Shown: one piece after another, positions 1 to 64,000 of the stretch
How the letters are laid out: every line of letters begins with the position of its first letter
Position numbering within the stretch: the stretch's first letter is position 1
Assembly (NCBI RefSeq): GCF_017812015.1
Contig: NZ_JADQTN010000001.1
Coordinates: 1,466,501 to 1,530,500, forward strand
Origin: Pontixanthobacter sp. CEM42
Lineage (GTDB): Bacteria > Pseudomonadota > Alphaproteobacteria > Sphingomonadales > Sphingomonadaceae
Length of the DNA: 64,000 nt
Direction: 5' to 3'
Made by a program: the position numbers and the translations under genes
Notes under the pieces: model-generated
Seen by the model: the letters and a program-made list of their open reading frames with translations, nothing else
What the model was told of the DNA's origin: nothing
Database searches by the model: none

Positions 1-161
1 AGACTTCGCGCCTCATCAGCAGTGCCATCATCACTGTTGTCATCGACAACAATCGCTTCCCAGCCATCGGGACCCAACGCCTCCTCAATCCGTGCCACCA
101 ACGGTGCCAGATTGCCTCGCTCATTCAACGTTGGGAGGATGATCGCAAGCTGGAGAGTCAC
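1..161 (-). CDS. Glycosyltransferase family 2, N-terminal part (cut by window edge)
   Basis: The reading frame begins at a GTG (161) and runs off the left edge, leaving 53 codons. It starts with LAIILPTLNERGNLAPLV and continues to a VVDDNSDDGTADEA stretch. The first is the beta-strand and loop opening a GT-A fold, and the second the nucleotide-sugar-binding aspartates of family 2 glycosyltransferases, closest in feel to the dolichol-phosphate-mannose synthase type. The start lies 4 nt past the leuB stop and a GGAG sits within the leuB 3' end, so it is probably translated from the same mRNA. Acceptor and sugar cannot be told from the fragment. Confidence 0.75.
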   Translation of the reverse strand, partial: MTLQLAIILPTLNERGNLAPLVARIEEALGPDGWEAIVVDDNSDDGTADEARS

Positions 162-165
162 CGGA

Positions 166-1224
166 TTATAAACGCTCCAACACTGCATCGCCAATCGCCG
201 CCGTGCCCAGATCACCACCCAGATCACCGCCGCGAATACCATCAGCGAGTGCCTTCGATACGGCTGCCTCAACGCGCGCGGCCTGCTCTTCTAGTCCAAA
301 CGAATGCCGCAGCATCATCGCAACCGACAGGATCGTTGCCATTGGGTTAGCCAATCCTTGCCCTGCAATATCCGGCGCACTGCCATGGATCGGTTCATAG
401 AGGCCGAAGGTGCCGAACTCGGTTTGCCTCTCACCGAGCGATGCGCTTGCCAGTAAGCCGATCGAGCCGACGCACATGCTAGCGAGATCGGACAGGATAT
501 CGCCAAACAGATTGCCGGCCAGCACGACATCGAACTGGCTTGGATCTTTGACCATCTGCATCGCGGCGTTGTCTACATACATATGCGTCAACTCTACATC
601 GGAATACTCCGAGGCTACCTCAACCACTACATCGCGCCACAGCTGGCTGGTCTCGAGGACATTAGCCTTGTCCACGCTGCACAGACGCGAACCACGCTTC
701 TGCGCTGCTCGGAAGCCGGCATGCGCAATGCGGCGCACTTCGCTCTCGGAATAGGACATCATGTCCCACCCCTCGCGCTGACCATCATCCGTGGTACGCA
801 TGCCCTTATCGCCAAAATAGACATCACCGTTCAGCTCGCGGACGATCAGCATATCGATTGTTCGCGCGAGTTCAGGTTTCAGACCCGACATGTCTTCGAG
901 ACCCCGAAACACTGTTGCGGGACGTAAATTGGCGAACAGGCCTAGCTCGGATCGCAGACCCAAAACAGCTTGCTCGGGCCGCAAGCGCCGTTCCAAATTG
1001 TCGCAGGATGGATCGCCAACCGCACCAAACAGCACCGCATCACAAGCCTTCGCCATATCGAGCGTTTCCGCAGGCAGCGGATGGCCGTGACGCTTATAGG
1101 CTATCGCTCCAACATCACCCTCAAACAAGGTCAGTCCGGACAGGTCGAGCGCTTCCAACACACGTACTGCTTCACGCGTGACTTCCGCACCAATTCCGTC
1201 GCCAGGGAACACCGCAATTTTCAT
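166..1224 (-). CDS. leuB: 3-isopropylmalate dehydrogenase
   Basis: This enzyme carries out the NAD+-dependent oxidative decarboxylation of 3-isopropylmalate in leucine biosynthesis in the cytoplasm. The 352-residue length is normal. The N-terminus has the family PGDGIGAEV loop. The middle has the arginine-rich substrate region ([13 protein letters not shown]) and the [13 protein letters not shown] segment. The C-terminal half has NLFGDILSD with the metal-binding aspartates, and [15 protein letters not shown], the NAD-binding loop. Its ATG overlaps the recO stop by 4 nt (ATGA), so it is translationally coupled in the ubiK-to-glycosyltransferase operon. Confidence 0.97.
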
Positions 1225-1835
1225 GTATCTATTTGTCCGTTGATCTTCGCCAATCGCTCGCGAAGGAGCGTTCGGGCGGACATAACATCGCCATAAGTGC
1301 CAGCAAGCAAGTGTTTCTCTATCGGCGTAAACAATCGATCAAACGCGGTAAGCGCCTCTGCGAAACCGGCGAACTCGGGGGGAGGACCCCCACCGTACCC
1401 CAGCTCGCGCAGCATCAGAGTCTCGTAGCTCACGAGACCCGCCAACCAGCCGCGCGCAGACGGCGCTCCACATATTGCATCGAGCACCGCCTTCAGCGCC
1501 GGATAGAGACTGGGATAGGCGTTGCGTTCAGGAAGCACCGATGCGGTCAACGCGGTTACCCAGCTGATCGCTGCCGCAGGAAGCGGCTCGCTCAGCCAAG
1601 GGCCACGGCTTTCGAGCAATTCAACTTTCGCAAAAGGCAATTGATTGTCCGACTTCGACCGCAGATCGACCTCAACCAGATTGCCCGGAATAACCACCGG
1701 GCGCAGTTGCCGCCCACGCCCACCTGCGACATAGCCCGCGACAAGGCCTTCCCGCTCGGTCAGCATCCGTGCAATCACAGCGGTTTCGCCGTGTGGACGG
1801 GCGGAAACAAGGATTGCTGGTGCGCGGAGATTCAT
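1221..1835 (-). CDS. recO: DNA repair protein RecO
   Basis: RecO loads RecA on SSB-coated single-stranded DNA in the RecFOR pathway and anneals strands. The N-terminal 80 residues look like the family OB fold ([19 protein letters not shown], then [19 protein letters not shown]), followed by a helical domain. At 204 residues it is shorter than the roughly 240 typical of enterobacterial RecO. The only cysteine is in AICGAPS, so the zinc-finger cysteines are missing. The ATG at 1835 overlaps the upstream stop by 4 nt, which favours it over a longer upstream reading of the same frame. Confidence 0.88.
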
Positions 1836-2911
1836 TGCTGCGCAAGCGCCCATTCCAGCATCCGCTTGGCGGTCTCGCCGCGTACTTGCCAAGACATGCA
1901 CCGCACGCCGCCGCCCATCTGGCAGATGCCGCCCGATTGCACGGGAATAATCTCTTTCGATGTCCATTCGCGCATTGATGCAAGCGCCTCAGCATCCTCG
2001 GGAATGCCGAATTGCGGGAAGTATATTCGCTCCGGCGTTACCAGCATATTGGTGTAAAGACCGCAGGCCGAGCCGAACCGTTCATCATAGATTGTCGACC
2101 CGTCATAAGGCGTAGTGATTTCGTGGATCGTGACGTCGGGCAATCCAGCGCGCAAATCGGCCTTTAGCTTTTCCGCATAGGCTGGGTCTTCAGTGTAAGA
2201 ATTGATCACCAACACATTGGGCTCAACGAACGCAACGACGCCATCGGCATGCTCAAGACCGCCCTGTTCATCAGCGTCGATAAAGGCAACGTGATCGACA
2301 TTGGGCAAGCTGGTCAGATATTCGCGTGCCTGCTTCTCGGTGGCGTTATTGTCGGCAAGGAATTTGCGGCTAACCACCACACGCCCAGCGTAGTCATCGA
2401 CGAAGTTTCCGCCATCATTGAGCCAATCACTCTCGGCAAATTTGACGCCGGCTTCCTCGATCAACTCGGCAAAGTCCTCTTGCACTTCATCGGCAGTTTT
2501 TTGCCCGTTACGCCCGCCACCTTGGCCCGCTGCAGTGTAGCGAAACATCATTGGAGAGGTCGCACTCGACAGCGTGAAATCGCGCATCCAGATATCCAAC
2601 TGCGGGGCGATAACAACGTGCTCTTCGCCCAATGCATCGGCATAGGCGGCGCGATCCTGCTCCGCGACGAGCACCAGAACATCATCACGTTCTGCCACCT
2701 GCTTGGCGTAGGCGATGTGGAAATCGCGCAACTCGTCTTTGATATCACTGTAGTAATCGTCGACCGAAGGCGGCCCGGCAAGAACGATCAGTTCCTTCTC
2801 GCTGTTCATAGTTTCTTCCGGTTGCTGAGCTTCGCTTGCACTGCACGCAACCAAAAGGCCGCTCGCAAGCAGCGAGAAAGCGACTTTGGTTGGGAAACGA
2901 AGCGGACCCAC
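1832..2911 (-). CDS. Agmatine deiminase / peptidyl-arginine deiminase family lipoprotein
   Basis: The mature part belongs to the PAD_porph guanidine-modifying family. It has an N-terminal WMRD, the GGNFVDDYAGRVVVS segment, the EHADG motif carrying the catalytic His, and the C-terminal GGGVRCMSWQ with the nucleophilic Cys. Residues before about 25 form a lipoprotein signal ending in LLVAC, so the enzyme should be anchored outside the cytoplasm, unlike the usual cytosolic agmatine deiminase. The residue before the Cys is Arg, where agmatine deiminases usually have His (GGNIHC). The start is uncertain: no ATG lies between the ubiK stop and the signal peptide, so GTG 2911 or TTG 2920 must serve. 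Substrate could be agmatine, a peptidyl-arginine or another guanidine. Confidence 0.78.
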   Translation of the reverse strand: MGPLRFPTKVAFSLLASGLLVACSASEAQQPEETMNSEKELIVLAGPPSVDDYYSDIKDELRDFHIAYAKQVAERDDVLVLVAEQDRAAYADALGEEHVVIAPQLDIWMRDFTLSSATSPMMFRYTAAGQGGGRNGQKTADEVQEDFAELIEEAGVKFAESDWLNDGGNFVDDYAGRVVVSRKFLADNNATEKQAREYLTSLPNVDHVAFIDADEQGGLEHADGVVAFVEPNVLVINSYTEDPAYAEKLKADLRAGLPDVTIHEITTPYDGSTIYDERFGSACGLYTNMLVTPERIYFPQFGIPEDAEALASMREWTSKEIIPVQSGGICQMGGGVRCMSWQVRGETAKRMLEWALAQQ

Positions 2912-2921
2912 CCGCTTCAAA

Positions 2922-3170
2922 TTACTTGGCCAGCTTGGCTTCAAGTTCGGCCAGGCGTTCAGAGAGCTTTTCGTTCTCTTCACGTGCCTTAGCAGCCATA
3001 TCTTTGACCGCGTCGAATTCCTCACGGCTTACAAAATCCATCCCGCCCATTGCTTCTTTGACACGTTCACGCGCACTCTCGCGCGCTTCGCGGGTCATAC
3101 CCGCAAAGGTACCTGCGGCACTGTTAGCGATTTTGACGAAGTCGGAGATGATAGGGTTCTGGCTTTGCAT
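2922..3170 (-). CDS. ubiK: Ubiquinone biosynthesis accessory factor UbiK (BMFP family)
   Basis: This 82-residue protein has the BMFP-domain architecture: an amphipathic N-terminal helix (NPIISDFVKIANSAAGT) followed by a heptad-patterned coiled coil (REEFDAVKDMAAKA, then LSERLAELEAKLAK). The family forms trimers and helps the Ubi complex and lipid interface in aerobic ubiquinone biosynthesis. It is the first gene of the minus-strand operon that continues to recO and leuB, with only about 10 nt to the next start. A 258 bp inverted-repeat element lies just upstream, at 3205-3462. Confidence 0.85.
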   Translation of the reverse strand: MQSQNPIISDFVKIANSAAGTFAGMTREARESARERVKEAMGGMDFVSREEFDAVKDMAAKAREENEKLSERLAELEAKLAK

Positions 3171-3204
3171 GATCGCTATTTGGGTTTCGCAGGCGGCAAT
3201 GTCC

Positions 3205-3462
3205 AGAGTCTTTTGTTTAGCCTCAGGCGCCGGCGCTCACATCCGTTCACTTGGCTATCCTCGCTTTCGCTCCTTATCGGTCGCTACGCTGCGGGCTGGC
3301 CACGTAGCCCTATGGCAGCGCGACCGGGAACCGGGAGTGCCCTGAGAGGCCGGGAATGGTCCGGTTTCTGACTAGGAAACCGCAAGCGCGACTGCGCGCC
3401 CGAGCTTATGCGAGGTAGCAAGCGAGGCGGATGCCTCGCGCCCGCAGGGCCAAAACAAAAAA
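3205..3462. repeat. Roughly 260 bp element with terminal inverted repeats, copy 1
   Basis: The 5' end AGAGTCTTTTGTTTAGCC is mirrored by an imperfect complement at the 3' end (GGGCCAAAACAAAA). Internal blocks are shared with the second copy at 5827-6092. Examples are TCCTCGCTTTCG, CGCTGCGGGC and CCGCAAGCGCGAC, with a shared GCGCGCCCGAGCTT block just after the last. No open reading frame of its own is convincing. It fills the gap between the 3' end of tspO and the ubiK promoter side. The structure resembles a MITE or a large fold-back RNA; no transposase is in the window. Confidence 0.75.
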
Positions 3463-3463
3463 A

Positions 3464-4015
3464 CTAAATCTCGATCCGCTGCACAGCTTGCGTTTGGTCA
3501 ACGCCATCGGCATCGGGATTGAGCTTCAAAAATTCATAATTCAGCAGCGTCGCGAAGCACAGCCACGCCAGATAAGGCAGCAGCAACAGCGCCGCCAATT
3601 GTCGCACGCGCCAAAACAGGCCAATCACTATCACTGCCGTGATGACCGAAGCGCCCAGCACGTAGAGGCCGAGCGTCATCTGGTAATTGCCGAAGAAAAC
3701 CAGCGTCCACGACTGCGCCAGCAGAAAATGCAGGACAAATACGATCAATGCCGCCACTCGTCCGCGCGCTCCCCACGCAGCGCAGATCAACGCGACTGAT
3801 AGGCCCAGCATTACGTAGAGAATTGTCCACACGATCCCGAACCACTTTGGCTCAGGGAAGATGTCCGGTTTGATCAGACTTTGAAACCACAGGCTGTTCG
3901 ATCCACCGCCAAATTGCTCTGCCAAGAAGCCTACGAGCAAGCAGGCAGGTACAGTAAACAACGCCCAGCGGAAGAAGCTGGCACGAAGCTGACCTTGAGA
4001 AGCGAGAACGTTCAT
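3464..4015 (-). CDS. tspO: TspO/MBR family tryptophan-rich sensory protein
   Basis: The 183-residue protein has five hydrophobic segments and the conserved tryptophan-rich pattern of the translocator-protein family: PKWFGIVWTILYVMLG around residue 55, AQSWTLVFFGNYQMTLG in the middle, and PYLAWLCFATLLNYEFLKLN near the end. TspO proteins bind porphyrins and act in tetrapyrrole or oxidative-stress signalling in the membrane. In photosynthetic alphaproteobacteria TspO down-regulates pigment genes. The ATG at 4015 is preceded by a good GGAG. The gene ends against the inverted-repeat element. Confidence 0.93.
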   Translation of the reverse strand: MNVLASQGQLRASFFRWALFTVPACLLVGFLAEQFGGGSNSLWFQSLIKPDIFPEPKWFGIVWTILYVMLGLSVALICAAWGARGRVAALIVFVLHFLLAQSWTLVFFGNYQMTLGLYVLGASVITAVIVIGLFWRVRQLAALLLLPYLAWLCFATLLNYEFLKLNPDADGVDQTQAVQRIEI

Positions 4016-4119
4016 GGAGTCTCCAAAGGTGATTCGCCAAATACGATTCAATGCAGGACTTTGGCGGGGGATGCCGCGTGCTGCAATGGGGTGATCCAGA
4101 TTGTGCCGTGCTGGGAAGC

Positions 4120-4872
4120 CTAACCGCCGCGGACTTGCCCGCGTTGAGCCGATATCAGGAACTCGACATTGCCTTCGGGTCCAGTGATTGGACTGCGAAC
4201 GATCCCTTCGACTTCCCAAGCTTCGCCTTCCAGCCACTCACGGACCTCGTCGCAAACGCGTTGATGCAGTGCCTCATCTCGAACAACGCCGCCCTTACCA
4301 ACTTCCTCGCGGCGCACTTCAAATTGCGGTTTGATGAGAGCAACCAGTCGGCAGTCTGGCTGGGCAAGCTTCAGCGGCACTTCGAGGACTTTGCTCAAGC
4401 CTATGAAGGACGCGTCGCACACTACCCAACTAAAGGGATGTGTGATCATACCCGCCGTCAGGATGCGCGCGCTGGTCTGTTCAAGTACCGTCACCCGATC
4501 ATCATCGCGCAGTTTCCAAGCGAGCTGATTTGTCCCGCTATCCACCGCGATCACGTGTGTCGCGCCGCCTTGCAGCAGCACATCGGTGAACCCACCGGTC
4601 GAACTGCCGACATCCATCGCCGTCACACCGCTCGGGTCGAGGCCAAAATGCCCGATTGCATGCGCCAGTTTGATACCGCCACGGCTGACCCATGGATGGT
4701 CACGCCCGCGCACTTCCAATGGCGCATCTTCGGATAATTGCTGGCCCGATTTTGCCATTTTGGTTTCGCCGGAGAACACCAGCCCCGCCATCACTAGCGC
4801 CTGCGCACGTGTCCGGCTCTCGACCAGTCCTCGCTCGACAAGCATCTGATCAAGGCGTCTTTTCTTTGGCAT
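4120..4872 (-). CDS. tlyA: TlyA family rRNA (cytidine-2'-O)-methyltransferase
   Basis: The 250-residue protein starts with an S4-like RNA-binding domain (RLDQMLVERGLVESRTRAQALV). An FtsJ-type methyltransferase domain follows, with MDVGSSTGGFTDVLL as the SAM motif I, an AVDSGTNQL acidic loop and IKPQFEV. TlyA enzymes 2'-O-methylate cytidines in ribosomal RNA and can affect capreomycin sensitivity; older annotation calls them haemolysin A. The start at 4872 puts the S4 domain at the very N-terminus. An ATG 42 nt upstream gives a less likely 14-residue extension. Confidence 0.93.
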   Translation of the reverse strand: MPKKRRLDQMLVERGLVESRTRAQALVMAGLVFSGETKMAKSGQQLSEDAPLEVRGRDHPWVSRGGIKLAHAIGHFGLDPSGVTAMDVGSSTGGFTDVLLQGGATHVIAVDSGTNQLAWKLRDDDRVTVLEQTSARILTAGMITHPFSWVVCDASFIGLSKVLEVPLKLAQPDCRLVALIKPQFEVRREEVGKGGVVRDEALHQRVCDEVREWLEGEAWEVEGIVRSPITGPEGNVEFLISAQRGQVRGG

Positions 4873-4951
4873 AAATTCCATTTTGGTTTGGACCTGAGAA
4901 GCGTTAGCGCGCATTGTAACGATAAGAAACTGCTATCCCGTTGGAGCCCCC

Positions 4952-5506
4952 GTGAAACGACGCCTTGCCATTTGTACCCTGCCACTGCTCGCTGTGACCT
5001 GCTGCAAGTCAGCACCCGATCCTGTACCGCCACCGGTTATTCAGGTGCCCGCGCCGACACCAACGCCAACTCCTACTCCCACGCCAGCTCCGGTTCTGGG
5101 TGAGCCGGAATATGAGAACTGGCCTGATGCACCGCAGACTGCCGGTGATTGGACCTATCGCGATGACACTAGCCTTAGCTACGCCACCTTCGGCACAGCC
5201 GGCAGCGCGGCGCGGTTTGGTGTGGAATGCTCCAAATCATCGCGCAACATTCGCCTCGTTCGCGGTGCGCGCGCATCGGGGACTGTGCCTATGCGGATAC
5301 GCACCGAAACTGCGCAGCGCTTGCTTGATGCAGCCCCTTCCGCCGATGGACGCCCTATGCTGATCGCCACGCTTTCTGCAAATGACCGGCTTCTCGATGC
5401 CATGGCCCTCAGTCGCGGCCGTTTTGCGGTTGAAACCGCGGGAATGGACACGCTCTATCTGCCAGCATGGCCGGAAATTACGCGCGTGATCGAAGATTGC
5501 CGGTAG
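4952..5506 (+). CDS. Hypothetical exported protein with Pro/Thr linker
   Basis: A positively charged start (MKRRLAIC) and a short hydrophobic stretch ending LAVTCCKS suggest export. The CC could be a degenerate lipobox, although Thr before Cys is unusual. A proline and PT-repeat linker (VPAPTPTPTPTPTPAP, about residues 32-47) tethers a globular domain of about 130 residues containing two further cysteines (VECSKS and the C-terminal EDCR) that could pair. I recognise no named family. It is transcribed divergently from tlyA with 79 bp between them. Confidence 0.7.
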   Translation: MKRRLAICTLPLLAVTCCKSAPDPVPPPVIQVPAPTPTPTPTPTPAPVLGEPEYENWPDAPQTAGDWTYRDDTSLSYATFGTAGSAARFGVECSKSSRNIRLVRGARASGTVPMRIRTETAQRLLDAAPSADGRPMLIATLSANDRLLDAMALSRGRFAVETAGMDTLYLPAWPEITRVIEDCR

Positions 5507-5668
5507 CTGCATTAACGCCGCTTTTTGGAGCGCGCAATTGTGACGTGGAAAAAGATAAAATCAAGCCTTGTGTTGCGGGTCAAAACGACTCACAAAGGTA
5601 GTCAAGATCAGCGGCACACGCAGGTCTTGGACCTTCCGGTGAACGGCAGGTTCTGGCTTTCAAGCGCG

Positions 5669-5682
5669 AAAGGAGGTGATCC
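5669..5682 (+). promoter_or_regulatory. Maximal Shine-Dalgarno sequence
   Basis: AAAGGAGGTGATCC is an uninterrupted complement of the 3' end of bacterial 16S rRNA (GGATCACCTCCTTT), far longer than the 4-6 nt used elsewhere in this window. It is followed after one base by an ATG, so the spacing from the GGAGG core is about normal. Confidence 0.7.
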
Positions 5683-5683
5683 G

Positions 5684-5743
5684 ATGTCTCATGGTTCAAT
5701 TAAGGGGTCGGTTAAGTTCCACACGGGAAGTGCTCTGGGCTAA
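5684..5743 (+). CDS. 19-residue micro-ORF behind a maximal ribosome binding site
   Basis: The peptide MSHGSIKGSVKFHTGSALG is encoded directly after the 14 nt anti-16S sequence. The KGSVKF stretch vaguely recalls the first strand of cold-shock domains (KGTVKWF), but the frame closes after 19 codons and no other frame continues the match. It might be a real small protein, or its translation might only serve to occupy ribosomes or control RNA folding. There is no direct evidence of function. Confidence 0.4.
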   Translation: MSHGSIKGSVKFHTGSALG

Positions 5744-5790
5744 CGCCACATAGAGTTTTCGTGGACGGCACTTCTGGCCGTTGACCATGC

Positions 5791-5827
5791 GAAAGGCGGT
5801 ACCTCCTACGGGCGAGGGCCGCCTTTC
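5791..5827 (+). terminator. Strong hairpin terminator with anti-SD loop
   Basis: GAAAGGCGG (5791-5799) pairs perfectly with CCGCCTTTC (5819-5827) and is followed by ACTTTTGTTT. The 19 nt loop includes ACCTCCT (5801-5807), complementary to a Shine-Dalgarno core. The loop can partly close as CCTC/GAGG. The second copy of the inverted-repeat element begins right at the 3' foot. Confidence 0.6.
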
Positions 5828-6092
5828 ACTTTTGTTTGGCCTCAAGCGCCGGCGGCTGCATCCGCAGCCTTGGCTTTCCTCGCTTTCGTTCCCTGACGGT
5901 CACTTCGCTGCGGGCGGGCCGGTCGGCCCTTTGACTGCCGTGACCAAGGTTCAGAACAAATTCTGATGGCTAGGAATGGCTCGGTCAGCGACTAGCTGAC
6001 CGCAAGCGCGACCGCGCGCCCGAGCTTCTGCGAAGTAGCCAAGCGAGCCGGATGGCTCGCGCCCGGCGACTGAGGGTTAAACAAAAGACTCT
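5827..6092. repeat. Roughly 260 bp element with terminal inverted repeats, copy 2
   Basis: The left end CTTTTGTTTGGCCTCA is mirrored at the right end by TGAGGGTTAAACAAAAG, and the internal blocks of copy 1 (3205-3462) recur in the same order and orientation. The right-terminal half, from CCGCAAGCGCGACCGCG to the end, is the best conserved part. The copy lies between the terminator hairpin and ilvE, ending about 40 bp before the ilvE ATG, so it forms the whole ilvE upstream region. No transposase or own reading frame is seen. Confidence 0.75.
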
Positions 6093-6132
6093 CCCCCTTG
6101 CCCTGCAACGCCCCTCCCATTATCCGGCGCAC

Positions 6133-7209
6133 ATGGAATTCAAGAGTATCCCCCACCCCTCGCCGACCGCTGCCGATGCACGCGATGCGGCGCTTGTTGA
6201 TCCCGGCTTCGGAAAGCTGTTCTCCGATCACATGGTGGTGATCGACTATGTGGAGGGACAAGGCTGGCACAATGCCACAGTTGGTCCACGCGAAGCGCTG
6301 AGCCTCGACCCGGCTGCATCGGTGCTGCATTATGCGCAAGAAATCTTCGAAGGCATGAAGGCCTATCGCCAAGAAGATGGCGGCGTTGCACTGTTCCGTC
6401 CGGAGGAAAACGCGCGCCGCTTCAATGACAGCGCGGACCGCATGGCCATGCCCCGCATTCCCGAAGAATTGTTTATCGAAGCCGTTCGCCAGTTGGTGGC
6501 GGTGGACCGCGACTGGTTCCCAAGTGTCGATGGCGGCGCGCTATATTTGCGACCCTTTATGTTCGCGAGCGAGGCATTCCTCGGTGTGCGTCCAGCGAAG
6601 GAATACAAGTTCATAGTCATCGCAAGTCCGGCAGGCAACTATTTCAAATCGGGTGTCCCCGCAGTGAAAATCTGGGTCGCAAAGGACTATGTCCGCGCAG
6701 CCAAGGGCGGCACTGGCGCGGCAAAAACCGGCGGCAATTACGCGGCCAGCCTAGTCCCGCAAGCTGAAGCTATCGAAAAGGGCTGCGATCAAGTGGTGTT
6801 CCTCGATGCCATCGAGCGCAAATGGATCGAGGAATTGGGCGGGATGAACCTGTTCTTCGTGATGGAAGACGGCACCGTCATCACACCTCCGCTGACTGGC
6901 ACAATCCTGCCCGGCATCACGCGCAACAGTTTGATTCAGCTACTTCGCGAAGAAGGCCTGACTGTCCGTGAAGAACTTTACAGCATCGACCAATGGAAAG
7001 CCGATGCGGAGAGCGGTAAACTGCTGGAGACTATGGCCTGCGGAACGGCAGCGGTTGTTACTCCAGTCGGACATGTAACAGGCAATGATGTCGACTTCAC
7101 GATCGGCAGCGGCGGTCCGGGGCAACTGACGAGCAAGCTGCGCGAGAAGCTAGTTGGTATCCAGCGTGGGAGCATGGACGATACGCATGATTGGGTGATG
7201 CGGTTGTGA
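6133..7209 (+). CDS. ilvE: Branched-chain amino acid aminotransferase
   Basis: The enzyme transfers the amino group between glutamate and the 2-oxo acids of Leu, Ile and Val, using PLP. At 358 residues it fits the type-II, eukaryote-like subgroup. Visible signatures are HYAQEIFEGMKAY, YLRPFMFASE and AAKTGGNYAASLVPQ, which holds the PLP region. ELGGMNLFFVMEDG and TGTILPGITRNSL follow in the C-terminal half. The ATG at 6133 matches the family N-terminus (FKSIPHPSPTAADARDA). There is no evident Shine-Dalgarno, and the upstream DNA is the inverted-repeat element. Confidence 0.96.
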   Translation: MEFKSIPHPSPTAADARDAALVDPGFGKLFSDHMVVIDYVEGQGWHNATVGPREALSLDPAASVLHYAQEIFEGMKAYRQEDGGVALFRPEENARRFNDSADRMAMPRIPEELFIEAVRQLVAVDRDWFPSVDGGALYLRPFMFASEAFLGVRPAKEYKFIVIASPAGNYFKSGVPAVKIWVAKDYVRAAKGGTGAAKTGGNYAASLVPQAEAIEKGCDQVVFLDAIERKWIEELGGMNLFFVMEDGTVITPPLTGTILPGITRNSLIQLLREEGLTVREELYSIDQWKADAESGKLLETMACGTAAVVTPVGHVTGNDVDFTIGSGGPGQLTSKLREKLVGIQRGSMDDTHDWVMRL

Positions 7210-7255
7210 CAACACCAGCACAATCGCATTCCTAAGCTGACGACACTCCTCTAGT

Positions 7256-7272
7256 ATGATACGCTGTATCAT
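7256..7272. promoter_or_regulatory. Palindromic operator candidate
   Basis: ATGATAC-GCT-GTATCAT is a perfect 7 bp inverted repeat with a 3 bp centre, 15 bp before the TTG start of the methyltransferase gene. The size and compact spacing are those of TetR- or GntR-type dimer sites. No regulator gene adjoins it, so the cognate protein is unknown. Confidence 0.4.
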
Positions 7273-7287
7273 GAATGGAGTGCTGAC

Positions 7288-8031
7288 TTGAACAATCCGA
7301 ACAACCGCCCGACTGCTCGCCTACTTGCGGAAGCGGGGTTTTCGCTGGGAATGCGTGTCCTTGATATCGGATGCGGCAATGGGCTTTTGGCGCGAGAGAT
7401 TGCTAAACTCGTCGGACCTCATGGCCACGTTCTCGGCATTGACCTGCAAGACACAGCGTTAGAACAAGCCCGGAGTCACCCGGCAGAAGATGGTGCGGCA
7501 CCAGTCGAGTATCGGAAGCTGGATCTCAATACCGAAACCCTCGATGAAACATTCGATGCAATTTCATGCCGGAGAGTGCTGATGTATCTGCCCGACGCGC
7601 AGGCCACACTCACTCGGCTTGCGAGCCTGCTAGAACCGGAAGGGTTCATCGCAATTCAGGAACAATCGCGCCTCGGCATGCCAATCGCCGGGCAACCCAT
7701 TCCCATGCATGAAAAGGCCCATCGCTGGATATGGGATGCCGTTGAGGGCGAGGGTGCCGATACGTCGATCGGCTTCAAGCTAGCGGCAATGCTGCAAGCG
7801 AGCGGGCTAACTATGCAAGAGCTATGGGCCGAGGCGATTGTGCTGGATAGCCGGCCAGAATCGGACTTCGCACCGCTAGTGTCGATAATGAAGCCCAGAC
7901 TGATTGCTGCCGGTATTCCGGAAACAGACATTGATGAATTGATATCCGATATGCCGCGGGAACGGCAAGTACTGGAAAGCCCGATATTATACGACATGGC
8001 GTTCCTCGCCATTGCTCACAAGCCAGCCTAA
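7288..8031 (+). CDS. Class I SAM-dependent methyltransferase
   Basis: The 247-residue protein has motif I VLDIGCGNGLLAREI at about residue 25, an acidic loop GIDLQD ending strand 2, and a FDAISCRRVLMYLPD strand-4 motif. This is the Rossmann-like methyltransferase-11/25 group. The C-terminal half is variable and gives no clue to substrate; it may act on a small molecule. Translation must start at TTG (7288), since the only nearby ATG is out of frame. A perfect palindrome at 7256-7272 lies just upstream. Confidence 0.85.
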   Translation: MNNPNNRPTARLLAEAGFSLGMRVLDIGCGNGLLAREIAKLVGPHGHVLGIDLQDTALEQARSHPAEDGAAPVEYRKLDLNTETLDETFDAISCRRVLMYLPDAQATLTRLASLLEPEGFIAIQEQSRLGMPIAGQPIPMHEKAHRWIWDAVEGEGADTSIGFKLAAMLQASGLTMQELWAEAIVLDSRPESDFAPLVSIMKPRLIAAGIPETDIDELISDMPRERQVLESPILYDMAFLAIAHKPA

Positions 8032-8068
8032 TCCGCCGACGATCTGCTCAATTGGTATCTAATTACAG

Positions 8069-8971
8069 CTAGTTGCCGCACTCCCCCAATTTGTCCCTAA
8101 TCGCATCGATCAGCCAACTCGTCGCCGGGCCCGGCTTGATATCGCGCCGCCACATCGCGCTGAGTGCGTAGGCATCGCCCGGCTTCTCGGGCAGATCGAG
8201 TTCAACCAGCGCGCCGCTCTCTAGATCGTCAGCGACCATATGGCGCGGCATATTGCCCCAGCCGATCCCCTCTTTCAGCAGCGAGTGCTTTGCGCCCAGA
8301 TCAGCCAAGCGCCAGCTTTGCGGGCTGAGAACGGAGAATTCGCGGCCCTCGGTCAGCGGGGAGCGGTCGGAGAGTACCAATTGTAGGTACTTTCGGCTTG
8401 CGCCCGCCGCAATGCCATTTGCCGCCAAGGGGTGATCGGGAGCGGCCACAGGTATCAGTTCAACCTGTCCGATGGCCTGCCTGTCCAATTCGGGATGATT
8501 GCCAACCACGGGGCCCGCCACCGCCAAACCTGCTTCTTCGCTCAGAAGGCAAGCCGCCACAGCACCCAGCGCCTCTACATTCAAACGGAGTGCGACTGTC
8601 GGAAACATCGTGCGGAAATCGCGCAGGACCGCCGCGGTCACCTCACCCGGCACCATAACATCGAGTACCATCGACACATCGCTTTCCAGCCCTGAATGCA
8701 AGCTGCGCGTTTTGGCGAGCAACGCATCAACCTCGCCCGTCACCGCGCGCGCTTCTGCCAACAGGCCTTTGCCCGCCTCGGTCAATTGCGGTTTGCGCGA
8801 TCCTTCGCGGGCGAACAGCGTGACGCCAAGCTGCGCCTCCATTTGCGAGACGCCATAGCTAATGGCCGAGATTGCCCGACCCATGCGCCGCGCCGCGCCG
8901 CCGAAGCTGCCTTCCTCCTCGACCGCGAGGAAGATGCGCAATTGATCGAGAGTGGGTTCGCCAATTCTCAT
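8069..8971 (-). CDS. LysR-family transcriptional regulator
   Basis: This 300-residue regulator has the N-terminal winged HTH of the family (TLDQLRIFLAVEEEGSFGGAARRM through LGVTLFAREG) and a C-terminal effector-binding region of two periplasmic-protein-like lobes. It is divergent from the pirin-azoR-doxX genes with about 100 bp between. In most LysR systems that arrangement means autorepression and activation of the neighbour by a small-molecule co-inducer. Two TATCCGAA repeats in the shared region are candidate contacts. The redox nature of the targets suggests a quinone or electrophile signal, which is inference. Confidence 0.93.
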   Translation of the reverse strand: MRIGEPTLDQLRIFLAVEEEGSFGGAARRMGRAISAISYGVSQMEAQLGVTLFAREGSRKPQLTEAGKGLLAEARAVTGEVDALLAKTRSLHSGLESDVSMVLDVMVPGEVTAAVLRDFRTMFPTVALRLNVEALGAVAACLLSEEAGLAVAGPVVGNHPELDRQAIGQVELIPVAAPDHPLAANGIAAGASRKYLQLVLSDRSPLTEGREFSVLSPQSWRLADLGAKHSLLKEGIGWGNMPRHMVADDLESGALVELDLPEKPGDAYALSAMWRRDIKPGPATSWLIDAIRDKLGECGN

Positions 8972-8980
8972 TGTTCTAAA

Positions 8981-9020
8981 TATCCGAACATTATGAGGGA
9001 TTTTATCTCACTTATCCGAA
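8981..9020. promoter_or_regulatory. Direct repeat TATCCGAA, candidate LysR binding region
   Basis: TATCCGAA occurs at 8981-8988 and again at 9013-9020, a 32 bp spacing (about three helical turns), in the AT-rich strip between the LysR gene and pirin. Such phased sites fit a LysR tetramer, but no canonical T-N11-A box is claimed. Confidence 0.35.
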
Positions 9021-9075
9021 TTTAAAACAAGCCCTATCTCCGTCTCAACAGAAACACAGATCACGGAGATTTCCC

Positions 9076-9783
9076 ATGATTGAACTACGTAAATTCGAAA
9101 CCCTTGGTTCCGCCAATCACGGTTGGCTCGATGCACGTCACCACTTCTCTTTCGCCAGCTACCACGATGCATCACGCGTCAATTGGGGCAGCCTGCGCGT
9201 TTGGAATGATGACATCATTCAGGCCGGCACCGGCTTTCCGACGCACCCCCATGAGGACATGGAAATCATCACCTATGTCCGCGAAGGCGCGATCACCCAT
9301 ACGGATAGTATGGGCAATGAAGGTCGTACCGAAGCGGGCGATGTTCAGGTGATGAGCGCCGGAACCGGCGTTCGCCATTCGGAATATAACCGTGAGGACA
9401 AGGACACCACCTTGTTCCAGATCTGGATCATTCCCGACGAGCGCGGTGGTGAACCAAGCTGGGGAGCGGCCAAGTTTCCCAAAGGTAATCGCGCCGGTCA
9501 ATTCGTGCCATTGGCATCGGGTGCAGCGAATGATGATGCATTGCCGATCCGCGCGAATGCTCGTGTTCTTGGTGCAACCATAAAAGCTGGCGAGAGCGTG
9601 ACGTATGACACTTCGGTCGACCGCCATCTCTATCTCGTTCCTGCGACCGGCAATATTCAAATTTCCGATGCAGGGGGCCATGTAGAGGCCAATGCCCGCG
9701 ACGGTGTCGCCATCACCGGAATGGACAGCGTGACCATCACAGCGCTCGAGGACAGCGAACTCGTCCTCGTTGATGCTGCCTGA
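9076..9783 (+). CDS. Pirin family protein (quercetinase-like bicupin)
   Basis: The 235-residue protein has the pirin N-terminal cupin with the metal ligands in THPHEDMEIITYV (two His) and in GVRHSEYN (His and Glu). The C-terminal cupin is degraded, as usual in the bacterial YhhW-type group. Members bind iron and some oxidise quercetin with O2; others are redox-sensing partners of regulators. The gene is the first of the LysR-divergent cluster and has a strong GGAG ribosome binding site. Confidence 0.93.
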   Translation: MIELRKFETLGSANHGWLDARHHFSFASYHDASRVNWGSLRVWNDDIIQAGTGFPTHPHEDMEIITYVREGAITHTDSMGNEGRTEAGDVQVMSAGTGVRHSEYNREDKDTTLFQIWIIPDERGGEPSWGAAKFPKGNRAGQFVPLASGAANDDALPIRANARVLGATIKAGESVTYDTSVDRHLYLVPATGNIQISDAGGHVEANARDGVAITGMDSVTITALEDSELVLVDAA

Positions 9784-9792
9784 TCAACCCTC

Positions 9793-9834
9793 GGCCCTGC
9801 TCCTCCCCTCCCGGGAGCAGGGCCACATTATTTC
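9793..9834 (+). other. Intercistronic GC hairpin between pirin and azoR genes
   Basis: GGCCCTGCTCC (9793-9803) pairs perfectly with GGAGCAGGGCC (9824-9834) around a 20 nt pyrimidine-rich loop. No U-tract follows (ACATTATTTCG), so it looks more like an mRNA processing or stability element, or a partial terminator, inside the operon. Confidence 0.55.
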
Positions 9835-9847
9835 GAAAGAATTACCT

Positions 9848-10441
9848 ATGCCCAATATCCTCCACATTTCTGCCAGCATCCGCGGCAACGAATCCGTATC
9901 GCGCAATTTGAGCAACACGCTTGCACAAGGCCTCGCATCGAAATCGGGCGCGACTGTCGTAGAGCGCGACCTCAGCACCGACGACCTGCCGTTTATCGAT
10001 GCAGATCGTTTCACCGCGAATCTTGCACCCCATGCAGAGCGGACAGGCGAACAACAGGAACTCGCCGCGATTGCAGATGAGTTGATCGATGAACTCGAAA
10101 CCGCAGACACGATTGTCTTCGGTGTACCGATCTACAACTTCTCGGTCCCCGCCAGCGTCAAAGCATGGGCCGATCTGGTCGCTCGCGCTGGCACTACATT
10201 TGCCTACACGCCCGACGGTCCGAAGGGGCTGCTCGAAGGCAAGAAGGCCTATATCGCAGTCGCATCAGGCGGAACGCCAGCGCAGAGCGACATGGATTTC
10301 ATGACCCCGTGGCTCACATTCTTCCTCGGTTTTCTGGGCATCCATGATGTAGAGGTAATTGCCGCAGACGGAATTATGGGCGACGATGGCGAAGCAAAAA
10401 TCGCCGCAGCGAATGACACAGTAACAAAGCTCGCTGCTTGA
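9848..10441 (+). CDS. azoR: FMN-dependent NADH-azoreductase / quinone reductase
   Basis: The 197-residue flavodoxin-like protein starts with ILHISASIRGNESVSRNLS, the FMN phosphate loop. It has VFGVPIYNFSVPASVKAWADLVARAGTTF, the family's central signature, and VASGGTP near the active site. AzoR enzymes reduce quinones and azo compounds by two-electron transfer, protecting against electrophiles. The ATG at 9848 gives the exact family N-terminus. Its neighbours pirin and DoxX suggest a quinone-stress regulon under the LysR protein. Confidence 0.93.
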   Translation: MPNILHISASIRGNESVSRNLSNTLAQGLASKSGATVVERDLSTDDLPFIDADRFTANLAPHAERTGEQQELAAIADELIDELETADTIVFGVPIYNFSVPASVKAWADLVARAGTTFAYTPDGPKGLLEGKKAYIAVASGGTPAQSDMDFMTPWLTFFLGFLGIHDVEVIAADGIMGDDGEAKIAAANDTVTKLAA

Positions 10442-10466
10442 GCGCGGCGGTAACCGGAGAAACATC

Positions 10467-10862
10467 ATGACAGATACAGACCCCGCTTCACGCGACGCCT
10501 CCGTCCTCATCGCGCGGATCCTGCTCGGCACTTTGTTTGTGCTGGCTGGCATCAACAAACTGATAGGTGCGGAAGGCACTATCGGCTATATCGAGTCAGC
10601 GGGATTGCCTTTGGCACAGGTCGTTTATGCAGGAACGGTTGCGGTAGAGATTCTTGGCGGATTGGCGATTATTGTCGGTTTCAAGGCCCGCTGGGCAGGC
10701 CTCGCTCTTGCGTTGTTCTGCATTGCGACTGCAGTGCTCTTTCACAATGATTTCAGCGTCCAGACCGAGATGACCGCGTTCCTGAAAAACCTCGCGATCG
10801 GCGGTGGTATGCTGATGGTGTTCGCTTTTGGTCCCGGCCGTTATTCAATAGACCGCCGATAA
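10467..10862 (+). CDS. DoxX family membrane protein
   Basis: This 131-residue protein has four predicted membrane helices and the DoxX start RILLGTLFVLAGINKL. The family is linked to thiosulfate:quinone oxidoreductase subunits and, in actinobacteria, to membrane oxidoreductase complexes, but most members have no proven activity. The gene follows azoR after 25 bp with a GGAG ribosome binding site, so it is most likely co-transcribed with it. Confidence 0.88.
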   Translation: MTDTDPASRDASVLIARILLGTLFVLAGINKLIGAEGTIGYIESAGLPLAQVVYAGTVAVEILGGLAIIVGFKARWAGLALALFCIATAVLFHNDFSVQTEMTAFLKNLAIGGGMLMVFAFGPGRYSIDRR

Positions 10863-10883
10863 CGCCGAATCTTTTTCGCGAGT

Positions 10884-10912
10884 TTAGCCGGGGAGTTCAG
10901 CTCTCCGGCTAA
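10884..10912. terminator. Bidirectional hairpin between convergent genes
   Basis: TTAGCCGG (10884-10891) pairs with CCGGCTAA (10905-10912), extended by GAG/CTC. It sits between the doxX 3' end and the stop of the minus-strand gene, which lies inside the 3' arm. There is no clear U-tract on either side. Confidence 0.45.
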
Positions 10913-11613
10913 GCCGCTTTCTCGACCGGCACCACGTTGTAGCGGCGCAACTCTTCCTGGCTGAGGCAATACCGTTGCTGCTGCTTACCCTCGCCGCCGG
11001 TCGCCGCTTGGCGATACATGATTTCAGTCAGCAATTTGCGGCTGACGCCCATCCGGATCAGAAAATCATTGTCCTCGCTCGCCAGCAGGGCGCTGAGCTG
11101 CTCGATTTCGCCAATCAGCTCGATAGTGTTGTCGGTGCCCTTCTCCACCGAGCGGGTAATAACGCTGCGTTGCCCAGTATGCGTGAACATGTGAACCATG
11201 AAGATGCCGCCTTCATCAACCGCGCGCCGATCACCGCCCATAAACATGAAATTGCAGGCGGAAAAACACGTCCAGCCTTTAGGAATACGGGTGAGCATTC
11301 CAGGGTAAGAGCGGATCGCCTTGCCTGCTGCATTGCCCCCTTCGGCATCACCACCGGAAGACCGTATCCAGATCTCTTCGATCAAATCATCGGCTTCAAT
11401 CGCATCGCGCAGGCGGTCTGCGACGTAAGGATCGATCATTCCTTCGGCGAGCAACACCCGTTTGCCGTCAATATCTTTCGGCGTGAGTGTCATAGCCTCG
11501 GCCGGCCCCCAATTGGGCTCCGCCGGGCAGGTGGGATTGTCTAGGTCGCGCTTATCCGCACCGGTCAGCATCGCCAGCGCCAAAAGTGCAGTGGGAATGC
11601 GCAAAACTTTCAT
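10909..11613 (-). CDS. Exported ClpP/crotonase-like fold protein
   Basis: The first 20 residues (MKVLRIPTALLALAMLTGA) are a signal peptide. The mature part resembles the periplasmic ClpP-like family: EEIWIRSSGGDAEGGNAAGKAIRS matches the strand and oxyanion region, and CFSACNFMFMGGDRRAVDEGG has Ser-Ala-Cys at the nucleophile elbow, followed by a VHMF segment. Ser is therefore present in a plausible catalytic place; whether it acts as a protease is unknown. The gene begins 11 bp after the stop of the next secreted protein gene, so the two form a pair. Confidence 0.75.
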   Translation of the reverse strand: MKVLRIPTALLALAMLTGADKRDLDNPTCPAEPNWGPAEAMTLTPKDIDGKRVLLAEGMIDPYVADRLRDAIEADDLIEEIWIRSSGGDAEGGNAAGKAIRSYPGMLTRIPKGWTCFSACNFMFMGGDRRAVDEGGIFMVHMFTHTGQRSVITRSVEKGTDNTIELIGEIEQLSALLASEDNDFLIRMGVSRKLLTEIMYRQAATGGEGKQQQRYCLSQEELRRYNVVPVEKAA

Positions 11614-11624
11614 TTGGGCAATCA

Positions 11625-12278
11625 CTACGCAACCAAAGAATAGCGACGCGAGCCCGGAGGGCGGCACATCCGCTTATTGGCCGTCGTTTCCTCACCGCTC
11701 ACGATAATAACATCTGTAACCGTAATACATTGGAGCCCAGTCGTGTCAGCGTCTTCACTGGCGACTACGGTTGACGTACCCGAGACATCATCCCGCGTGC
11801 TCGATTTCCATGATGCTGTAGAGCCGACTTCGGCTGATCGCATAGGTGCCAATGGCGCCTCTTCCGGGTTTTCTTCCTCGTCACTGTCAGTCTCATCCTC
11901 TTCGATCACTTCGACGCTGCTTGTCGCGTTCAAAGTTGCCTCGGCTGCGAGCTTTTGCTCTGCCGGATCCAAACGGCAGGCGATCTCGGTGGTCAACTGA
12001 TCAGAGAATGTACTGACCGGAACCCAGCGCGAAACGCCCGTCTCGCGCGCTTTGCTGCGTACTGTGCGCCCAAAAATCCCGCCGAGAACTTTGCGTGCAG
12101 TGGACTTCTTCTCGCCCGCCTCGCATCCAGTATCCTTCGCAGTCGCATCGTTGGTTACATTGCGAACATCGCGCGGTATCAATTGGCGAAATTGCGCGCT
12201 GACAGGTGCAGCCGCCATTGCACAAACAGCGAGGCTGGCAATTGCCAGTCGTAAACTGCTTCGGGCTGATCTAATCAT
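11625..12278 (-). CDS. Hypothetical secreted protein
   Basis: A signal peptide ends at APVSAQ (about residue 29). The 217-residue protein has an acidic low-complexity stretch in the middle (EEDETDSDEEENPEEA) and a C-terminal module LQCITVTDVIIVSG...KRMCRPP. That module recalls the paired-cysteine end of rickettsial-type RT0821/Lpp0805 surface proteins, where C-x-T-V and a later R-x-C-R-x-P are conserved. The assignment is tentative. It is cotranscribed with the ClpP-like gene, and both probably act in the envelope. Confidence 0.65.
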   Translation of the reverse strand: MIRSARSSLRLAIASLAVCAMAAAPVSAQFRQLIPRDVRNVTNDATAKDTGCEAGEKKSTARKVLGGIFGRTVRSKARETGVSRWVPVSTFSDQLTTEIACRLDPAEQKLAAEATLNATSSVEVIEEDETDSDEEENPEEAPLAPMRSAEVGSTASWKSSTRDDVSGTSTVVASEDADTTGLQCITVTDVIIVSGEETTANKRMCRPPGSRRYSLVA

Positions 12279-12347
12279 GTGACTATTTCCTCCGTGGCAT
12301 TTGTATATCAGGCCGTACGCCTCGGCTCCAGCCCTGCTAAGAGGCGC

Positions 12348-14687
12348 TTAGTTTTCCGGCACACCCTGCCTAAGCTCCTCCAGCCACACATCGGCCACGG
12401 CGTCACTTGGTGCACGCCAATCTCCGCGTGGGCTTAAGGCACCGCCCGCGGACACTTTCGGCCCATTGGGCAAAGCGCTGCGTTTGAACTGACTGAACTG
12501 GAAGAAGCGCCAGAGAAATTTCTCTAGCCAGCCGCGCAGGGTGACGAGATCATATTCGTTCTTCTTCGCTTCGGGGAAGTCCGCAGGCCATAGGCCCAGA
12601 CCCGCATCCTTCCACGCGTGATACGCTAGGAACGCGACTTTGCTCGGTTTCTGACCGTAGCGGATGATGTGGTGCAGGAAGAAGTCGTTCAGCTCATAAG
12701 GACCGATCTTGCTTTCGGTACTTTGCATCCCGCCTTGCTCATCCGCCGGGACTAATTCGGGCGAGATTTCGGTATCTAGGATCGCCTGTAAGACGTCATC
12801 GGTCTTGGCATCGAATTGACTGGTTTGGATCGACCAACGGATCAAATACTGAATCAGCGTTTTAGGCACGCCAGCGTTGACGCCGTAATGGCTCATTTGG
12901 TCTCCGACACCATAGGTGCACCAACCCAGTGCTAACTCGCTAAGATCGCCCGTTCCCAGCACAAAGCCGTTATGCTGACCCGATAGGCGGAACAGATAGT
13001 CTGTGCGCAGACCCGCCTGCACGTTCTCAAACGTCACATCATAAACGGGCTCGCCGTCTGCAAACGGATGACCGATATCCTCAAGCATCCGCGTGGCGGC
13101 GGGGACGATATCGATTTCCTTAGACGATATTCCCATCGCTTCCATAAGCTTCCACGCGTTGGACTTGGTGTGATCGGAGGTGCCGAAGCCGGGCATGGTG
13201 AAGCCCTTGATCATTTTGCGGTCGAGCCCGAGCCGATCGCAAGTCTTCGCGGCCACGATCAACGCATGCGTGCTGTCGAGCCCGCCCGAGATGCCGATCA
13301 CGATGCTCTTGGCCTTGGTCGCGGTCAGGCGCCGCATCAAGCCGTCGACTTGAATGTTGAACGCCTCGTAGCAATCCTCGTCGAGCTTGTTTGCGCGGTT
13401 GGGGACGAAGGGGAACCGGCGGATTGGGCGATGCAGACCGATATCTCCACCGACCGACTTGTGTTCAAAACTGACGGTACGGAACCAGTTTTCCGGGCAA
13501 TCCTCCGCTTCTGCCGCATCGTTGAACGTCTGGTTGCGCATCCGCTCAGACAGCAAGCGTTCGGTGTCGATGTCGGCAATGCTCAGTTCTGCATCGAGGG
13601 TGAAACGCTCGCTTTCAGCCATCAGATCGCCGAATTCGTAAATCATCCCCTGCCCATCCCAAGCGAGATCGGTGGTGCTTTCCCCATGCCCGCTGGCCGA
13701 ATAGGCATAGGCAGCGATGGCGCGGGATGATTGCGCGCGGGCCAGCATGTGCCGCTCATCCGACTTGCCGATGGTGACATTGGACGCGGAGAGGTTGGCT
13801 AAGATCGTCGCGCCCGCGAGCGCGCCCAAGGTCGACGGCGGATTGGGGGACCAATAATCCTCACAGATTTCGACATTGAGTTTGAAACCTGGCATGTTCG
13901 ATGCGGCAAAAATCAGATCTGTGCCGAACGGAACTGTTCGACCTGCCACTGTAATTTCCTGCCCCTGAACCGAGCGTCCATGCGCGAACCAGCGCTTCTC
14001 GTAATATTCGCGGTAGTTCGGGAGGAAGCTCTTTGGAATCACACCCAGCAGCGCGCCTCCCGCAATCACCAACGCCGCGTTGTATATCTTGCCATTCCGC
14101 CTCACAGGCGCGCCAATCAGCAAGACTGGCGAGAGCTTTGTCGATGCCTTCACAATATCACCAACCGCAGCCTCGACTGCGTCCAGCAGTGCACCCTGCA
14201 AATGCAGATCATCAATCGCATAAGAGGACACGCACAGCTCGGGATACACCACCAGATCGACATGCGTGTCATGCGCCCGCTTCGCCTCAGTCAGAATCGC
14301 ATCACGGTTGAACGACACATCCGCAGTGCGAACTTGTGGTGTACTCGTCGCCACGCGAACAAAGCCGTGAGCATGGGCGCTGTAAAAGGGGTGCTTGCTA
14401 TTTGTCTTAGGGCTGCTCATGGCAGTATCTTTCGTGTCAGATTGAACTTCCGGGGCCAAAGAATCAGGGGGCTCGAGCCAGTCTTCAAGAGCGCAAATGC
14501 CCAGTTCGGCGAGACGCTTCTGCACCGCTGCGCGGGCAATCTTGCCTTTGGTTTCCCAGCCGTAGACGGTGCGGCTGGGCCAGGCTTTTGGCTCGCCGTA
14601 GCGCGCACCAAACTCCTCCGCATTGAGCGGTGGGTTATGCGCCTCTCGCCACTCGCGAATTTTGGTACCGGCTAAATGCATAATCAT
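12348..14687 (-). CDS. nadE: Glutamine-dependent NAD+ synthetase with N-terminal XRE-type HTH domain
   Basis: The C-terminal 690 residues are a complete NadE. The nitrilase-type glutaminase domain has its triad at Glu (YPELCVSS), Lys (IPKSFLPNY) and Cys (EICEDYW), about residues 61, 130 and 186 of that part. The synthetase domain has the GISGGLDST P-loop and later TGDLSELALGW. In front, with no stop or frameshift, is a helix-turn-helix module of about 75 residues (TKIREWREA, AEEFGARYG, SRTVYGWETKGK). NadE usually starts directly with the nitrilase domain. An internal ATG at 14420 would give plain NadE, but its ribosome binding site is weak. I chose 14687; 14681 is equally possible. A perfect palindrome lies immediately upstream. 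Confidence 0.93.
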   Translation of the reverse strand: MIMHLAGTKIREWREAHNPPLNAEEFGARYGEPKAWPSRTVYGWETKGKIARAAVQKRLAELGICALEDWLEPPDSLAPEVQSDTKDTAMSSPKTNSKHPFYSAHAHGFVRVATSTPQVRTADVSFNRDAILTEAKRAHDTHVDLVVYPELCVSSYAIDDLHLQGALLDAVEAAVGDIVKASTKLSPVLLIGAPVRRNGKIYNAALVIAGGALLGVIPKSFLPNYREYYEKRWFAHGRSVQGQEITVAGRTVPFGTDLIFAASNMPGFKLNVEICEDYWSPNPPSTLGALAGATILANLSASNVTIGKSDERHMLARAQSSRAIAAYAYSASGHGESTTDLAWDGQGMIYEFGDLMAESERFTLDAELSIADIDTERLLSERMRNQTFNDAAEAEDCPENWFRTVSFEHKSVGGDIGLHRPIRRFPFVPNRANKLDEDCYEAFNIQVDGLMRRLTATKAKSIVIGISGGLDSTHALIVAAKTCDRLGLDRKMIKGFTMPGFGTSDHTKSNAWKLMEAMGISSKEIDIVPAATRMLEDIGHPFADGEPVYDVTFENVQAGLRTDYLFRLSGQHNGFVLGTGDLSELALGWCTYGVGDQMSHYGVNAGVPKTLIQYLIRWSIQTSQFDAKTDDVLQAILDTEISPELVPADEQGGMQSTESKIGPYELNDFFLHHIIRYGQKPSKVAFLAYHAWKDAGLGLWPADFPEAKKNEYDLVTLRGWLEKFLWRFFQFSQFKRSALPNGPKVSAGGALSPRGDWRAPSDAVADVWLEELRQGVPEN

Positions 14688-14689
14688 GC

Positions 14690-14708
14690 AGTATCCCAAA
14701 AGGATACT
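14690..14708. promoter_or_regulatory. Palindromic operator at the HTH-NadE start
   Basis: AGTATCC-CAAAA-GGATACT is a perfect 7 bp inverted repeat ending 2 bp before the ATG of the HTH-NadE gene. That position would block transcription or ribosome access. The HTH domain encoded right behind it is the obvious candidate ligand (inference). Confidence 0.6.
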
Positions 14709-14723
14709 GGTACGCAAGCATCA

Positions 14724-14739
14724 CTTCTAATCTTAGAAG
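14724..14739. promoter_or_regulatory. Second palindrome in the nadE/yghU divergent region
   Basis: CTTCTAA-TC-TTAGAAG is a perfect 7 bp inverted repeat about 15 bp beyond the first palindrome, between the divergent HTH-NadE and GST genes. It could be another operator or a short hairpin; its sequence differs from the first. Confidence 0.4.
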
Positions 14740-14816
14740 CCGATATTTTCTTGCCCTCGTAACCGCACCGCCCCACCTAGCGAACAACGCAAGAGATAAG
14801 CAAAAGGAATTCCCGT

Positions 14817-15680
14817 ATGGCCGATCCTACCTACACGCCGCCCGAAGTCTGGACTTACGACAGCGAGAGCGGTGGCCGCTTCGCCGCAATCAACCGCCCG
14901 ACCGCAGGCGCGCAGCGCGAAGAGGAATTGCCCAAAGGTGAGCATCCGCATCAATTGTACTCGCTGGCTACGCCCAATGGTGTCAAAGCCAACATCATCT
15001 TTGAGGAACTGCTCGAGGCGGGTCACTCAGACGCTGAATATGACGCTTGGATCATCAATATCGGCGAAGGCGTCCAATTCACTAGCGGTTTTGTCGATAT
15101 CAACCCCAACTCGAAAATTCCGGCAATGGTTGATTATTCCGGGGTCGATCATTCCGGCAGCGCACCTATCCGCGTTTTCGAAAGCGGTGCGATCCTGATG
15201 CATATGGCGGAAAAGTTCGGCAAATTTCTGCCGACCGACACGGCAGCCCGCGCCGAAACGCTCAGCTGGCTATTCTGGCAAGTCGGCAGCGCGCCTTTCA
15301 TCGGCGGCGGCTTCGGTCATTTCTACGCCTATGCGCCGGAGAAATACGAATACCCGATCAATCGCTATGCGATGGAAACCAAGCGGCTGTTCGATGTCGC
15401 CAACAACCGCCTGAAGGAAACACAATTCCTGGCCGGTGATGAGTACACGATCGCCGATATGGCCGCAGCACCATGGCTCGCACCCTTCGTCAGCGGTGAC
15501 ATCTATGGCGAGGCGAAGAAGTTCCTCTCCATCCACGAATATGAAGCCGTGGAACGCTGGGCGAATGAGATCATGAGTCGTCCGGCCGTAGAACGCGCTA
15601 AAATGGTCAATCGCACCTGGGGCGAAGAAGGCACCAATGTGCCCAACCGCCACTCAGCAGATGATTTTTCCAAGGCGTAA
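14817..15680 (+). CDS. yghU: Glutathione-dependent disulfide-bond oxidoreductase (YghU-type GST)
   Basis: The 287-residue protein matches the Nu-class GSTs along its length: an N-terminal extension (PEVWTYDSESGGRFAAINRPT), the thioredoxin-like domain (QLYSLATPNGVKANIIFEELL, NPNSKIPAMVD, FESGAILMHMAEKF) and the helical domain (GGGFGHFYAYAPEKYEYPINR, GDEYTIADMA). E. coli YghU binds two glutathiones and reduces disulfides and peroxides. The gene is divergent from HTH-NadE and just upstream of tRNA-Gln. Confidence 0.95.
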   Translation: MADPTYTPPEVWTYDSESGGRFAAINRPTAGAQREEELPKGEHPHQLYSLATPNGVKANIIFEELLEAGHSDAEYDAWIINIGEGVQFTSGFVDINPNSKIPAMVDYSGVDHSGSAPIRVFESGAILMHMAEKFGKFLPTDTAARAETLSWLFWQVGSAPFIGGGFGHFYAYAPEKYEYPINRYAMETKRLFDVANNRLKETQFLAGDEYTIADMAAAPWLAPFVSGDIYGEAKKFLSIHEYEAVERWANEIMSRPAVERAKMVNRTWGEEGTNVPNRHSADDFSKA

Positions 15681-15802
15681 AGGTCGAAAATCGGGAAAAA
15701 AGTTGAAGGGGTTGTAAGACTTCGGTCATTCCCCCCTTCCATTCCACAAACACCGCGTTATATGGGGCGCGCTTGTCGAGGGATTAGTCCCCAATAAGCT
15801 GC

Positions 15803-15876
15803 TGGGGCGTCGCCAAGTGGTAAGGCACCGCTTTTTGGTAGCGGCATTCGCAGGTTCGATCCCTGCCGCCCCAGCC
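15803..15876 (+). tRNA. tRNA-Gln (anticodon TTG)
   Basis: The 74 nt sequence folds as a cloverleaf. TGGGGCG pairs with CGCCCCA as the acceptor stem. The anticodon stem CCGCT/AGCGG closes the loop TTTTGGT, whose positions 34-36 are TTG. The T arm is GCAGG-TTCGATC-CCTGC. The discriminator G is followed by an encoded CCA. A TTATAT about 40 nt upstream may be the -10 element. No integrase or repeated 3' end was seen nearby. Confidence 0.97.
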
Positions 15877-15915
15877 ATTTTCCTTATTTGTCGAGATCAG
15901 TCGCAGCGTTGGCGC

Positions 15916-16854
15916 TCAGGTTGCGGGCCCGCCGCCAACACCTTCATTGCCTGCAGATGCATCGGTTGCGGCTTCTTCCTCCACATTACCTTCTTTATCG
16001 CCCTCATCGAGCATTGCCGGCACCTCAACCTCCATCTTGGGGAAGTCTTCGGCGAGGCGATCTTCGACCGCTTTGCTTAGGTCTGCAATCCGCTCTGCAT
16101 TCACACCGAGATCGCTGGTGCCGACCCGCGAAGTTGAGCGGAAATCCACACTCGATCCGGTTTCTGTTGCCCGCACACGTGCCACCACATCATCTTCAAA
16201 GCCATACCAGAACACAACTGAAGTGCCTTCGACGATGCCGACATCTTCATCGACCGTGACATTCTCAAACCCGCGCATTTCCATCGCGTCTTTGATAGCT
16301 GTGATCGCATCCGAAGGTGCACGATCGATTGTAAGCGTTTTGAGGTTGGGATATCCGTCGGCAATCAACTGCGCCGCAGTAACACCCTTGAGCTCTGCAT
16401 TTTCAGCCCAATTGTCATAATTGCCGAGGGGCGCGTTGAAATCGAGCAGTTCGTTCACGCCTTCACCGCTATCGGCGCGCGCTTTGACCATTGCTGCAGA
16501 ATATTGCGGCGCATCAGCCGTATTGGTGGTGATGTCATAGATGAATGGTACCGACGCTGCTGTCGATTGCAGCCCCATGAGGCCGCCAGCAAAGCCGAGC
16601 GGGACCAGCAGCGCCAACAGTGCCGCCAACCAATTGCCCTTGGGCTTGCTGATCAACGCGACAATCAAGCCGACAATCGAAAGAACCGCGACCACGCCCG
16701 CTCCGATCATCCCCCATTGGATAGTCATTTTCCCGAAAGCGAACAGCTTGTCGATTGCACCCAATTTTGCGCCGAACATGGCGATGGCAAACCACACGAG
16801 GAGAAGGATAGCGAGGAGCAGCGCGAGGCGCGGCGTTATCTTGAGAATGTTCAT
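15916..16854 (-). CDS. DUF1499 domain membrane protein
   Basis: Three hydrophobic helices occupy the first 100 residues (LALLLAILLLVWFAIAMF, WGMIGAGVVAVLSIVGLIV, LAALLALLVPLGFAGG). A soluble DUF1499-like domain follows: FIYDITTNTADAPQYS, YPNLKTLTIDRAPSDAI and VDFRSTSRVGTSDLGVNAERI are typical. The acidic, Gly-rich C-terminal tail is probably disordered. The family is conserved in proteobacteria, with no proven function. It is on the minus strand just after tRNA-Gln and has its own ATG at 16854. Confidence 0.85.
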   Translation of the reverse strand: MNILKITPRLALLLAILLLVWFAIAMFGAKLGAIDKLFAFGKMTIQWGMIGAGVVAVLSIVGLIVALISKPKGNWLAALLALLVPLGFAGGLMGLQSTAASVPFIYDITTNTADAPQYSAAMVKARADSGEGVNELLDFNAPLGNYDNWAENAELKGVTAAQLIADGYPNLKTLTIDRAPSDAITAIKDAMEMRGFENVTVDEDVGIVEGTSVVFWYGFEDDVVARVRATETGSSVDFRSTSRVGTSDLGVNAERIADLSKAVEDRLAEDFPKMEVEVPAMLDEGDKEGNVEEEAATDASAGNEGVGGGPAT

Positions 16855-16899
16855 GCAGCGCTAGATGCACCAGCAAGCGCGCGCTCGCAAGCGCGGTAA

Positions 16900-17589
16900 T
16901 TATTCAGCCGGAATATCCAAAGCGGGCTGTGGGTTGTTGGGCGTCAGAATCATCACGCCATCCTCTACTCGCCAGCCCTTGAGCCGTGAGAGGACATTCA
17001 TTCCGATTACACTGGTATCGCCGAGATTGGGTGCGATGATCGCATCGATCCCACGCGCCGCAACATTCCCGAAGCGCAGCTCATCCATCGTCGCGACATA
17101 GGCAGAAGCAGTGCCATTGGCTGTGCTAAGTTGAACAGGCAATCCTCCCGCGCGCGGTTCCATGCCCACGCGCTCCGCCACCTGCGATGACACCGCGGTC
17201 AAAGTCGCGCCAGTATCGATCATAAATTCGACCGGCTCGCCATTGACCCGCGCGACCAGCCAGTAATGCCCGTCTGGCGCGAGCGGGATACGCGTTTCGC
17301 CGCCCTCAACCACTTGCTCGGGCAGTCCCATGGTCGGCAGCGCCAAATCGATACGCGGATCGAACCGTACCATTTGCAGCACAATTGCGACAACAATTCC
17401 GGTGAGAGCCAAGGTGCTCGTCACGCGAACCAGACCGCCCAGCGGGACATCGCGGCGAACCATAATCGCGCCAATCCAACCGACAACCAGCGCCGCCACA
17501 GTCGCCATCAGCAAACCCGAACGCGGCACTTCGCTGAGCACCGCAGCGGCGGAACTCCATATATCAGCGAAGGCGCCGGGATTAACCAT
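16900..17589 (-). CDS. Membrane-anchored retropepsin-like aspartic protease (TIGR02281 type)
   Basis: Two N-terminal membrane helices are followed by a single retropepsin domain of about 120 residues. FMIDTGATLTAVS contains the catalytic DTG, and IDAIIAPNLGDTSVIGMNVLSRL is the family's second conserved region. One DTG per chain means it must dimerise to act. Related proteins such as rickettsial APRc and caulobacterial homologues are membrane proteases. Its gene is 45 bp upstream of the DUF1499 gene on the same strand, so co-transcription is likely. Confidence 0.85.
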   Translation of the reverse strand: MVNPGAFADIWSSAAAVLSEVPRSGLLMATVAALVVGWIGAIMVRRDVPLGGLVRVTSTLALTGIVVAIVLQMVRFDPRIDLALPTMGLPEQVVEGGETRIPLAPDGHYWLVARVNGEPVEFMIDTGATLTAVSSQVAERVGMEPRAGGLPVQLSTANGTASAYVATMDELRFGNVAARGIDAIIAPNLGDTSVIGMNVLSRLKGWRVEDGVMILTPNNPQPALDIPAE

Positions 17590-17645
17590 TCAGCCTATGT
17601 AGGGCCTTTCACGCTTCAGTTCCATGAACGGTCGATATTATCGGC

Positions 17646-18632
17646 TCAAGGCGCGCTGCGCGGAATTGATGCCTCAGCTAGGATGAGCGAGAAACGGCCC
17701 TTCTCGTCGGTCCAGCGCTGCATCGGGGTCCAACCCCCAGCGAGCAGCAAGGTAGCTGAGCTACGCTTGTCGAATTTGTGGCTGTTCTCGGTATGGATGG
17801 TCTCGCCCTTGGTCATCACGAAATCGCGACCTGCAACGCTAAATTCCATATCGCGCTGTACTTCCAAATGCATTTCGATCCGGGCAAAATCGTCATCCCA
17901 ACGCGCCACATGACGCAAATCGTCGACCGGGATCGTTCCGTCGAGCTCACGGTTGATACGGCGCGCGAGGTTTAAGTTGAATTCACCAGTCACCCCTGCA
18001 GCATCATCGTAAGCGGCTTCGAGAACGTCGGTGCCTTTGATCAGGTCCATACCGATCAGGAGCTGCGATCCCTCGCCCAAGGTGTCTCGCATCGTCCTCA
18101 GCAAATCTACTGCTGTGCGCGCGACCATATTGCCGATGGTCGAGCCGGGAAAGAAACCAAGCTTCGGCATATCCGCAACGTCATTCGGCAAAGCGACTTT
18201 ACGCATGAAGTCCGCCTCGACCGGATGTACCGGCAGACCGGGAAACTTAGCGGACAAATCCGCCGCAGCCGCGCGCAGGAAGTCACCCGAAATATCTAGT
18301 GGTACATAGGCAGCAGGTTCAATGGCGCGCAACAACAGCGGCGTTTTCACCGAACTGCCAGAACCGAATTCCACCACTGCACGATCTGGCCCGATACTCT
18401 GGGCAAATTCAGCACCGCGCGCGGTAAGTATCTCGGTCTCTGCCCGGGTCGGATAATATTCGGGTATCTGAGTAATATCCTCAAACAATTGCGAGCCGGC
18501 ATCATCGTATAGCCACCGGGCCGGAATCGCCTTTTGCGCCTCCGATAGACCCATCAGTACATCGGCGCGAAACGCGCGGTCGACACCATCTTCGTCACGG
18601 TCAACCAACTCCAAGCCCGAATTGCTGCTCAT
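17646..18632 (-). CDS. egtD: L-histidine N-alpha-methyltransferase EgtD
   Basis: EgtD trimethylates histidine to hercynine with SAM, the first step of ergothioneine synthesis. The 328 residues compare with 321 in mycobacteria. Visible signatures are ARWLYDDAGSQLFEDITQIPEYYPTR in two parts, VVEFGSGSSVKT (SAM motif I) and FFPGSTIGNM. IGMDLIKG and TIHTENSHKF complete the substrate pocket. The ATG at 18632 overlaps the last base of the egtB stop (TGATG), so the two proteins are translationally coupled, giving a two-gene ergothioneine unit. Confidence 0.96.
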   Translation of the reverse strand: MSSNSGLELVDRDEDGVDRAFRADVLMGLSEAQKAIPARWLYDDAGSQLFEDITQIPEYYPTRAETEILTARGAEFAQSIGPDRAVVEFGSGSSVKTPLLLRAIEPAAYVPLDISGDFLRAAAADLSAKFPGLPVHPVEADFMRKVALPNDVADMPKLGFFPGSTIGNMVARTAVDLLRTMRDTLGEGSQLLIGMDLIKGTDVLEAAYDDAAGVTGEFNLNLARRINRELDGTIPVDDLRHVARWDDDFARIEMHLEVQRDMEFSVAGRDFVMTKGETIHTENSHKFDKRSSATLLLAGGWTPMQRWTDEKGRFSLILAEASIPRSAP

Positions 18633-19879
18633 CAAATATCCTTGGCGAGCCGTAGCCCGGTAAATTGCCACCGCTGATGCGGGTAAAAGAAGTTGCGATA
18701 GGTACTCCGTGAATGACCGCGCGCGGTGGCACAACTTGCGCCGCGTAGGACGAACTGCCCGCTCATAAATTTGCCATTATATTCGCCAATTGCACCCTCT
18801 GCGGTTTCGAAACGCGGATACGGCAGATAGGCGCTACGAGTGAACTGCCAGCAATCGCCAAATAGGTCGCTACCACCCAAAGGTAACGGGGCCCGCGAAC
18901 TGTCCAGCTGGTTGCCGGACGCTGGATCGGAATTCTGTGCCACTGCTTCCCATTCAAACTCGGTCGGTAATCGGCGACCTGCCCATGTCGCAAAAGCGTC
19001 AGCCTCGTAATAGGAGATATGCGTTACCGGCGCGCCGGGATCACGTTTTACCCACCCCGCATGGGTGAACTGCTCGGTCTCGTGCCAGTAAAGCGGTGCC
19101 GTAATGCTTTCTCTATTCACCCAGGCCCAGCCATCAGACAGCCACAAAGCGGGATTAGTGTAGCCATTGTCGTCGATAAATTGCTGCCACTCGCCATTGG
19201 TCACCAGTTTTGGCGCAAGTGCGAAAGGGGTGAGCAAAACCTGATGTTGCGGCCCTTCATTGTCGTAGGCGAAACCCCTATTCATTTCGCCACCATCATG
19301 ACCGATCAAAGCAATACCGCCAGGGTGTTGATGCCAAACGTCATCGCCTGATTGCGCGACCTTATGCGTAGCATCCGTAAACATCGCTGGACCGAGCGGG
19401 TTTTGGAACAGCGCATGTTTGATGTCCGTTAGCAGCAATTCCTGATGCTGCTGCTCATGCGCAATACCTAGCTCGACCAGCGAAGTACGCTCGGGATCAT
19501 CCAGCATAGGTGCGATGGCGTGATCGACCGCATCGCGCCATTCGCGGATTTGCTCCACCGTCGGACGCGATAGCATCCCGCGTGAAAAGCGCGCTATCCG
19601 CTCTCCCTCTGCCTCGTAATAGGAATTGAACACGAACGGCCAGCGCTCGTCATGCAAAGCGTAGTTTGGCATGTGATCGCGCAACAGGAAGGTCTCGAAA
19701 AACCAATTCGTGTGCCCCAGATGCCATTTTGCAGGCGAAGCATCTTCCATTGATTGCAGCGTCGCATCGGCTTCGGACAGCGGGTCTAACAGTGCACAGG
19801 TTAGCGCCCGCGTCGCTCGATAGCGCTCAGCCAGACTATCCGCCGGATTGGCGGAAGCGGCGGCATTGGCATTCGGCAC
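18632..19879 (-). CDS. egtB: Ergothioneine biosynthesis sulfoxide synthase EgtB
   Basis: EgtB is a non-haem iron enzyme joining hercynine to a thiol (gamma-glutamylcysteine or cysteine) with O2. The N-terminal DinB-like domain carries the iron ligands: His in WHLGHTNWFFE (about residue 53) and HEQQHQ (about 141 and 145), matching the three-His facial site. The C-terminal part is a formylglycine-generating-enzyme-like fold (GRRLPTEFEWEAVA, then VLRGASCATARGH). Length (415) is normal. The start is GTG 19879. No egtA, egtC or egtE is nearby, so the thiol donor and C-S lyase must be encoded elsewhere. Confidence 0.96.
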   Translation of the reverse strand: MPNANAAASANPADSLAERYRATRALTCALLDPLSEADATLQSMEDASPAKWHLGHTNWFFETFLLRDHMPNYALHDERWPFVFNSYYEAEGERIARFSRGMLSRPTVEQIREWRDAVDHAIAPMLDDPERTSLVELGIAHEQQHQELLLTDIKHALFQNPLGPAMFTDATHKVAQSGDDVWHQHPGGIALIGHDGGEMNRGFAYDNEGPQHQVLLTPFALAPKLVTNGEWQQFIDDNGYTNPALWLSDGWAWVNRESITAPLYWHETEQFTHAGWVKRDPGAPVTHISYYEADAFATWAGRRLPTEFEWEAVAQNSDPASGNQLDSSRAPLPLGGSDLFGDCWQFTRSAYLPYPRFETAEGAIGEYNGKFMSGQFVLRGASCATARGHSRSTYRNFFYPHQRWQFTGLRLAKDI

Positions 19880-19899
19880 GCCATCTCTCCCGTTGCGAC

Positions 19900-19924
19900 C
19901 TTGTCAGATCACAATGGCGACAAG
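19900..19924. promoter_or_regulatory. Inverted repeat upstream of egtB
   Basis: CTTGTC (19900-19905) and GACAAG (19919-19924) form a perfect 6 bp inverted repeat 20 bp upstream of the egtB GTG start. It is short enough to occur by chance and is offered only as an operator or attenuator candidate. Confidence 0.25.
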
Positions 19925-19975
19925 ACGGTGCTTTTTAAAGACCCAATTTGAACAAAAAGGGATCAAATGCCGTTA

Positions 19976-21349
19976 TTATGCGGCGTCCGCCTGTGCGTGC
20001 CCCGCTTCCATCGTCATCATCTCGGCCAGCAAGAATGCCAGTTCGAGCGATTGCGCGGCGTTGAGGCGCGGATCGCAATGGGTGTGATACCGATCACCGA
20101 GGCGCTCATCAGCAATGCCAACAGCACCGCCCACACACTCGGTCACATCCTGTCCGGTCATTTCGATATGGATCCCGCCAGCATGAGTGCCTTCAGCGCG
20201 GTGGACGGCGAAGAAACCCTTTACTTCACCCAGAATACGGTCGAACGGACGAGTTTTATAGCCGCTATCCGACTTAACGACATTGCCGTGCATCGGATCG
20301 CATGACCAAACAACGGGATGGCCTTCAGCCTTCACGGCGCGGACCAGTTTGGGCAGGCCTGCCTCAACCTTGTCGTGCCCGAAACGACTGATCAGTGTGA
20401 TCCGGCCGGCCTCGCGCGAGGGGTTAAGCGTGTCGAGCAATTTGAGCAGAACATCGGGCTCCATCGAAGGGCCGCACTTCATGCCCAGCGGATTGCTGAT
20501 GCCGCGTGCAAATTCAATATGAGCGCTGCCTTCGAAGCGAGTCCGGTCACCGATCCAGACCATATGTGCGCTGGTGTCGTACCAATCGCCGGTAAGCGAA
20601 TCTTCGCGCGTCAGGCTTTGCTCGTAAGGGAGCAACAGCGCCTCGTGGCTGGTGTAGAAGCTGGTCCGTTGCAATTGCGGTACGGTGTCAGGATCGACCC
20701 CGCAGGCTTCCATAAAGTCGAGCGCCTCGCCAATCCGGTCGGCAGTCAGCGCAAACTTGTCCGCCCAAGGGCTACGGCCCATGAAATCGAGCGTCCATTT
20801 GTGTACCTGCCGCAGATTTGCATAACCGCCGCTAGCAAAAGCGCGTAGCAGGTTGAGCGTTGCCGCCGCCTGCGAATAGGCGCGGACCATCCGCTCAGGA
20901 TCGTTCCTGCGGCGCGCGGAATCGAACTCTATGCCGTTGACATTGTCGCCGAAGTAGCTTGGCAACGTAACGCCGTCTTTCGTCTCGGTGTCGCTACTGC
21001 GCGGCTTCGCGAACTGGCCTGCCATACGGCCAACTTTGACCACTGGCACCTTGCCTGCATAGGTCAGTACAACCGCCATCTGCAGCAGTACGCGGAACGT
21101 ATCGCGGATATTGTTCGGGTGGAATTCCGCGAAACTCTCGGCACAATCGCCGCCTTGCAACAAGAAGGCTTTGCCCTCAGCGACGTCCGCCAAATCGGCT
21201 TTCAAATTGCGTGCTTCGCCGGCAAAAACCAAAGGCGGATAGTTAGACAGGGTCTGCTCCGCATCCGCCAGCGCCTGTGCGTCTTCGTAGCGCGGCAAAT
21301 GCCGTGCTTCGTGCGCTTTCCAGCTATCGGGGGTCCAGTTCTGTGCCAC
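19976..21349 (-). CDS. aroG: 3-deoxy-7-phosphoheptulonate synthase, class II
   Basis: The enzyme condenses phosphoenolpyruvate and erythrose 4-phosphate in the first step of aromatic amino acid synthesis. It is the class II (plant/actinobacterial) type: [16 protein letters not shown] holds the metal-binding Cys. [37 protein letters not shown] and [18 protein letters not shown] also match. The length, 457 residues, is normal. The start is GTG 21349. The gene lies 97 bp upstream of egtB on the same strand, but no tight coupling is apparent. Confidence 0.96.
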
Positions 21350-21449
21350 GTTGTACCTGTCTTTCGTCTATCGGGAGCGCGCAAATACGCCTGCAATGAC
21401 TCAATAGCAAAGGGAATGCGGGTGCAAGCGCAGGAAATCCTGTCCTTGA

Positions 21450-21464
21450 CCAAGCGCTGCTTGG
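21450..21464 (-). terminator. Hairpin downstream of the M16 protease gene
   Basis: CCAAGC-GCT-GCTTGG is a perfect 6 bp stem about 20 bp after the M16 stop codon on the minus strand. A second short palindrome (CAGGAAATCCTG) follows at about 21431-21442. Neither has a U-tract, so the call is weak. Confidence 0.3.
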
Positions 21465-21485
21465 CTCGCGGGGTAAGTGCGCAGT

Positions 21486-24464
21486 CTAGCGTCCAGTCGT
21501 TTGCGGAGGCAATGCCGTAACTGGCGCAGGCGGAATATCGCGAACATTTGTCACCAATTCCTGCCCCTCCGGAATGATTGCCATGCGCCAGCCGGGTCGA
21601 GAGGCCAGATAGCGCGCCGCCAACGCCTGCATCCGCTCAGGCGTCGTCTCACTGTAATCCGATCTTAGTGAACGCAGCGAGTAGAGCCTACTCGGGTTGG
21701 CGCTCGATCCCTGGATCTGATACAGCCAGAACAGGTTGCCTGTGGAAGCGCGCGTGATCTGCTGCTTGAGCGGCTCAGTCGCCCGCGCAAGCTCATCCGC
21801 ACCGGGAGGATTCGCGGCAAGATCCTGGGCAATGCTATCCGCCGCAGCGAAGAATACCGGCACATCTTCCGGTTTCAACTGAGCAAGCGCCGTAATCCGT
21901 CCGCCCGAACTGAGATCAACCGGCCAGTTGGAGAAGACCGTCGGGGAATAGCTAGCCCCGGCACGCTCACGCATCGTGTCGATCAGCCGGTTGTTGAACA
22001 GGCTGACCAAAATTTCGAGCTGCCGCGATTCAGGCAGGCCAGCAACGCCGCCACCTGTTGGCCAGGCAACCACCGCTGCGGCCTGATTGGCATCGCCGCG
22101 GTGCTCTCTCACGATTGTATCGCTACCAGCGTCAGGGAACGCAGGCACACTGACCAACGCGCTGACGGGGACCGGCTTACGCGGAGGCAAAGCACCCAGC
22201 GTTTTGCGTAACGTCTCAACCGTGCGCGGCTGATCAAAATCGCCGAAGATGACGATTTCGATATCGCCCTGCTCCAGCAGCGGCGCCCACACTTCACGGA
22301 AGCTTTGCGGCGTTGCTGCGGCCAAATCATCAGTGTCGGCTGTTTTGTAGCGGCCGTCCTGATCGGTCACATAATATTCGAGATCGCGTTGCAGAACTGC
22401 CCCGGGACTCGTCGCATAGCCGGCATAAGACAGCGATTGTGCGGCCTTGGACCGAAGTACCGGATTGGGATCCCACCGCGGATCGGATAGCTTGTTGGCA
22501 AATAGATAGAGCTGATCGTCCAGATCCGCACCACGCGTCTGCGCGGCAAACACAAATTCGGAATCGGTTATCTCGACATTGAAGCCCATCACGCGGCCAG
22601 TGGTAATCCGGTCCAGTTCTTCCTGACCCAGTTCACCTTGGCCCGAACCGACCAGTGCGCTCTCACCGAGGCTGATATAGGCAGCCTGATCTTCGCTGAA
22701 TGCCCGAAGCCCGGCACCAAAGCGCATCCGTACCGAAACACGTCCCGGCTCAGCCCCGTTCGACCATAATAGTGCACGTGTCCCATTCGCAAATTCGATC
22801 CGTTCAATTCCAAGAATGCCGAGCGGGCGTTGGGAAATAATCGTGCCTGGCTCACCAATCGGTGGCAACTCATCAAAGGAAATCGACTTAGCCGCCAAAC
22901 GCGCATCGGTTGCCGGAACGACCTCCTGTTGCAATGCTGCTTTGACATCGGCGTCGGTCGCTTCGCCAATAGCGGGCGTAACATAGGCTGCGCGGATCAC
23001 GTTGCCTTTGAGCAGGTTCCTCGTCCGTTCGAGAATCTCTTGCGGGGTGACTTTGTCTTTCATCCCACGGAACACTTCCAGGAAGGTTTCGGGTGCCGCA
23101 ACAGCCTCTCGAATATCAACAGCATCGACGACTTCGTCGGCCAAGCCAGAGCCGGCCATGACCGCCCGTTGCTCTACCAGACTGACGAAGATCGAGTCAT
23201 ATTCGGCCGCCTCGCGGTCGATCTCTTCCTGCGTCGGCGGCGTCATGGTCGCATCAGCGATAATACCGCGCACTTCGGCCAGAGCTGTACGCCAATCGGC
23301 GCTCAGTGGAGTGAAAGAAATCGACGTCAGATTGGCCGAGCGGCTGACCTTACTGTCGCGAATATCCGCATAGAGGAAAGACCCACCAGCCCGCGCGCGG
23401 GCTTCCAGCCGACGTTGGACGATCGCGATCGCAAGCGAATCTGCCAGACGCCCTTCATTATACTCGACTGTATCCTTCACCTGCCGCCATGGCCGCAGAT
23501 ATACGTAGGAGAATGTACGCTGCAGATCAGGCTCGACCATTGCAACGACTTCACCAATCGGATTGTCGGGATCAGCCCCAGCGGGAGCGACCGGATCACC
23601 GAAATCAGGCGCAGGTGTCAGCGGTCCCTTGCCTTGCCAATCGCCAAAATACTTCTCGATGAGGGCCGCGAACTGCATCGGATCAAAATCACCCGCGACC
23701 GAAATCACGGTATTCTCAGGCCGGTACCACCGATCATGGAACGCCTGCATCGCCGGTGCCGTGGCGCCTATGAGTGTTTCTTCAGTACCAATAGGTGACC
23801 GCACGCCGAGCAACTGTCCGGCGAAATATGTCTCACGACTCTTGTCGCCGACGCGCACCGCAGGGCCACCTCGCTCGCGCTTTTCGGCGAGCACAATCGG
23901 CACTTCCGCCGCTAGATTCTCGGTCGAGAGAACCGGCTCGCGCATCATTCCCGAAATGAGTTTGAAACTTTCCTCGATCTTTGCAGGTGTCGCATTGGGC
24001 AGATCGAGTTTGTAAACCGTATGCGTCGGGCTGGTTTCAGCATTGGTATCGCTACCGAATGTCGCACCAAGTCGCTGCCATGTCGGAATGGCCTCTCCCT
24101 GGCCAAGATATTTGCTTTCGCGGAAGCTTAAATGCTCGAGCAAATGAGCAAAGCCGCGTTCGCTGTCTCGTTCATGCAGCGACCCCGCATCAATACGAAC
24201 GCGGATCGAAATCTGGTTGGGCGGAACACCGTTCTTCCGCGTGGCATAGCGCAGGCCGTTGTCCATAGCGCCCCACAGCCATTCCTTGTCTCGCGGAACA
24301 TCGCTGTCGATGTAAATCCACGGCGTCTCGTCACCTGTCTGCAGCGCCTGTGGCGCAGAGTGTACCGCGCCATCTTGCGCGGTCGCTTGCGGGGCCAAGA
24401 GAGCGAGTGGGAGAAGAAGCGCGGTGTGCCGCAGGGCACGCGTAAAAGTGATCATGCTATGCAT
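21486..24464 (-). CDS. M16 family zinc metallopeptidase (pitrilysin-like)
   Basis: A signal peptide (LLLPLALLAPQATAQ) precedes a 960-residue two-half pitrilysin-type protein. The inverted zinc motif HLLEH is at residues 107-111, and the third ligand Glu is in the helix ending VPIVLAEKRERGG some 77 residues on. The second half (from about residue 530) repeats the fold without an active motif, as usual in single-chain M16 enzymes. The alphaproteobacterial members are periplasmic or outer-membrane-linked oligopeptidases of uncertain substrate. The start could also be the ATG at 24455. Confidence 0.92.
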   Translation of the reverse strand: MHSMITFTRALRHTALLLPLALLAPQATAQDGAVHSAPQALQTGDETPWIYIDSDVPRDKEWLWGAMDNGLRYATRKNGVPPNQISIRVRIDAGSLHERDSERGFAHLLEHLSFRESKYLGQGEAIPTWQRLGATFGSDTNAETSPTHTVYKLDLPNATPAKIEESFKLISGMMREPVLSTENLAAEVPIVLAEKRERGGPAVRVGDKSRETYFAGQLLGVRSPIGTEETLIGATAPAMQAFHDRWYRPENTVISVAGDFDPMQFAALIEKYFGDWQGKGPLTPAPDFGDPVAPAGADPDNPIGEVVAMVEPDLQRTFSYVYLRPWRQVKDTVEYNEGRLADSLAIAIVQRRLEARARAGGSFLYADIRDSKVSRSANLTSISFTPLSADWRTALAEVRGIIADATMTPPTQEEIDREAAEYDSIFVSLVEQRAVMAGSGLADEVVDAVDIREAVAAPETFLEVFRGMKDKVTPQEILERTRNLLKGNVIRAAYVTPAIGEATDADVKAALQQEVVPATDARLAAKSISFDELPPIGEPGTIISQRPLGILGIERIEFANGTRALLWSNGAEPGRVSVRMRFGAGLRAFSEDQAAYISLGESALVGSGQGELGQEELDRITTGRVMGFNVEITDSEFVFAAQTRGADLDDQLYLFANKLSDPRWDPNPVLRSKAAQSLSYAGYATSPGAVLQRDLEYYVTDQDGRYKTADTDDLAAATPQSFREVWAPLLEQGDIEIVIFGDFDQPRTVETLRKTLGALPPRKPVPVSALVSVPAFPDAGSDTIVREHRGDANQAAAVVAWPTGGGVAGLPESRQLEILVSLFNNRLIDTMRERAGASYSPTVFSNWPVDLSSGGRITALAQLKPEDVPVFFAAADSIAQDLAANPPGADELARATEPLKQQITRASTGNLFWLYQIQGSSANPSRLYSLRSLRSDYSETTPERMQALAARYLASRPGWRMAIIPEGQELVTNVRDIPPAPVTALPPQTTGR

Positions 24465-24551
24465 ATAGGCGGCAAACCTATGAAGCGAAAGTGAATGGGC
24501 ACGAACTTAATGTCACTTGTGACGCGGTCAGCCGATCCCTACATCGCAACC

Positions 24552-25133
24552 ATGTTCATTGAGACCGAAACCACACCGAACCCCGCCAGCCTTAAATTCC
24601 TGCCAGGCCAGCAAGTCATGCCCAGCGGTACGCGTGAATTTGCGTCCCCCGAAGCAGCGGAGATTTCGCCGCTAGCACAGGCAATTTTCGACACGGGTGA
24701 AGTCGTGTTGGTGTTTTTCGGTGGCGACTTCATTTCGGTCACCGCGGCCCCGGGTGCTGATTGGTCAGCACTGAAGCCGCAAGTCGTTTCAATCCTGCTC
24801 GATCACTTCGTGTCTGAAGCACCGTTATTTGTTGGCGGCGATGCCAGCGGTATTTCGGTTCCAGCCGAAGACGCGGCGATGGTCGTCGAAGACGATCCCG
24901 AGAACGCCGACATTGTCGCTCAGATCAACGAACTGCTCGAAACCCGCGTTCGCCCTGCTGTGGCGGGCGACGGCGGCGATATTGCCTATCGCGGCTTTAA
25001 GGATGGCGTGGTCTATCTGACATTGCAGGGCGCCTGCTCAGGCTGCCCTTCCTCCACGGCAACATTGAAGCACGGTATCGAAGGCTTGCTGAAGCACTAT
25101 GTGCCCGAAGTCACCGAAGTGCGTGCAGCCTAA
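24552..25133 (+). CDS. nfuA: NifU-family Fe-S scaffold protein (Nfu type)
   Basis: The 193-residue protein has an N-terminal Nfu domain (FIETETTPNPASLKFLPGQQV, FVSEAPLF) and a C-terminal NifU domain. In the latter, LQGACSGCPSSTATLKHGIE contains the CxxC that holds a 4Fe-4S cluster for delivery to apoproteins. This is the mitochondrial NFU1-like form with no IscA domain. The ATG at 24552 gives the family start; longer readings upstream do not. It leads a plus-strand group with the nitroreductase, 15 bp apart. Confidence 0.94.
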   Translation: MFIETETTPNPASLKFLPGQQVMPSGTREFASPEAAEISPLAQAIFDTGEVVLVFFGGDFISVTAAPGADWSALKPQVVSILLDHFVSEAPLFVGGDASGISVPAEDAAMVVEDDPENADIVAQINELLETRVRPAVAGDGGDIAYRGFKDGVVYLTLQGACSGCPSSTATLKHGIEGLLKHYVPEVTEVRAA

Positions 25134-25148
25134 ATCTCAGAGATTTCT

Positions 25149-25757
25149 ATGACCAAACAATTTCACGACATCGTTCTGTCGGCCGACGCGCTCGACCAAC
25201 TTTTCAACGAAGCGCGCAGCTATAATGGCTGGTTCGATAAAGATGTCTCCGACGGTCAGATTCAGGCGATTTACGATCTGTTAAAGATGACGCCGACATC
25301 CGCCAATATGCAACCGGTGCGGATTGTCTGGGTCAAAAGCGATGAGGCTAAAGCCCGCCTCGCGAAATGTGTGATGGAGGGCAATGACCAGAAGGTCCTC
25401 TCCGCTCCCGTCACCGCGATTGTTGGATATGATATCGACTTCCATGAAGAACTGCCTTGGCTGTTCCCGCATACCGATGCGAAGAGCTGGTTCGATGGCG
25501 ATGAGCCCGGCCGTAAGGAAGGCGCGTTCCGCAATTCGTCTTTGCAAGGCGCTTATCTTATGCTCGCTGCACGTGCCGTTGGGCTGGATGTCGGCCCCAT
25601 GTCGGGCTTCGATAATGCCGCTGTCGATCAGGAATTCTTCGGCGACAATCCCAAGCACAAGAGCAACTTCATCTGCTCCATCGGTTATGGCGATCCCGCA
25701 ACAATCTTTGATCGCAGCCCGCGTCCGGACTTCGAAAAGTTCAACAGCGTTGTCTGA
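25149..25757 (+). CDS. Malonic semialdehyde reductase-like nitroreductase
   Basis: The 202-residue flavoprotein matches the RutE/HadB group of nitroreductases. It has LKMTPTSANMQPVRIVWV, the FMN-contact loop, then EGAFRNSSLQGAYLMLAARAVGLDVGPMSGFD with the family's GPMSGF, and CSIGYGDP near the end. RutE reduces 3-oxopropanoate in pyrimidine breakdown, but no other rut genes are here, so general aldehyde or nitro reduction is equally possible. Confidence 0.88.
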   Translation: MTKQFHDIVLSADALDQLFNEARSYNGWFDKDVSDGQIQAIYDLLKMTPTSANMQPVRIVWVKSDEAKARLAKCVMEGNDQKVLSAPVTAIVGYDIDFHEELPWLFPHTDAKSWFDGDEPGRKEGAFRNSSLQGAYLMLAARAVGLDVGPMSGFDNAAVDQEFFGDNPKHKSNFICSIGYGDPATIFDRSPRPDFEKFNSVV

Positions 25758-25812
25758 GCAGATTGACGATTAACGGCACCGCGTGGCATCGCGCGTTCCG
25801 ATGAGAGCACCT

Positions 25813-26430
25813 ATGCGAACACTGGCGATAGATTGCGCGACCGAAGCCTGCTCAGTGGCGTTGTTTGAAGACGAAACACTCGTCGCCAACACGCATGCGG
25901 TATTGGGTCGCGGCCACGCAGAACGGCTTGTCCCGATGATTGCGGACCTTCCAGGTAAAGGGAAAGCAGACCGGATCTTGGTATCGCGTGGCCCGGGCAG
26001 TTTTACCGGTGTGCGCATCGGCATCGCCACTGCGCGAGCACTCGCTTTTGCTTGGCAGGCCGACATTGCTGGATATCCGACACTCGCGCTAATCGCGACG
26101 ATAGCGCGTACGAAGCACGGTCAAGTACCCGTCCTGTCCTGTATGACCGGCGGGCATGGCGAGTGGTTCCTTCAGCCCTTTGACTCCGCGGGCAGGCCCG
26201 CATCTGAGCACACCGCGCTCAAACCTGCTTATGCAGTGCAAGAGTTCGACGGCGATCTGATTGCCGGGTCGCAGGCGGAGGCGTTCATTGCCGAACGCGG
26301 CAGCGGCACCGCGCTCCACCTTCTGCCCGATGCAAGTCATGCTTTGGCCATTCCTTCCACACTCCTTTCTGCAGATACCGCGCCGATTTATGGCCGCGCG
26401 CCTGACGCAAAACTGCCCTTCAAAAAATGA
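25813..26430 (+). CDS. tsaB: tRNA t6A37 threonylcarbamoyl system protein TsaB
   Basis: TsaB partners TsaD in making N6-threonylcarbamoyladenosine at position 37 of ANN-decoding tRNAs. The 205-residue protein has the ASKHA-type start MRTLAIDCATEACSVALF, the HAERLVPMI helix and VSRGPGSFTGVRIGIATARAL. The ATG at 25813 puts the first strand at the N-terminus; an in-frame ATG at 25801 would add four residues. Its stop overlaps the rimI ATG by 4 nt, a common tsaB-rimI pairing. Confidence 0.94.
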   Translation: MRTLAIDCATEACSVALFEDETLVANTHAVLGRGHAERLVPMIADLPGKGKADRILVSRGPGSFTGVRIGIATARALAFAWQADIAGYPTLALIATIARTKHGQVPVLSCMTGGHGEWFLQPFDSAGRPASEHTALKPAYAVQEFDGDLIAGSQAEAFIAERGSGTALHLLPDASHALAIPSTLLSADTAPIYGRAPDAKLPFKK

Positions 26431-26885
26431 CGACGGACCATATCGACGCAATGATGGCGATAATGGAATCGGCCTTTGATCCGCGCTGGGGCGAAGCGTG
26501 GAACCGGAAGCAGTTATCCGATTCACTGCTGATGCCGCACAACCAGTACCGGTTGATCGGCGCAGATGGAGGCGAACCGGCAGACGACACACCCGCTGCT
26601 GGTTTCTCGCTGATAAAGACCATTCCCGGTGAAGAAGAACTGTTGCTCATCGCTGTGCTTCCCGAACATCGCGGGAAAGGCCTTGGAAAAGCACTGTTAC
26701 AACAATTTGCGCAGGAAGCGCGTGAGCGCGGCGCGGAAAAAATCTTCTTGGAAATGCGCGCGAACAATCCCGCTGATGTATTGTATCGCTCCATGGGATT
26801 TGAGCCGATTGGCAAGCGCACGCAATACTACAAAGCAGCTGACGGAAGCAGAATAGACGCCATTACGATGGCACTATCGCTTTAA
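26427..26885 (+). CDS. rimI: Ribosomal-protein-S18-alanine N-acetyltransferase (RimI type)
   Basis: The 152-residue GNAT has the acetyl-CoA loop VLPEHRGKGLGKALLQQF and the motif B FLEMRANNPADVLYRSMGFEPIGKR with the catalytic Tyr region. Position next to tsaB with a 4 nt overlap supports RimI, which acetylates the N-terminus of ribosomal protein S18. A different acceptor cannot be excluded from sequence alone. Confidence 0.88.
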   Translation: MTTDHIDAMMAIMESAFDPRWGEAWNRKQLSDSLLMPHNQYRLIGADGGEPADDTPAAGFSLIKTIPGEEELLLIAVLPEHRGKGLGKALLQQFAQEARERGAEKIFLEMRANNPADVLYRSMGFEPIGKRTQYYKAADGSRIDAITMALSL

Positions 26886-27029
26886 GAGTATTTTGGTCCT
26901 TATTGGATCAAACTGTTGAATATTGCCCTTCGCTGCACTTGATACTGCGTGCTAGCTGGTCCATGGCCTCTATCAGCCGTCAATAAGGCGGGTATTTTAA
27001 GTGGTCGCAACCCTTGATGAGGACAAATC

Positions 27030-27470
27030 ATGGAACAATTTGAAGATGATATGGCGGAAACGTTAATTACGCTCACGTCAGATATCGTTGCTGCTCATGT
27101 GAGTAACAACAATGTCGATGGCGAAGAACTGCCATCGCTTATTACCAACGTATACGGTGCGCTGGCTGGACTTGGACAGGATGAGGACCCTGTTGAAGAA
27201 CGCCCAGAGCCTGCGGTATCGATCCGCGCTTCGGTGAAGAAGGACTACATTGTTTGTCTTGAAGACGGCAAGAAGTTCAAAATGCTCAAGCGTCACTTGA
27301 TGACCGAATACAATATGACGCCCGACGAATATCGGGCGCGTTGGGACCTTCCCTCGGACTATCCGATGGTTGCACCGAGCTATTCGGAAACTCGCCGCGA
27401 CCTGGCCAAGAAGATCGGCCTCGGCCGTAAGCCTGGCCAAAAGCGCGGTCGCAAGAAAAAAGCGGCGTAA
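27030..27470 (+). CDS. mucR: MucR/Ros family zinc-finger-like transcriptional regulator
   Basis: The 146-residue protein has an N-terminal dimerisation helix region, then the Ros/MucR DNA-binding fold YIVCLEDGKKFKMLKRHL followed by MTPDEYRARWDLPSDYPMVAP, and a basic tail (GRKPGQKRGRKKKAA). The Ros ligand set C-x2-C...H-x4-H is changed: the second Cys is Asp and the last His is Tyr, as in zinc-independent members. MucR proteins are histone-like silencers of exopolysaccharide, motility and cell-cycle genes in alphaproteobacteria. The ATG at 27030 has a good GAGGAC site. A rho-independent terminator follows at 27534. Confidence 0.94.
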   Translation: MEQFEDDMAETLITLTSDIVAAHVSNNNVDGEELPSLITNVYGALAGLGQDEDPVEERPEPAVSIRASVKKDYIVCLEDGKKFKMLKRHLMTEYNMTPDEYRARWDLPSDYPMVAPSYSETRRDLAKKIGLGRKPGQKRGRKKKAA

Positions 27471-27533
27471 TCTAGCCGTATTATCATCGCCGCTTTTCCC
27501 GGCACATTTGCTTGGGATTGCTGGCTTGAGAAG

Positions 27534-27568
27534 AACGCTCCGTACCTCTAAGGCTACGGGGCGTTTTT
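27534..27568 (+). terminator. Rho-independent terminator after mucR
   Basis: AACGCTCCGTA (27534-27544) pairs with TACGGGGCGTT (27555-27565) with one T-G wobble. A run of five T follows the stem (27564-27568). It separates mucR from fur. Confidence 0.8.
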
Positions 27569-27585
27569 CATAATAGGGATACCCA

Positions 27586-28020
27586 GTGCAGCAACGGATA
27601 GATCTGGAACAGCTTTGCGCAGAGCGTGGGCTTCGTATTACCGAACAGAGACGGGTGATTGCCCGCGTGCTGTCCGAAAGTGACGACCATCCCGATGTCG
27701 AACTGCTACATGAACGCGCCTCCGCAATCGATTCCAAGATTTCAATTGCCACGGTATACCGCACGGTGCGCCTGTTTGAAGAGGCAGGCATTCTGGATCG
27801 CCATGATTTCGGCGATGGTCGCGCGCGCTACGAAGCCGCACCGGAGGCACATCACGATCATCTGATCGACGTCGAGAGCGGCGACGTGGTTGAATTCGTC
27901 GATCCGGAACTGGAAGCTTTGCAGAAAACCATTGCCGAGAAACTTGGCTATCGCCTCGTCGATCACCGTATGGAACTTTATGGGGTCAAGCTGGGGCGGG
28001 CTAAGGACCAAGAGGCTTGA
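27586..28020 (+). CDS. fur: Fur family transcriptional regulator
   Basis: The 144-residue protein starts at GTG 27586. It has the winged helix (GLRITEQRRVIARVL, ISIATVYRTVRLFEEAGIL) and the metal-binding AHHDHLIDVESGDVVEFVDPELE. Where E. coli Fur has the CxxC zinc site just after HHDHLI, this protein has DVES, so the structural zinc cysteines are missing, as in alphaproteobacterial Fur/Mur proteins. It likely represses iron or manganese uptake genes. Its stop overlaps the TTG start of plsC (TTGA). Confidence 0.92.
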   Translation: MQQRIDLEQLCAERGLRITEQRRVIARVLSESDDHPDVELLHERASAIDSKISIATVYRTVRLFEEAGILDRHDFGDGRARYEAAPEAHHDHLIDVESGDVVEFVDPELEALQKTIAEKLGYRLVDHRMELYGVKLGRAKDQEA

Positions 28021-28898
28021 TCAGCCAAGAACTGCGCGATGCCGCAGAAGCTGGCGAGACGACCCCCCTATCTGCGATTGGTTGGGTGCGCTTCATCCTG
28101 CGAGTGTTGGCTCTGATTGTCCTGCTGATCGTCTTCGTTCCGCTTCATTATTTCTACCGGATATTCAAATACGGATCGCCTTTCCCAATGTTGTTTCTGC
28201 GCTATGCCGCGCGGGTCAGTGGGGCAAAGGTTCGCAAGATCGGCACACCGCTGCGGCGCGATGTGTTCTTTATCGCCAACCACGTATCGTGGCTGGACAT
28301 TTTGTCACTCGCCGGAGCCAGCGGTACCGCGTTCGTAGCCAAAGCGGAGTTGGCCGAGGTTCCAATCATTGGCTGGCTGTGCAGCCTCAACCGCACTGTT
28401 CACGTCAAACGCGAAAACCGCGCGGGCGTGGCCGAACAGATCAATGCGCTGCGCGAGGCACTGGAAGACAATTGGTCAGTCACCGTGTTCCCCGAAGGCA
28501 CAACAACCGACGGACAATCGCTGCTGCCATTCAAAACATCGATGCTCAGCGTACTCGAACCGCCGCCGAAGGAGGTGCTCGTGCAGCCTGTCCTGATCGA
28601 TTACGGTCCGGTGGCAGAGGAAATCGGCTGGGTCGGCAATGAAAGCGGCATCAACAACGCCAAACGCATTATGTCGCGCAAAGGTACGTTCGAGATCAAG
28701 TTACACTTCCTTGAGCCGTTCAGCCCTGAGGAATTCCGAGGCCGCAAGGCTATCGGCGCACGGGCAAGAGCCGCCATCGAAGCAACACTATTGTCGCAGC
28801 TTGGCAAACCCCTGCGCGAATTCAAGCACGACGTCGTCCCCATCCGCTACGCCGCACCAAAGGATGTGCGCGATGAAGAGAACAACAAGAACTCTTGA
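28017..28898 (+). CDS. plsC: 1-acyl-sn-glycerol-3-phosphate acyltransferase
   Basis: The 293-residue protein has an N-terminal membrane helix (VLALIVLLIVFVPLHYFY), then the PlsC motifs: FFIANHVSWLDIL (catalytic NHxxxxD), the FVAKAEL second motif and VTVFPEGTTTDG (FPEG). It acylates lysophosphatidate to phosphatidate. Translation starts at TTG 28017 inside the fur stop. The link to fur is conserved among sphingomonads to my recollection, but no regulatory reason is proven. Confidence 0.93.
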   Translation: MISQELRDAAEAGETTPLSAIGWVRFILRVLALIVLLIVFVPLHYFYRIFKYGSPFPMLFLRYAARVSGAKVRKIGTPLRRDVFFIANHVSWLDILSLAGASGTAFVAKAELAEVPIIGWLCSLNRTVHVKRENRAGVAEQINALREALEDNWSVTVFPEGTTTDGQSLLPFKTSMLSVLEPPPKEVLVQPVLIDYGPVAEEIGWVGNESGINNAKRIMSRKGTFEIKLHFLEPFSPEEFRGRKAIGARARAAIEATLLSQLGKPLREFKHDVVPIRYAAPKDVRDEENNKNS

Positions 28899-29410
28899 GC
28901 ATATACAACCACGGATTCAACGCGCCGATTGAGAAGTTTGGCGTCGGGATAGCCCGGAAAATCTGGTACAATGTGTTGTTCTTGCCCGAGCATCTGCAAA
29001 CGGAATTGCCGTTTGATCGGTATCCTCGCTTGCGCGTGGAGGGCGAGATTGCAGATGTGCCAATCGCCAACGCGTTCATACCGACAGGTGATGGTCGGTA
29101 CTATGTCATCGTCGCGCCGAATGTCCTGCGCGATGCCGAGGTCGCGCTTGGCGATGAAGTTGGAATGCGTTTCTGCATTGCCGATCAGGATCATGTCGAC
29201 GTTCCAGATGCATTGAGCGCTGCACTCGATATTAACGAAGACGCACGCAAAGTCTGGGCGGCACTCACACCAGGGAAGAAACGTATGCTCGCTCAGCATG
29301 TCGTCTCCGCAAAAACCGATAAAACCCGCGATAAACGTGTTGCCGAAGCGTTGGAGATCGTCGTCGATTTCCACGGAAACTTGCGGGCTTGGCGCGACTC
29401 CAGACGATGA
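28895..29410 (+). CDS. YdeI/OmdA-like protein with DUF1905 N-terminal part
   Basis: The 171-residue protein seems to have two modules. Residues about 15-95 resemble DUF1905 (YYVIVAPNVLRDAEVALGDEVGMRF). The C-terminal half (LSAALDINEDARKVWAALTPGKKRMLAQHVVSAKTDKTRDKRVAEALE, described by its parts) matches the OmdA/YdeI family helical bundle. Function is unknown. Like plsC it begins at a TTG overlapping the upstream stop (28895), a second such junction in a row. Confidence 0.75.
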   Translation: MSIYNHGFNAPIEKFGVGIARKIWYNVLFLPEHLQTELPFDRYPRLRVEGEIADVPIANAFIPTGDGRYYVIVAPNVLRDAEVALGDEVGMRFCIADQDHVDVPDALSAALDINEDARKVWAALTPGKKRMLAQHVVSAKTDKTRDKRVAEALEIVVDFHGNLRAWRDSRR

Positions 29411-29469
29411 GCTGCTGGGGGCAACTTGGCGCTTTAGAAACGCCTCCACCTTCGCTATAGGCTGCGCCC

Positions 29470-30795
29470 ATGCAAAAGACTGCGCCTCCAAAGACCTATC
29501 GGGTCAAGAGCTTCGGCTGCCAGATGAATGTCTATGATGGCGAGCGGATGGCGGAAATGCTTGCCGAGAAAGGCATCGCCGAAGCGCCCGAGGGCGAGGA
29601 TGCCGATCTGGTCGTCCTCAACACCTGCCATATTCGCGAGAAGGCGGCGGAGAAAGTTTATTCGGACATTGGTCGCCTGACCAAAGGCAAAACGCAGAAG
29701 AAAGCGCCGATGATCGCGGTTGCAGGCTGCGTCGCGCAGGCCGAAGGCGAAGAGATCATGGAGCGCGCGCCAGCCGTGTCCATGGTCGTCGGCCCGCAGG
29801 CCTATCACCGCCTTCCCGCCATGATCGACAATGCAGTCGAAGGCAAACGCTCGACCGATACCGATATGCCCGCCGATGCGAAGTTTACCGAGCTACCCAG
29901 CCGCCGCAAAGTGTCACCCGGTAGCTTCCTGACCATTCAGGAAGGCTGCGACAAATTTTGTACTTACTGCGTGGTTCCTTACACGCGTGGCGCGGAAATC
30001 TCGCGGCCATACAGTGCGTTGGTTGATGAAGCGAGGAAGTTGGTTCAAGCAGGTGCAAAAGAAATCACCCTGCTTGGCCAGAATGTCAGCGCGTGGACTG
30101 GCGAGGACGATGCAGGCCGCAAGCTTGGCATGGCGGGACTGATCCGTGCACTCGCCAAAGACCCCGACCTCAAACGCATCCGCTATACCACCAGCCATCC
30201 CGCCGATATGGATGACGAACTGATCGAGACGCATGGCGAGATCGACAAGCTGATGCCCTATCTGCATTTGCCCGTTCAAAGCGGCAATGACCGCGTGCTG
30301 AAAGCGATGAACCGCAGCCACACGGCGGAGAGCTATCTCAAGCTGCTTGAGCGTTTCCGCGCTGCAAGGCCCGATCTGGCATTGTCAGGCGATTTCATCG
30401 TCGGCTTCCCCGGTGAGACCGATGCGGAATTCGAAGACACACTGAAGATAGTCGACGAAGTCCGCTATTCGCAGGCCTACAGCTTCAAATATTCACCGCG
30501 CCCCGGCACCCCCGCCGCGACGATGGAAGATCAGGTTCCGCTCGAAGTGATGGATGAACGCCTCCAGCGCCTTCAGGCTTCACTCCGCCGCGATCAACAG
30601 GCCTTCAACGACGCCAGCGTTGGCAAGACCTGCGAAGTGCTGGTCGAACGCAAAGGCAAGCTCGACGGCCAATGGCTTGGTAAATCGCCATGGCTGCAAT
30701 CGGTCCACTTCACCGGAGACGTCGCGATTGGCGATCTGGTGCAGGTTGAACTCATCCAAGCGGGCCAGCAATCGCTGGGCGGGCGGTTGGTCTAA
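29470..30795 (+). CDS. miaB: tRNA-2-methylthio-N6-dimethylallyladenosine synthase
   Basis: MiaB is a radical-SAM enzyme adding methylthio to i6A37 of tRNA. The N-terminal MTTase domain has its three cluster cysteines in SFGCQMNVYD, LNTCHIREKA and VAGCVAQAEG. The radical-SAM motif is EGCDKFCTYCVVPYTRG at about residue 160. A TRAM domain closes the 441-residue chain. The gene is the first of the miaB-phoH-ybeY-corC neighbourhood, interrupted here by a minus-strand lipoprotein gene. Confidence 0.97.
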   Translation: MQKTAPPKTYRVKSFGCQMNVYDGERMAEMLAEKGIAEAPEGEDADLVVLNTCHIREKAAEKVYSDIGRLTKGKTQKKAPMIAVAGCVAQAEGEEIMERAPAVSMVVGPQAYHRLPAMIDNAVEGKRSTDTDMPADAKFTELPSRRKVSPGSFLTIQEGCDKFCTYCVVPYTRGAEISRPYSALVDEARKLVQAGAKEITLLGQNVSAWTGEDDAGRKLGMAGLIRALAKDPDLKRIRYTTSHPADMDDELIETHGEIDKLMPYLHLPVQSGNDRVLKAMNRSHTAESYLKLLERFRAARPDLALSGDFIVGFPGETDAEFEDTLKIVDEVRYSQAYSFKYSPRPGTPAATMEDQVPLEVMDERLQRLQASLRRDQQAFNDASVGKTCEVLVERKGKLDGQWLGKSPWLQSVHFTGDVAIGDLVQVELIQAGQQSLGGRLV

Positions 30796-31370
30796 GATTT
30801 GACTAGCGGATAGTCGGGCGACTGAATATCGAGCACTGTTAAACCGGTGCGGTCGATAACTTCAGCTGGTGGCACTGTAGGGTTGCTAGGGTATTTCGTC
30901 CCATCGTAGCGCAACAAGGCCCGGCCATTTGGCATTCCGCCGCCGCCGACGCCAACGGTAAGCGAGAACCAATCACTACTCTTTGGTTCGACCAAGCCAA
31001 TTGGTAGCCGTGTGATCGTTGTCCGCGAAACCTCAACCAGCTCGCCAACCTTGTATTGATACACACGCAAGGTGCACCCACCGCTGCCACAGTGATATGG
31101 GCTTTCTAGCCTGACGACCAGTTCGTTCGGGCCGTAGCCATCCAAATTTACACTTGCAGCCTTGAATGTCGCGGGTGTTGGATCGTCCGGCCGCTCTTCG
31201 TTTTGCTCGGCTACTAATTGCTCCAGAAGTGCAGACATCTCGTCATTGGTAGGCGCAAGCTGCGTGTGGGGCATGACAGATTCAGAAGTGTTTGCCTCGT
31301 CAGAAGTGCCCTGAGTGCAAGCGCCGACAAGCGTGCAAAGGGCCAATATTGAGAGGCATGTTCGTCGCAT
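30792..31370 (-). CDS. Hypothetical lipoprotein
   Basis: The start at 31370 gives a classic lipoprotein signal, MRRTCLSILALCTLVGAC, with Cys at residue 18. The mature 175 residues hold a region ELVVRLESPYHCGSGGCTLRVYQYKVGE with two close cysteines and an all-beta feel. I recognise no family with confidence. It lies opposite to its neighbours, its stop overlapping the miaB stop by 4 nt, and it is divergent from phoH. Confidence 0.75.
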   Translation of the reverse strand: MRRTCLSILALCTLVGACTQGTSDEANTSESVMPHTQLAPTNDEMSALLEQLVAEQNEERPDDPTPATFKAASVNLDGYGPNELVVRLESPYHCGSGGCTLRVYQYKVGELVEVSRTTITRLPIGLVEPKSSDWFSLTVGVGGGGMPNGRALLRYDGTKYPSNPTVPPAEVIDRTGLTVLDIQSPDYPLVKS

Positions 31371-31528
31371 ATTCAATCGATAAGGCCTTGGTACGCAACC
31401 GACAACCTGCATAACCCAACTGTTGCACTTCGGTGACTTTCCACCGCTACATATTGTGCACCCGCTTGCCACACGCGCGCATCGGCCTATCCTCTGCGTC
31501 AGAACAGAAAGGCCCACACTAGGAATAT

Positions 31529-32557
31529 ATGGCTCGTAAATCGTCGAGCGCCGAACCGGCGCTCTCATCACCTCCCGTTCCCCAACGCGAAATTCGCCGC
31601 GCTCAGGTGGATATGAATTTCGAAAACCAGTCGCTGCTGGTTCCGCTTTTCGGACAATTTGACGCCAATCTGGTGCAGATCGAGAACCGCCTCGGCGTGT
31701 TTATCTCTGCGCGCGGCGATACTCTGCATCTGGAGGGCCCCGAAGACAGCGTGGCGCGCGCGCGCGAAGTGCTGCAGGCACTATATGACCGGCTTGCTCA
31801 GGGACAGGACTTAGACGCAGGCGCTATCGAGTCGGTGATTGCGATGTCAAACGAACCGACGCTCGACGGTATCGTGAATGGCGACAAGAATGTTCCGCCG
31901 ATCATGATCCGCACGCGGCGCAAAACCATTGTTCCGCGTTCAAAAATGCAGGCGAGTTACATGCAACAGCTTGCCCATGATGATGTGATCTTCGCGCTGG
32001 GTCCTGCCGGTACAGGTAAGACATACGTCGCCGTTGCGCAGGCGGTGAGCCAGCTCATTACCGGCAGCGTGCAACGCTTGATCCTGTCACGTCCAGCGGT
32101 TGAGGCGGGTGAAAAGCTTGGCTTCCTGCCCGGCGATATGAAGGAGAAGGTCGATCCCTATCTGCGCCCTCTCTACGATGCGCTGTTCGACTGCATGCCG
32201 CCCGAGCAAGTCGAACGCCGGATCGAAAGCGGCGAGATCGAAATCGCGCCCATCGCCTTCATGCGCGGACGCACTCTTTCCGATGCCTTTGTGATTTTGG
32301 ACGAGGCGCAGAATACCACTAAGGAACAGATGAAAATGTTCCTCACTCGCTTCGGCCAGAACAGCCGGATGGTGGTGTGCGGTGACCCCAAGCAAGTCGA
32401 TATCCCGGGCGGTGACCGCTTGTCTGGTTTGGCAGACGCCGTCCGCAAGCTGGAAGATGTCGAAGGTATCGGTGTAACCCGCTTTACCCGCGCTGACGTC
32501 GTGCGCCATCCGATTGTTGGGCGCATTGTTGAGGCGTATGAAGGACCGGATGCGTAA
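31529..32557 (+). CDS. phoH: PhoH family ATPase
   Basis: The 342-residue protein has an N-terminal KH-like region and a P-loop ATPase domain: Walker A ALGPAGTGKTYVAVA at about residue 155, SRPAVEAGEKLGFLPGD, and Walker B DAFVILDEAQNTT. PhoH/YbeZ proteins work with the endonuclease YbeY in rRNA processing, and the next gene here is ybeY. It starts at ATG 31529 after an AGGA. Upstream, 158 bp separate it from the divergent lipoprotein gene. Confidence 0.95.
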   Translation: MARKSSSAEPALSSPPVPQREIRRAQVDMNFENQSLLVPLFGQFDANLVQIENRLGVFISARGDTLHLEGPEDSVARAREVLQALYDRLAQGQDLDAGAIESVIAMSNEPTLDGIVNGDKNVPPIMIRTRRKTIVPRSKMQASYMQQLAHDDVIFALGPAGTGKTYVAVAQAVSQLITGSVQRLILSRPAVEAGEKLGFLPGDMKEKVDPYLRPLYDALFDCMPPEQVERRIESGEIEIAPIAFMRGRTLSDAFVILDEAQNTTKEQMKMFLTRFGQNSRMVVCGDPKQVDIPGGDRLSGLADAVRKLEDVEGIGVTRFTRADVVRHPIVGRIVEAYEGPDA

Positions 32558-32562
32558 GCACC

Positions 32563-32628
32563 TTTCGTGTCGAGCGAAGTCGAGACATGATTGGCCGGGC
32601 TTTCGGCTTCGCTCGAACCGAACGGAAC
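32563..32628. repeat. REP-like palindromic doublet
   Basis: TCGAGCGAAG (32570-32579) and its exact complement CTTCGCTCGA (32607-32616) form the core of two head-to-head units, TTTCGTGTCGAGCGAAG and CCGTTCGGTTCGAGCGAAG (read on opposite strands). It occupies the phoH-ybeY gap. Short repeats built on TCGAGCGAAGTCGAGACA are, to my recollection, frequent in sphingomonad genomes. Confidence 0.65.
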
Positions 32629-32635
32629 GTCAGAA

Positions 32636-33124
32636 TTGAATCTAGAAACTGACCTCGAAGATTGGCCGGATGGTGAGTGGGAAACTCTCGCAGACAAGGC
32701 GTCTCAAGCAGCAGCCAGCATCGCTTCAGAGCTTGCGAACTCCCGTCTCTCGACCAGCCTCCTCTTCACCACAGACGCCGAAGTCCGCACCCTCAACCGC
32801 GAATGGCGGCAGCGGGACAAGCCGACCAACGTCCTATCCTTCCCGATGCTCTCGCGAGACGAGGTGCTCGATCTCGCACCAGATGGTCCACCTGCAATGC
32901 TAGGCGATCTGGCTCTGGCCTATGAAACCTGCGCACGTGAAGCCGAAGAAAAGAACATCCCGCTCGAACACCACGCAGCGCATCTGATTATCCACGGCCT
33001 GCTCCACCTCGCGGGCTATGACCACGAAATATCCACCGAAGATGCCGAGCATATGGAGGGATTGGAGATTCAGGCCCTTGCGAGTATGGGGATAGCGGAC
33101 CCATATGGGGACCGAGACAGCTGA
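32636..33124 (+). CDS. ybeY: rRNA maturation endonuclease YbeY
   Basis: The 162-residue protein has the YbeY metal site HLIIHGLLHLAGYDHE, with three His binding zinc, and the upstream LNREWRQRDKPTNVLSFPM strand. YbeY processes the 16S rRNA 3' end and takes part in ribosome quality control. The frame is open further upstream, but that part lies inside the REP-like palindrome. The TTG at 32636, just past the palindrome, gives a sensible start. It is followed by corC after 30 bp. Confidence 0.93.
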   Translation: MNLETDLEDWPDGEWETLADKASQAAASIASELANSRLSTSLLFTTDAEVRTLNREWRQRDKPTNVLSFPMLSRDEVLDLAPDGPPAMLGDLALAYETCAREAEEKNIPLEHHAAHLIIHGLLHLAGYDHEISTEDAEHMEGLEIQALASMGIADPYGDRDS

Positions 33125-33154
33125 TGGACACTTTAGGAGTACCCACGAAGGGCC

Positions 33155-34081
33155 ATGCCCGACATCGATAATTCCGCTGGAGACGCGGACAGTAGAAGCG
33201 GGCTGTGGCCCGCGATCCGGAAATTCTTTGGTGCCGATGGCGGCGATCGTTCCCTGCGTGCGCAGCTGGAAGAGAAGATCGACGAGCATGAGGACGAAAA
33301 TCCGAGTGACGACGAAGAAACGCCGACCAATGGTGACCTGTCGGGCGTCGAGCGGCAAATGCTGCGCAACCTGCTCCATTTCAGCGAGCACGATGCGGAT
33401 GATGTATCCGTCCCTCGCGGCGAAATCGTCGCAGTATCGGCGGATGCTAGCTGGGAAGATTTGATCGAGAGTTTCTCCGAAAACGGCCATTCGCGGATGC
33501 CCGTCTATCGCGGCCAGCTCGATTCTGTGATTGGGATGATCCATATAAAGGACGTGTTCCCGTTTTTGGCAAAAGGCACCCCGCCCCCGGCAGACTGGAC
33601 GACATTGATGCGCCAGCCGCTCTATGTACCCCAAGCGCGCAGCGCGATTGATGTGCTCGCCGATATGCGTTCCGCCCGGATGCACTTGGCGATTGTACTC
33701 GATGAATTCTCGGGCACTGACGGGATCATCACGATTGAGGATCTGGTCGAGGAAATCGTCGGAGAGATCGAAGACGAGCATGATGATCTTCCTGAAGAAT
33801 TGATCACGCCCATTGGCGAAGGCATGTGGGATTGTGACGCTCGCGCCGAACTGGACGATGTCGCAGAAACGGTCGATAAGCGCTTGGCTGAAGTCGAGGA
33901 AGCGGTCGATACGCTCGGCGGGTTGGCATTCGTTCTCGCCGAGCAAGTGCCGACTGTGGGTACTGTTGTTGAGCATCCAAGCGGATGGCAGATTGAGATA
34001 ACAGCCGCTGATGAAACGCATGTGAAGCGGATGCGTTTGCACCCGCCAATCGAAGTGTCTGACGAGGGCAACGGCAAATAA
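33155..34081 (+). CDS. corC: CorC/HlyC family CBS-domain protein
   Basis: The 308-residue protein has two CBS domains. These include MPVYRGQLDSVIGMIHIKDVF in two parts and LAIVLDEFSGTDGIITIEDLVEEIVGEI, the CNNM/CorC signature. A C-terminal CorC_HlyC domain (GGLAFVLAEQVPTVGTVV) follows. There is no membrane segment. CorC is linked to magnesium and cobalt efflux in enterobacteria. In many proteobacteria lnt follows corC; here a LysR gene does. Confidence 0.93.
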   Translation: MPDIDNSAGDADSRSGLWPAIRKFFGADGGDRSLRAQLEEKIDEHEDENPSDDEETPTNGDLSGVERQMLRNLLHFSEHDADDVSVPRGEIVAVSADASWEDLIESFSENGHSRMPVYRGQLDSVIGMIHIKDVFPFLAKGTPPPADWTTLMRQPLYVPQARSAIDVLADMRSARMHLAIVLDEFSGTDGIITIEDLVEEIVGEIEDEHDDLPEELITPIGEGMWDCDARAELDDVAETVDKRLAEVEEAVDTLGGLAFVLAEQVPTVGTVVEHPSGWQIEITAADETHVKRMRLHPPIEVSDEGNGK

Positions 34082-34163
34082 TTTCGGGCGAGCTGCAGTT
34101 TTTTGCAACTAACTCCGCAGCTATGCGTTGGCTTGATGAACAGGGACAAAGGTTTACCGCATC

Positions 34164-35048
34164 ATGCCAACTCGCCGCTTGCCGCCTCTTCGCGCACTCG
34201 AAGCCTTCATGCGCACCGTGCGCCTGGGTTCTGCCCGGGCTGCATCCGATGAGCTTGGCTTAAGCCCTTCCGCGTTGTCCCGCCGGATCGCAAATTTGGA
34301 AGAATTTACCGGCAAGAAACTGTTCACCCGCGCCAAACAGGCAATGCAACTGACCGATGAAGGTCAGGCATTTCATGACGCTATTGCCGACCCGCTTGAC
34401 GCATTGGCGATGGCGATTGAGAACCAGTCTGAGAATCTGTCGCTGCTGCGACTGCGCCTCGGTGTGCTTCCTCTATTCGGCAGCCAGCGGCTGTTCCCGC
34501 ACCTGGGTGAACTGCGCAAACGGCATCCCCTGCTCCACATCGATATCGATACAGGTCCACACCTTGATGATCGCGTGGGCGACACGCTGGACGCCGCGAT
34601 TATCCTCTCGCGCGGCCCCGATACGGCGCTGCATGCCGTCCGGCTTGATCACAATATGGTCCACGCAATTTGCAGCACGGAGATTGCAAAAGCGCTCGGT
34701 CCCTCACCAGATATCGAGAAGCTCGCGAAGCAAACCTTCCTGATTCACAACGAGCTTCCCGCAAGCTTTGAAGCATGGAAACAAGCGCTAGGCCTCGACG
34801 CAATGGAGCCTGCTGCGATCGACCATTACGATTCCGGCCAGTTGATGCTCGAGGCCGCTGCGCAGGGCCTCGGCATTGCGATTATGCATGATGACCATAT
34901 GAAACGCGCCGCCGACAATAGGCTCGCACATCTGTTCGATGTCGAGGTCGAAAGCCCGTACAGCTATTGGTTTATCTGCAAGCCGACCGCATTGGAATCG
35001 CGCCCGGTCCGGCTGTTCCATGATTGGCTGGTACGAACGGGGCTCTAG
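34164..35048 (+). CDS. LysR-family transcriptional regulator (GcvA-like)
   Basis: The N-terminal winged helix is of the GcvA type (LPPLRALEAFMRTVRLGSARAASDELGLSPSALSRRI, seen in parts), and the effector domain is divergent. The 294 residues are normal length. It is convergent with a lipoprotein lipase gene (4 bp overlap at 35045-35048) and has no divergent partner, so its target cannot be named from context. Its ATG is preceded by AAAGG. Confidence 0.92.
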   Translation: MPTRRLPPLRALEAFMRTVRLGSARAASDELGLSPSALSRRIANLEEFTGKKLFTRAKQAMQLTDEGQAFHDAIADPLDALAMAIENQSENLSLLRLRLGVLPLFGSQRLFPHLGELRKRHPLLHIDIDTGPHLDDRVGDTLDAAIILSRGPDTALHAVRLDHNMVHAICSTEIAKALGPSPDIEKLAKQTFLIHNELPASFEAWKQALGLDAMEPAAIDHYDSGQLMLEAAAQGLGIAIMHDDHMKRAADNRLAHLFDVEVESPYSYWFICKPTALESRPVRLFHDWLVRTGL

Positions 35049-35965
35049 TCCGAACCTTCGTTTTCTTCGATGCGGACCGCGTGCGCACATAGCGGTTGCC
35101 GCGCTGCCATGGGTCCCGGATGCACCTTGTCGACATCACCGCACTCAACTTCCGGCTTCTTGATGTCGTTTGGCTCGAGCGCAGCATGTGCTGCCGGATC
35201 GCCATAGGCAGCAATCCATGTCAGACAGTCACCCAGCTTACGGATGCTGTGCTTCGCGCCGGCGCTGGCTGACGGGTTGCAATTGATGACCAGTACATCG
35301 GCAGCAGGTGATGCTTTGTAACGGCGCAGAATGCGCAGGAACTCACCCCGTTCGGATACAGCCAGCCGGTCCATATCATTGACCATCGGATCACCGCTGA
35401 AGAATGGCGAAGTATTGAAAACGTAAGCCCGGACCTGCGGGTTCTCGATGGATATCTGTGTGGCTAGCGCGCCTCCTAGCGAATGACCGGTGACTTCGAT
35501 CGGCACCGTCGGCAGCAATTCAGCATCAAGTTGCGCCCGCTCGGCGTCGTAAACCATGCGCGCACCGTTGCGCTGGCCATCGCCCAATGATCCGGAGAAG
35601 ATGTCCGATGTGGAACCGGCTTCAGTGCCGCGAAACGCCAGTACTCTGGCAATCAGCTTACCGCGCTCGCCGCCGCGTACCTCATACTTGTCGAATACCG
35701 AGTAAGCGAGGCCGCTATCGTCATTATCGGCTGCTTTACGCTCCACAAAGGAGGTTGGCAGGCGCGTGTAGGTGTCTTCGTCCTTGTAAGCATTGGAGCT
35801 AAGCATCGCATAGGCATAGCTCTCTACCGCAGCCTCGCGCACAAAATCGCACCAGCCGCCCGGTTCGCTCCGGCACGGACTGCGCGATTGCGTCAGGTCC
35901 GGAAGGGGTGTGATGCAGCCGGTAAGCGCCAGAGCACCTACAAGCACCGCGAAGTTGCGGATCAT
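35045..35965 (-). CDS. Class 3 lipase-family lipoprotein
   Basis: A lipoprotein signal, FAVLVGALALTGC, with Cys at residue 17, precedes an alpha/beta-hydrolase region. VLAFRGTEAGS is the oxyanion strand, and VTGHSLGGALATQISIENP carries the nucleophilic Ser in GHSLGG. This is the lipase 3 (fungal-type) family. His is presumably in the C-terminal 60 residues (KVHPGPMAARQP). The start at 35965 is chosen because it gives the signal peptide. Confidence 0.85.
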   Translation of the reverse strand: MIRNFAVLVGALALTGCITPLPDLTQSRSPCRSEPGGWCDFVREAAVESYAYAMLSSNAYKDEDTYTRLPTSFVERKAADNDDSGLAYSVFDKYEVRGGERGKLIARVLAFRGTEAGSTSDIFSGSLGDGQRNGARMVYDAERAQLDAELLPTVPIEVTGHSLGGALATQISIENPQVRAYVFNTSPFFSGDPMVNDMDRLAVSERGEFLRILRRYKASPAADVLVINCNPSASAGAKHSIRKLGDCLTWIAAYGDPAAHAALEPNDIKKPEVECGDVDKVHPGPMAARQPLCAHAVRIEENEGSD

Positions 35966-35990
35966 CACACCCCGTCCTGTATTCGTCAGC

Positions 35991-36443
35991 TTAGGAAACC
36001 GTCGCTTTGACGATTGTACCCGGTGTCGCTGGTGGTTCACCCTTTGGCAGAGCGTGGACATGTTCCATGCCGCTCTCGACCTGACCCCAGACGGTGTATT
36101 GGCCGTCGAGGAAGTGCGCATCGGCAAGGCAGATGAAGAACTGGCTGTTTGCGCTGTCCGGCACTTGTGTGCGGGCCATCGAGCATGTGCCTTCGCTGTG
36201 CGGCTCCGAGTTGAACTCGGCTTTCAGATCGGGCTTGTCGCTGCCGCTCATGCCGGTGCCGGTCGGATCGCCGCCTTGCGCCATGAAACCGTCGATCACG
36301 CGGTGGAACACAACGCCGTCATAGAAGCCTTCGCCAGCCAGCTCGGTGATCCGTTCAACGTGCCCCGGCGCAAGATCGGGACGTAATTTGATGACAACAT
36401 CACCGCCAGAATCGAGCGACAGAGTGAGTTTTTGATCGGCCAT
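35991..36443 (-). CDS. Cyclophilin-type peptidyl-prolyl cis-trans isomerase
   Basis: The 150-residue protein has the cyclophilin core: FYDGVVFHRVIDGFMAQGGDP with the active-site Arg, GTCSMARTQVPDSANSQFFICL and LDGQYTVWGQVESGME, the last with Trp in the cyclosporin-contact position. No signal peptide, so it is cytosolic. It isomerises proline bonds during folding. It lies 25 bp upstream of the lipase gene on the same strand and is divergent from mgtE. Confidence 0.94.
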   Translation of the reverse strand: MADQKLTLSLDSGGDVVIKLRPDLAPGHVERITELAGEGFYDGVVFHRVIDGFMAQGGDPTGTGMSGSDKPDLKAEFNSEPHSEGTCSMARTQVPDSANSQFFICLADAHFLDGQYTVWGQVESGMEHVHALPKGEPPATPGTIVKATVS

Positions 36444-36581
36444 ATTCAGTAATCTCCTTTGATTTGGCACCCGATATAAGGATTGGCACGCCAATGTCAC
36501 CCGCGAGCGCTGCACGGCCCCAAAAGATTGTCGTGCGGTTTGTCATCTTGCTTTTCAGACTGACACCCTTAGACGGACCCC

Positions 36582-38030
36582 ATGGCGCAGGGTGATCATC
36601 AGGACGACGAACTGATGCTGGCGGACAAACCGGCAGAGGAAGAAGTGCGCCCCGATGACCGGATTGATGACGAACGGCTCGACGAAGAGAACACGCTGAA
36701 AGCCAACTATGTCCGGTCCGTGCGCGATGCACTGGAGGATGGCGACAAGACACAGGTCTATGACCTGGTCGAGCCGCTGCACCCTGCCGACATCGCCGAC
36801 TTGGTCGAGCTGTGCGATGCCGATGAGCGGGTAGAGCTTGCCGCCGCAATCACCGATTTGATGTCGAGCGATGTGATCGCCGAGCTCAACGATTACGTCC
36901 GTGAGGACATGATGGAGGCGCTGCCCGCAGAGGCGGTTGCATCCATTGCCGAACAGCTGGAGACCGATGACGCGGTCCAGATGATCGAGGATCTCGACGT
37001 CGCCGACCAGCAGGCTGTTCTTGCTGAACTGGACGAAGACGACCGCGCCGCGATTGAAAGCGCGCTGGCCTATCCAGAAGAAACCGCTGGCCGTCTGATG
37101 AGCCGCGAAGTTGTCGCGGTGCCCGAGCACATGACCGTCGGCAGTTTGATCGACTTTCTTCGCGAGAACGTCGATCTGGCAAATGATTTCTACGAGATTT
37201 TCGTGGTTGATCACAAGCATCACCCGGTCGGGACCTGCCAGCTCAGCTGGGTCCTGCGAACCCCGCGCCACATCGCGTTGGCCGACGTGATGAAGCGCGA
37301 TCAAACGCTGATTCCTGATATGATCGATCAGGAAGAAGTCGCGCTGATGTTCCAGAAATATGCGCTGATCTCGGCTGCAGTCGTCGACGAAAGTGGCAGG
37401 CTCGTCGGCCAGATGACGGTGGATGACGTGGTCCACATCATCTCCGAAGAGGCCAGCGAAGATGCGCTGCTTATGTCGGGTGCAGGCGAAGGCGACATCA
37501 ACGAACCGATCCGCGAGGCCTATGGCGCACGCGTCCGCTGGCTGATTGCCAATCTGGGTACCGCTCTGCTTGCCAGTGCGATCATCTGGTATTTCGGCGC
37601 GGCTATCGAGAAGCTCGTGGCGCTGGCGGTGCTGATGCCGATCGTGGCGAGCATTGGCGGTAATGCCGGTACGCAGACAATGGCGGTATCGATCCGCGCG
37701 ATTGCGATGAACCAACTGACCGAAGCCAATACCGGGCGCATTTTGTGGCGCGAAATGCGCGTGGCCCTGCTCAATGGCCTTACCATAGCGGTGCTGATCG
37801 GCATTGCGACCGCGCTGATTTTCACGCCGATGCTCGGCGCGGTGATCGCGCTGGCGATGGTCATCAACATTATCGTCGCCGGTTTTGCGGGGGTGATGGT
37901 GCCGGTGATTTTCGAGCGGCTTGATCAGGATCCGGCTGTCGCAAGCTCGGTTTTTGTGACGATGATCACCGACTCGATGGGCTTTTTCGCCTTTCTCGGG
38001 CTGGCTGTCGCGGCAGGGCTGGCGGGCTGA
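36582..38030 (+). CDS. mgtE: Magnesium transporter MgtE
   Basis: The 482-residue protein follows the MgtE layout: an acidic N-terminal superhelical domain (LHPADIADLVELCDADERVEL), two CBS domains (about residues 160-310), the plug helix and five membrane helices. PIVASIGGNAGTQTMAVSIRAIA, seen in parts, holds the pore-lining residues, and MVINIIVAGFAGVMVPVI with ITDSMGFFAFLGLA ends the channel. MgtE is a Mg2+ channel gated by intracellular Mg2+ through its N-terminal and CBS domains. The corC and mgtE products may both serve magnesium balance. Confidence 0.96.
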   Translation: MAQGDHQDDELMLADKPAEEEVRPDDRIDDERLDEENTLKANYVRSVRDALEDGDKTQVYDLVEPLHPADIADLVELCDADERVELAAAITDLMSSDVIAELNDYVREDMMEALPAEAVASIAEQLETDDAVQMIEDLDVADQQAVLAELDEDDRAAIESALAYPEETAGRLMSREVVAVPEHMTVGSLIDFLRENVDLANDFYEIFVVDHKHHPVGTCQLSWVLRTPRHIALADVMKRDQTLIPDMIDQEEVALMFQKYALISAAVVDESGRLVGQMTVDDVVHIISEEASEDALLMSGAGEGDINEPIREAYGARVRWLIANLGTALLASAIIWYFGAAIEKLVALAVLMPIVASIGGNAGTQTMAVSIRAIAMNQLTEANTGRILWREMRVALLNGLTIAVLIGIATALIFTPMLGAVIALAMVINIIVAGFAGVMVPVIFERLDQDPAVASSVFVTMITDSMGFFAFLGLAVAAGLAG

Positions 38031-38258
38031 AACCCTGCACGATGGAACACATGGAACAGGGTCCAAGGCAGAAGTTCTTTGGGCCGCAATCCATGACAAT
38101 CCAGTTCGAAACTGAAGAGGTTTGTACGGAGACATTCGACCTGTCTGAACCAACTCTGTGGCTGTAGGACAGCAACTTTCCCCGTCCTCGCTCCGACCAC
38201 TGGGTAAGCGATGACGAAGAGTAGTTGAGTGCGCGGCCAAAATCTCTACATCCATCCC

Positions 38259-38651
38259 ATGCCTCTCAATATGACCAAGATCGCGTTTGGTGCGAAAAGC
38301 TGGGAAGACCTCGCGGGATGGTACGTTGATCGCGAAGAGATCAGGCTCACCACCCGTTATCAACCCAAACGGCATGAGGAGATGGTTGGCGGATCGCTCT
38401 ATTGGATTCTCAATCACGCATTGGTCGCGCGATCAGAAATTCTCGGGTTTGAACAGACGCCCGAAGGCCGCTGGTGGATACATCTGGAACCAAAGCTCGT
38501 CCGCGTTCACCCGCAACCCAAACGCGCGCATCAAGGCTGGCGCTATCTCAAAGAAGAAGACGCCCCAGCAGACGTGGCAGATGGTGACGAGATCGGCGAT
38601 GCGATGCCTGGCAAAATGATGGGCAAGTTACAGAGGCTGGGGCTGATTTAG
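38259..38651 (+). CDS. DUF1489 family protein
   Basis: This 130-residue soluble protein has the DUF1489 pattern: LNMTKIAFGAKSWEDL, TRYQPKRHEEMVGGSLYWILNHALVARSEI (seen in parts) and a conserved WWIHLEPKLVRVHPQPKRAHQGWRYL region. It is restricted to alphaproteobacteria and has no known function. The ATG at 38259 is preferred because the family begins with PLNMTKI. The 228 bp before it hold no gene; a short ACCCTG/CAGGGT inverted repeat after mgtE is the only structure seen. Confidence 0.85.
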   Translation: MPLNMTKIAFGAKSWEDLAGWYVDREEIRLTTRYQPKRHEEMVGGSLYWILNHALVARSEILGFEQTPEGRWWIHLEPKLVRVHPQPKRAHQGWRYLKEEDAPADVADGDEIGDAMPGKMMGKLQRLGLI

Positions 38652-38677
38652 GCTGGGTGCTGCGCAGTGCTGCGTGG

Positions 38678-38723
38678 TTGACAAACCACCGACTCAGCCA
38701 TATGTCACCAAATAGTGACATAT
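38678..38723 (+). promoter_or_regulatory. Promoter with operator overlapping a GTG start (leaderless candidate)
   Basis: A consensus -35 TTGACA (38678-38683) is 17 bp from TATGTC (38701-38706). The perfect inverted repeat ATATGTCAC (38700-38708) - CAAATA - GTGACATAT (38715-38723) covers the -10 and the GTG start of the ArsR gene. Transcription would start about at the GTG, so the mRNA would be leaderless and the repressor would bind both promoter and start. Confidence 0.6.
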
Positions 38724-39047
38724 CAATTTTCTCATGACGACCTGATCTGGAAAGCGCTCGGCGACGCCCGGCGACGCTTGATTATCGAAGTACTCGCGAC
38801 CGGCCCCAAACAGACTGGCGATCTGGTCCAGCTGTTCCCTGACATTGGACGTACAGGTGTTCTCAAACATATCGATGTTCTTACTGAGGGAGGCATCATC
38901 CATGTCCGCCGTGAGGGCAGAACACGTTGGAATCACCTCGACCCAGAACCCATTAGATCGGTCTGCAACAGTTGGGTGGCCAAGCATATTGATGGAATCA
39001 AATCCTCCGCAACCAAACTGAAGCTGATCGCTGAAAAGGAACAATGA
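38715..39047 (+). CDS. ArsR-family winged-helix regulator
   Basis: The 110-residue protein begins at GTG 38715, since no ATG is available ahead of the HTH. It has LIWKALGDARRRLIIEVLA, GDLVQLFPDIGRTGVLKHIDVL as recognition helix, and the wing RREGRTRWNHLDPEPI. No metal-binding cysteine motif is visible, so it belongs to the non-metal group. These are often paired with SRPBCC (AHSA1-like) proteins, as here, where the next gene overlaps by 4 nt. Confidence 0.92.
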   Translation: MTYQFSHDDLIWKALGDARRRLIIEVLATGPKQTGDLVQLFPDIGRTGVLKHIDVLTEGGIIHVRREGRTRWNHLDPEPIRSVCNSWVAKHIDGIKSSATKLKLIAEKEQ

Positions 39048-39505
39048 ACATGAGTGAACCGACCGACGCAAAGATTGTAAAATATCAATTCGAAGTACCG
39101 ATCAAACGAAGTCCGGCAGACATATGGGACCTTATGATCAACCACATTGATGCATGGTGGATGGAGGACTTCCGTGCGTTGGGAGAAGGCTCAACAGTAA
39201 CTCTTGGGGCAGAAGCAGGCGGCCAATTGGTCGAAACCGGGTCAGATGGCAGCGTTTTGGAGTGGTATCGCGTGCAGATGATTACGCCTGGAAAATCGTT
39301 GTATCTCGTCGGCTATCTGGCACCTGATTGGGGTGGACCGACGACATCTATGCTCAAGCTTGCTGTTGAGGAACGTGATGATGGCGGAGTGCTCTCGGTT
39401 TCAGACGCGTTGCATGGCAACGTGACGGAAAGTTCCGCCGGTGCCGCAGAAGGTGGTTGGAAGATGCTGTTCAACGATGGGCTGAAAGGACTCGCGGAGA
39501 AATAA
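39044..39505 (+). CDS. SRPBCC / AHSA1-like domain protein
   Basis: The 153-residue protein resembles the activator-of-Hsp90-homologue-1-like START fold. EVPIKRSPADIWDLMINHIDAWW is the first strand and helix. A long beta-sheet ends with VSDALHGNVTESSAGAAEGGWKMLFNDGLKGLAEK (seen in parts), a C-terminal helix lining the cavity. It probably binds a hydrophobic ligand. It is translationally coupled to the ArsR gene (ATGA). Confidence 0.85.
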   Translation: MNMSEPTDAKIVKYQFEVPIKRSPADIWDLMINHIDAWWMEDFRALGEGSTVTLGAEAGGQLVETGSDGSVLEWYRVQMITPGKSLYLVGYLAPDWGGPTTSMLKLAVEERDDGGVLSVSDALHGNVTESSAGAAEGGWKMLFNDGLKGLAEK

Positions 39506-39574
39506 TGACGTCCTCACTGCTCCGGTCTCCAAGCCAAATTTGAGTATGCCACTCCTGATACTGGACCACTGCTA

Positions 39575-40075
39575 ATGGAAATAGAAACTGAGCGATTACG
39601 TTTGCGCTTTTTGCGCCAAGACGATTTCGACATTTATGCAGATTACTATGCCGACCCGCGCACTGCGCGTTTCGTGGGAGGGCAGATGTCCCGCGACAAA
39701 GCATGGCGCCATATGGCTGCGATCGTGGGCCACTGGTCCCTCAAAGGGTTCGGGCAATGGGCCGTCGAAGAAAAAGCCACAGGCAGGATGATCGGCTGCA
39801 TTGGGCTATGGGAGCCAGAGGGCTGGCCCGAGTTGGAAGTCGGATATTGGCTTGTCGATGCTGCACATGGAAAGGGCTACGCAACAGAGGCGACAATAGC
39901 GGCGCGAAATTACGCCTACGAGAACCTCGGTGCAAAAACGCTGGTGAGCTATATCGACCCATCGAACGAGCCATCAATGCGCGTTGCCGAGCGAGCAGGC
40001 GCATGGCTAGATGACACAATCGAACTCCTCGATCTTGGCCCGCACCACGTTTATCGGCACCCGCAGCCCGGATGA
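39575..40075 (+). CDS. GNAT family N-acetyltransferase (RimJ/RimL-like)
   Basis: The 166-residue protein has the RimJ/RimL-type start METERLRLR-like (IETERLRLRFLRQDDFDIY), the acetyl-CoA region EVGYWLVDAAHGKGYATEAT, and NEPSMRVAERAGA as motif B. Substrate is unknown; amino acid, antibiotic or protein N-termini are possible. It lies 70 bp after the SRPBCC gene, perhaps in the same unit, and ends 36 bp before the convergent DsbA-like gene. Confidence 0.88.
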   Translation: MEIETERLRLRFLRQDDFDIYADYYADPRTARFVGGQMSRDKAWRHMAAIVGHWSLKGFGQWAVEEKATGRMIGCIGLWEPEGWPELEVGYWLVDAAHGKGYATEATIAARNYAYENLGAKTLVSYIDPSNEPSMRVAERAGAWLDDTIELLDLGPHHVYRHPQPG

Positions 40076-40110
40076 CAGTGCGTGATGAGTCGCAGGCCGA
40101 TTTTGCCCGC

Positions 40111-40809
40111 TCACGCCGGAAACTTCTCCGCCACGCGCCTTAGCGCATTCACATACACCTCCGGCGTCTGCGCGCCGGGAATCAGCATTTTGCCTTCGAC
40201 GATCATTGCCGGAACGCCGGTTATATTGAGATCATGCGCTTGCGCTTGTTCTGCGCGGACATGCTGCGCCATTTGCGGGTCGTCTAGGACTGCCGAAGCG
40301 GCCTGACGGTCCAGCCCTGCTTCCTCAACTACATCAAGCAACACATCGCGTTGGCCGATATTGCGGCGTTGATTGAAATGGGCCTCGAACAGAGCAAGCT
40401 TGAGCTGGTTTTGCTCGGTCGTACCGACAGCGGCAAGCGCCCAGCTCGACACTTTATGCGCGTCAAATGTGTTCCACATCATCGCCGGAGGTGCTTCACC
40501 GGCTCCCTTGTAATCAAGCGATACTCCCGCCTGCTTGGCAACTTCGCGCATCTGGTTTTGGACGCCCCTGGTTTCTTCAGCGGTGCGGCGATATTTGCGC
40601 GCGATATGTTCGGAGCGCTCCTCTCCCTCAACCGGCATATCAGGATTGAGTTCGAATGGACGCCAGCGAATTTCCGCTTCGATCTCGCCTTCCAATTCGG
40701 CGAGGCCCTTTTGCAGTTGTCCGTATCCGATGATGCACCACGGGCACATCACATCGGAGAATATATCGATGGTCATTTTGCGGGCGCCAGAGGAGGAGGA
40801 TTCGGCCAT
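40111..40809 (-). CDS. DsbA-family oxidoreductase (FrnE-like)
   Basis: The 232-residue protein has the thioredoxin fold with a CPWC active site in IDIFSDVMCPWCIIGYGQLQ and the cis-Pro loop ITGVPAMIVEGKML. The absence of a signal peptide and a long helical insertion place it with the FrnE/2-hydroxychromene isomerase-like group of cytosolic DsbA relatives. FrnE of Deinococcus shows oxidoreductase and chaperone activity under stress. Its ATG overlaps the nudC stop by one base. Confidence 0.9.
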   Translation of the reverse strand: MAESSSSGARKMTIDIFSDVMCPWCIIGYGQLQKGLAELEGEIEAEIRWRPFELNPDMPVEGEERSEHIARKYRRTAEETRGVQNQMREVAKQAGVSLDYKGAGEAPPAMMWNTFDAHKVSSWALAAVGTTEQNQLKLALFEAHFNQRRNIGQRDVLLDVVEEAGLDRQAASAVLDDPQMAQHVRAEQAQAHDLNITGVPAMIVEGKMLIPGAQTPEVYVNALRRVAEKFPA

Positions 40810-41690
40810 TACGCGCTTTTCTCGATCCACCATTTGAGCAAGTGAGAGGCTATCGCTTGCCTTGGCGGTGTATTCATCGGAGCGTCGGCATCGCCATTGA
40901 GTGCGGCGGCAACTTCTTCACGCGTGAACCAGCGCGCATCGGCCAGTTCGGTGGTGTCTAGCGTGATCTCGTTGTTTTCGGCCACCGCATGGCAGCCCAT
41001 CATCAATTGCGATGGAAACGGCCACGGCTGGCTAGCGATATAAGTCACGTCTTTCGCGACAATGCCCGATTCCTCGAGCACTTCGCGCGCGACGGCTTCT
41101 TCGATGCTCTCACCCGGTTCGACAAAACCCGCGAGCGCGGAATAGGCGCGTTCCGGCCAGCCTAGGCCGCGACCGAGCAGTAATTTGCCCTCATATTCGA
41201 CCAGCATAATGGTAACCGGATCGGTGCGCGGGAAATGCTCGGTTCCGCACACGGTGCAGCTGCGCTGCCAGCCACCCTTACCAATCTTGGTATCGCCGCC
41301 GCACGCCGCGCAGAAACGGTGCCGCGCATGCCAATCGACAAGGCTACGCGCGCCGCCATAGAGTGCCAGATCATCGGCGCTGAGCGTGGCCATTAGCGAC
41401 CATAATTGCGGGTTCGCCATCCGCGGGCTGGCATCACCCTGTGCCGGCACGGCAGCGAAGCAGGCCTTGCTCCCTCCATCTTGGGTGTCGAGACCAAGGA
41501 AAACCAGCTCCGCATCCTCGGCGGCATCGGCCAGAGTGCTCCATGCCAGCGCACCGGCATCGTCCATTTCCGGCATCAACCCGTTCAGCTTCAGCAAGCG
41601 GGCTTTCCAATTCATCAGCCCTGCAAGCGCATCTGCATCCGCACGGACATTATCCGCCCGATCGAGCCGCGATCCTGTAAATGCCAGCAT
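40809..41690 (-). CDS. nudC: NAD(H) pyrophosphatase NudC
   Basis: NudC hydrolyses NADH and removes NAD caps from RNA. The 293-residue protein has the zinc ribbon FCAACGGDTKIGKGGWQRSCTVCG (four Cys, about residues 121-145) and the Nudix box GFVEPGESIEEAVAREVLEESGI, with the SQPWPFPSQLMMG signature specific for NADH pyrophosphatases. It is coupled to the DsbA-like gene (TAATG). Together with HTH-NadE it makes two NAD-turnover genes in this window. Confidence 0.96.
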   Translation of the reverse strand: MLAFTGSRLDRADNVRADADALAGLMNWKARLLKLNGLMPEMDDAGALAWSTLADAAEDAELVFLGLDTQDGGSKACFAAVPAQGDASPRMANPQLWSLMATLSADDLALYGGARSLVDWHARHRFCAACGGDTKIGKGGWQRSCTVCGTEHFPRTDPVTIMLVEYEGKLLLGRGLGWPERAYSALAGFVEPGESIEEAVAREVLEESGIVAKDVTYIASQPWPFPSQLMMGCHAVAENNEITLDTTELADARWFTREEVAAALNGDADAPMNTPPRQAIASHLLKWWIEKSA

Positions 41691-41696
41691 CTAGCG

Positions 41697-43067
41697 TCAG
41701 CCGTCCACCAATTCGGCAGCCGCCTCAGTTGCGCCTCCGACCGCCGCATCTCCGGCCATCGCGGCTTGCATTGCCGCGAGATCCTTCAGCACCAATTTGG
41801 GGAAGTCTTGTTGGATCGTGTATTCGGTCGATGGCATATATTGCGTGAACATCGCGGCGCGAAGTCCGCTATCAATATCGGCGAACGCCGCCGTGCCTGC
41901 GGCCCCGCCCCAGCCAAATGCTGTGCCGGTTACACGGCCGCCCGCGCCAAATAGCTGGCCCTCAACCCACGATCCGGTCAAGTCGACAGTGTCAGGCAAC
42001 ATGTTGGTGGTACCCATGCGCACAGCGCGTTCGCTCATCACGCGAGTACCGTCAATTTCACCCAGACCGACGAGCATCCGTTGGAACTTGTCATAATCAT
42101 TCGGGCTACAGACTAGGCCAGCACCACCGAACGGGAAGGCTGGTTCGTCCAGATAGATTGACGCGGCGGCGGGATCGAGCGGCAGCAAAGTGCTGTTGAG
42201 AATACCATAATTGGTCGAGAAACGCCCGACTTCGCTTGCCGGAACCTGGAACCAGGTACTGTCCATACCGCAAGGTTTGAACAAGCGCTCGGACAAGAAC
42301 TGGTCGAACGGCATGCCCGATGCGACTTCGATAACCCGGCCCATAAGGTCGAGGCTGACCGAATAGCTCCACTTCGTGCCCGGCTGATAGACCAGTGGCA
42401 TTGTCGCCAGCTTGTCCGCGAAGGCGGCAAGACCTTTAATTGTCGTCTGATCGCTAACGCCAGGGATCTTCATCCGGCTGACCTGACCGGGGCTCAGTTC
42501 CGCCTCATTGTAAGCCTTCTGGATCGGACCTTTTTGCACGATATTGTAACCGAGGCCCGCCGTGTGCGTCAGCAAATGCCGGATGGTGATAGGACGTACC
42601 GCAGGCTCAAGATTATCCTCGGTGATCGCGCCGTCATATTCTTTCTGAACCTTCATATCGGCGAAGGCAGGCAGGATATCGGCAAGCGGCGTATCGAGTG
42701 TCAGCTTGCCATCTTCGATCAGCATCATCGTCGCGATACCGGTGATCGGTTTGGTCATTGAATAGATGCGGTACAGCGTGTCGCCGTCCGCGTCTGTCAT
42801 ACCACCCAGTTGCAACGTTCCGCGATTGATCAGTTCGTAGTCATTTTGACCCCAGCCGAGAGTCGCAACCATATTGGCGACTTTGCCCTCATCGACATAT
42901 TCATTGACTGCCGCAGTGACACTTTTCCATGCCGTACCGTCCATCTGCGCAAAGGCAGCACGCCCCATCGGCATTCCGGCCAGAGCCGCACTGGCACTCA
43001 GAAACGCAGTTCCGCGCAGCAGCGAGCGACGATTCAGGGGCATAGTATCGAATTCAGTGAACGCCAT
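41697..43067 (-). CDS. Tat-exported serine hydrolase (beta-lactamase class C-like)
   Basis: A twin-arginine signal (NRRSLLRGTAFLSASAALAG) directs it through the Tat system. The catalytic domain matches the beta-lactamase/esterase family EstB: RIYSMTKPITG carries the SxxK Ser and Lys. The second motif, usually YxN, reads YSV in KWSYSVSLDLMGR, so Asn is missing. FGWGGAAGT is the third motif. This fits carboxylesterases or D-aminopeptidases rather than a true beta-lactamase. The start could also be the ATG at 43046 closer to the RR motif. Confidence 0.88.
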   Translation of the reverse strand: MAFTEFDTMPLNRRSLLRGTAFLSASAALAGMPMGRAAFAQMDGTAWKSVTAAVNEYVDEGKVANMVATLGWGQNDYELINRGTLQLGGMTDADGDTLYRIYSMTKPITGIATMMLIEDGKLTLDTPLADILPAFADMKVQKEYDGAITEDNLEPAVRPITIRHLLTHTAGLGYNIVQKGPIQKAYNEAELSPGQVSRMKIPGVSDQTTIKGLAAFADKLATMPLVYQPGTKWSYSVSLDLMGRVIEVASGMPFDQFLSERLFKPCGMDSTWFQVPASEVGRFSTNYGILNSTLLPLDPAAASIYLDEPAFPFGGAGLVCSPNDYDKFQRMLVGLGEIDGTRVMSERAVRMGTTNMLPDTVDLTGSWVEGQLFGAGGRVTGTAFGWGGAAGTAAFADIDSGLRAAMFTQYMPSTEYTIQQDFPKLVLKDLAAMQAAMAGDAAVGGATEAAAELVDG

Positions 43068-43182
43068 AGGACAGGTCCTCTTTTGCAATTTTGTTTGCGC
43101 AGTCTTTGGGGGAAGGAAGGTGAACGGTCAATTACGGCTTTTGTAGCTTGAAACGACACGGTGTCATACCTATATAACACAC

Positions 43183-43404
43183 ATGCTGAATATACTCTCA
43201 TTCCTCCTCGGAATTCTCTCGCTCGTCGTTGTTATACCAGCGACTATACCGCCGCTCGGCGCGTTAAACTGGTTGGCATTGCCGTTTATCGTGATCGGCA
43301 TTGTGCTTGGCGCTTTGTCATCGAGTAATAGCGGGCGCAATTTCTGCCTGATCGTCGGCCTGATTGCGGTCATCCGCCTAAGTCTAGGTGGTGGCTGGAT
43401 CTAA
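43183..43404 (+). CDS. Small membrane protein
   Basis: The 73-residue protein is almost entirely hydrophobic with two or three helices (LSFLLGILSLVVVIPA, WLALPFIVIGIVLGAL, NFCLIVGLIAVIRLSL). The spacer SSSNSGRN would be a loop. It resembles small DUF-type inner membrane proteins, with no assigned function. It is convergent with mutY (4 bp overlap) and divergent from the serine hydrolase gene. Confidence 0.6.
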   Translation: MLNILSFLLGILSLVVVIPATIPPLGALNWLALPFIVIGIVLGALSSSNSGRNFCLIVGLIAVIRLSLGGGWI

Positions 43405-44438
43405 TCCTGCGCCAGCGCCAATCGCGCGGCCTTGGCGAACAAGGTCGGTAGGCCTGCGTCGTCAATCTCGGCAATAGGCCACCATTGGCCAGCACGCTCC
43501 GTCGGGTCGGTTGGTACGGTGGTTTTCAGCACCAACATTTCAAGGGAAAAATGCGTGAACGTGTGACGGACCAGCCCGAGCTGTTCCCACTGGCTGTCTA
43601 TCAGCGCAATCGTATCCCCATTCCCACCTGAATGCCATCCATCATCGGGCAGTGACCGCATTCCGCCTAGCATTCCTGTGCCCTGCCGCTTCTCTAACCA
43701 AACGTGACCTTCGCGCTCGATCCAATAGGCAGTGCCTTGCCGAACGGGCCTTACCTTCTTCGGCGCCTTGATCGGGAACCGTGCGGGATTATCACTTATT
43801 AACGCCTGACAATCATCGGATAGCGGGCACAGAAAGCATTTCGGATCACGCGACGTGCAAATGCCCGACCCCAAATCCATCATCGCCTGCGCAAAATCGC
43901 CCGCATACTGATCCGGTGTGATCGCATCGGTATGTATGCGAATGGTCTTACGCGACCCCGGCAAGGGCTCCTCGATTGCGAATAGGCGCGACACAACGCG
44001 TTCGACATTGGCGTCGACCACTACCGCGCGTTGGCCAAAGGCAATCGCAGCCACTGCAGCAGCGGTGTACGCACCCAGCCCCGGCAACTTCAGCAGCTCT
44101 GCCTCAGTCTCAGGAAAACCGCCAAGCTCTTTCACAGCAGCGGCGCATTTCACCAGATTGCGCGCCCGCGAATAATATCCCAGCCCTGCCCACGCGGCCA
44201 TCACATCCTCTTCGGGCGCGCCGGCTAGATCATCGACCGTCGGCCAACGCTCGGTGAACCTGGCGAAATAGGGCTTCACCGCAGCAACGGTGGTCTGCTG
44301 CAGCATCACTTCGGACAGCCACACGCGGTATGGATCGGGCGCAGGCTGGCCGGGCTGCGCCCGCCACGGCAGCTCACGCGCATGCGTATCATACCACTCC
44401 AATAATCGAGTGCTGATCGTATCCTTGCTGGCAGTCAC
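43401..44438 (-). CDS. mutY: A/G-specific adenine DNA glycosylase
   Basis: MutY removes adenine opposite 8-oxoguanine. The 345-residue protein has WLSEVMLQQTTVAAV with the catalytic Glu, the helix-hairpin-helix KLPGLGAYTAAAVAAIAFGQ and its VDANVERV Asp. The iron-sulfur loop is CTSRDPKCFLCPLSDDC. A Nudix-like C-terminal domain with VRHTFTHFSLEM recognises 8-oxoG. It starts at 44438, 14 bp from the divergent dciA gene. Confidence 0.96.
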   Translation of the reverse strand: MTASKDTISTRLLEWYDTHARELPWRAQPGQPAPDPYRVWLSEVMLQQTTVAAVKPYFARFTERWPTVDDLAGAPEEDVMAAWAGLGYYSRARNLVKCAAAVKELGGFPETEAELLKLPGLGAYTAAAVAAIAFGQRAVVVDANVERVVSRLFAIEEPLPGSRKTIRIHTDAITPDQYAGDFAQAMMDLGSGICTSRDPKCFLCPLSDDCQALISDNPARFPIKAPKKVRPVRQGTAYWIEREGHVWLEKRQGTGMLGGMRSLPDDGWHSGGNGDTIALIDSQWEQLGLVRHTFTHFSLEMLVLKTTVPTDPTERAGQWWPIAEIDDAGLPTLFAKAARLALAQD

Positions 44439-44452
44439 GCGGTGCCTATGGC

Positions 44453-45049
44453 ATGGCGCTTCTCACGATGGAACGGGATAGCGACAAACCTCCAAAGAAT
44501 AAGGTGCAGAAAGCTGCACCCAAACGGCGCGCCAAAGCGAAGCAGTGGCAGCGTGCCCGTGGCGGACCTGCAAAACCGATATCCGAATTGATGCCACAAA
44601 TCGGGCGTACGGCTTTTCGCCGGTTTGGTTTCGTACAATCCTCTGTCGTCACCCGCTGGCCTGAAATTGTCGGCGAGCACCATGCCAAGGTCTGCGCGCC
44701 CGAAGCAATCCGCTTCCCCCCGGGCGATAAGGAAAACGGTATTCTCCAGCTCGTCGTGCTGCCCGCTCACGCACCGCTGATCCAGCATGTGATCCCGGAG
44801 ATCATGGAGCGGGTGAACCGTTTCTTCGGCTATCAGGCCGTATCCAAAGTCAAAATCCGGCAAGGTGCGGTTAAGCCGCCCGAGGATAAAAATCGCGCCA
44901 AAGCGCCACCGTCACTCAAGCCGATCCCAATGGAATTGGGGGAAAGCCTGCGCGATGTCGGCGATCCGGAGCTACGAACCGTACTTGAATCGCTCGCGCG
45001 CAGCCTTGGAAGCCGGAGCGATGATGATGACGGCGGCGAGACACAATAG
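44453..45049 (+). CDS. DciA-like DUF721 protein
   Basis: The 198-residue protein has a basic N-terminal stretch (PKRRAKAKQWQRARGG) and a DUF721 domain (SSVVTRWPEIVGEHHAKVCAPEAIRF, LQLVVLPAHAPLIQHVIPEIMERVNRFFGYQ, seen in parts). DUF721 proteins include DciA, the ancestral loader of the replicative helicase DnaB in bacteria without DnaC. Most alphaproteobacteria have one in this mutY-dsbA-smc neighbourhood. An in-frame ATG at 44468 is an alternative start. Confidence 0.86.
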   Translation: MALLTMERDSDKPPKNKVQKAAPKRRAKAKQWQRARGGPAKPISELMPQIGRTAFRRFGFVQSSVVTRWPEIVGEHHAKVCAPEAIRFPPGDKENGILQLVVLPAHAPLIQHVIPEIMERVNRFFGYQAVSKVKIRQGAVKPPEDKNRAKAPPSLKPIPMELGESLRDVGDPELRTVLESLARSLGSRSDDDDGGETQ

Positions 45050-45059
45050 GGGTATAAAG

Positions 45060-45740
45060 TTGAAGACATTTCTTAGAGCGGGTGCGGTAATCACCGCCGC
45101 GCTTCTCACGACGGCAGCGACCAGCAATTGGGCTGCAACCGTGTCCGATAATGGACGCGGCAAAGTGATCGGCAATCCTGATGCCAAGGTCACGCTGACC
45201 GAATTTGTAAGTTATACCTGCCCCCACTGCGCAACGTTCACATTGCAGGGTGAGGCCCCGCTGCAACTCGCTTATGTCGGCACCGGCAAGCTCATGTTGG
45301 AAGTCCGCTCGGTGATCCGCAATCCGGTCGACACGACGGTGACGATGCTAGTCCAATGTGGCGCGAGCGATAAATTCTTCCGTAATCACGCTTACTTCAT
45401 GACCAGTCAACGCACCTGGCTCCCGATTGTTCGACGCCCGACCCAAGGCCAACGGCAGCGATGGAACGCGCCGAACGGTGCCACTGCACGCAAAGCGATC
45501 GCTGAGGATGCAGGCTTTTACAGTATGATGGAAACGCGCGGATATACGCGCACTGAGCTCGACACCTGCCTGAACGATGAAGCTAGGGCCGAACAGCTCA
45601 AGACCAACACAATCGCAGATTTCGCCGATTTCGGTATTACTGGCACACCGAGCTTCGCGATCAATGGTGAGACATTGCCCAATGTTCACGATTGGAGAGC
45701 GCTGGAGCCGCAACTCAATGCAAAATTCGAGACTTTCTAA
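45060..45740 (+). CDS. DsbA-family thiol-disulfide protein 1
   Basis: The start is TTG 45060, after an AGGGG site, giving a signal peptide (FLRAGAVITAALLTTAATS). The 226-residue protein has the thioredoxin domain with CPHC in FVSYTCPHCATF and the cis-Pro loop GITGTPSFAINGE. It belongs to the thioredoxin_4 group, DsbA-like periplasmic proteins. It is 10 bp downstream of the DUF721 gene and precedes a paralogue. Confidence 0.9.
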   Translation: MKTFLRAGAVITAALLTTAATSNWAATVSDNGRGKVIGNPDAKVTLTEFVSYTCPHCATFTLQGEAPLQLAYVGTGKLMLEVRSVIRNPVDTTVTMLVQCGASDKFFRNHAYFMTSQRTWLPIVRRPTQGQRQRWNAPNGATARKAIAEDAGFYSMMETRGYTRTELDTCLNDEARAEQLKTNTIADFADFGITGTPSFAINGETLPNVHDWRALEPQLNAKFETF

Positions 45741-45843
45741 GGGGAAAACCCTTGGGACAAACTGTGGATAGCGCTATCGAGCGCTTTACCCAATCACCCC
45801 TTCGTATAGCCTCCATCAATTCCGCTGAGGATCGAGATAGAAT

Positions 45844-46590
45844 ATGACCAATTTTCGCAAAATCACCCTGACCGCCTTTGCCGCGCCACTCGCTCTGGCA
45901 CTCTCTGCCTGTGGCGGTGCAGCCGATGGCGAAGTCGCCGAAGCCGAAGTTGTTGAAGCGGTTGCCGCACCGGCAGGCCAAGAGTGGACCGATGTCGTCA
46001 ATGTCTCCGACTATGACGGCTACATTCTGGGCAATCCTGATGCGGCTATCAAAGTGGTCGAATATGCCTCGCTCACCTGCCCGGCCTGCGCATCCTTCGC
46101 GCTGAACGGATCGGAGCAGCTCAAAAGCGAATATGTGAACACCGGCCGCGTCAGCTATGAACTGCGTAACCAGATCCACAACGGGATCGATCTGGTGCTC
46201 GCGCGATTGGTCCGCTGCGGACCCAAAGAAGCATTTCACCCGCGTTCGGACGCCGTGTGGGCCGACCTCAACAATATCATGAATACGGCGCAGCAGAACG
46301 GCCAAGTGCTTCAGTCAGCGATGGAACTGCCGGAAGACCAACGGTTCGTGGCGGCGGCACAGGCTGCTGGTTTGTATGAGTTCTTCGGCGCTCGCGGTCT
46401 TGGTCGTGATCAGGCGCAGCAATGCCTTGCCGACGCCGCTTCGGTTAGCGCTATCGCCGACAATTCAAACACCCAATCCCAAGAATTGGGCGTGACCGGC
46501 ACACCGACCTTCTTCATCAATGACAGGAAAGTCGATGCCAATTCGTGGGCGCAGATCGAACCCATGCTGCAACGCGCGGGCGCCCGCTAA
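45844..46590 (+). CDS. DsbA-family thiol-disulfide lipoprotein 2
   Basis: A lipoprotein signal (FAAPLALALSAC) puts the Cys at residue 23. After an acidic Ala-rich linker comes the same fold as its neighbour: VVEYASLTCPACASF with CPAC, and GVTGTPTFFINDRKV as the cis-Pro loop. The two neighbours are probably tandem duplicates, one soluble and one membrane-tethered, with different active-site dipeptides (PH and PA), hence different redox potentials (inference). Confidence 0.92.
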   Translation: MTNFRKITLTAFAAPLALALSACGGAADGEVAEAEVVEAVAAPAGQEWTDVVNVSDYDGYILGNPDAAIKVVEYASLTCPACASFALNGSEQLKSEYVNTGRVSYELRNQIHNGIDLVLARLVRCGPKEAFHPRSDAVWADLNNIMNTAQQNGQVLQSAMELPEDQRFVAAAQAAGLYEFFGARGLGRDQAQQCLADAASVSAIADNSNTQSQELGVTGTPTFFINDRKVDANSWAQIEPMLQRAGAR

Positions 46591-46624
46591 GGCGCCTTAG
46601 CAGCGGGAGGGGACAGCACCGGCG

Positions 46625-49600
46625 ATGCAAATAAAACGGCTCAAGCTCAGCGGCTTCAAAAGCTTCGTAGAGCCAGCCGAATTGCGCATCGAACCGGGGC
46701 TGACCGGCGTTGTCGGGCCCAATGGCTGCGGCAAATCAAATTTGTTGGAAGCTATCCGCTGGGTGATGGGCGAAAACTCGCCCAAATCTATGCGCTCGGG
46801 CGGAATGGAAGATGTCATCTTCGCGGGCACCGAGAGCCGCCCGCCGCGCGATTTTGCTGAAGTGGTTCTCCATGCCGAGGATGATGATGGCGAGGATCTG
46901 GACGTCACCCGCCGGATCGAGCGCGGCGCAGGCAGCGCCTATCGCGTCAACGGCAATGATGTTCGCGCCAAGGACGTCTCGCTAACTTTCGCTGATGCTG
47001 CGACGGGCGCGCATAGCCCTGCCCTCGTCAGCCAAGGAAAGATCGCGCAGGTCATCGCCGCCAAGCCTGCAGAGCGGCGACAAATGCTCGAAGAGGCCGC
47101 AGGCATCGCTGGCCTCCACGTCCGCCGCCGTGATGCGGAAAGCAAGCTTCGGTCGACCGAGAAGAACCTTGAGCGGCTTGAAGATTTGATGGCAGGTTTG
47201 GACTCGCAAATGGCGTCTTTGCGGCGACAAGCGAAACAGGCCGAGCGTTACACCAAGCTCACAGACCAAATCTCTACTGCTGAGGCACGGCTTTTGTTTG
47301 CACGGTGGCGAGATGCCGCGGCCGCAGCCGATGCAGCGCGCGAGCAAGCACAAGCAGCTGAAACGCGAGTCGCGACCGCAAAAGAAACCAGCGACGCCGC
47401 ACAGAAAGCTCAGCACGAAGCGGCCAAGGCGCTTTCCGAAGCGCGCGAAGAGCAAGCCGACCGGCGCGATGATTCCAGCGCGCATGGCCACCGCATGGCC
47501 GCGCTGACGTCGCAATTGGAAGCAGCAGAGCAGCGCCTCGCCGACCTCGACCGCCAGAAAGTACGTCTGGAGGAAGATCGCGGTGAAGCTGACCGCCTGA
47601 CCAAGGATGCGGCAGAGGCGCTTGCGAGGCTTGAGAAAGAGCTTGCCGATAACGAAAAATCGCTCGCTGTCGACGAAGAGCGGCGTCCGAGACTCGCCGA
47701 TGCGTTGGAAGAGGCCGAACGCGCAGGTCGTACAGCAGAGTTGGCACTGGCCAAAGCCACCGCTGACCAAGCGGGCGTTGAAGCTGAATGGCGAGTCGCC
47801 GAGGCGGAAGTATCGCAGGCGCAATCCCGGCTCGATAGATTGGTAGCGGAAACCGAAAGACAAGCGCAAATTCGCGCGTCTTTATCTGAGTCCGGTGATC
47901 CGGCGACAGCAGTCGCTGAGGCAAAGACCGAAGCCGAGGCCGCGACCGCCGCCCTCGCCAAGTTGCAGGCGGAATTGGTCGCAAAACGCGAGAGTAAGCA
48001 AACACTCCAGACAGCACGCGATGAGGCGGGCAACGCCTTCGCCGCTGCCAAAGCTGAGCTGGCTGGGGTCGAGCGCGAATATAATGCTTTAGTCCGCGAC
48101 CGTGATGCGCGCGAAAGGCAAAGAGCGCAGCGCAAAGGCCGACCAACCGCGCTGGATGAAGTACGCGCTAAGCCCGGATACGAGCGGGCGCTCGCCGCTG
48201 TGCTGGGCCGCGACGCAAAGTCTCCTTTGGGCAAACCGGAAGATGGCAATGATGGTCGTTTCTGGACCGGCGGCAATGCACCGGGTGCAGTGACCGACAG
48301 TTTGGCCGCACAGGTCACGTCTTGCCCATCCCAATTGAAAGCCCGTCTAGCGCTGGTCCATGTGGCTGAAATTGACGATGGCCGTGCACTCGACCCGGGC
48401 GAATGGATTGTAACGACCAGCGGCCACTTGCGCCGTTGGGACGGCTTTATTGCACGCGGTGAAGGCGCGGCCGAGGCTGCCCGGCTAGAAGCAGAAAATC
48501 GTCTCGGCGATCTTGAGGCAGAGCTTCCCGCCAAACGTGATGCAGCGGAAAAAGCCGACGCTGCCCAATCGAGCGCTCAGCAAGAACTTTCAGCACTCCA
48601 GACGGCACTCGTCGCAGCAGAGCGCGGCGTTGGCGAAGCCGCCGAAGAAGAACGCCAAGCCCTCCGCACGCTCGATCAGGCAGAGATTGCCCGCGAACGG
48701 CTGGCGTCCCGTCTGCAAGAACTCGATACGGCGGAAGCTGATCTGGCCGAGCAAAAAAAGCTGGCACTCGGCGAACTCGAGGCGGCCAAGACCAAACGCA
48801 ACGATCTGCCCGCACCCGATACGGGCCGCGCATCACTCGAAGCTTCGCAGGCTAAGCATGATGCCGCCCGATCAGCATTGCAGGCTGCCACAGCTACCCT
48901 CGCCGGGCATGATCAAGCGTTGGCTGTGGCGCGCGAGCGAACAGCCGCGCAGCGTAGCGATATGGCCAATTGGCAGGCGCGCTCCGGCGAAGCAGCGCAG
49001 CGCCTTTCCGATATGGCACGACGCTTTGAGGAAATCGAAGAGGAACGCGCCGTTTTTGCCGCGAAGCCGGAAGGCTTGATGCGCGAGATCGAACAAGGCG
49101 ACACGGTCCGCGAGCGGCTAACCAAAGAATTGGCCGAAGCCGAAGCCTCTGTCGCGAAAGCGCAAGAGGCCGCGCAAGGCGTCGACCGTGCCTTCGCCGA
49201 AGCCAATGAAGCTTTGGCCACAGCACGCGAATCTCGTGCAGGCCTCGCCGCGCGCGCCGAGAGCGAGGAAGCGCGGCGCGCGGAGATGGCGCGCGTATCG
49301 GGCGAACGCTTCCAGTGCTCGCCACCCATGTTGGCCGAGAAGTTTGAATTCGATGTCGAACAGGTCAAAAACTCAGGCATTGAGGGAGAAGAGCTAGAAC
49401 GGCTCAATGCAAGCCGCGAGCGGATCGGGCCAGTCAATCTGGTGGCTGCAGAGGAACTCGCAAAGATCGAGAGCGAGCACGGCTCCAGCGCCGCCGAGCA
49501 GGCTGAGCTGCACGAAGCGGTAAACCGTCTGCGCGGATCAATCGGCAGCCTCAACCGCGAAGGTCGCGAGCGACTGAAAGCCGCGTTCGAACAGGTCGAC

Positions 49601-50050
49601 ACGCATTTCCGCCGCCTGTTCACGCGCCTGTTCGATGGCGGACAGGCGCATCTGGCATTGATCGATAGCGATGATCCGCTGGAAGCAGGCCTGGAGATTT
49701 TCGCGCAGCCTCCCGGCAAAAAACTGCAATCGCTAACCTTGCTGTCAGGCGGTGAGCAGGCGCTAACCGCTATCGCCCTGATCTTCGCGCTGTTCCTGAC
49801 CAATCCGGCCCCGATCTGCGTGTTGGATGAGGTTGATGCCCCTCTCGATGACGCCAATATTGACCGCTTCTGCGATCTGCTCGATGCGATGACCAAGGAA
49901 ACCAACACGCGCTATCTGATCGTCACGCACAATGCTGTGACAATGAGCCGCATGCACCGCCTATTCGGCGTAACCATGGTCGAACAAGGCGTATCACGCC
50001 TCGTGAGTGTTGATCTGGATGTAGCAGAAGAATTGGTCGCAGCGCAGTAA
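46625..50050 (+). CDS. smc: Chromosome segregation protein SMC
   Basis: The 1141-residue protein has Walker A GPNGCGKSNLLEAIRWVMGE near residue 32 and two long coiled coils. The hinge lies at about residues 500-620, and the C-terminal head has LSGGEQALTAIALIFALF near 1040 and Walker B VLDEVDAPLDDANIDRF near 1065. SMC with ScpA and ScpB forms the bacterial condensin that loads at parS and aligns the chromosome arms. It follows the two DsbA-like genes, the usual alphaproteobacterial order. Confidence 0.97.
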   Translation: MQIKRLKLSGFKSFVEPAELRIEPGLTGVVGPNGCGKSNLLEAIRWVMGENSPKSMRSGGMEDVIFAGTESRPPRDFAEVVLHAEDDDGEDLDVTRRIERGAGSAYRVNGNDVRAKDVSLTFADAATGAHSPALVSQGKIAQVIAAKPAERRQMLEEAAGIAGLHVRRRDAESKLRSTEKNLERLEDLMAGLDSQMASLRRQAKQAERYTKLTDQISTAEARLLFARWRDAAAAADAAREQAQAAETRVATAKETSDAAQKAQHEAAKALSEAREEQADRRDDSSAHGHRMAALTSQLEAAEQRLADLDRQKVRLEEDRGEADRLTKDAAEALARLEKELADNEKSLAVDEERRPRLADALEEAERAGRTAELALAKATADQAGVEAEWRVAEAEVSQAQSRLDRLVAETERQAQIRASLSESGDPATAVAEAKTEAEAATAALAKLQAELVAKRESKQTLQTARDEAGNAFAAAKAELAGVEREYNALVRDRDARERQRAQRKGRPTALDEVRAKPGYERALAAVLGRDAKSPLGKPEDGNDGRFWTGGNAPGAVTDSLAAQVTSCPSQLKARLALVHVAEIDDGRALDPGEWIVTTSGHLRRWDGFIARGEGAAEAARLEAENRLGDLEAELPAKRDAAEKADAAQSSAQQELSALQTALVAAERGVGEAAEEERQALRTLDQAEIARERLASRLQELDTAEADLAEQKKLALGELEAAKTKRNDLPAPDTGRASLEASQAKHDAARSALQAATATLAGHDQALAVARERTAAQRSDMANWQARSGEAAQRLSDMARRFEEIEEERAVFAAKPEGLMREIEQGDTVRERLTKELAEAEASVAKAQEAAQGVDRAFAEANEALATARESRAGLAARAESEEARRAEMARVSGERFQCSPPMLAEKFEFDVEQVKNSGIEGEELERLNASRERIGPVNLVAAEELAKIESEHGSSAAEQAELHEAVNRLRGSIGSLNREGRERLKAAFEQVDTHFRRLFTRLFDGGQAHLALIDSDDPLEAGLEIFAQPPGKKLQSLTLLSGGEQALTAIALIFALFLTNPAPICVLDEVDAPLDDANIDRFCDLLDAMTKETNTRYLIVTHNAVTMSRMHRLFGVTMVEQGVSRLVSVDLDVAEELVAAQ

Positions 50051-50054
50051 AGCG

Positions 50055-50471
50055 TCAGGCCTCAAGTGCAGCGGCAAGCCGTGCGCGAATACCTTTCAAT
50101 TGGGCGATCACTTCAGCAGGTACAACAGCAGCATCTGATGTTGCCGAAGATGTCGTAACAGGCCTCGGTGTACTAGAATCCGGCTCGCGTGCAGAGACCG
50201 GTGCCTCATCCACCTTACCGTCGGCAATCGCTTGCTGTGCGCCTTTCAGTGTGTAGCCCTGCTGATTGACCAGTTGGTCGATTTGCTCGACCAATTTCAC
50301 ATCTTCAGGCCGATAGTACCGACGTCCGCCGCTACGTTTCAGTGGTTCGAGCATCGGGAACTGTTGTTCCCAATAGCGCAGGACATGGGTTTTGATATTC
50401 AGCGCTTTGCTGACTTCACCAATCGTGCGGAGCGCGCCGTCGTCTTTTCCGTCATCAAATTGCGCGCTCAT
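50055..50471 (-). CDS. MerR-family transcriptional regulator
   Basis: The 138-residue protein has the MerR winged helix (RTIGEVSKALNIKTHVLRYWEQQFPMLEPLKRSGGRRYYRPEDV, seen in parts) with the second wing typical of the family, and a short low-complexity tail with a final helix. It has no effector domain. It is the last gene of the rpmF-plsX-fabH-ihfA operon, 4 bp after ihfA, the conserved alphaproteobacterial position; its function there is unknown. Confidence 0.92.
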   Translation of the reverse strand: MSAQFDDGKDDGALRTIGEVSKALNIKTHVLRYWEQQFPMLEPLKRSGGRRYYRPEDVKLVEQIDQLVNQQGYTLKGAQQAIADGKVDEAPVSAREPDSSTPRPVTTSSATSDAAVVPAEVIAQLKGIRARLAAALEA

Positions 50472-50475
50472 GCAT

Positions 50476-50775
50476 TCATCCCTTGGCGATACGTTCTTTC
50501 AGCAACTGGCTTGCGCGGAACGTCATTACGCGGCGCGGTGTAATCGGCACTTCCACACCCGTTTTCGGATTGCGGCCAATGCGCTCTTTCTTGTCGCGAA
50601 GAATGAAGCTGCCAAAGCCGGAGATTTTTACATTCTCTCCATCGCCCATTGCATCACACATATGTGCCAGAATTGATTCCACCAGGTCGAGCGATTCCGC
50701 CCGCGAAAATCCCATTTTGCGATTAATCGTCTCTGCGAGATCGGCTCTTGTCAGCGTGTTTACTGATCGAGACAT
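50476..50775 (-). CDS. ihfA: Integration host factor subunit alpha
   Basis: The 99-residue protein has the HU/IHF fold: [30 protein letters not shown], seen in parts, then [28 protein letters not shown] with the DNA-intercalating Pro of the beta arm, and [20 protein letters not shown] bends DNA by about 160 degrees and works as a heterodimer with IhfB, not encoded here. It sits between fabH and the MerR gene. Confidence 0.95.
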
Positions 50776-50876
50776 TCGCTCACTCCCTTACCGGTGCGAC
50801 CCTTGGTTTCGGAAACTGACTACTTTTGTAACCAAATTCCGCCGTTTGCGCAAATTTTAAGTGCAAAAATTGCAAC

Positions 50877-51842
50877 TTACATGCGGACTAAAGAGGCGCC
50901 CCATGTGAATCCGCCGCCCATCGCTTCGAACATCACCAAATCACCCTTTTTGATCCGCCCATCGCGAATCCCGACATCGAAAGCGAGCGGTACCGATGCC
51001 GCTGAGGTGTTGGCATGCTGATCAACGGTCACAATGATCTTCTCGGCAGGTAGGCCCAGCTTGCGTGCCGTCGCGTCCAAGATACGGGCGTTAGCCTGAT
51101 GCGGGACAACCCAGTCAATATCGGCGGCCTCAACGCCAGCCGCAGCGAGCGTTTCCTTGAGCACATTAGCCAGATTGACCACCGCATGGCGGAACACTTC
51201 GCGTCCCTTCATTCGCAGCTTACCGACTGTACCGGTAGTCGACGGACCGCCATCGACATAGAGCAACTGGTTGTGCTCGCCATCCGCGTGAAGCTTGGTA
51301 TCGAGCACACCTGGGCCGTCTTCAGCGACATCCTCCGCTTCCAGCACCAAAGCGCCGGCGCCGTCGCCAAACAACACGCAGGTCGTCCGGTCTTCCCAAT
51401 CGAGAATACGGCTGAATGTTTCTGCGCCAATGACCAATGCACGCTTCGCCATGCCGGTGCGTAACATCGAGTCGGCGGTACCAAGTGCGTAGAGAAATCC
51501 CGAACAAACCGCCGCGACGTCAAAAGCGATGCAGCCATTGCAGCCGAGCGCTTGTTGGACCCTCGTGGCGGTTGCCGGGAATGTTTGATCGGGCGTCGCT
51601 GTGGCGAGCACGATCAGATCGATATCATTGCCCGACATGCCAGCCGCTTCAAGCGCTCGTTCGGCAGCTGCAGTCGCTAGCGATGACGTAGTTTCACCCT
51701 CGCCCGCGATGTAACGCTGGCGAATACCGGTCCGCTCTACGATCCATTCATTGGTGGTATCGACTTGCTCAGCCAGTTCTTCATTGGTGACGAGCCTGTC
51801 CGGCAGAGCCGAACCGCTTCCACGGATAACCGAACGGATCAC
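50877..51842 (-). CDS. fabH: Beta-ketoacyl-ACP synthase III
   Basis: FabH joins acetyl-CoA to malonyl-ACP to start fatty acid synthesis. The 321-residue protein has the Cys of the triad in [14 protein letters not shown], His in [11 protein letters not shown] and Asn in [15 protein letters not shown]. The N-terminal [14 protein letters not shown] loop is typical. The GTG start at 51842 overlaps the plsX stop by 4 nt, so both are translationally coupled. The gap of 101 bp to ihfA holds no obvious structure. Confidence 0.97.
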
Positions 51843-52894
51843 TTTGCGGCACTGCCTTCTGGCGCGGCACCGTTGCGTGCCTGCAATTCGGCGAGGCCGC
51901 TGCTGATCCGCTGTGTCAGATCTTCCTCGAGCAAACGCGCAGCAACGGTCACGGCATTGGCGACGCCACCTGCTGTCGCACTGCCGTGGCTCTTCACGAC
52001 CACGCCATTCAGGCCGAGAAACACTGCGCCATTGTGGTTGTTTGGATCAAGATGATGCCGGAGCAATTCCGTCGCCGGGCGCGAAACCAGAAAGCCGATC
52101 TTCGAACGGATCGAACTCGTGAATGCATTGCGTAGCAAGTCAGTCACAAACCGCGCGGTGCCCTCGATGGCTTTGAGCGCGATATTGCCCGAGAATCCGT
52201 CGGTTACGACTACATCGACTTCGCCGCGATTGATCTTGTCCGATTCGACATAGCCTTCAAAGCTCATATCGAGTCCGGTCGCGTCCTGAAGCTGCTCAGC
52301 AGCTTCACGCAGGCGGTCGAAACCCTTGTTCTCTTCAGTGCCGATATTGAGCAAGCGAACGCGCGGCATATCGCGCTGAGTCAGAATTTTGGAATAGGCC
52401 GCGCCCATAATCGCAAACTGCACCAGATTGCGCGCGTCAGCCTCTGTATTGGCGCCCAGATCGAGCATGATCACGTCATTGTCGCCAAGTGTCGGCATCA
52501 ATGCAGCCAAAGCCGGACGATCAATGCCCGGCATAGTGCGCAGTGCAAGCTTGCTCATCGCCATCAGCGCGCCAGTATTGCCTGCACTGACAGCAGCACC
52601 GGCATCGCCTTGCTTCACAGCGTTAACAGCAAGACCCATCGATGTGGTTTTGGCACGACGCAGCGCTTTGGTAGGAAGCTCGTCCCCGCCAACAACATCA
52701 TCGCAATGCAGAATTTCGGAAGCACCACGCATATTGGGATGCTCTTCCAGCGCTGCTTTGATGCGCGTTTCATCGCCCACCAGCAGAAACTGGAACTGGT
52801 CGTGACGGCGACGCGCTTCGGCGGCGCCTTCAACCATTACGCGCACGCCTTCATCGCCGCCCATCGCATCAACAGCGATACGCGGGAGGCTCAT
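51839..52894 (-). CDS. plsX: Phosphate acyltransferase PlsX
   Basis: PlsX makes acyl-phosphate from acyl-ACP, the donor for the PlsY step of phospholipid synthesis. The 351-residue protein has [48 protein letters not shown] and [17 protein letters not shown], all family hallmarks. It lies 30 bp downstream of rpmF, the usual order, and precedes fabH with a 4 nt overlap. Confidence 0.97.
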
Positions 52895-52923
52895 GGGCGT
52901 GTACTCCGGGTCAAATCGAGGTC

Positions 52924-53103
52924 TTAAAGACCTACAGCGACAATTTCGCGTCCGTTATAGTGGCCACAGGCATCGCACATATTGTGCGGACGCTTCAGCT
53001 CGCCACAGTTGGGGCATTCATGGAATGCCTCAGGCTTCAACGAATCGTGCGAACGACGGATACCGCGACGATGCGGCGAAACTTTTCTCTTAGGGACAGC
53101 CAT
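52924..53103 (-). CDS. rpmF: 50S ribosomal protein L32
   Basis: The 59-residue frame from ATG 53103 to TAA 52924 reads [20 protein letters not shown] and then has the zinc ribbon [20 protein letters not shown] with four cysteines. This is the zinc-binding form of L32 (C+), the first gene of the rpmF-plsX-fabH-ihfA-merR operon. L32 lies at the peptide-exit region of the large subunit. The gene is short enough that it is easy to miss in an ORF search. Confidence 0.97.
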
Positions 53104-53318
53104 AGCGGCACCTGTTCCTTGAATTAAACTGCAGTGTATAGGGCCGCTTTAAGCCAAGGCCGTGACCTGCACAAGTTATTACCAGCGCAGGGAATCAAGG
53201 CCCGACTCTCACGGGAAGGAGCGCGCTATAACCGAAATTGGCAGCAGTGCAACCCGCAGCGTTGCTATTCGCCGCCACAATGGGTAGCGAAGCGCAACTT
53301 AATTGGAGGGATTAATTC

Positions 53319-53711
53319 ATGTTGTTACCTGTCACGCTTTGCACCGCAGCGGCCTTGGCCATTCTTTCTATCTGGCTGATGGTCAGGATCGGCGGCCTGC
53401 GCAACAAGGCCAAGATCTTCGTCGGCGACGGCGGGAATGATGCAATCATTCGCAGAATGCGTGCGCAGGCCAACTTCGTCGAAAGTGCGCCATTTGTCTT
53501 TGCGCTCATCTTGGCGGTCGAGCTTGCCGGAAGAGGCGGCGCATGGCTGCCCTACGTCGCCGGATTATACGTAGTGGGACGCGTTGCACACGCATTCGGT
53601 ATGGAAGAAAGTGGCCCCGGCATGGCGCGCTTTGCAGGCACCATCATTTCGATGCTGACGCTGCTCGGCCTCGCCATCGTCGCGGTGCTGATCACCACTG
53701 GAGTGATGTAG
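53319..53711 (+). CDS. MAPEG family membrane protein
   Basis: The 130-residue protein has four membrane helices and the MAPEG signatures MRAQANFVESAPFVFALIL and VGRVAHAFGM. MAPEG proteins include glutathione-dependent membrane transferases; bacterial members are mostly uncharacterised. It has a good GGAGGG ribosome binding site. Its 3' end overlaps the desaturase 3' end by 20 bp on the other strand. Confidence 0.9.
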   Translation: MLLPVTLCTAAALAILSIWLMVRIGGLRNKAKIFVGDGGNDAIIRRMRAQANFVESAPFVFALILAVELAGRGGAWLPYVAGLYVVGRVAHAFGMEESGPGMARFAGTIISMLTLLGLAIVAVLITTGVM

Positions 53712-54654
53712 GTATCTTGTCCTCTATCGGACTGAGCTTGGCCTGTCGCTCGGGCATTGCGCCGGGCAAGCAGACATCCCAAGCCAGTCCGATCCGTTCC
53801 AGCACAGCAATGAACCTATAGCCAAGATCACTCTGACCGTGTTTCAGACCAATTTTCGCTGATCCCGGATAGGCATGATGGTTGTTGTGCCATGCTTCGC
53901 CCATGGTAATGAAACCGGCCCATGGCACATCATGGGCCTGCACGCCGGCCTCATCGACAATCCAGCTTTGTGGACCGCGTCGGTGAGCGAGATGCCCGAC
54001 CAACCAATGCCCGTGAACGGTCAGCGTAACGCGGACGCAAATTCCCCAAACCACGAACGCCCAACCGCCAGCCAGCCACAGTAGCAGTGCCAGCGGCAAT
54101 TGGTGCGCCATCCAGCTGCGCTCCAGAAAGACAATGAACCGGCTCCGCTCTAGCTCGCTCAAATCAAATCTTGGTGGCGATGCCAGCTCCAGCCGGCAAT
54201 GCAGCTGCCACCACGCATCTTTGAGCATCGAGTTGCGGTGGGCCAGATAATCGTGACAATCAGATTGCCGCTGCGCCCAGTCGCGCAAATCATGCGTGCG
54301 TGTAATCCACAAGGGCCCACTCATTCCCGCAACGGTCCCGCACCAGATTAGAAACAATCGGATTGGCCAATAAGTCTGGAAGCTGCGATGGATCATCAAT
54401 CGGTGGAAGCCGACTGAATGTCCGAGCAAGAGGAATATGCCGGTCAACAATAGTCCTACAGTGACACTGGCCACCGATGCAGTGAGCGGTGCAAAAATGA
54501 GAGCAGCGGCGAGCATCCCACCGTTCCAAATACTGTGCACCGGATCCCATACCACGCGCCCTGTGGTTGGATCTGCCTCCTCGGTTTCGACAAGCCAGTT
54601 TACTTCGCAACGGTCGCGCTGCTGTTTGCTCAGAATTGACTGGTGCTCGGTCAT
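53692..54654 (-). CDS. Fatty-acid desaturase family protein
   Basis: The 320-residue membrane protein shows the histidine boxes of an acyl-lipid or acyl-CoA desaturase: GHSVGFHRLMIHRSF (first box) and GEAWHNNHHAYP (third). The second region, where HRxHH is usual, reads RTHDLRDWAQRQ followed by CHDYLAHR. The extra GHWLVGHLAHRR supplies further His. It is divergent from an ArsR gene across a long palindrome, so its expression is probably repressor controlled. Substrate and bond position are unknown. Confidence 0.85.
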   Translation of the reverse strand: MTEHQSILSKQQRDRCEVNWLVETEEADPTTGRVVWDPVHSIWNGGMLAAALIFAPLTASVASVTVGLLLTGIFLLLGHSVGFHRLMIHRSFQTYWPIRLFLIWCGTVAGMSGPLWITRTHDLRDWAQRQSDCHDYLAHRNSMLKDAWWQLHCRLELASPPRFDLSELERSRFIVFLERSWMAHQLPLALLLWLAGGWAFVVWGICVRVTLTVHGHWLVGHLAHRRGPQSWIVDEAGVQAHDVPWAGFITMGEAWHNNHHAYPGSAKIGLKHGQSDLGYRFIAVLERIGLAWDVCLPGAMPERQAKLSPIEDKIPTSLQW

Positions 54655-54664
54655 CCACTCGCTC

Positions 54665-54720
54665 CGATAGGTAATTAATGTATTACTTAATTACCTATCG
54701 GCTCTAGTAAGTAATTAAGC
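54665..54720. promoter_or_regulatory. Long operator in the desaturase/ArsR divergent promoter
   Basis: CGATAGGTAATTAA (54665-54678) and TTAATTACCTATCG (54687-54700) are perfect 14 bp inverted repeats around TGTATTAC. A further half site AAGTAATTAAG follows at 54709-54719. The spacing and AT-rich core fit a winged-helix dimer site that overlaps both promoters. Confidence 0.75.
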
Positions 54721-54739
54721 AACCCCTTATATACTCTCC

Positions 54740-55060
54740 ATGCAACCTGTTTTTGAAGCCCTCTCCTCCACCGTAAGGCGCAAGATTCTGGCCTATCTGT
54801 CTGAGTCAGAACTGACCGCAGGCGAAATCGCAGCGCGGTTCGAGATATCGAAGCCTGCAGTTTCGCAGCATCTTGGCGTGCTAGAAAATGCCGGATTGGT
54901 TATCAGCGAGAAACGCGGACAATATGTCCATTACCGGATCGTGCAGGACAATCTGGTCAACACGCTCAACGGCTTTGTGCAGGAAGTCTGCCCGGTCTCT
55001 CGCCCACTGAAGCGCGAAAGCAAGGCCATGGCCGCAGACACCATAGACACGCAGAATTAG
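54740..55060 (+). CDS. ArsR-family winged-helix repressor (SdpR-like)
   Basis: The 106-residue protein has PVFEALSSTVRRKILAYLSE, the recognition helix EIAARFEISKPAVSQHLGVLENAGLV, seen in parts, and the wing KRGQYVHYRI. It has no metal motif. It is divergent from the desaturase gene over a 14 bp perfect inverted repeat, so self-control and control of the desaturase is the natural model. Its stop overlaps the MBL hydrolase stop. Confidence 0.94.
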   Translation: MQPVFEALSSTVRRKILAYLSESELTAGEIAARFEISKPAVSQHLGVLENAGLVISEKRGQYVHYRIVQDNLVNTLNGFVQEVCPVSRPLKRESKAMAADTIDTQN

Positions 55061-55725
55061 CTGAGAGCGTAATCACTGACGAACTGGTTCGTCTTGCGCT
55101 CTTGGCCAAAGGTACTGGTGGGTCCGTGACCGGGAATGAAAGTGATGTCATTCCCGAGCGGCCACAGCTTTTGTGTGATCGCATCGAGCAGGTCCTGATG
55201 ATTGCCCATGGGAAAATCGGTGCGCCCGATTGATCCCTGAAACAGCACATCGCCCACAATCGCAAACTTGCTCGGGCCGTGGAAAAAGACGACGTGGCCC
55301 GGCGTGTGGCCAGGGCAATGGATGACATTGAGCGTTAGTTCACCGACGGTGACGGTATCGCCATCTTCGAGCCAGCGGTCCGGCTCGAACACTTCACCGC
55401 GAATGCCGTATTTGGCGCCATCTTCATCGAGACGCGAAATCCAGAAGCGATCGGCCTCGTGCGGGCCTTCGATAGGAATGCCGAGCTCCTTGGCCAGGAT
55501 TCCGCTTTCACCGCAATGATCGATATGACCATGCGTAATCAGAATTTTCTCCAGCTCGACCCCGGCCTTGGCAACACCCGCCTTCAACTTGTCGAGATCG
55601 CCGCCCGGATCGGTCAGCGCGCCCTTCATCGTCTTGGTGCACCAGATCAGGCTGCAATTCTGCTGCAGCGGTGTGACGGGCATGATGGCCGCGCGCATGG
55701 ACGGTTGAGGCTTGTTCTCAGTCAT
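55057..55725 (-). CDS. MBL-fold metallohydrolase (glyoxalase II-like, YcbL type)
   Basis: The 222-residue protein has the metal motif LITHGHIDHCGE (HxHxDH), GHTPGHVVFF and GDVLFQGSIGRTDFP with the bridging Asp, and FIPGHGPTSTFGQER at the end. These are the YcbL/hydroxyacylglutathione hydrolase group marks, so it may hydrolyse S-lactoylglutathione or a related thioester. The ATG at 55725 corresponds to MTENKPQPSMRAAIMPVTPL. A near-identical copy of its 5' end is at 56530-56694. Confidence 0.93.
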   Translation of the reverse strand: MTENKPQPSMRAAIMPVTPLQQNCSLIWCTKTMKGALTDPGGDLDKLKAGVAKAGVELEKILITHGHIDHCGESGILAKELGIPIEGPHEADRFWISRLDEDGAKYGIRGEVFEPDRWLEDGDTVTVGELTLNVIHCPGHTPGHVVFFHGPSKFAIVGDVLFQGSIGRTDFPMGNHQDLLDAITQKLWPLGNDITFIPGHGPTSTFGQERKTNQFVSDYALS

Positions 55726-55845
55726 GCCGAGCGATGTGGCGGGCCGATAACCTTTATGCAAGTGGAGAAGGAAAGATGATTGATCCGAAACAGAGATTTA
55801 GGATTCTACACGTAAGTAATGCGGCCAAACTGGAGTAAAACGACC

Positions 55846-56418
55846 ATGGCATTTTTCCGTCGCAAGAAAACTAAGAGCGCTAATCCGAGTTGGGGGAGCT
55901 ACCCAGATTCGCTTGATGTCGATGATCTGGACGACGTGACTTGGATCAAATCATGTCAAGATCCTCTTGTTTGGCACGACGCCGCCATGGCGTGTCTGAT
56001 ATTCCGGGGAGACAAACATGGCCTGATCGGATGGCTTGCTGAACAGCCGCAACTGGACCGGGTCACCGCTGCCACGATGTTTCTCCATCGAGACAACGGA
56101 CCAAGAATTTTACGCGGTGACGTAGTCGAGTATATCCAAATGAAGCCTGACCAGATTATAGCAATGATCAAGACGCTATGTGAACGTGACAGTGCTTTAA
56201 GCTATTCTGAGAACGGAATCGGCCTCGGCAGCGGATGGGAAGATGCAAAGCAGTCAATCATTGCAGAACTCTCTCATCATTCCAGTTTTCCGATGCACAT
56301 GCTGGCCAAACCCATCCATCATAATACCGTAAACAGGCCTTACTATGACATCGGCGAGGGCGAACTTGTATCTGACAACTACATTCGTGAACATATGCCC
56401 TATATGGTCGCCGATTGA
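55846..56418 (+). CDS. DUF4274-like hypothetical protein
   Basis: The 190-residue soluble protein has a region WLAEQPQLDRVTAATMFLHRDNG that faintly recalls the DUF4274 signature, in which a bulky residue and D-x-x-T-A-x-x-x-F are conserved. The assignment is weak. It is the only plus-strand gene between the intact hydrolase gene and its remnant, so it may have arrived with the rearrangement. The ATG at 55846 is preceded by AACGACC with no strong ribosome binding site. Confidence 0.6.
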   Translation: MAFFRRKKTKSANPSWGSYPDSLDVDDLDDVTWIKSCQDPLVWHDAAMACLIFRGDKHGLIGWLAEQPQLDRVTAATMFLHRDNGPRILRGDVVEYIQMKPDQIIAMIKTLCERDSALSYSENGIGLGSGWEDAKQSIIAELSHHSSFPMHMLAKPIHHNTVNRPYYDIGEGELVSDNYIREHMPYMVAD

Positions 56419-56441
56419 ACTGAACAGAGATCAAAGCCGCC

Positions 56442-56694
56442 CGCTCTTTCAACCACACGCCCGATAATTTCCAGCTCATCGACAGATACCTCAATCGGCG
56501 GATAGGCAAGGTTTTGGCTAAGCAACGACACCCGCTTTCTCAACACCGGCCTTCAACTTCTCGAGATCACCTCCCGGGTCGGTCAGCGCGCCCTTCATGG
56601 TCTTGGTACACCAGATCAGGCTGCAATTCTGCTGCAGCGGTGTGACGGGCATAATTGCCGCGCGCATGGGCGGTTGAGGCTTGTTCTCAGTCAT
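56442..56694 (-). pseudogene. Chimeric remnant: 5' end of MBL hydrolase gene fused to 3' end of S24 repressor gene
   Basis: On the minus strand, 56694 down to about 56530 repeats the first 55 or so codons of the MBL hydrolase gene at 55057-55725 (MTENKPQPPMRAAIMPVTPL). It then switches at a GTCGTTG to the 3' end of the S24 repressor gene at 57490-58137, nearly base for base for about 75 bp (SLLSQNLAYPPIEVS in that gene's frame). The MBL frame closes within a few codons of the switch. It is a scar of duplication and deletion, not a working gene. Confidence 0.85.
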
Positions 56695-56753
56695 GACCGC
56701 GATGTGGCGCCAATGATAGCTGGTTGCAAGAGCGCGCCCGCCCGATTTGTCAG

Positions 56754-57485
56754 TTACCGCGCCACCACCAGCCGATAACCAAGATCGCACTCGTTAAGTT
56801 GCTGCAGATGACCGTATCGCTCTTGCCAAGTACGATCTGCAATATCCTGTTTGAGCGACTGCAACGCGTCAGACACATTGTCGATAGCCCAGAAAGAAGA
56901 CATCGCTGCAGTAACTTTGGGATCGAGATATGCGCTAGGCCGACGCCAATAGGCGCATAAGAACCCGTCAGTACAATCATGCGGAATGGGCATTGACTGG
57001 ATATCCACGGGGCCCAGCTCTTGCTGATACAGGCTCAGCTTAGGCATTTGCTGCTCGTCCAGCGTAACAAGTTCTGGAATATAGTCGGCCAGCCAAAAGC
57101 CCCGAAACGCAGGATCGTATGTCAGGATAACAATCGGGCCGCGCGTTACTCGGCGCATTTCCGACAGCCCCGTTGCCTGATCGGTCCAGTGATGGATCGT
57201 GAGGACCGCCATTGATGCGTCGAAACTATTGTCGGGGAATGGCAAGTCTTCGGCCACGCCCCGAACCACAGAAGCATTTGAAGGTTTACGCTGCGCAATC
57301 ATTTCGGAAGATGGCTCAACAGCGGTGACCTCTTTGCCAACGGGCTCGTAAGAGCCGGCACCAGCACCAACGTTTAAGACGATCTTTGCTGTTCCCAAGG
57401 CCGCTTCAATGGCGGCTTGGATACGATGATCTGGCTTGCGCAGATTCGCATAGTCCACACCAATAGTATCGTATTTTGCGTCCAT
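56754..57485 (-). CDS. Class I SAM-dependent methyltransferase (methyltransferase-11 type)
   Basis: The 243-residue protein has KIVLNVGAGAGSYEP (motif I, with Asn-Val instead of Asp-Ile), VTAVEPSSEM as the acidic loop, and FDASMAVLTIHHWTD as the strand-4 motif. Substrate unknown. It begins at ATG 57485, four bases after the S24 stop; an in-frame GTG at 57503 inside the S24 gene is an alternative. It seems co-transcribed with the S24 gene. Confidence 0.86.
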   Translation of the reverse strand: MDAKYDTIGVDYANLRKPDHRIQAAIEAALGTAKIVLNVGAGAGSYEPVGKEVTAVEPSSEMIAQRKPSNASVVRGVAEDLPFPDNSFDASMAVLTIHHWTDQATGLSEMRRVTRGPIVILTYDPAFRGFWLADYIPELVTLDEQQMPKLSLYQQELGPVDIQSMPIPHDCTDGFLCAYWRRPSAYLDPKVTAAMSSFWAIDNVSDALQSLKQDIADRTWQERYGHLQQLNECDLGYRLVVAR

Positions 57486-57489
57486 CAGC

Positions 57490-58137
57490 TCACAGTCTCC
57501 CACTTTTCCAAACTACCCGGCCGATGATTTCCACCTCATCGGCAGATACTTCAATCGGCGGATAGGCAAGGTTTTGGCTAAGCAACGACAGCCGCCCGCC
57601 ACCCTGCGCCGCCACACGTTTGACCAGCAGAGTATCCTCTAACCGCACAACATGAATGCCATCGCGGAAAGGGCGCACAGACCGATCGACCAGCACTTCA
57701 TCACCTGCACGAAGCAACGGCTCCATTGAATCGCCCTCCACCACAATTGCGGATAGCTCCGATCCGTCCAACCCCTGCTCGCGCAGCCAGCGGCGGGAGA
57801 AGCGGAAATTGTCGAACGGGATTTCCTCGCCCACCGTCGCACCTGGCCCCGCAGACGCGCTGAGCGGCAGGCGCGGAACGTCGATCCAGCCGCGATCAAG
57901 CGGGATTGGTTTGGACGAATCGTAGGATTTTTCCTCTGGTCCGCCCAAATCCGATTCGGGCACGCCCAAAAACTCAGACAGCGTCCGACGATCCTGTTCT
58001 TCCAGCTTTCGCGGACTGCCCTTGCTAATAAATTGCTGCAAATATGTAGGATTTCTCCCAATCATGGTTGAAAGCGCAGCCAAAGAACTGTGCCTTTCTC
58101 GTGCCAGTTCGCGGAGTTTCTCACGTGGATTCGACAT
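57490..58137 (-). CDS. S24-family LexA-like repressor (XRE HTH plus peptidase)
   Basis: The 215-residue protein has an N-terminal HTH (LAALSTMIGRNPTYLQQFISKG) and a C-terminal peptidase S24 domain. Its nucleophilic Ser is in VVEGDSMEPLLRAGDEV and its Lys in TLLVKRVAAQ. LSASAGPG lies at the expected self-cleavage site (Ala-Gly). RecA-triggered self-cleavage with derepression is the family mechanism. Its 3' end is duplicated in the chimeric remnant. No phage genes adjoin it; such genes occur as chromosomal repressors in this group. Confidence 0.92.
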   Translation of the reverse strand: MSNPREKLRELARERHSSLAALSTMIGRNPTYLQQFISKGSPRKLEEQDRRTLSEFLGVPESDLGGPEEKSYDSSKPIPLDRGWIDVPRLPLSASAGPGATVGEEIPFDNFRFSRRWLREQGLDGSELSAIVVEGDSMEPLLRAGDEVLVDRSVRPFRDGIHVVRLEDTLLVKRVAAQGGGRLSLLSQNLAYPPIEVSADEVEIIGRVVWKSGRL

Positions 58138-58184
58138 ATTCTGTCCTCTTTGTCGATATTTTTCCTTCCTATACGATGTATTTT

Positions 58185-58200
58185 TCCTAGACAAGTAGGA
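58185..58200. promoter_or_regulatory. Palindromic operator candidate for the S24 repressor
   Basis: TCCTA-GACAAG-TAGGA is a 5 bp inverted repeat between the S24 gene and the divergent small HTH gene. GGAAAAATA occurs twice on the minus strand nearby (about 58160 and 58183), so the site may be compound. Confidence 0.35.
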
Positions 58201-58280
58201 TTTCGCCAGCGACGACTCGGTCATCGGGCGATTCGCTTTGTCGTCCGAACCGCACGCCAACCATATCGCAGAGGAACCGC

Positions 58281-58469
58281 ATGCTTATCCGGACTATTGA
58301 GAAATTCCTTCGCCAAACGGGGATGCCCGCCACCAAATTCGGGCGCCTGGCCACACATGATCCGCGCTTCGTGCTCGATCTGCGCAATGGACGTATGCCG
58401 CGCAGCAATACCGAACGCCGCGTCGAGAGCTTCATCGCGGATTATCTGGGAGAGCAGAATGTCGGCTGA
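58281..58469 (+). CDS. Small HTH-like protein
   Basis: The 62-residue protein has TGMPATKFGRLATHDPRFVLDLRNGRMP, which looks like the XRE-type helix pair with a Gly-Arg turn, followed by a final helix RRVESFIADYL. It is divergent from the S24 repressor gene, an arrangement like a lambda cI/Cro pair, though no phage is present. The next gene overlaps it by 11 bp. Confidence 0.6.
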   Translation: MLIRTIEKFLRQTGMPATKFGRLATHDPRFVLDLRNGRMPRSNTERRVESFIADYLGEQNVG

Positions 58470-58818
58470 ACCCCACACATCCATACGCCCAGCCCGCCGG
58501 CAGCGACGCACGCCGGGAGAGCGCCTGAGATTGGCACTCTCCGAGCTGTGCGGCGGCCATGGGGAGATAGTGCAACATGATGAGAAAGCATGGGCGAGCA
58601 TCACCTTTTCGGGCGCGCGGCATACACTGCGCTTAACCTTTGAAGGCGCTGATGCGGTCGAGGCCGGCGAGACCTTCGTCGCGATCCTGCCCGAGCATGA
58701 ATTCGCAATTCCCGGTCAATTGGTCGCCGACGCGACCATAGTCAGCGTTGAGCATGCCCTGCTCCCCCAACCGCGAATGCTGGTTGAGTGCGAGCTATTG
58801 CTGTTGGTCGATGCCTAG
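58459..58818 (+). CDS. Conserved hypothetical protein
   Basis: The 119-residue protein has a basic N-terminus (RPARRQRRTPGERLRLALSEL) and a beta-rich remainder (ITFSGARHTLRLTFEGADAVEAGETFVAILPEHEF, seen in parts). I know no family name. Translation from ATG 58459 overlaps the small HTH gene. Its 3' end overlaps the ALDH 3' end by 4 bp. It probably shares an operon with the HTH gene. Confidence 0.65.
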   Translation: MSAEPHTSIRPARRQRRTPGERLRLALSELCGGHGEIVQHDEKAWASITFSGARHTLRLTFEGADAVEAGETFVAILPEHEFAIPGQLVADATIVSVEHALLPQPRMLVECELLLLVDA

Positions 58819-60257
58819 CCAGCACTCTCGCGGCGGATCACCAGATTGCGGATTTCGGACATATCCTCCATCGCAAAGCGGATGCCTTCGCGGCCAAGAC
58901 CGGAGTCTTTCACCCCGCCATAAGGCATATTGTCGACCCGGTAGGATGACACATCATTCACCACGACACCGCCGACATCGAGATCGTCCCACGCGTCCAG
59001 CACCTTGTGGATGTCCCGCGTGAAAACCCCCGCTTGGAGGCCGAATTTGGAGTTGTTGACCTCCTTCAAAGCCGCATCGAAATCACTGAACTTGCTCAAC
59101 AGAGCCATCGGACCGAACGCTTCCTCGGTGAAGGCATCACAGGAATGATCGACATTTTCGAGCAGGGTTGCCTCGAGCATATTCCCCTCGCATCCGCCGC
59201 CGCATAGCAGCGTTGCGCCGGCACTCACCGCATCATCGATCCAGCTCTTCAAACGCGATGCTTCGCCAACCGAAATCATCGGACCGATAAAGGTCTCGCG
59301 CTTCTTGGGATCGCCAGAGACAAGGCCTTTGGTTTTCTCAACCAGCATATCACGGAACTGATCGTACACATCTTCGTGAATAATGATCCGCTGCACGCCA
59401 ATGCAGCTTTGCCCCGATTGATAGAACGCTCCGAAGATGATCCGCGCGAGCGCATGATCGAGATCGGCGTCCTTATCGACGATCACCGCCGCATTGCCGC
59501 CAAGCTCAAGAATAACAGGCTTCTTACCTGCCTTGGCTTTGAGGTCCCAGCCAACGCCAGGCGAACCAGTAAAACTCAGCAGTTTCAGGCGCTCGTCAGT
59601 GGTAAACAAATCGGCCCCGTCGCGGCTTGCGGGAAGGATGGAGAACGCGCCTTCGGGCAAGTCGGTCTCGGCCAGCACTTCGCCCATAATGATCGCACCG
59701 AGCGGTGTTTTGCTCGCCGGTTTCATCACAAACGGGCAACCCATCGCGATAGCCGGCGCAATCTTGTGCGCCGCCAGATTGAGCGGAAAATTGAACGGCG
59801 AAATAAAGCTGCATGGTCCAATCGGCACGCGCTTCCACATGCCCATATAGCCCTTGGCGCGCGCCGAGATATCGAGCGGTTGGACCTCGCCATAATTACG
59901 CGTCGATTCCTCGGCAGCAATCTTGAATGTATCGATCAGCCGGTCAACTTCGCCCTCGGCATCGTTGATCGGTTTGCCCGCTTCGACGCACAGCGCATAG
60001 GCCAGCTCGTCATAACGCTCGCGGAAGCGCTTCACGCAATGTTCGAGCACAGCCTGCCGCTCAAAACTCGCCATCTTCGCCATGGGTCCAGCCGCGCGCA
60101 CCGCACCCGCAATGGCTTCCTCGATTATGTCTGGGGTGGCCAGCGCAGTCCTGAACGCGACCTCATTGGTGAACTTGTCTGTCACTTCCAGATCAGTGTT
60201 GGGAAGCGCCGCCTTGTTGTTGAGATAAAGCGGATAAGTGCTTTTTAGCTCGACCAT
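58815..60257 (-). CDS. NAD(P)+-dependent aldehyde dehydrogenase
   Basis: The 480-residue protein has the ALDH motifs FISPFNFPLNLAAHKIAPA, KPASKTPLGA, SFTGSPGVGWDLKAKAG, ILELGGNAA (general-base Glu) and YQSGQSCIGVQR (nucleophilic Cys). The closest types are the succinate-semialdehyde and lactaldehyde/glyceraldehyde-3-phosphate group, but substrate cannot be fixed. It is the third gene of a minus-strand unit with the acetolactate-synthase-like enzyme and a small membrane protein. Confidence 0.94.
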   Translation of the reverse strand: MVELKSTYPLYLNNKAALPNTDLEVTDKFTNEVAFRTALATPDIIEEAIAGAVRAAGPMAKMASFERQAVLEHCVKRFRERYDELAYALCVEAGKPINDAEGEVDRLIDTFKIAAEESTRNYGEVQPLDISARAKGYMGMWKRVPIGPCSFISPFNFPLNLAAHKIAPAIAMGCPFVMKPASKTPLGAIIMGEVLAETDLPEGAFSILPASRDGADLFTTDERLKLLSFTGSPGVGWDLKAKAGKKPVILELGGNAAVIVDKDADLDHALARIIFGAFYQSGQSCIGVQRIIIHEDVYDQFRDMLVEKTKGLVSGDPKKRETFIGPMISVGEASRLKSWIDDAVSAGATLLCGGGCEGNMLEATLLENVDHSCDAFTEEAFGPMALLSKFSDFDAALKEVNNSKFGLQAGVFTRDIHKVLDAWDDLDVGGVVVNDVSSYRVDNMPYGGVKDSGLGREGIRFAMEDMSEIRNLVIRRESAG

Positions 60258-60322
60258 TATGTTCGTCCTTATTAGCTCAAAAAAGGGTAACGCCGATTGC
60301 CCTATACTTCTCGAGAAATGCG

Positions 60323-60553
60323 CTATTCAGCTCCAATCATACTCATCAAAGCCGTAGTCCAAATCAAAACTGGGAGAAAAGCTGCCCCAGCAATTGTTTT
60401 TGCGTTCAACGGCCCAACCCCCAAGTCCCAAAAGAGCCAGTTAGCCAGTGCCGCGAAAAAGATCAGACATACCAGACCCAAAATATGACGATGGCGAACG
60501 GTTATTAGCGCAAAGTCATATTCCCCTTCCCTACGTCCCTTTTCATCAGCCAT
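60323..60553 (-). CDS. Small membrane protein
   Basis: The 76-residue protein has a charged start (ADEKGRREGEYDF) and two hydrophobic helices (ILGLVCLIFFAALANWLFW and IAGAAFLPVLIWTTALMSMI). No family is recognised. The ATG at 60553 overlaps the last base of the upstream acetolactate synthase stop (TGATG), so it is coupled to it. Confidence 0.65.
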   Translation of the reverse strand: MADEKGRREGEYDFALITVRHRHILGLVCLIFFAALANWLFWDLGVGPLNAKTIAGAAFLPVLIWTTALMSMIGAE

Positions 60554-62211
60554 CACAGTTTCGCACTTAGTTCCTTGATGTCGTGGTTCAGGATCTGGTC
60601 GTTCTCGGTATAGTCCACTGGACAATCGATCAAATGTACGCCCGGCGTATCACGGCAATGCGCAAGTACCTCGGTCAGATGTTCGCTGCTTTCAACCCGA
60701 TGACCTGCCGCGCCATAGCTTTCGGCATATTTCACGAAATCGGGATTGCCATAGGTCAGGCCGTAATCGTCAAAGCCCATATTGGCCTGCTTCCAGCGGA
60801 TCATACCGTACGCATCATCGCGCAGAATCAGAATGGTCATGTTTAGTCCTAAACGGACCGCCGTTTCCATCTCCTGGCTGTTCATCATGAACCCGCCATC
60901 GCCGCAAATCGCCATCACCTTGCGGTCGGGGTAGAGCATCGCGCTCATCATTGCGGACGGCAGACCCGCGCCCATTGTCGCCAGCGCATTGTCGAGCAGA
61001 ACAGTGTTCGGCAAATAGGCGGTAAAGCCACGCGCGAACCAGATTTTATACACGCCATTGTCGAGGCAGATAATCCCGTCATGCGGCATGCAATCGCGGA
61101 CTTGCTGCACCAAATGCGGCGGGAAGATCGGGAAGCGCGTGTCGTCTGACAGGCTCTTTGTATGATCCAATTCGGCCTGATGATAGGCCAGCAGCTTGTC
61201 GAAATTCCACGAACGGTTCGGCGTGATATCTTCTTTCATCTGCCAAATGCCGTTGGCGATATCGCCGATCACTTCGGTTTGCGGGAAATAGACCGGATCA
61301 ACCTCCGCTGTCTTGGTCGAGACGTGGATCACCTGCACACCATTATCATGCATGAAAAATGGCGGTTTCTCGATCACGTCATGGCCGACATTGATAATGC
61401 AATCGGAAGCCTCGACCGCGCGGTGTACAAAGTCCCCCGCTGACAACGCGGCACAGCCGAGGAATTTCGGGTGTCGCTCGTCGATGACGCCCTTGCCCAT
61501 TTGCGTGGTCAGGAAGGGAATTCCGGTCTTTTCGACAAATTGTTCGAGCATCCGGCCGCACAGCTTGCGGTTTGCGCCGGCGCCGATAACCAGAACCGGC
61601 GACTTCGCCGCTTCGATCGCTTTGACCGCAGTGCGTACCGCCTTCGCCTCGGCAGAGGGGCGACGCGCCACGCTTTTCGGCAGCGGTTTGAAATCGCTCG
61701 CTTGTTCTTCGGCGATATCTTCGGGAAGCTCGATCAGCGTTGCGCCGGGCTTTTCCTCTTCGGCCAGGCGATATGCCTCACGCACCCGGCTTGGGATGTT
61801 GTCACCGGCGGCGATCTGGATTGAATACTTGGTGACCGGTTCCATCAGAGAGACGATATCGACGATCTGGAACCGGCCCTGCTTTGACTTTTTGATCGGT
61901 TTCTGGCCGGTAATCATCAGCACCGGCATCCCGCCCAATTGCGCATAGGCGGCGGACGTCACAAAGTTCGTCGCACCGGGGCCGAGCGTTGCGAGGCACA
62001 CACCCGTCTTACCTGTATGACGACCATAGGTCGCGGCCATAAAGCCTGCGCCCTGCTCGTGCCGTGTCAGGATCAGCTTGATTTTGTCTGACTTGCCCAG
62101 CGAGTCGAGCAGGTCGAGATTTTCCTCACCCGGGACGCCGAAAATATACTCGCAGCCCTCGGCTTCGAGACAATCGATAAATACGTCGGAAGCTTTTTTG
62201 GTATCGGCCAT
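60553..62211 (-). CDS. Acetolactate synthase-like thiamine pyrophosphate enzyme
   Basis: The 552-residue protein has the TPP family layout: N-terminal FGVPGEENLDLLDSL, the activating Glu in LTRHEQGAGFMAATYGR, GPGATNFVTSAAYA and a central domain. The TPP/Mg2+ motif is AICGDGGFMMNSQEMETAVRLGLN (GDGG...N-type). The single-subunit form, with no small regulatory subunit nearby, is closer to catabolic acetolactate synthases or related acetohydroxyacid enzymes than to IlvB. It is followed by a small membrane protein and an aldehyde dehydrogenase. Confidence 0.88.
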   Translation of the reverse strand: MADTKKASDVFIDCLEAEGCEYIFGVPGEENLDLLDSLGKSDKIKLILTRHEQGAGFMAATYGRHTGKTGVCLATLGPGATNFVTSAAYAQLGGMPVLMITGQKPIKKSKQGRFQIVDIVSLMEPVTKYSIQIAAGDNIPSRVREAYRLAEEEKPGATLIELPEDIAEEQASDFKPLPKSVARRPSAEAKAVRTAVKAIEAAKSPVLVIGAGANRKLCGRMLEQFVEKTGIPFLTTQMGKGVIDERHPKFLGCAALSAGDFVHRAVEASDCIINVGHDVIEKPPFFMHDNGVQVIHVSTKTAEVDPVYFPQTEVIGDIANGIWQMKEDITPNRSWNFDKLLAYHQAELDHTKSLSDDTRFPIFPPHLVQQVRDCMPHDGIICLDNGVYKIWFARGFTAYLPNTVLLDNALATMGAGLPSAMMSAMLYPDRKVMAICGDGGFMMNSQEMETAVRLGLNMTILILRDDAYGMIRWKQANMGFDDYGLTYGNPDFVKYAESYGAAGHRVESSEHLTEVLAHCRDTPGVHLIDCPVDYTENDQILNHDIKELSAKL

Positions 62212-62250
62212 TCGTCGTCCTCTCCAGACACGCGAAACGGTGTCTCTAGA

Positions 62251-62279
62251 ATTATACGTGCGACCGCTGTTTCGACAGA
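62251..62279 (-). promoter_or_regulatory. Promoter candidate for the acetolactate synthase-like operon
   Basis: On the minus strand TATAAT is at 62256-62251, about 40 bp upstream of the ATG with a GAGAGGAC ribosome binding site. A CTGTCG, 17 bp before it, is a weak -35. The inverted repeat CTGT-TTCG-ACAG overlaps that -35. Confidence 0.4.
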
Positions 62280-62368
62280 GGTCTGACGCCTCCTTTAGTG
62301 TCTCAATTGCCTACCAATTAGGGCGACCGGAGTCACCCTGCTAGGTAATTTCCGTCAATCGCCGCCCG

Positions 62369-63310
62369 TTAGTACCCACGGGCAGGATCGAAAATCGGAC
62401 TGAGCGGTTCGCCGCGATGATATTTACCCAGATTCTCGAGAAAGCGCTGGGCAGACCGCATAAACATCTTGTCCTGCGCCCTGCCCGATAAGTGCATCGT
62501 GATAACCGCATTCTCAAGCGTCCAGAGTATATGGTCTTTCGGCAGCGGCTCAGGATCGGTTACATCGAGGAGCGCTCCGCCGATGCTCTTGTCTTGCAAG
62601 GCGGCGACGAGCGCATCCTGATCGACCACTGTGCCGCGGGCGATGTTCACCAGCACGGCGCTGTCTTTCATCGCCGCCAGCTCGTTTACTCCAATCATGC
62701 CGTCTGTTTCGGGCGTTGCGGGTACAGCGAGGATCACCCAATCGAATTCGCCCAGCTTGTCGCGCCATTCGCCGGGGCCAAGCACACCATCCGATCCGCC
62801 TGAACGCCGAACGATTGTCACATCGACATCGAAGGCCTGCAGCCGTGTCTCGATCAATTTACCGATTGCGCCATAACCCAGCAGCAACGCCCGGCTTCCG
62901 GCGAGTTCCATCTTGCCTGGCGAGTCCTGCAACCATTCTTGCCTATCCTGCGCCCGGACGACGTCGCGATAGCCCTTGGCGTGATTGAGCATCATCATCA
63001 GCGTGTATTCGGCGATAGTGATCGCATTGATACCGGCGCCATTGGTAACCGTCACACCGCGCTCGGCCAGCAGTTCAAGCGGCAGAAAATCCAGCCCCGC
63101 ATAGATGGAATTGTACCATTTCATCTTCTCGGCGCGTTTCACCGCCTCGGCCATCGGCTCTTGGTCATATAGGTCGAACCAGCCGATTTCCGCTTCGCCG
63201 ACATGCTCCATCAATTCATCGGTCGACGCGAACCAGCGCGGCTCCAACCAATCAGGCAGATGCGGCTCGATTGCGGGCCTGATCAGTGACGAGAGAACGG
63301 CGATGGTCAT
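62369..63310 (-). CDS. D-2-hydroxyacid dehydrogenase
   Basis: The 313-residue protein has the NAD-binding ALLLGYGAIGKLIETRL, NIARGTVVDQDALVAAL with the substrate-binding Arg, the Glu in DVTDPEPLPKDHIL, and the catalytic His in VITMHLSGR. The usual TPH sequence is ITMH here. It is the glyoxylate/hydroxypyruvate reductase-like branch of the family. Substrate is unknown. The ATG at 63310 is chosen because the family starts at the first strand (IAVLSSLI). Confidence 0.9.
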   Translation of the reverse strand: MTIAVLSSLIRPAIEPHLPDWLEPRWFASTDELMEHVGEAEIGWFDLYDQEPMAEAVKRAEKMKWYNSIYAGLDFLPLELLAERGVTVTNGAGINAITIAEYTLMMMLNHAKGYRDVVRAQDRQEWLQDSPGKMELAGSRALLLGYGAIGKLIETRLQAFDVDVTIVRRSGGSDGVLGPGEWRDKLGEFDWVILAVPATPETDGMIGVNELAAMKDSAVLVNIARGTVVDQDALVAALQDKSIGGALLDVTDPEPLPKDHILWTLENAVITMHLSGRAQDKMFMRSAQRFLENLGKYHRGEPLSPIFDPARGY

Positions 63311-63404
63311 AAAAAGCAATGCTCCTCTGTTGGAAACATAGAGGAACAGGTTACAAGCGACTGCGTCAAGGGCGCATGAGTTGAACGGGTGGGCGGAACC
63401 GCGG

Positions 63405-64000
63405 ATGTTTACCAAATTCGAAGTTCTGGATGATGTATTTGGCAGCGGACTTCCCGCGCGGTTGCTTGATTTTGCCATCGCCAATGAAGGCGGTTTCGAT
63501 GTCACCACGACCTCCTATTCAGACGGCTCGGAAGCGGTCGATCCAAACTTCCGCACATCGAAACGCTTCATCGGAAAGTTAGGAGATGTCGGTCGCGAAT
63601 ACCGCACGGCGTTCACGAAGATACTGCCCCAACTGTTCGAAGCCGCCGGCGTACCTATGATTGATAATCCGTTGCTCGAGAACGAGCTGATTGCGACGGG
63701 CGACGGCGGGAATCTCGCCAAGCATATCGACACGCTGACTCTGGACAATCGCGATGATGTCGAGACCGAACGTATTCTCAGCACGGTCTACTATTTCCAC
63801 CGCCAACCAAAGCAATTTTCAGGTGGTGAGATTGAGATTCATCCGCTCGATGGCCGAGCGGAACCAAAGCCAGTCGATCCTCGTCACGGACGGCTGATTG
63901 TATTTCCAGCTTTCGCGCCGCATTCGGTTCGCGGCCTCACAGTGCCAAGCCGTCGCTTCGAGGACGGGCGTTTCTCGCTTAATTGCTGGGTGCGGTATAG
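63405..64000 (+). CDS. 2OG-Fe(II) oxygenase, 3' end cut by window edge
   Basis: The frame from ATG 63405 runs 198 codons to the window edge without a stop. It has KHIDTLTLDN with the HxD ligands, TVYYFHRQPKQFSGGEIEIHP as the central strand, and IVFPAFAPHSVRGLTVP with the distal His and the Arg for 2-oxoglutarate. This is the prolyl-4-hydroxylase-like fold used on peptides or small molecules. It is divergent from the D-2-hydroxyacid dehydrogenase gene, 94 bp away. The missing part is probably very short. Confidence 0.88.
   Translation, partial: MFTKFEVLDDVFGSGLPARLLDFAIANEGGFDVTTTSYSDGSEAVDPNFRTSKRFIGKLGDVGREYRTAFTKILPQLFEAAGVPMIDNPLLENELIATGDGGNLAKHIDTLTLDNRDDVETERILSTVYYFHRQPKQFSGGEIEIHPLDGRAEPKPVDPRHGRLIVFPAFAPHSVRGLTVPSRRFEDGRFSLNCWVRY

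Follow-up and report, generated by a model that had tools for sequence, protein, structure and literature searches.

Proteins that join a DNA-binding domain to an enzyme are already known as a general kind, and several of them bear comparison with the locus described here. In the trifunctional NadR of Enterobacterales an N-terminal HTH is joined to NMN adenylyltransferase and RNam kinase, and this NAD-synthesis enzyme is described as repressing the NAD genes nadB, nadA, pnuC and pncB (PMC12421817). CR.NsoJS138I is reported to carry a small autoregulator, a C protein, in frame with the restriction endonuclease that it controls, both activities being kept; it is an activator that belongs to restriction-modification, with delayed expression (PMC3850674). 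BzdR likewise has an N-terminal DNA-binding domain on an enzyme fold resembling shikimate kinase, but it is described as controlling benzoate genes, with the loss of its enzyme activity being essential (PMC3602430). NAD synthesis is also controlled by NadQ and NrtR, acting as separate proteins, and a NadQ regulon that takes in nadE is reported for Rhodobacterales and Caulobacterales (PMC5343134). In the result lists of our literature search we saw no self-regulation by DNA binding for either an NAD synthetase or a DAHP synthase.

We have analyzed a stretch of 64,000 nucleotides (the window) from the genome of Pontixanthobacter sp. CEM42, in which an HTH domain is fused to NadE. A single stop-free frame on the minus strand spans from upstream of position 14687 down to the stop at 12348. 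The initial annotation had read it as an HTH joined without interruption to a full-length glutaminase-type NadE, and the frame and its domain matches bear this out. The features of the locus are as follows.

12348..14681, minus strand: HTH-NadE fusion gene, conserved start ATG 14681, stop 12348-12350, 777 aa
14472..14681, minus strand: N-terminal lambda/P22-repressor-like HTH domain, residues 1-70, five predicted helices (fold model pLDDT 88, conservation, pN/pS)
14397..14471, minus strand: variable linker, residues 71-95, probably disordered, containing the old NadE start Met (pLDDT <50, own-genus pN/pS 0.61)
13557..14357, minus strand: glutaminase (CN_hydrolase) domain, PF00795
12837..13352, minus strand: NAD synthase domain with SGGLDST loop, PF02540
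14418..14420, minus strand: internal ATG close to where unfused NadE starts, perhaps used as a second translation start
14429..14433, minus strand: GAAAG, weak SD-like sequence 8 nt 5' of ATG 14420
14690..14708, minus strand: operator-like palindrome AGTATCC-TTTTG-GGATACT, arms conserved in 102 distinct fused loci
14712..14717, minus strand: predicted -35 TTGCGT (TTG-N17/18-TA in 100 of 102 loci)
14688..14693, minus strand: predicted -10 TACTGC, overlapping the right arm of the palindrome, with a 6-nt discriminator to ATG 14681 (leaderless)

The NMN adenylyltransferase and RNam kinase domains are absent from this fusion, so it is not a NadR. It differs too in that its exact site occurs essentially at its own gene only. 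In contrast to CR.NsoJS138I the enzyme is a metabolic one, with a site predicted to block the promoter; in contrast to BzdR both catalytic domains are kept, in the only copy found. From the sequence comparisons set out below we think it very probable that HTH-NadE is both an NAD+ synthetase and the repressor of its own gene, acting through a Cro-like HTH of phage type that was captured together with its promoter and operator.

The enzyme part matches PF00795 and PF02540 above their cut-offs, and scores 1052 bits against the NCBIfam equivalog NF002730, for which the cut-off is 473. By these cut-offs the fusion is a glutamine-dependent NAD+ synthetase of the long type, with its activity predicted from the sequence. 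SGGLDST and much of the CN-hydrolase part are invariant among the 12 fused proteins aligned. The full-length NadE part aligns with 3dla (profile positions 90-769), which we take to be the glutamine-dependent NAD(+) synthetase of M. tuberculosis; it is a full-length homologue of the enzyme part but has no HTH. The M. tuberculosis NAD synthetase is an octamer. A search of the genome with the fusion protein gave its own gene as the only match. Since searches of this type do detect an additional, diverged NadE in some relatives (G019 and G050, for example), HTH-NadE is probably the sole NAD synthetase of this genome. The relatives share ATGCA(T/C) and M-H-x-A-G at 14681, and ATG 14687 sits within the predicted promoter discriminator. 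We therefore place the start at 14681 and not 14687, as M-H-x-A-G is kept and the predicted -10 with its 6-nt discriminator ends there. The distance of 2 bp between palindrome and start given in the initial annotation is correct for ATG 14687, but from the conserved start it becomes 8 bp.

The N-terminal domain is predicted to form five helices (residues 3-13, 21-28, 36-44, 51-59 and 65-68; pLDDT 88), in the manner of the lambda-repressor-like (XRE/Cro) fold. In a model of the full protein (mean pLDDT 75) residues 71-95 fall below a pLDDT of 50, and NadE follows. The window protein did not reach the Pfam HTH cut-off and no model in the library named its HTH, and Foldseek placed HTH regulators at the top of the matches to the HTH model, all with E values worse than 0.001. 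A profile built from the wider HTH family matches a transposon-related regulator and the P22 C2 and 434 repressors, all weakly, and stand-alone relatives fall just below the HTH_31/HTH_3 cut-offs (26.6 versus 27 bits for HTH_31 in L137). The identification of the HTH thus draws on the predicted five-helix fold, the weak matches to phage repressors and the near-cut-off scores of the stand-alone relatives. We aligned the window protein with 54 of the 70 complete proteins of a named collection, and the region around the recognition helix, S-R-T-V-Y-G-W-E, is nearly invariant in the aligned NadE fusions (53 rows). Within the genus pN/pS is 0.20 for the HTH, 0.61 for the linker and 0.10 for NadE, and across all 12 fused proteins the values are 0.22, 0.69 and 0.23, ratios that are rough because pS is high. 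The HTH evolves under purifying selection.

The perfect palindrome AGTATCC-N5-GGATACT noticed at the outset is present at 14690-14708. It is the single match in the window at up to three mismatches, where 1.14 would be expected by chance, and a 7+7 inverted repeat with a 5-nt spacer within 60 nt 5' of the start was equalled by 4 of 1000 shuffles. Its absence from relatives carrying the fusion had been named as grounds for abandoning an operator; it is present in all 102 distinct fused loci (drawn from 135). The GTATCC/GGATAC core is nearly invariant across them, with near-invariant arms and a variable 5-nt spacer, and the gap to the start is 3-11 bp (8 or 9 in 86 of the 102). A TTG-N17/18-TA arrangement ending 5-11 nt (mostly 6 or 7) before the start codon occurs in 100 of the 102 loci, with N17 in 79 and N18 in 21, compared with 22 of 5100 random places. 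The TA in this count comes from the palindrome itself; the independent promoter signal is the TTG of a TTGC stretch, position -8 relative to the palindrome being T in 101 of the 102 loci. SD-like 4-mers 5' of the start are at background (7 of 102 versus 9%). In Zymomonas mobilis, also a sphingomonad, mapped promoters are reported to have the consensus TTGNNN plus TANNNN, a 17-bp spacer and a 6-bp discriminator being the commonest, and the same work lists 119 leaderless TSS-gene pairs (PMC7566282). With the TTG-N17/18-TA geometry, the left arm falls within the spacer, the right arm overlapping the -10. The palindrome is thus a putative operator laid over a promoter that we infer to be leaderless. 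A further inverted repeat, CTTCTAA-N2-TTAGAAG, lies at 14724-14739 between the nadE -35 and the GST gene, and L003 has what seems to be an imperfect counterpart.

NadE matches were found in 57 of 60 genomes (our own included). Twelve of the loci have the N-terminal HTH and 13 have the same long NadE without it; the remaining matches, at 26-42% identity, are to diverged proteins, most of whose frames span about 550-600 aa. The HTH is carried by 68 of 397 genomes of the family, as 59 NadE fusions, seven fusions to DAHP synthase in one genus and two stand-alone genes. The named collection comprises 76 loci, mainly from Erythrobacteraceae genera or uncultured relatives, all with the HTH and a palindrome at its start; 70 hold a complete frame of more than 740 aa and the other six do not. 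We searched for the exact 12-base core in the 56 more complete of the 59 fused genomes, and in two of the seven with HTH-DAHP synthase. Of the 56 fused genomes 50 have it, and of 36 unfused genomes none, as would be anticipated if, as the initial annotation proposed to check, the palindrome stands ahead of fused genes only. Six fused genomes deviate from the exact core: G175 and G347 by a single core base, and G266, G357, G377 and G416 by carrying ATTATC...GATAAT. The latter four also have a shorter, altered HTH loop and recognition region, FKTQTVFGWE compared with WPSRTVYGWE, so that at these four loci a symmetrical change in the palindrome appears to be matched to a change in the HTH.

The palindrome also seems to be lost together with the domain. 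In a NadE tree of 46 fused and 11 unfused proteins (midpoint-rooted, for drawing only) the fused/unfused label takes six changes. This fits one gain of the HTH and five losses, with six unfused rows lying outside the clade. For the five unfused rows inside the fused clade the best upstream arm score is that of background, 7-8 of 14. The tree and the arm scoring cover 11 of the 13 unfused long NadE loci. The other two, L017 and L023, were handled separately and have best arm scores of 7 and 8 of 14 in gene orientation, with 11 for L023 in the opposite orientation. Joint presence, joint loss and joint change are not expected of a chance palindrome. Together with the overlap of the promoter, these comparisons give strong support to the original idea that the enzyme may bind an operator at its own start. 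Two species of genus g9 differ in the same way, one having fused NadE plus the palindrome and the other unfused NadE without it (G193 and G015), a natural pair for a comparison of expression.

Other exact sites are nearly absent. The 56 fused genomes contain 59 exact-core sites, of which 50 are at nadE, eight in tldD codons and one in another open frame (G023). In tldD (L200-L207; the name was read from the sequence) the core encodes GILKGY in eight genomes, and these copies are a coding coincidence. Near matches at up to two mismatches are not enriched in the window's own genome (68, compared with 118 for a reversed control). We have therefore rejected a wider regulon. The suggestion that the HTH also acts on other genes with the palindrome, such as the divergent GST gene, fares no better: of 75 named loci 28 have a divergent GST homologue no more than 600 bp away, but all 76 have the palindrome, so the palindrome is not tied to GST and we discarded that gene as a co-target. 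We also considered an NrtR-type regulator as a substitute for a lost HTH. In a set of 17 genomes an NrtR-type domain was present in two of six unfused versus none of 11 fused. Over the family, the NrtR-type winged helix (PF21906, which may not catch NadQ) is found in 20 of 397 genomes, of which three are NadE-fused (G095, G347 and G401) and one is HTH-DAHP synthase-fused (G359), and the proposal was dropped.

We suggest the following course of events. A Cro-like HTH would have been captured near the base of the Erythrobacteraceae, bringing along its promoter and operator, and fused in frame with nadE. The oligomeric enzyme could then pair two HTH domains, allowing the palindrome to be bound. 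As the palindrome lies between the -35 and -10 and overlaps the latter, the bound site would be expected to exclude RNA polymerase, and expression of nadE would drop as NadE builds up. The enzyme would thus very probably shut off its own gene once enough of it is present.

The repression proposed here might in addition be gated by a metabolite, which would make HTH-NadE a metabolite-gated trigger enzyme, with deamido-NAD, ATP, NAD+ or glutamine altering the oligomer or freeing the HTH, such that expression tracks NAD demand as in enterobacterial NadR. Fusion to a catalytic protein would provide a direct route, and all three activities of Salmonella NadR are reportedly feedback regulated by NAD with ATP (PMC12421817). 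Yet the sequence carries no sign of coupling, the linker being disordered and variable in length, and as DAHP synthase bears the same kind of HTH, the module seems to be portable and to require no particular ligand; we regard gating as possible but unlikely. Slightly more doubtful is the production of two proteins, a leaderless HTH-NadE and a plain NadE from the internal start at 14420, by which the levels of repressor and enzyme may differ. A linker Met near the old NadE start is found in 74 of the 102 loci, and is preceded by an SD-like 5-mer in 49 of these, as a raw count. The frequency of Met is 0.036 in the linker versus 0.018 in the NadE part (linkers of varying length, 87 of the 102 being measured and the other 15 printed for reading). 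However, the Met is absent in 28 loci and may be a mere relic of the old start.

The remaining possibilities place the palindrome in another role. The fusion might activate its promoter instead of repressing it, and C proteins, small autoregulators that also occur fused to enzymes, are described as activating their own promoters (PMC3850674). The overlap with the -10, and the standard length (17-18) of the spacer in which the site is found, fit occlusion instead, and we consider activation improbable. Still less can be said for the repeat acting in the mRNA as a hairpin just 5' of the start codon with the HTH incidental, even though the window strand would fold well as RNA (z -3.5, equalled by 1 of 200 shuffles). 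Judged by the promoter geometry, transcription would begin downstream of the repeat in 100 of 102 loci, the outer pair 1/19 is often non-standard (AC in 16 of 102 and TT in 15, for example) as is pair 5/15 (GA in 7), and the repeat is missing wherever the HTH is missing. It is just as hard to credit that the HTH is retained merely as an oligomerization or structural domain, with some other regulator binding the palindrome, when the palindrome tracks the HTH through presence, absence, sequence change and two different enzymes.

The second of those enzymes is a class II DAHP synthase (PF01474 in L141), which the same kind of HTH precedes in one other genus of the Sphingomonadaceae. A GGDCAESF motif was read in 13 of 13 fused genomes. 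A different palindrome, TTACCC-N5-GGGTAA, is found at the same place, and the promoter layout is shared in 7 of 7 loci tested. Ten of the 14 genomes of this genus have exactly one exact TTACCC-N5-GGGTAA, in all ten beside the start of the fusion, and the remaining three fused genomes (G272, G496 and G505) have an imperfect site of this type there. In G184, of the same genus, neither the fusion nor an exact TTACCC-N5-GGGTAA was found. Among the HTH-DAHP synthase loci L139-L145 and L274-L276, at least L139, L142, L143 and L145 have a second imperfect palindrome 32-36 nt further upstream. The class II DAHP synthase encoded in the window itself (19976-21349) lacks an HTH. Eight weaker matches examined as other HTH-bearing enzymes proved to be ordinary CI/LexA-like or other HTH proteins.

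Four stand-alone relatives of the HTH (L137, L138, L267 and L291; 73-78 aa) point to where the domain may have come from. All four face an HTH_3 (CI-like) gene on the other strand and are followed by a DUF7146 primase-like gene, with two additional frames in between in L138; they thus occupy a Cro-like position, opposite a CI-like repressor and before replication genes. That at L291:3467-5485, on viral contig IMGVR_UViG_2806310804_000002, is a 76-aa relative of the NadE HTH (51% identity), between CI-like and primase-like genes. Three of the four stand-alone genes share TTG-N18-TA with a 6-9 nt discriminator. None has a strong palindrome; L267 comes nearest to one, with 6 of 7 paired and 71 of 1000 shuffles equalling it, and in the other three it is not significant (155 to 185 of 1000). 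A tree of the HTH, poorly supported for the most part and with long branches leading to the stand-alone rows, joins the DAHP synthase form to L267 (99/98), away from the NadE form. Beyond the family the best match in the order has E 1.6e-6, and class-level matches (5e-9 to 1e-8) were read as CI/LexA-like repressors and set aside. Two HTH queries gave no match in a plasmid collection, and a phage collection gave matches listed only at E 6e-3 to 7e-3. Among viral contigs one locus matched HTH profile A3, the same locus again in a repeat search, and none matched A2.

The HTH therefore resembles the Cro/C2/434-type repressors of temperate phages in fold, in weak profile likeness and in size, and through the place of its four stand-alone relatives opposite a CI-like and before a primase-like gene. 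HTH-NadE is unlike these repressors in being fused to an enzyme, outside any phage switch. A phage origin with two separate captures is likely. We lean towards a broader reading, by which temperate phages of sphingomonads repeatedly donated cassettes of early promoter, operator and Cro to biosynthetic enzymes, NadE in the Erythrobacteraceae and class II DAHP synthase elsewhere, each capture making of the enzyme, in a single step, a leaderless and self-repressing one-gene circuit with essentially a single exact target site in its genome. If true, this would clearly exemplify a central metabolic enzyme that governs its own expression by binding DNA, with no regulator beside it. Capture of a phage switch would have brought this about twice, with a different enzyme and a different operator each time. 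With about 100 natural variants, matched operator changes and five inferred losses, the system would lend itself readily to studies of how HTH specificity evolves and of the passage from enzyme to regulator. Self-repression might also explain the control of nadE in these bacteria, few of which have the NrtR-type domain (3 of 59 fused genomes).

Two further observations concern the neighborhood of the gene on the minus strand of the window. Downstream of nadE, a 217-aa protein (11625-12278) has a start resembling a signal peptide, and gave no Pfam match. At 17646-19879 are two overlapping genes, presumably an ergothioneine-type pair of a histidine methyltransferase-like and an EgtB-like protein.
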